5,772 nt of DNA from Deltaproteobacteria bacterium (GTDB taxonomy: Bacteria > Desulfobacterota > Desulfobacteria > Desulfobacterales > JAFDCJ01), in the NCBI GenBank assembly GCA_024277475.1, contig JAJRVC010000341.1, positions 1 to 5,772 on the forward strand. The letters run 5' to 3'. Positions within the stretch are counted from its first letter, which is position 1, and every line of letters starts with the position of its first letter. The notes under the pieces were generated by a model. The model was not told the DNA's origin. It made no database searches and saw only the letters and a program-made list of their open reading frames with translations. Position numbers and translations under genes: made by a program. Below are positions 1 to 5,772 of this stretch, in pieces.

Positions 1-364
1 AAAAAACGATTCTCCGACTCGGGAAAGATATTGAAAAATCCTCCAGATATTTCAATGTGGGGAGTATCTGTTTGGCCTCCTCACGCGTCAGGTCAAAGGA
101 ACAAATTGTGTTATAATTTTTCATAAAAAGCACATGATCGCCATCAGGGGTAAACTTCGGAAACTGTCCGTGTGCCAAAAGGGTCTCTTTATCGTTTCCG
201 ATATCAATGAGCCAGATTTCATGGACTGTAATCTCTTCCTGGTAACCCTCATCATCCTCCGCCGGCTCTATGATCCCACAGGAAGAGATTAGCGTCAGGA
301 GTAAAGAGAGCAGGGAAAAAAGTAGGACATGAAATCTATTCGATTTATCCGATTTGACATGCAT
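1..364 (-). CDS. Putative lipoprotein, N-terminal part (3' end beyond window)
   Basis: This open frame runs off the left edge, so only the first 121 codons are visible. The N-terminus is a lipoprotein signal peptide: basic residues at 4, 7 and 10, a Leu-rich core at about 13-25, then the lipobox ISSC with Cys29 as the likely lipidated residue. An acidic linker follows (EPAEDDEGYQEE). The mature part has WLIDIGND and FPKFTPDGDHVLFMKN, a strand pattern like the WD40/TolB-type beta-propeller blade (the 'fSPDG..ivf' motif). The protein is therefore probably membrane-anchored and extracytoplasmic, with a propeller fold and unknown ligand. I chose the ATG at 362-364 because it precedes the signal peptide. 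A purine-rich AAGGGA lies about 10 bases upstream, which is a loose ribosome-binding site. The gene lies 45 bp beyond the small open remnant at 410-562 and may share its transcript. The signal peptide call is firm; the propeller is tentative. Confidence 0.75.
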   Translation of the reverse strand, partial: MHVKSDKSNRFHVLLFSLLSLLLTLISSCGIIEPAEDDEGYQEEITVHEIWLIDIGNDKETLLAHGQFPKFTPDGDHVLFMKNYNTICSFDLTREEAKQILPTLKYLEDFSISFPSRRIVF

Positions 365-409
365 AATTATCGCATCCCTTAAGCCTGGATAAAATTATTC
401 TGCCATTAA

Positions 410-562
410 TCATTCTGACTTTTTCGGAAAATAAACATCAACGGCCGGATGTACCATGGTGTACAAGCGATATTGTTTCCCATCATAAACCACGATGCCG
501 CTGTTCTTATTACCCGAAACGATTTTTAGCCTCTTATTGATAAACAAATGGATCGCTAATGT
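410..562 (-). pseudogene. Open remnant after RT stop, possible C-terminus of a lost gene
   Basis: Directly after the RT stop, the same frame stays open for 50 codons before a TGA at 410-412. The translation includes IVVYDGKQYRLYTM and ends VDVYFPKKSE, which reads like ordinary beta-rich protein sequence. There is no ATG with a ribosome-binding site. The only usable early start is a TTG at 545-547 with no Shine-Dalgarno sequence. It could be the tail of a gene truncated when the DGR arrived, a C-terminal extension cut off from the RT by a stop, or a small ORF. DGR RTs normally end at the GLRKS-like motif already present, so an RT extension is the least likely. I do not recognise a family. Confidence 0.35.
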
Positions 563-1588
563 TTAATTGAATAGTATTGATTTTCGTAATCCAATAGTGT
601 TGCCAAAACGAACGTGGTTCACCCATCCTTGAACACTTTCTGTGACTTTTTGAGGAGAGATTTTTCCTTCCCTTTGAGCAGAGATCAGTTTTCTCAATTT
701 GCGCTGAAAATGAACGCCCTTTCGTCTTTTTAAGCGTCTACGTTGCGGATAAACGACAAACCCAAGGAAAGGCATACCTTCGTTAACGGGACGTGGATGA
801 GCACCTACATGCAACGTTACTCGATATCTTGATAACCATTGAATTACATGATAAGCCCAGTTCCACAATTGCACTTTTTCATCTGCAAACAATAGGAAAT
901 CATCAACATATCTCAAATATCCCTTGCAGCGCAATTGTCGCTTCACAAAATGATCGAACGGATCCAGGTAGACATTGGCCCAAAATTGACTTGTCAAGTT
1001 CCCAATAGGCAGACCACGAGGACGATTGACAGCGAACAAATCATCACCAGGGAAATAGACCATATCGTATGCTTCACGCAATACCTCTTTACCACTCGCC
1101 ATAATTTGATCAATTAACCACAACACATCTGGATCAGCTATTTGCCGTGCAATAATCTTGCGTAAAATAGCGTGATCGATGCTGGGGAAAAATTGGCGGA
1201 TGTCACATTGCAAAACATACTTGAACTTTCGGGCAAATTGCTGGCAGCGATCCAATGCACGATGCGTGCCTTTGCCGATGCGATTGGCATAGGAATCAAA
1301 AATGAAACGACGTTCAAAAACCGGTTCGATGAGATTGCAGAGGGCATGATGCACGACACGGTCGCGAAAAGGTGCTGCGCTGATCAAACGCTTTTTGGGG
1401 TCATGGGTGTAAAAGCTGTCATAGGACCCAGGGCTGTATGTCTTACTTCGTAGTTCTTCCTGCAACTCGATCAGATTTTCTTCCAACCAATATTCAAAAG
1501 CCGCCACGTTAGGCTTCCCACGCTTGCCCCTGGCCGCTTTTCGAAAAGCCAGCAAGAGATTGTCCCAACTCGTCAATTCATCGTACAT
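563..1588 (-). CDS. DGR reverse transcriptase
   Basis: This RNA-directed DNA polymerase copies the TR transcript into adenine-mutagenised cDNA. From the chosen start it is 341 residues, normal for DGR RTs. Visible motifs are RDRVVHHAL (about 75-83), the motif A block CDIRQFFPSID with its catalytic Asp at 129, the DGR-diagnostic GLPIGNLTSQ (192-201), the catalytic YVDD (227-230), FLGFVV (about 274-279), and the C-terminal GWVNHVRFGNTIGLRKS (about 321-337). There is no maturase or endonuclease domain, which separates it from group II intron RTs. I chose the ATG at 1586-1588 (MYDELTSW) because AGGA sits 6 bases upstream and DGR RTs begin at this point. An in-frame ATG at 1624 would add 12 residues but lacks a Shine-Dalgarno sequence. 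The gene lies downstream of the TR and is probably co-transcribed with it. All catalytic residues are present, so it looks intact. Confidence 0.96.
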   Translation of the reverse strand: MYDELTSWDNLLLAFRKAARGKRGKPNVAAFEYWLEENLIELQEELRSKTYSPGSYDSFYTHDPKKRLISAAPFRDRVVHHALCNLIEPVFERRFIFDSYANRIGKGTHRALDRCQQFARKFKYVLQCDIRQFFPSIDHAILRKIIARQIADPDVLWLIDQIMASGKEVLREAYDMVYFPGDDLFAVNRPRGLPIGNLTSQFWANVYLDPFDHFVKRQLRCKGYLRYVDDFLLFADEKVQLWNWAYHVIQWLSRYRVTLHVGAHPRPVNEGMPFLGFVVYPQRRRLKRRKGVHFQRKLRKLISAQREGKISPQKVTESVQGWVNHVRFGNTIGLRKSILFN

Positions 1589-1594
1589 TGAAAA

Positions 1595-1598
1595 TCCT
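1595..1598 (-). promoter_or_regulatory. RBS that decides the RT start
   Basis: AGGA on the minus strand lies 6 bases before the ATG at 1588. The alternative in-frame ATG at 1624 has no comparable site, which favours the shorter 341-residue RT. Confidence 0.6.
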
Positions 1599-1662
1599 AA
1601 AAAGATGCCCCGCTCCAATCCCATATTTCGGAACAGGGAGCGGGACGGTTGTTATTCGCCCG

Positions 1663-1680
1663 GCACTGCTCGCGCAGCAC
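1663..1680 (-). other. RNA hairpin with GCGA tetraloop in TR-RT spacer
   Basis: On the minus strand GTGCTGC and GCAGTGC form a 7-bp stem (5 Watson-Crick and 2 G-U pairs) closed by GCGA, a stable GNRA-type tetraloop. It lies 89 bases downstream of the TR, in the part of the template RNA expected to bind RT and Avd. The G-U pairs favour folding as RNA of this strand. It has no T tract, so it is not a terminator. Confidence 0.5.
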
Positions 1681-1768
1681 GCGGCCAGGACTTGGCTCTG
1701 CCATTTTTCACCTCGGCCTGGAATTTTACCAGCAAAACGCCAGGCATTTCCGGCAAACAGAAAAATAT

Positions 1769-1885
1769 GCGCAACACCACGCGAAAGCCGTTGTTCCTGT
1801 TCCTGTTATTCGGGTTGTTCCTGTTACGAACTGCGCAACGAACGTTCCTGTGATTATTGTTGAACGAACCGCCGCGCAACACGCG
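1769..1885 (-). repeat. DGR template repeat (TR)
   Basis: This 117-bp repeat matches the VR at 2331-2447 without gaps at a constant 562-bp offset, 104 of 117 positions identical. On the coding strand it has 30 adenines, concentrated in AAC, AAT and AGG codons. In the VR frame it would encode 39 codons running from [14 protein letters not shown] to GFRVVLR, with an Asn/Arg-rich core. That design places mutable adenines at surface codons while leaving the fold-defining codons (RGGSF, CAVR, GFRVVLR) nearly adenine-free. Twelve of the 30 adenines are substituted in the VR. It begins 25 bp after the ancestral avd stop. Short open frames through the TR are a by-product of its coding-like composition. 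Confidence 0.97.
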
Positions 1886-1910
1886 GTATGCTCGAACCAG
1901 CCCTTTTCAA

Positions 1911-1991
1911 TCACTCAACGGTTTTCATCCATCCCCCCAAAAGTCTGCCAATTTCCACAACCATGGCGGATACATGCTTGTACTGTCCATC
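1911..1991 (-). pseudogene. avd: Orphaned C-terminal codons of avd beyond the TAA
   Basis: Reading past the TAA at 1992-1994 in the same frame gives 26 more codons (DGQYKHVSAM, then VVEIGRLLGGWMKTVE) and then a TGA at 1911-1913. The pattern GQY.H followed by EIGRLLGGW is the usual Avd C-terminal helix. The frame is undamaged, and a Ser codon (TCA) in place of TAA would restore a 114-residue protein of normal Avd length. The simplest explanation is a recent single-base nonsense change. A sequencing error or a recoded stop are alternatives. Confidence 0.8.
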
Positions 1992-2255
1992 TTAAAGCCA
2001 TTGCCAGCGCTGCGCCAATCTCAAATAGAGCCGCACTTTTGCCAGCGATTCATCCGCAACCCTCAGTCGTTCCTTTCTCGCCTGGCCACGACGGATATTC
2101 GCCGCCTCAAGCTGCTCTCGTAGCTCAAAAGCCGCATCCAATAAACGTTTGGTGAACGTGAGCCGATGGGCACGCGGAAAGTTGTTACTCACAGGTAACA
2201 ACCAGCTCAAGAAATCAAATGTGCGCGTAAATATTGGCATGTCTTTAGGGGCCAT
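1992..2255 (-). CDS. avd: Avd-like DGR accessory protein, truncated by in-frame TAA
   Basis: Avd is a small basic four-helix-bundle protein that forms a pentamer, binds the RT and the template RNA, and is needed for mutagenic cDNA synthesis. Landmarks seen here (numbering from the chosen start) are MPIFTRTFDFLSWLLP (6-21), FPRAHRLTF (26-34), a long helix LLDAAFELREQLEAANIRR (38-56) and the basic helix VRLYLRLAQRW (74-84). Translation stops after 87 residues, against roughly 110-125 in the family, so the fourth helix is missing although its codons survive downstream. I chose the ATG at 2253-2255 because GGAG lies 6 bases upstream. The ATG at 2267 would add MEKR but that Shine-Dalgarno sequence lies inside its codons. 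The gene follows the target with no terminator between. Whether the short product can function is uncertain. Confidence 0.88.
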   Translation of the reverse strand: MAPKDMPIFTRTFDFLSWLLPVSNNFPRAHRLTFTKRLLDAAFELREQLEAANIRRGQARKERLRVADESLAKVRLYLRLAQRWQWL

Positions 2256-2261
2256 TCTTTT

Positions 2262-2265
2262 CTCC
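2262..2265 (-). promoter_or_regulatory. RBS that decides the avd start
   Basis: GGAG on the minus strand lies 6 bases before the ATG at 2255. It overlaps the first codons of the longer reading from 2267, so the shorter start is preferred. Confidence 0.6.
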
Positions 2266-2288
2266 ATTTTGATAAATTTTTCGCCGGT

Positions 2289-2324
2289 CCAGAGAACCAG
2301 AGACCAGAGCTTCAGAGTTCAGAG
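2289..2324. repeat. Five near-tandem YCAGAG units downstream of the VR
   Basis: On the plus strand the hexamer YCAGAG occurs five times with 0-2 base spacers, at 2289, 2297, 2304, 2312 and 2319. The last unit contains the stop codon of the target gene. It starts 7 bp past the VR on the coding-strand 3' side, the place where many DGRs carry a short hairpin. I see no strong hairpin here, only this direct-repeat run. Confidence 0.5.
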
Positions 2325-5168
2325 GCGGGGGCGCAACACCACGCGAAACCCGAGGTTCCTGTTCCCGCTACCCGGGGAGTTCCAGTGACGAACCGCGCAA
2401 CGAACGTTCCTGTGACTATTGTTGAACGAACCGCCGCGCAACACGCGCAGGACTTTGTCCGGCGCCCGCAAATTTTCCCGTCCATTCTCAGGGTTATAAG
2501 GGTAACCATATTTTGGTTTTTCCCAACTCTCGCCCCACAGGCTGCGGGTCCACTCCCAAACATTACCGGCCATGTCCTGGCAGCCGTACGGACTCTCCCC
2601 GGCCGGGAAACAGCCCACCGGACTGGTGTCGCCGATGCCGGTATCGTCATAATTAGCTCGGTTGGGATCCGGGTCATCGCCCCAGGGATAAATCCGGCCA
2701 TCCGCACCGCGAGCGGCCTTTTCCCACTCGGCCTCGCTCGGCAGAGTCAGATGCCAACCTTCTTTCTGCAGCAACCGCGCCAACACCGGCGGCAGATCGT
2801 CCCGCTGCGATAATTTCTCCGTCAGCCAGTCGCAATATTTTAGCGCTTCATGCAAGGCAACCCAAGCCACCGGGTGATTGAAAATGCCACGCAAACTTTC
2901 GTGATCCAGTGGTTTGTAATCCGTGTCTTCCACAAAAGCGCGGAATTGCGCCACCGTCACCGGGTAACGGGAGATATAATATGTATCCAACCTGAGTTCA
3001 TGTTGAGGTAATTCACGATCCATAGCTTCGAGGTCTCGCTCTTTGTCGCTTCCCATCTTGAACAGCCCGCCCGGGATTTCGACAAAACCGAGCAGGTCAT
3101 CGTCGGGCAGGAACCACATATCTTCCCGGAAACGCGGGTCGCCCAGGCGGGCCAGGGTGTTGCCGGCGGTGACGCGTTCCGTCACAGGAAAATCACTATA
3201 CCCCATCAAGAAAACCAACCAATCCCTTACCCGATCGAGCATTCTCTCGTTGTTCCTGTTCAATCTGGTTAGATTAGCCGATTCCGCCAAGACTTGTCCG
3301 GCAAGCAGGGCGCCCCAGCATTCCGCCTCGCCCTTTTGGGTTTCGGTTACGTTTTCACCACACAAGCTTTCCGCAAGCGCCCATACGGCGAAATCGGTAC
3401 CGCCAGCACTTTTCCCCGCTCCAAGCAACACAACTTCCCTCCAGCGGTCCGGGTCGGTACGGCCAAGCTCCGCCAGCTTGTCAGGAAAGTTATCATCCGT
3501 GAGGTGGCAGGCGGCCAAATATTCCTGGAACGACCGATGAGGGAAGGTATAGGCCCCACTGCCACGAGGTAGCAGCAATCCCGCCCGGTCGCTCAAATAG
3601 CGTACCAGCAACTTTGGGTTGGCTTCCGGATTCCGTCGCAGGTGCATGAGGCCGCTGACCAGATCACCCTCCGGAACGTCAGCCGTACCCGTCAATCGGG
3701 CCTGCCTCTCATGCGCTTTAAAGGCCAATCTATTCAAAAGATGACGCACATCCTCTTTGTCAACTCGCAGCCACTCCGCCAGACTGGGCTGCTGAACGAT
3801 CACTTCCCCTTTGGCATTGCGCACAACCTTTGGCTTTTCCCACCAATCGAGTAACAGATTCGTTGCATCGGCATAGAGTTCAACCCGCCTCTCCGGCAGG
3901 CTTCCACCCCGCCAGGCATGGAGGCTGGCCATCAATGTAAGCAAAAGCGGCCGTTCGGCCAAAGACAGCAGCCTGTCGCTGGTGAATACGGCTCGTTCCA
4001 ACAGGGTCGCCCGTCCCTTGGCATCTTCCAAGTTCATCCCACGCCTTCCGGCAATGTGGTCGTACCAACCATGGATGAATCGCTTGATTTGCCCCTTTGT
4101 AAAAGGCGCCAGCCTGGTAACGGCAAATCCGGGCAGATGCCATTCCTTTCTTTCATAGGCATAAACACGGCTCGTCACCAATACGCGGCATTTGGCATAA
4201 GTGCCCACAAAGCTCTTTACGACTTGTTTTAATTGCTCACGTTGTTTTTCAGCTTCGGGCACCTCATCAAGGCCATCCAAGAGCACCAATCCGCCTCTCT
4301 CTAACAATTCTTTTCTCAGATGAGGTGCAAAATCTCCGATGCCGGACGCTTTCAACTCGTTTTCGATAAATTTCCATAGACACTCAGCCCCCGGAGGGTC
4401 ACCCGTGTCGGATAGACCACGAGCGGCAAAATCTCGTAGAATGACCCGTACCGGCATCAATGAGCCGTGCACCCACGGTTGGGGATGTTCATTCTCTTCA
4501 TCCTCCTCATCTTTGGGGAGAGGAGCCGTCAATAGGGAGAGGTTTACTTTCGGCTTATCGAGTGCCTCGCCAGCCAGACATAGCGTAACAAAATTGACAA
4601 AAGTACTCTTTCCACTGCCCGGGTCGCCCAGGAGAACCAGGTGCTTGTGTTTGTTGAGCTGCTCAATGGCGGAAAGACGCCGCGTTTTTTCTAATTTGGC
4701 ATCGCGGCGATGCTCATCCACATTCTCGGCCTGTTCCGTTAACATGGCCGTGTAAACGGCATCGAGATCGAGAAGGGCCTCGGATTCGCTACTGGCGGCC
4801 TTTGGGTCAATACCGGCTAAAGAAACGGTACGGCAAGTGTTGAATAGGCTCTCCAGGTAAGAGTTCCGAAGAATACCTGGCTCTGTCTTGGGCAATTTCT
4901 GCGGCGGATTTTCTATGGTCACGTTAACATCCACGGCCGGCTGTGGGGATTCATTATCTGACGTCTTCCGTGGGCTTTTGAGACCATAGAAAAAGGATAT
5001 GATCGAGAAAATGCCCGATAAAATCGTCATCAAATTGGCTGGCCCTTGCAAATCATCTTTGTTCACTTTCAATAATTCAAAGAACTGCGTGGGCCGCCAT
5101 ATCAAAATGGCAAATAAGATCAAAAAAACGATACCGACAGTGATGAGCAAAATTCTTCTCTTATACAT
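2319..5168 (-). CDS. DGR target: membrane NACHT NTPase with variable CLec/FGE domain
   Basis: This 949-residue protein has two predicted membrane helices (6-24 and 44-62). Basic residues at both outer ends suggest a short external loop and a cytoplasmic body. After a linker comes a pre-NACHT region (about 100-145, YLESLF, LAGIDP), then a NACHT NTPase: Walker A GDPGSGKST (181-189), Walker B LVLLDGLDE (294-302), sensor-like VLVTSR (329-334) and HRSFQEYLAA (544-553). A helical, partly HEAT-like stretch (about 560-685) leads to an FGE-sulfatase/CLec domain (about 694-946) with LPSEAEWEKAARG, GNVWEWT, RGGSF and GFRVVLR. The VR is residues 908-946, three codons before the stop. Asn917 appears to occupy the place of the first catalytic Cys of true FGE, so binding rather than catalysis is expected. 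Known NACHT-CLec DGR targets are thought to be immune or conflict sensors; that role is inferred here. The start has GGGGA 6 bases upstream. Confidence 0.95.
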   Translation of the reverse strand: MYKRRILLITVGIVFLILFAILIWRPTQFFELLKVNKDDLQGPANLMTILSGIFSIISFFYGLKSPRKTSDNESPQPAVDVNVTIENPPQKLPKTEPGILRNSYLESLFNTCRTVSLAGIDPKAASSESEALLDLDAVYTAMLTEQAENVDEHRRDAKLEKTRRLSAIEQLNKHKHLVLLGDPGSGKSTFVNFVTLCLAGEALDKPKVNLSLLTAPLPKDEEDEENEHPQPWVHGSLMPVRVILRDFAARGLSDTGDPPGAECLWKFIENELKASGIGDFAPHLRKELLERGGLVLLDGLDEVPEAEKQREQLKQVVKSFVGTYAKCRVLVTSRVYAYERKEWHLPGFAVTRLAPFTKGQIKRFIHGWYDHIAGRRGMNLEDAKGRATLLERAVFTSDRLLSLAERPLLLTLMASLHAWRGGSLPERRVELYADATNLLLDWWEKPKVVRNAKGEVIVQQPSLAEWLRVDKEDVRHLLNRLAFKAHERQARLTGTADVPEGDLVSGLMHLRRNPEANPKLLVRYLSDRAGLLLPRGSGAYTFPHRSFQEYLAACHLTDDNFPDKLAELGRTDPDRWREVVLLGAGKSAGGTDFAVWALAESLCGENVTETQKGEAECWGALLAGQVLAESANLTRLNRNNERMLDRVRDWLVFLMGYSDFPVTERVTAGNTLARLGDPRFREDMWFLPDDDLLGFVEIPGGLFKMGSDKERDLEAMDRELPQHELRLDTYYISRYPVTVAQFRAFVEDTDYKPLDHESLRGIFNHPVAWVALHEALKYCDWLTEKLSQRDDLPPVLARLLQKEGWHLTLPSEAEWEKAARGADGRIYPWGDDPDPNRANYDDTGIGDTSPVGCFPAGESPYGCQDMAGNVWEWTRSLWGESWEKPKYGYPYNPENGRENLRAPDKVLRVLRGGSFNNSHRNVRCAVRHWNSPGSGNRNLGFRVVLRPRL
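2331..2352 (-). other. Probable initiation-of-mutagenic-homing (IMH) end of VR
   Basis: The coding-strand 3' end of the VR is GC-rich and contains no adenine in the last 18 bp (TTTCGCGTGGTGTTGCGC), identical to the TR. The only non-adenine VR/TR mismatch (2349, G in VR and C in TR on the coding strand) sits just inside it. In known DGRs the IMH occupies this place and differs slightly between VR and TR, which fixes the direction of transfer. Position and composition support the call; function is inferred. Confidence 0.6.
2331..2447 (-). repeat. DGR variable repeat (VR), codons 908-946 of the target
   Basis: This is the recipient copy of the TR, in phase with the target reading frame (39 whole codons). 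Differences from the TR fall at 2353, 2354, 2366, 2368, 2371, 2372, 2377, 2378, 2384, 2387, 2394 and 2416, all template adenines on the coding strand, plus a silent C-to-G at 2349. Amino-acid changes relative to the template are N918S, N928H, R929W, N931S, N933G, N934S, R935G and N939L; Ala925 is changed silently. The replaced adenines became G, C or T, as expected of an error-prone RT at adenines rather than deamination. Confidence 0.97.
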
Positions 5169-5174
5169 TTTGCG

Positions 5175-5179
5175 TCCCC
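5175..5179 (-). promoter_or_regulatory. RBS of the target gene
   Basis: GGGGA on the minus strand, 6 bases before the ATG at 5166-5168. It supports the chosen start and so the inclusion of the first membrane helix. Confidence 0.6.
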
Positions 5180-5206
5180 AAAATAATTTTCTTTGATTTT
5201 AAAAAT

Positions 5207-5235
5207 AGTATAGCCAAAATTTGGCAAAATGTCAA
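5207..5235 (-). promoter_or_regulatory. Sigma70-type promoter of the DGR target gene
   Basis: On the minus strand TTGACA (5230-5235, perfect -35) is separated by exactly 17 bp from TATACT (5207-5212, one mismatch to TATAAT). Initiation would be expected near 5200, giving a leader of about 30 bases before the ATG at 5168. With no terminator seen between the genes, this promoter could serve target, avd, TR and RT together. Confidence 0.75.
5213..5225. promoter_or_regulatory. 13-bp palindrome filling the promoter spacer, candidate operator
   Basis: GCCAAA-A-TTTGGC is a perfect 6-bp inverted repeat around one central base. It starts directly at the -10 hexamer and takes up 13 of the 17 spacer bases. 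A dimeric repressor bound here would block RNA polymerase. No regulator gene is visible in the window, so the role is inferred from position only. Confidence 0.4.
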
Positions 5236-5258
5236 CATGTGCTGAAAAGCTATGTTGA
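5232..5258. repeat. Inverted repeat overlapping the -35 box
   Basis: TCAACAT (5232-5238) and ATGTTGA (5252-5258) are perfect 7-bp complements. Inside them GCT/AGC closes a GAAA loop. The left arm covers most of the -35 hexamer. It could be a second regulator site or the tip of a longer degenerate palindrome. There is no T tract to make it a terminator. Confidence 0.4.
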
Positions 5259-5279
5259 GGCAGAAGCTCACGGTGCCTC

Positions 5280-5370
5280 GGCTGGCCAAAATAGGTACTA
5301 TAGTGAACTGCACCCCCCTGCCCATATCAAATTCATTCTGTCAATACCTATTTTGAATCTTTCGCCAGCC
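5280..5370. repeat. Interrupted inverted repeat of 11 + 7 bp arms
   Basis: CAAAATAGGTA (5287-5297) pairs perfectly with TACCTATTTTG (5345-5355). The next outward blocks GGCTGGC (5280-5286) and GCCAGCC (5364-5370) also pair perfectly, with 8 extra bases on the right arm. The 47-bp interior shows no obvious gene. It looks like a decayed palindromic repeat or the core of a small non-autonomous element; no transposase is present. Confidence 0.5.
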
Positions 5371-5404
5371 ATAGACATGGTTGGTGATTCATTTTTTGTC
5401 TCGC

Positions 5405-5416
5405 TCCCACGTGGGA
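5405..5416. repeat. Perfect 12-bp palindrome TCCCACGTGGGA
   Basis: A self-complementary 12-mer with no spacer, in gene-free DNA about 190 bp upstream of the target promoter. It may be a binding site for a dimeric protein or chance; nothing else supports a function. Confidence 0.3.
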
Positions 5417-5480
5417 TTGTCTCTTCGACGCGTGTCCCAGGAATTGCACTTTTTGCCTCTACCGGGGGTAGAAGCGCTCA

Positions 5481-5593
5481 ATTTTGGAGTGCATTGACTG
5501 TGTCAATGCCTGCGAGCAAAGCTCGCAAGTGCTGGCGCACAGGGTTTGACGGCTTCGCCGCCAGGCATCCATACAGTGGATGCACTCCAAAAT
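5481..5593. repeat. 113-bp palindromic repeat element with inner hairpins
   Basis: ATTTTGGAGTGCAT at the left end is the exact complement of ATGCACTCCAAAAT at the right end (one further base pair on each side also matches). Inside lie five small hairpins in a row: 5491-5509 (8-bp stem), 5511-5527 (7-bp stem, AAA loop), 5529-5540 (4 bp), 5550-5560 (4 bp, TTC loop) and 5565-5583 (7-bp stem). The trinucleotide TCA stands on both sides (5478-5480 and 5594-5596), a possible short target duplication. There is no coding capacity. The structure fits a MITE-like or REP-like dispersed palindrome; copies elsewhere cannot be seen from this window. Confidence 0.65.
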
Positions 5594-5632
5594 TCAACCA
5601 ATGAGAAAAATCGCATAAAACTTTTGGCATTA

Positions 5633-5772
5633 TCATACACACCCAGGCACGTCCTGAACCCCTCTTACCCGTCGGCTCACTTCTGAGATTCGTTCAAAGT
5701 CTTCCTTGCTGACATCCTCGGGCACACCGCCGGAATCCATGAAAATCAGACGACCATATTTTCGTCCCAGCT
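5633..5772 (-). CDS. 3' end of an unidentified gene (5' part beyond window)
   Basis: Only the last 46 codons are visible, ending with a TGA at 5633-5635. The translation contains YGRLIFMDSGGVPEDVSKED and then FERISEVSRRVRGVQ, ending DVPGCV. A hydrophobic strand (LIFM) followed by a charged amphipathic helix looks like genuine protein, and codon use is not degenerate. I do not recognise the family. It lies on the same strand upstream of the DGR but is separated from it by 464 bp of palindrome-rich DNA and the target gene's own promoter, so it is probably not in the same operon. No hairpin with a T tract follows its stop. Confidence 0.55.
   Translation of the reverse strand, partial: LGRKYGRLIFMDSGGVPEDVSKEDFERISEVSRRVRGVQDVPGCV

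Follow-up and report, generated by a model that had tools for sequence, protein, structure and literature searches.

A complete DGR aimed at the C-type lectin tip of a NACHT protein with a putative N-terminal membrane hairpin

Results

The window (the whole stretch of DNA analysed, 5772 bases, apparently the full length of its contig) carries a complete DGR on the minus strand, with its parts in the order target, Avd, TR and RT, and the RT, Avd and target frames are all open. Its features, with the evidence for each, are as follows.

2319..5168, minus strand: DGR target, 949 aa, with a two-TM hairpin, NACHT, a helical region and an FGE-type C-type lectin (open frame, Pfam, predicted structure)
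4965..5168, minus strand: N-terminal membrane module, residues 1-68, with helices at about 5-24 and 43-62, probably a divergent family member (hydrophobicity, profile, model)
4065..4640, minus strand: NACHT NTPase domain, residues 177-368 (Pfam, alignment, fold)
4602..4628, minus strand: Walker A GDPGSGKST, residues 181-189 (sequence, alignment)
4263..4289, minus strand: Walker B LVLLDGLDE, residues 294-302 (sequence, alignment)
2337..3086, minus strand: FGE-sulfatase type C-type lectin sensor, residues 695-944 (Pfam, fold)
2331..2447, minus strand: VR, codons 908-946 (repeat comparison)
1992..2267, minus strand: Avd accessory protein, 91 aa (bAvd PF22296)
1769..1885, minus strand: TR (repeat comparison)
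1625..1768, minus strand: TR-RT spacer, 144 nt, with a predicted RNA structure common to relatives (comparison across loci)
563..1624, minus strand: DGR reverse transcriptase, 353 aa, with IGNLTSQ at 207 and YVDD at 239 (Pfam RVT_1, motifs)

A single target is in view, and the short window holds no recognisable partner gene, neither a protease nor an EAD partner; because the contig stops 604 bases upstream of the target, such a gene could be missing from view. PADLOC gave the target no family match at E ≤ 0.001, and an inverted repeat upstream of the target had no match in any of the related loci compared.

The RT, which adjoins the TR, matches RVT_1 at 1.5e-17 (Pfam) and carries the motifs IGNLTSQ and YVDD; an xGxxxSQ motif marks DGR reverse transcriptases. 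Its best NCBIfam model is that of group II intron RTs, at 127.9 bits and thus far under the cut-off of 300. The Avd frame passes bAvd PF22296 marginally (40.6 bits; cut-off 40) and falls under the cut-off of the NCBIfam Avd model (53.5 bits; cut-off 80), and among 79 related loci tblastn detected an Avd-like frame in 25, of which 14 show 60-73% identity. A four-helix predicted structure is common to the TR-RT spacers of eight loci (the window, L003, L006, L012, L014, L017, L018 and L021), the set being those in which the RT starts no more than 400 bases from the TR, with L037 and its 11-nt spacer left out. In this structure 90.3% of cells pair, whereas shuffles give 80.0% (none of 500 reached the observed value), and 13 pairs are changed on both sides as compared to 7.9 (7 of 500); these statistics are supportive rather than independent, because the alignment behind them also served to predict the structure. 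Sliding the partners against each other destroys the signal.

In the DGR mechanism established in other systems, copying of the TR is error-prone at adenines, and the resulting cDNA replaces the VR. Here, the two repeats align without gaps over 117 bp each, and 12 of their 13 mismatches fall at TR adenines (30 of the 117 bases; hypergeometric P = 1.2e-7 for at least 12 of 13), which bears out the original prediction of a DGR aimed at the tip of the target. From TR to VR, the changes are A-to-G (six), A-to-C (three), A-to-T (three) and C-to-G (one); the last, the lone mismatch away from an adenine, lies near the 3′ end of the repeat and 3′ of every mutated adenine, and the initiation-of-homing boundary of a DGR repeat is expected near that position. 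Template adenines stand at codon position 1 in 16 cases, at position 2 in 13 and at position 3 in one, and, as computed in frame, changed adenines in the VR cannot produce a stop codon. If any base may take the place of each template adenine, the number of possible protein variants is about 10^16.6. The VR had been described as the last 39 variable codons, and its coordinates hold; the wording was too strong, however, because just 18 of the 39 codons carry a template adenine (10 codons differ, giving 8 amino acid changes) and three target codons remain after the VR.

A protein search in which the 7994 candidates sharing most words were scored gave 2603 proteins at E ≤ 0.001, and the best 120, including the query, were listed. 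Pfam assigns NACHT PF05729 to residues 177-368 of the target at 32.9 bits (cut-off 26.7), and the features of a NACHT STAND NTPase are present, namely Walker A, Walker B (DGxDE), the sensor Arg and the NACHT fold. In an alignment of 119 of the 120 listed proteins (P0021 was left out for its length), the columns of G181, G184, G186, K187, T189, D298, G299, D301, E302, R334, P407 and H544 are invariant. The motor claimed to be intact in the original prediction, with Walker A at 181-189 and Walker B at 294-302, is thus confirmed, and the predicted fold of this half matches NOD2/NLRP3/NLRC4.

The VR lies within a C-terminal CLec domain joined to NACHT, in agreement with the claim that the FGE/CLec tip is the part that the DGR diversifies. 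FGE-sulfatase PF03781 matches residues 695-944 at 174.3 bits (Pfam; cut-off 23.3), and the predicted fold of the sensor half matches the DGR protein TvpA. In the family alignment, mean entropy was 3.21 bits over the 17 positions where a template adenine of the window can alter the amino acid and 1.42 bits over the remaining 235 positions of the FGE domain, so family variation falls precisely at the window's template-adenine sites. FGE catalysis uses a cysteine pair, and titles of human FGE structure entries name C336 and C341. When the target was compared with T. curvata FGE (5nxl), the cysteines of LCHESYC were unmatched by Cys, one standing opposite R920 and the other opposite a gap; we rejected an active formylglycine-generating enzyme because this catalytic pair is missing.

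Hydrophobic segments of the target begin at residues 6 and 45, and structure prediction, besides folding the sensor half like TvpA, models two N-terminal helices, at about 2-24 and 43-62 (block pLDDT 68-84). Against a profile of the N-terminal 70 residues, 18 of the best 120 (of 2603) proteins score 42 bits or more, the window's included; the profile was built from 16 of the 18, and the two left out, P0043 and P0061, still score 73.7 and 42.1 bits. The two membrane helices that had been claimed for the N-terminus would therefore belong to a module of about 68 residues that recurs in relatives, as a search for homologues with the same N-terminus had been meant to find. Column 25 of the module is W and column 32 is F in 16 of 16 aligned relatives, and their inter-helix loop follows an NS..IQGL..L.QI-like pattern. 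In 17 rows taken together, the two flanks contain 33 and 52 K/R but 0 and 1 D/E, whereas the loop contains 12 K/R and 21 D/E, and both module ends are predicted to be cytoplasmic because the flanks are positive (positive-inside rule).

The window's own copy has R25 and L32 in place of the family W and F. Where at least 11 relatives agree, in 17 columns, it matches them at 4, and the relatives themselves do so at 8 to 16. A profile made without the window nevertheless scores this R25, L32 copy at 23.1 bits, above 1000 of 1000 shuffles (best scores 7.6 among 500 full shuffles and 22.5 among 500 within segments). By sequence, we thus read the window hairpin as probably a real but divergent member of the module, much of the match being its hydrophobicity pattern. 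P0043, the window's nearest relative on the NACHT tree (77% identical there), keeps the conserved module residues. Searched against the protein database, target residues 1-75 and P0031 residues 1-80 each returned the query alone, a result that reflects the limit of the word search rather than uniqueness. P0077 and P0080 likewise begin with a pair of hydrophobic segments, but they did not contribute to the module profile and are not matched by it, and a second two-TM N-terminus, likewise unmatched by the profile, occurs on the full DGR targets L051 and L061.

Besides the window, 22 of 79 related loci hold an adenine-biased TR/VR pair, one of which (L075) is probably false. The L075 pair is a 46-base inverted match and probably no TR/VR. 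Across 24 pairs, 352 of 382 mismatches are at A, which is no independent test because pairs were selected for at least 80% at A; other repeat pairs in those loci have no adenine bias, and many are copies of the FGE 3′ end. Among 67 loci, the window included, that have a closed N-terminus and a P-loop at residue 90 or later, at least 17 hold an RT and a pair, 4 a pair without RT and 6 an RT without pair, with 40 showing neither, the RT and pair counts being lower bounds because many contigs are short and the query was the window's RT alone.

Profile searches found the module in at least 6 of 396 genomes of the L002 class at E < 1e-13 (at least 8 of 396 at E ≤ 0.001) and in at least 4 of 195 genomes of the L065 order, these counts being lower bounds since part of each genome's first-look candidates was scored; it was also found in 1 of 40 genomes of the L073 phylum, in 4 of 82 of the L012 phylum and, weakly, in 2 of 198 of the L007 phylum. 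Relatives come from Chloroflexota, Accumulibacter and others. At L112, one TR serves two targets, a NACHT-FGE protein that lacks the module (24 of 24 mismatches at A) and a module-NACHT-FGE protein whose frame is broken (21 of 22), and the module-NACHT-FGE protein of L115 has 21 of 23 mismatches at A. In L113, L114 and L117, an RT that shares 67-68% identity with that of the window immediately precedes a module-NACHT gene, and no TR was seen within these short contigs. The module is not tied to DGRs, because L116 (a 7985-base contig) and L132 and L134 (13-14 kb) have no RT and L002 has two RT fragments only and no TR. The module-bearing relatives L112, L132, L133 and L134 are frame-broken, and in L135 and L136 the module is joined to a NACHT protein with other membrane segments at its end and no FGE match.

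On a 66-row NACHT tree, the module requires 10 changes, of which starred branches force at least 4, and its distribution is clustered (none of 500 shuffles gave so few changes); on a tree of 62 near rows it requires 8 changes, at least 5 of them forced. Rows without the module were every third eligible listed protein plus hand-picked loci, and gain is indistinguishable from loss in these counts. When the first tree was rebuilt without the very long rows L113 and L114, the changes stayed at 10 and the forcing branches went from 6 to 4. The module thus occurs on several NACHT lineages and beside other DGRs. A phage origin of the target was also considered and rejected: all 21 viral-contig loci cover only part of the target, with 22-27% identity and reaching residue 602 at most, and none extend into the FGE domain.

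Discussion

We tentatively favor the view that the target is a single-polypeptide, DGR-diversified, NLR-like receptor in the inner membrane whose hairpins damage that membrane on activation. It starts from what was observed: the anatomy of the locus, an adenine-directed VR, intact motor residues and a hairpin that recurs in relatives together with its charge pattern. The N-terminal hairpin would insert N-in/C-in into the inner membrane, so that both the NACHT motor and the FGE/CLec tip would face the cytoplasm. Avd and RT would copy the TR with adenine errors and the cDNA would overwrite the VR, yielding lineages with different binding tips; we propose this rewriting here because of the TR/VR signature. 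From this point we infer ligand sensing, oligomerization, membrane damage and defense: an invader-derived ligand would bind the tip in the cytoplasm, the ATP-loaded NACHT module would then oligomerize, and the clustered hairpins would permeabilize or depolarize the membrane, so that the cell is stopped or killed. We hypothesize that the hairpin takes the place of an enzyme effector, in a window copy that lacks the module's two most conserved residues.

The two-helix hairpin may instead be only an anchor, holding a diversified cytoplasmic receptor at the inner membrane, where phage DNA or proteins enter, while another protein, recruited by the oligomer, does the killing, and we give this real, if limited, credence. 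Published DGR-NACHT loci come with effectors of a trypsin-like or other type (PMC10907252), but no recognizable partner gene lies in the short window. Membrane attachment itself was perhaps selected, since the second, unrelated-by-profile two-TM N-terminus is also found on DGR targets (L051 and L061), and the window hairpin retains hydrophobicity and charges rather than the conserved family residues; in the relatives, however, hairpin conservation exceeds hydrophobicity, as the invariance of W25 and F32 indicates. That the cassette is a relic, its TR/VR similarity old and the diversification of the receptor ended, would suit its being a single copy, yet we think it very improbable. All 12 of the differences at TR adenines lie 5′ of the lone other difference, and because that one is near the 3′ end, beyond all of them, the rest of the repeat is free of ordinary substitutions; the RT, Avd and target frames are, moreover, open.

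Two further readings concern what the tip meets. The diversified receptor might serve to recognize kin, to tell self from non-self or to signal, as opposed to antiphage defense; this has been offered as an alternative for DGR conflict systems, and filamentous Chloroflexi and Accumulibacter microcolonies, whose groups appear among our relatives, are named as DGR bearers (PMC10907252). A predicted cytoplasmic sensor fits an intracellular ligand better than a neighbor's surface, however, and we consider this reading improbable. The same topology bears on whether the FGE tip is displayed outside the cytoplasm, a placement proposed for the majority of cellular DGR targets: most cellular target clusters bear N-terminal TM segments or signal peptides, and the targets are thought to bind extracellular substrates (PMC8144416). 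Here, two helices with strongly positive ends would bring the chain back to the cytoplasm, and the NACHT motor requires ATP, so an external tip is scarcely to be expected.

In a broader form of the idea, receptor and executioner would share one chain in a hypermutated bacterial NLR, an exchangeable hairpin on NACHT proteins of several phyla assembling into a membrane-breaking structure when the DGR-varied tip binds its ligand; this would be a bacterial analogue of the resistosome with a lineage-diversified sensor, and it seems to us doubtful. A compact single-gene version with a membrane hairpin and a complete cassette would make two questions testable in one laboratory strain, namely whether phage are detected by a retroelement-varied tip and whether a NACHT motor kills through the membrane.

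The basic design is already known, as the original prediction stated: NACHT-CLec DGR targets, some predicted to be membrane-placed, are in print (PMC10907252), where DGR targets with NACHT or nSTAND plus CLec are proposed as putative antigen sensors, N-terminal extensions without known domains are noted on them, and CLec-STAND DGR proteins are stated to have had no experimental characterization as of 2024. The wider frame of conflict systems is given by PMC7159879 and PMC8195603, and the terms NACHT and STAND were absent from the text of PMC10053308, on DGRs in immunity, covered by a term search. The description of the two-helix N-terminus as the less familiar part holds in part: no name for the module was found in the open-access main texts searched, but membrane placement has precedent (PMC10907252, PMC8144416).

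The closest systems are DGR 3 and DGR 6 of Thiohalocapsa PB-PSB1 (RT clade 5D), which share the central NACHT/nSTAND and the C-terminal FGE-type CLec with the VR (PMC10907252). As described there, clade 5D DGRs have an RT with TR and often two targets, whereas the window has one target in view; the two NACHT-CLec targets of DGR 3 differ in predicted placement, cytoplasmic versus periplasmic, whereas ours has a predicted N-in/C-in two-helix module; and the effectors proposed for known DGR-NACHT systems are partner proteases or N-terminal enzymes. TvpA of Treponema denticola and TaqVP of Thermus aquaticus are described as single-domain proteins and so lack the NACHT and hairpin that the window protein has (PMC6328139). 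The bNACHT antiphage proteins follow the same tripartite effector-NACHT-sensor plan, but bNACHT25 uses a PD-(D/E)XK DNase as its effector and is helical in its C-terminal domain, and the passages on it mention neither CLec nor DGR (PMC12169576). Animal NLRs (NOD2, NLRP3, NLRC4) share the fold of the NACHT half; unlike them, the target has no LRR that we could find, and its sensor is FGE-type and diversified by reverse transcription.

Other sequence features of the window

The following elements of the window lie outside the target gene:

1625-1768, minus strand: spacer between TR and RT, with a predicted four-helix RNA structure
5480-5594: inverted repeat upstream of the target gene, with 43-nt arms that are 79% complementary
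2-364, minus strand: open frame whose start (LLLTLISSC) resembles that of a lipoprotein

The structure predicted for the spacer is common to seven relatives, with compensatory changes present; a search of Rfam at gathering scores gave no match anywhere in the window. The inverted repeat was without a match among the related loci compared, and Pfam assigned no family to the open frame. At 2290-2325, adjoining the VR, a short CTCTG-type sequence is repeated around the stop codon of the target and downstream of it.

Distribution of the hairpin module

The two-helix N-terminal membrane module of the target (the hairpin module) was sought in related loci (L-numbers) with a sequence profile of the first 70 protein residues, and the following features are discussed here:

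L135:914-2797: hairpin module-NACHT protein with several further hydrophobic segments at its C-terminus
L136:7187-9355: hairpin module-NACHT protein, likewise with several such C-terminal segments
L051:7572-10595: NACHT-FGE target with a two-helix N-terminus outside the profile, accompanied by RT and adenine-biased TR/VR
L061:5631-8570: NACHT-FGE target of the same description, also with RT and adenine-biased TR/VR
L112:3334-11410: two-target locus, Avd-TR-RT flanked on both sides by NACHT-FGE targets

The L135 and L136 proteins had no match to FGE, the C-type lectin sensor domain, and the profile did not match the two-helix N-termini of the L051 and L061 targets. A TPR-repeat protein (L118:5021-8218) matched it marginally, which may reflect hydrophobic similarity only.

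In L132, L133 and L134, from the phylum of L012, the hairpin module occurs on NACHT-FGE genes that are each in at least two open frames, which may represent decay or assembly error. At L112 a single TR accompanies both targets, the second of which carries the hairpin module and is split into two frames.
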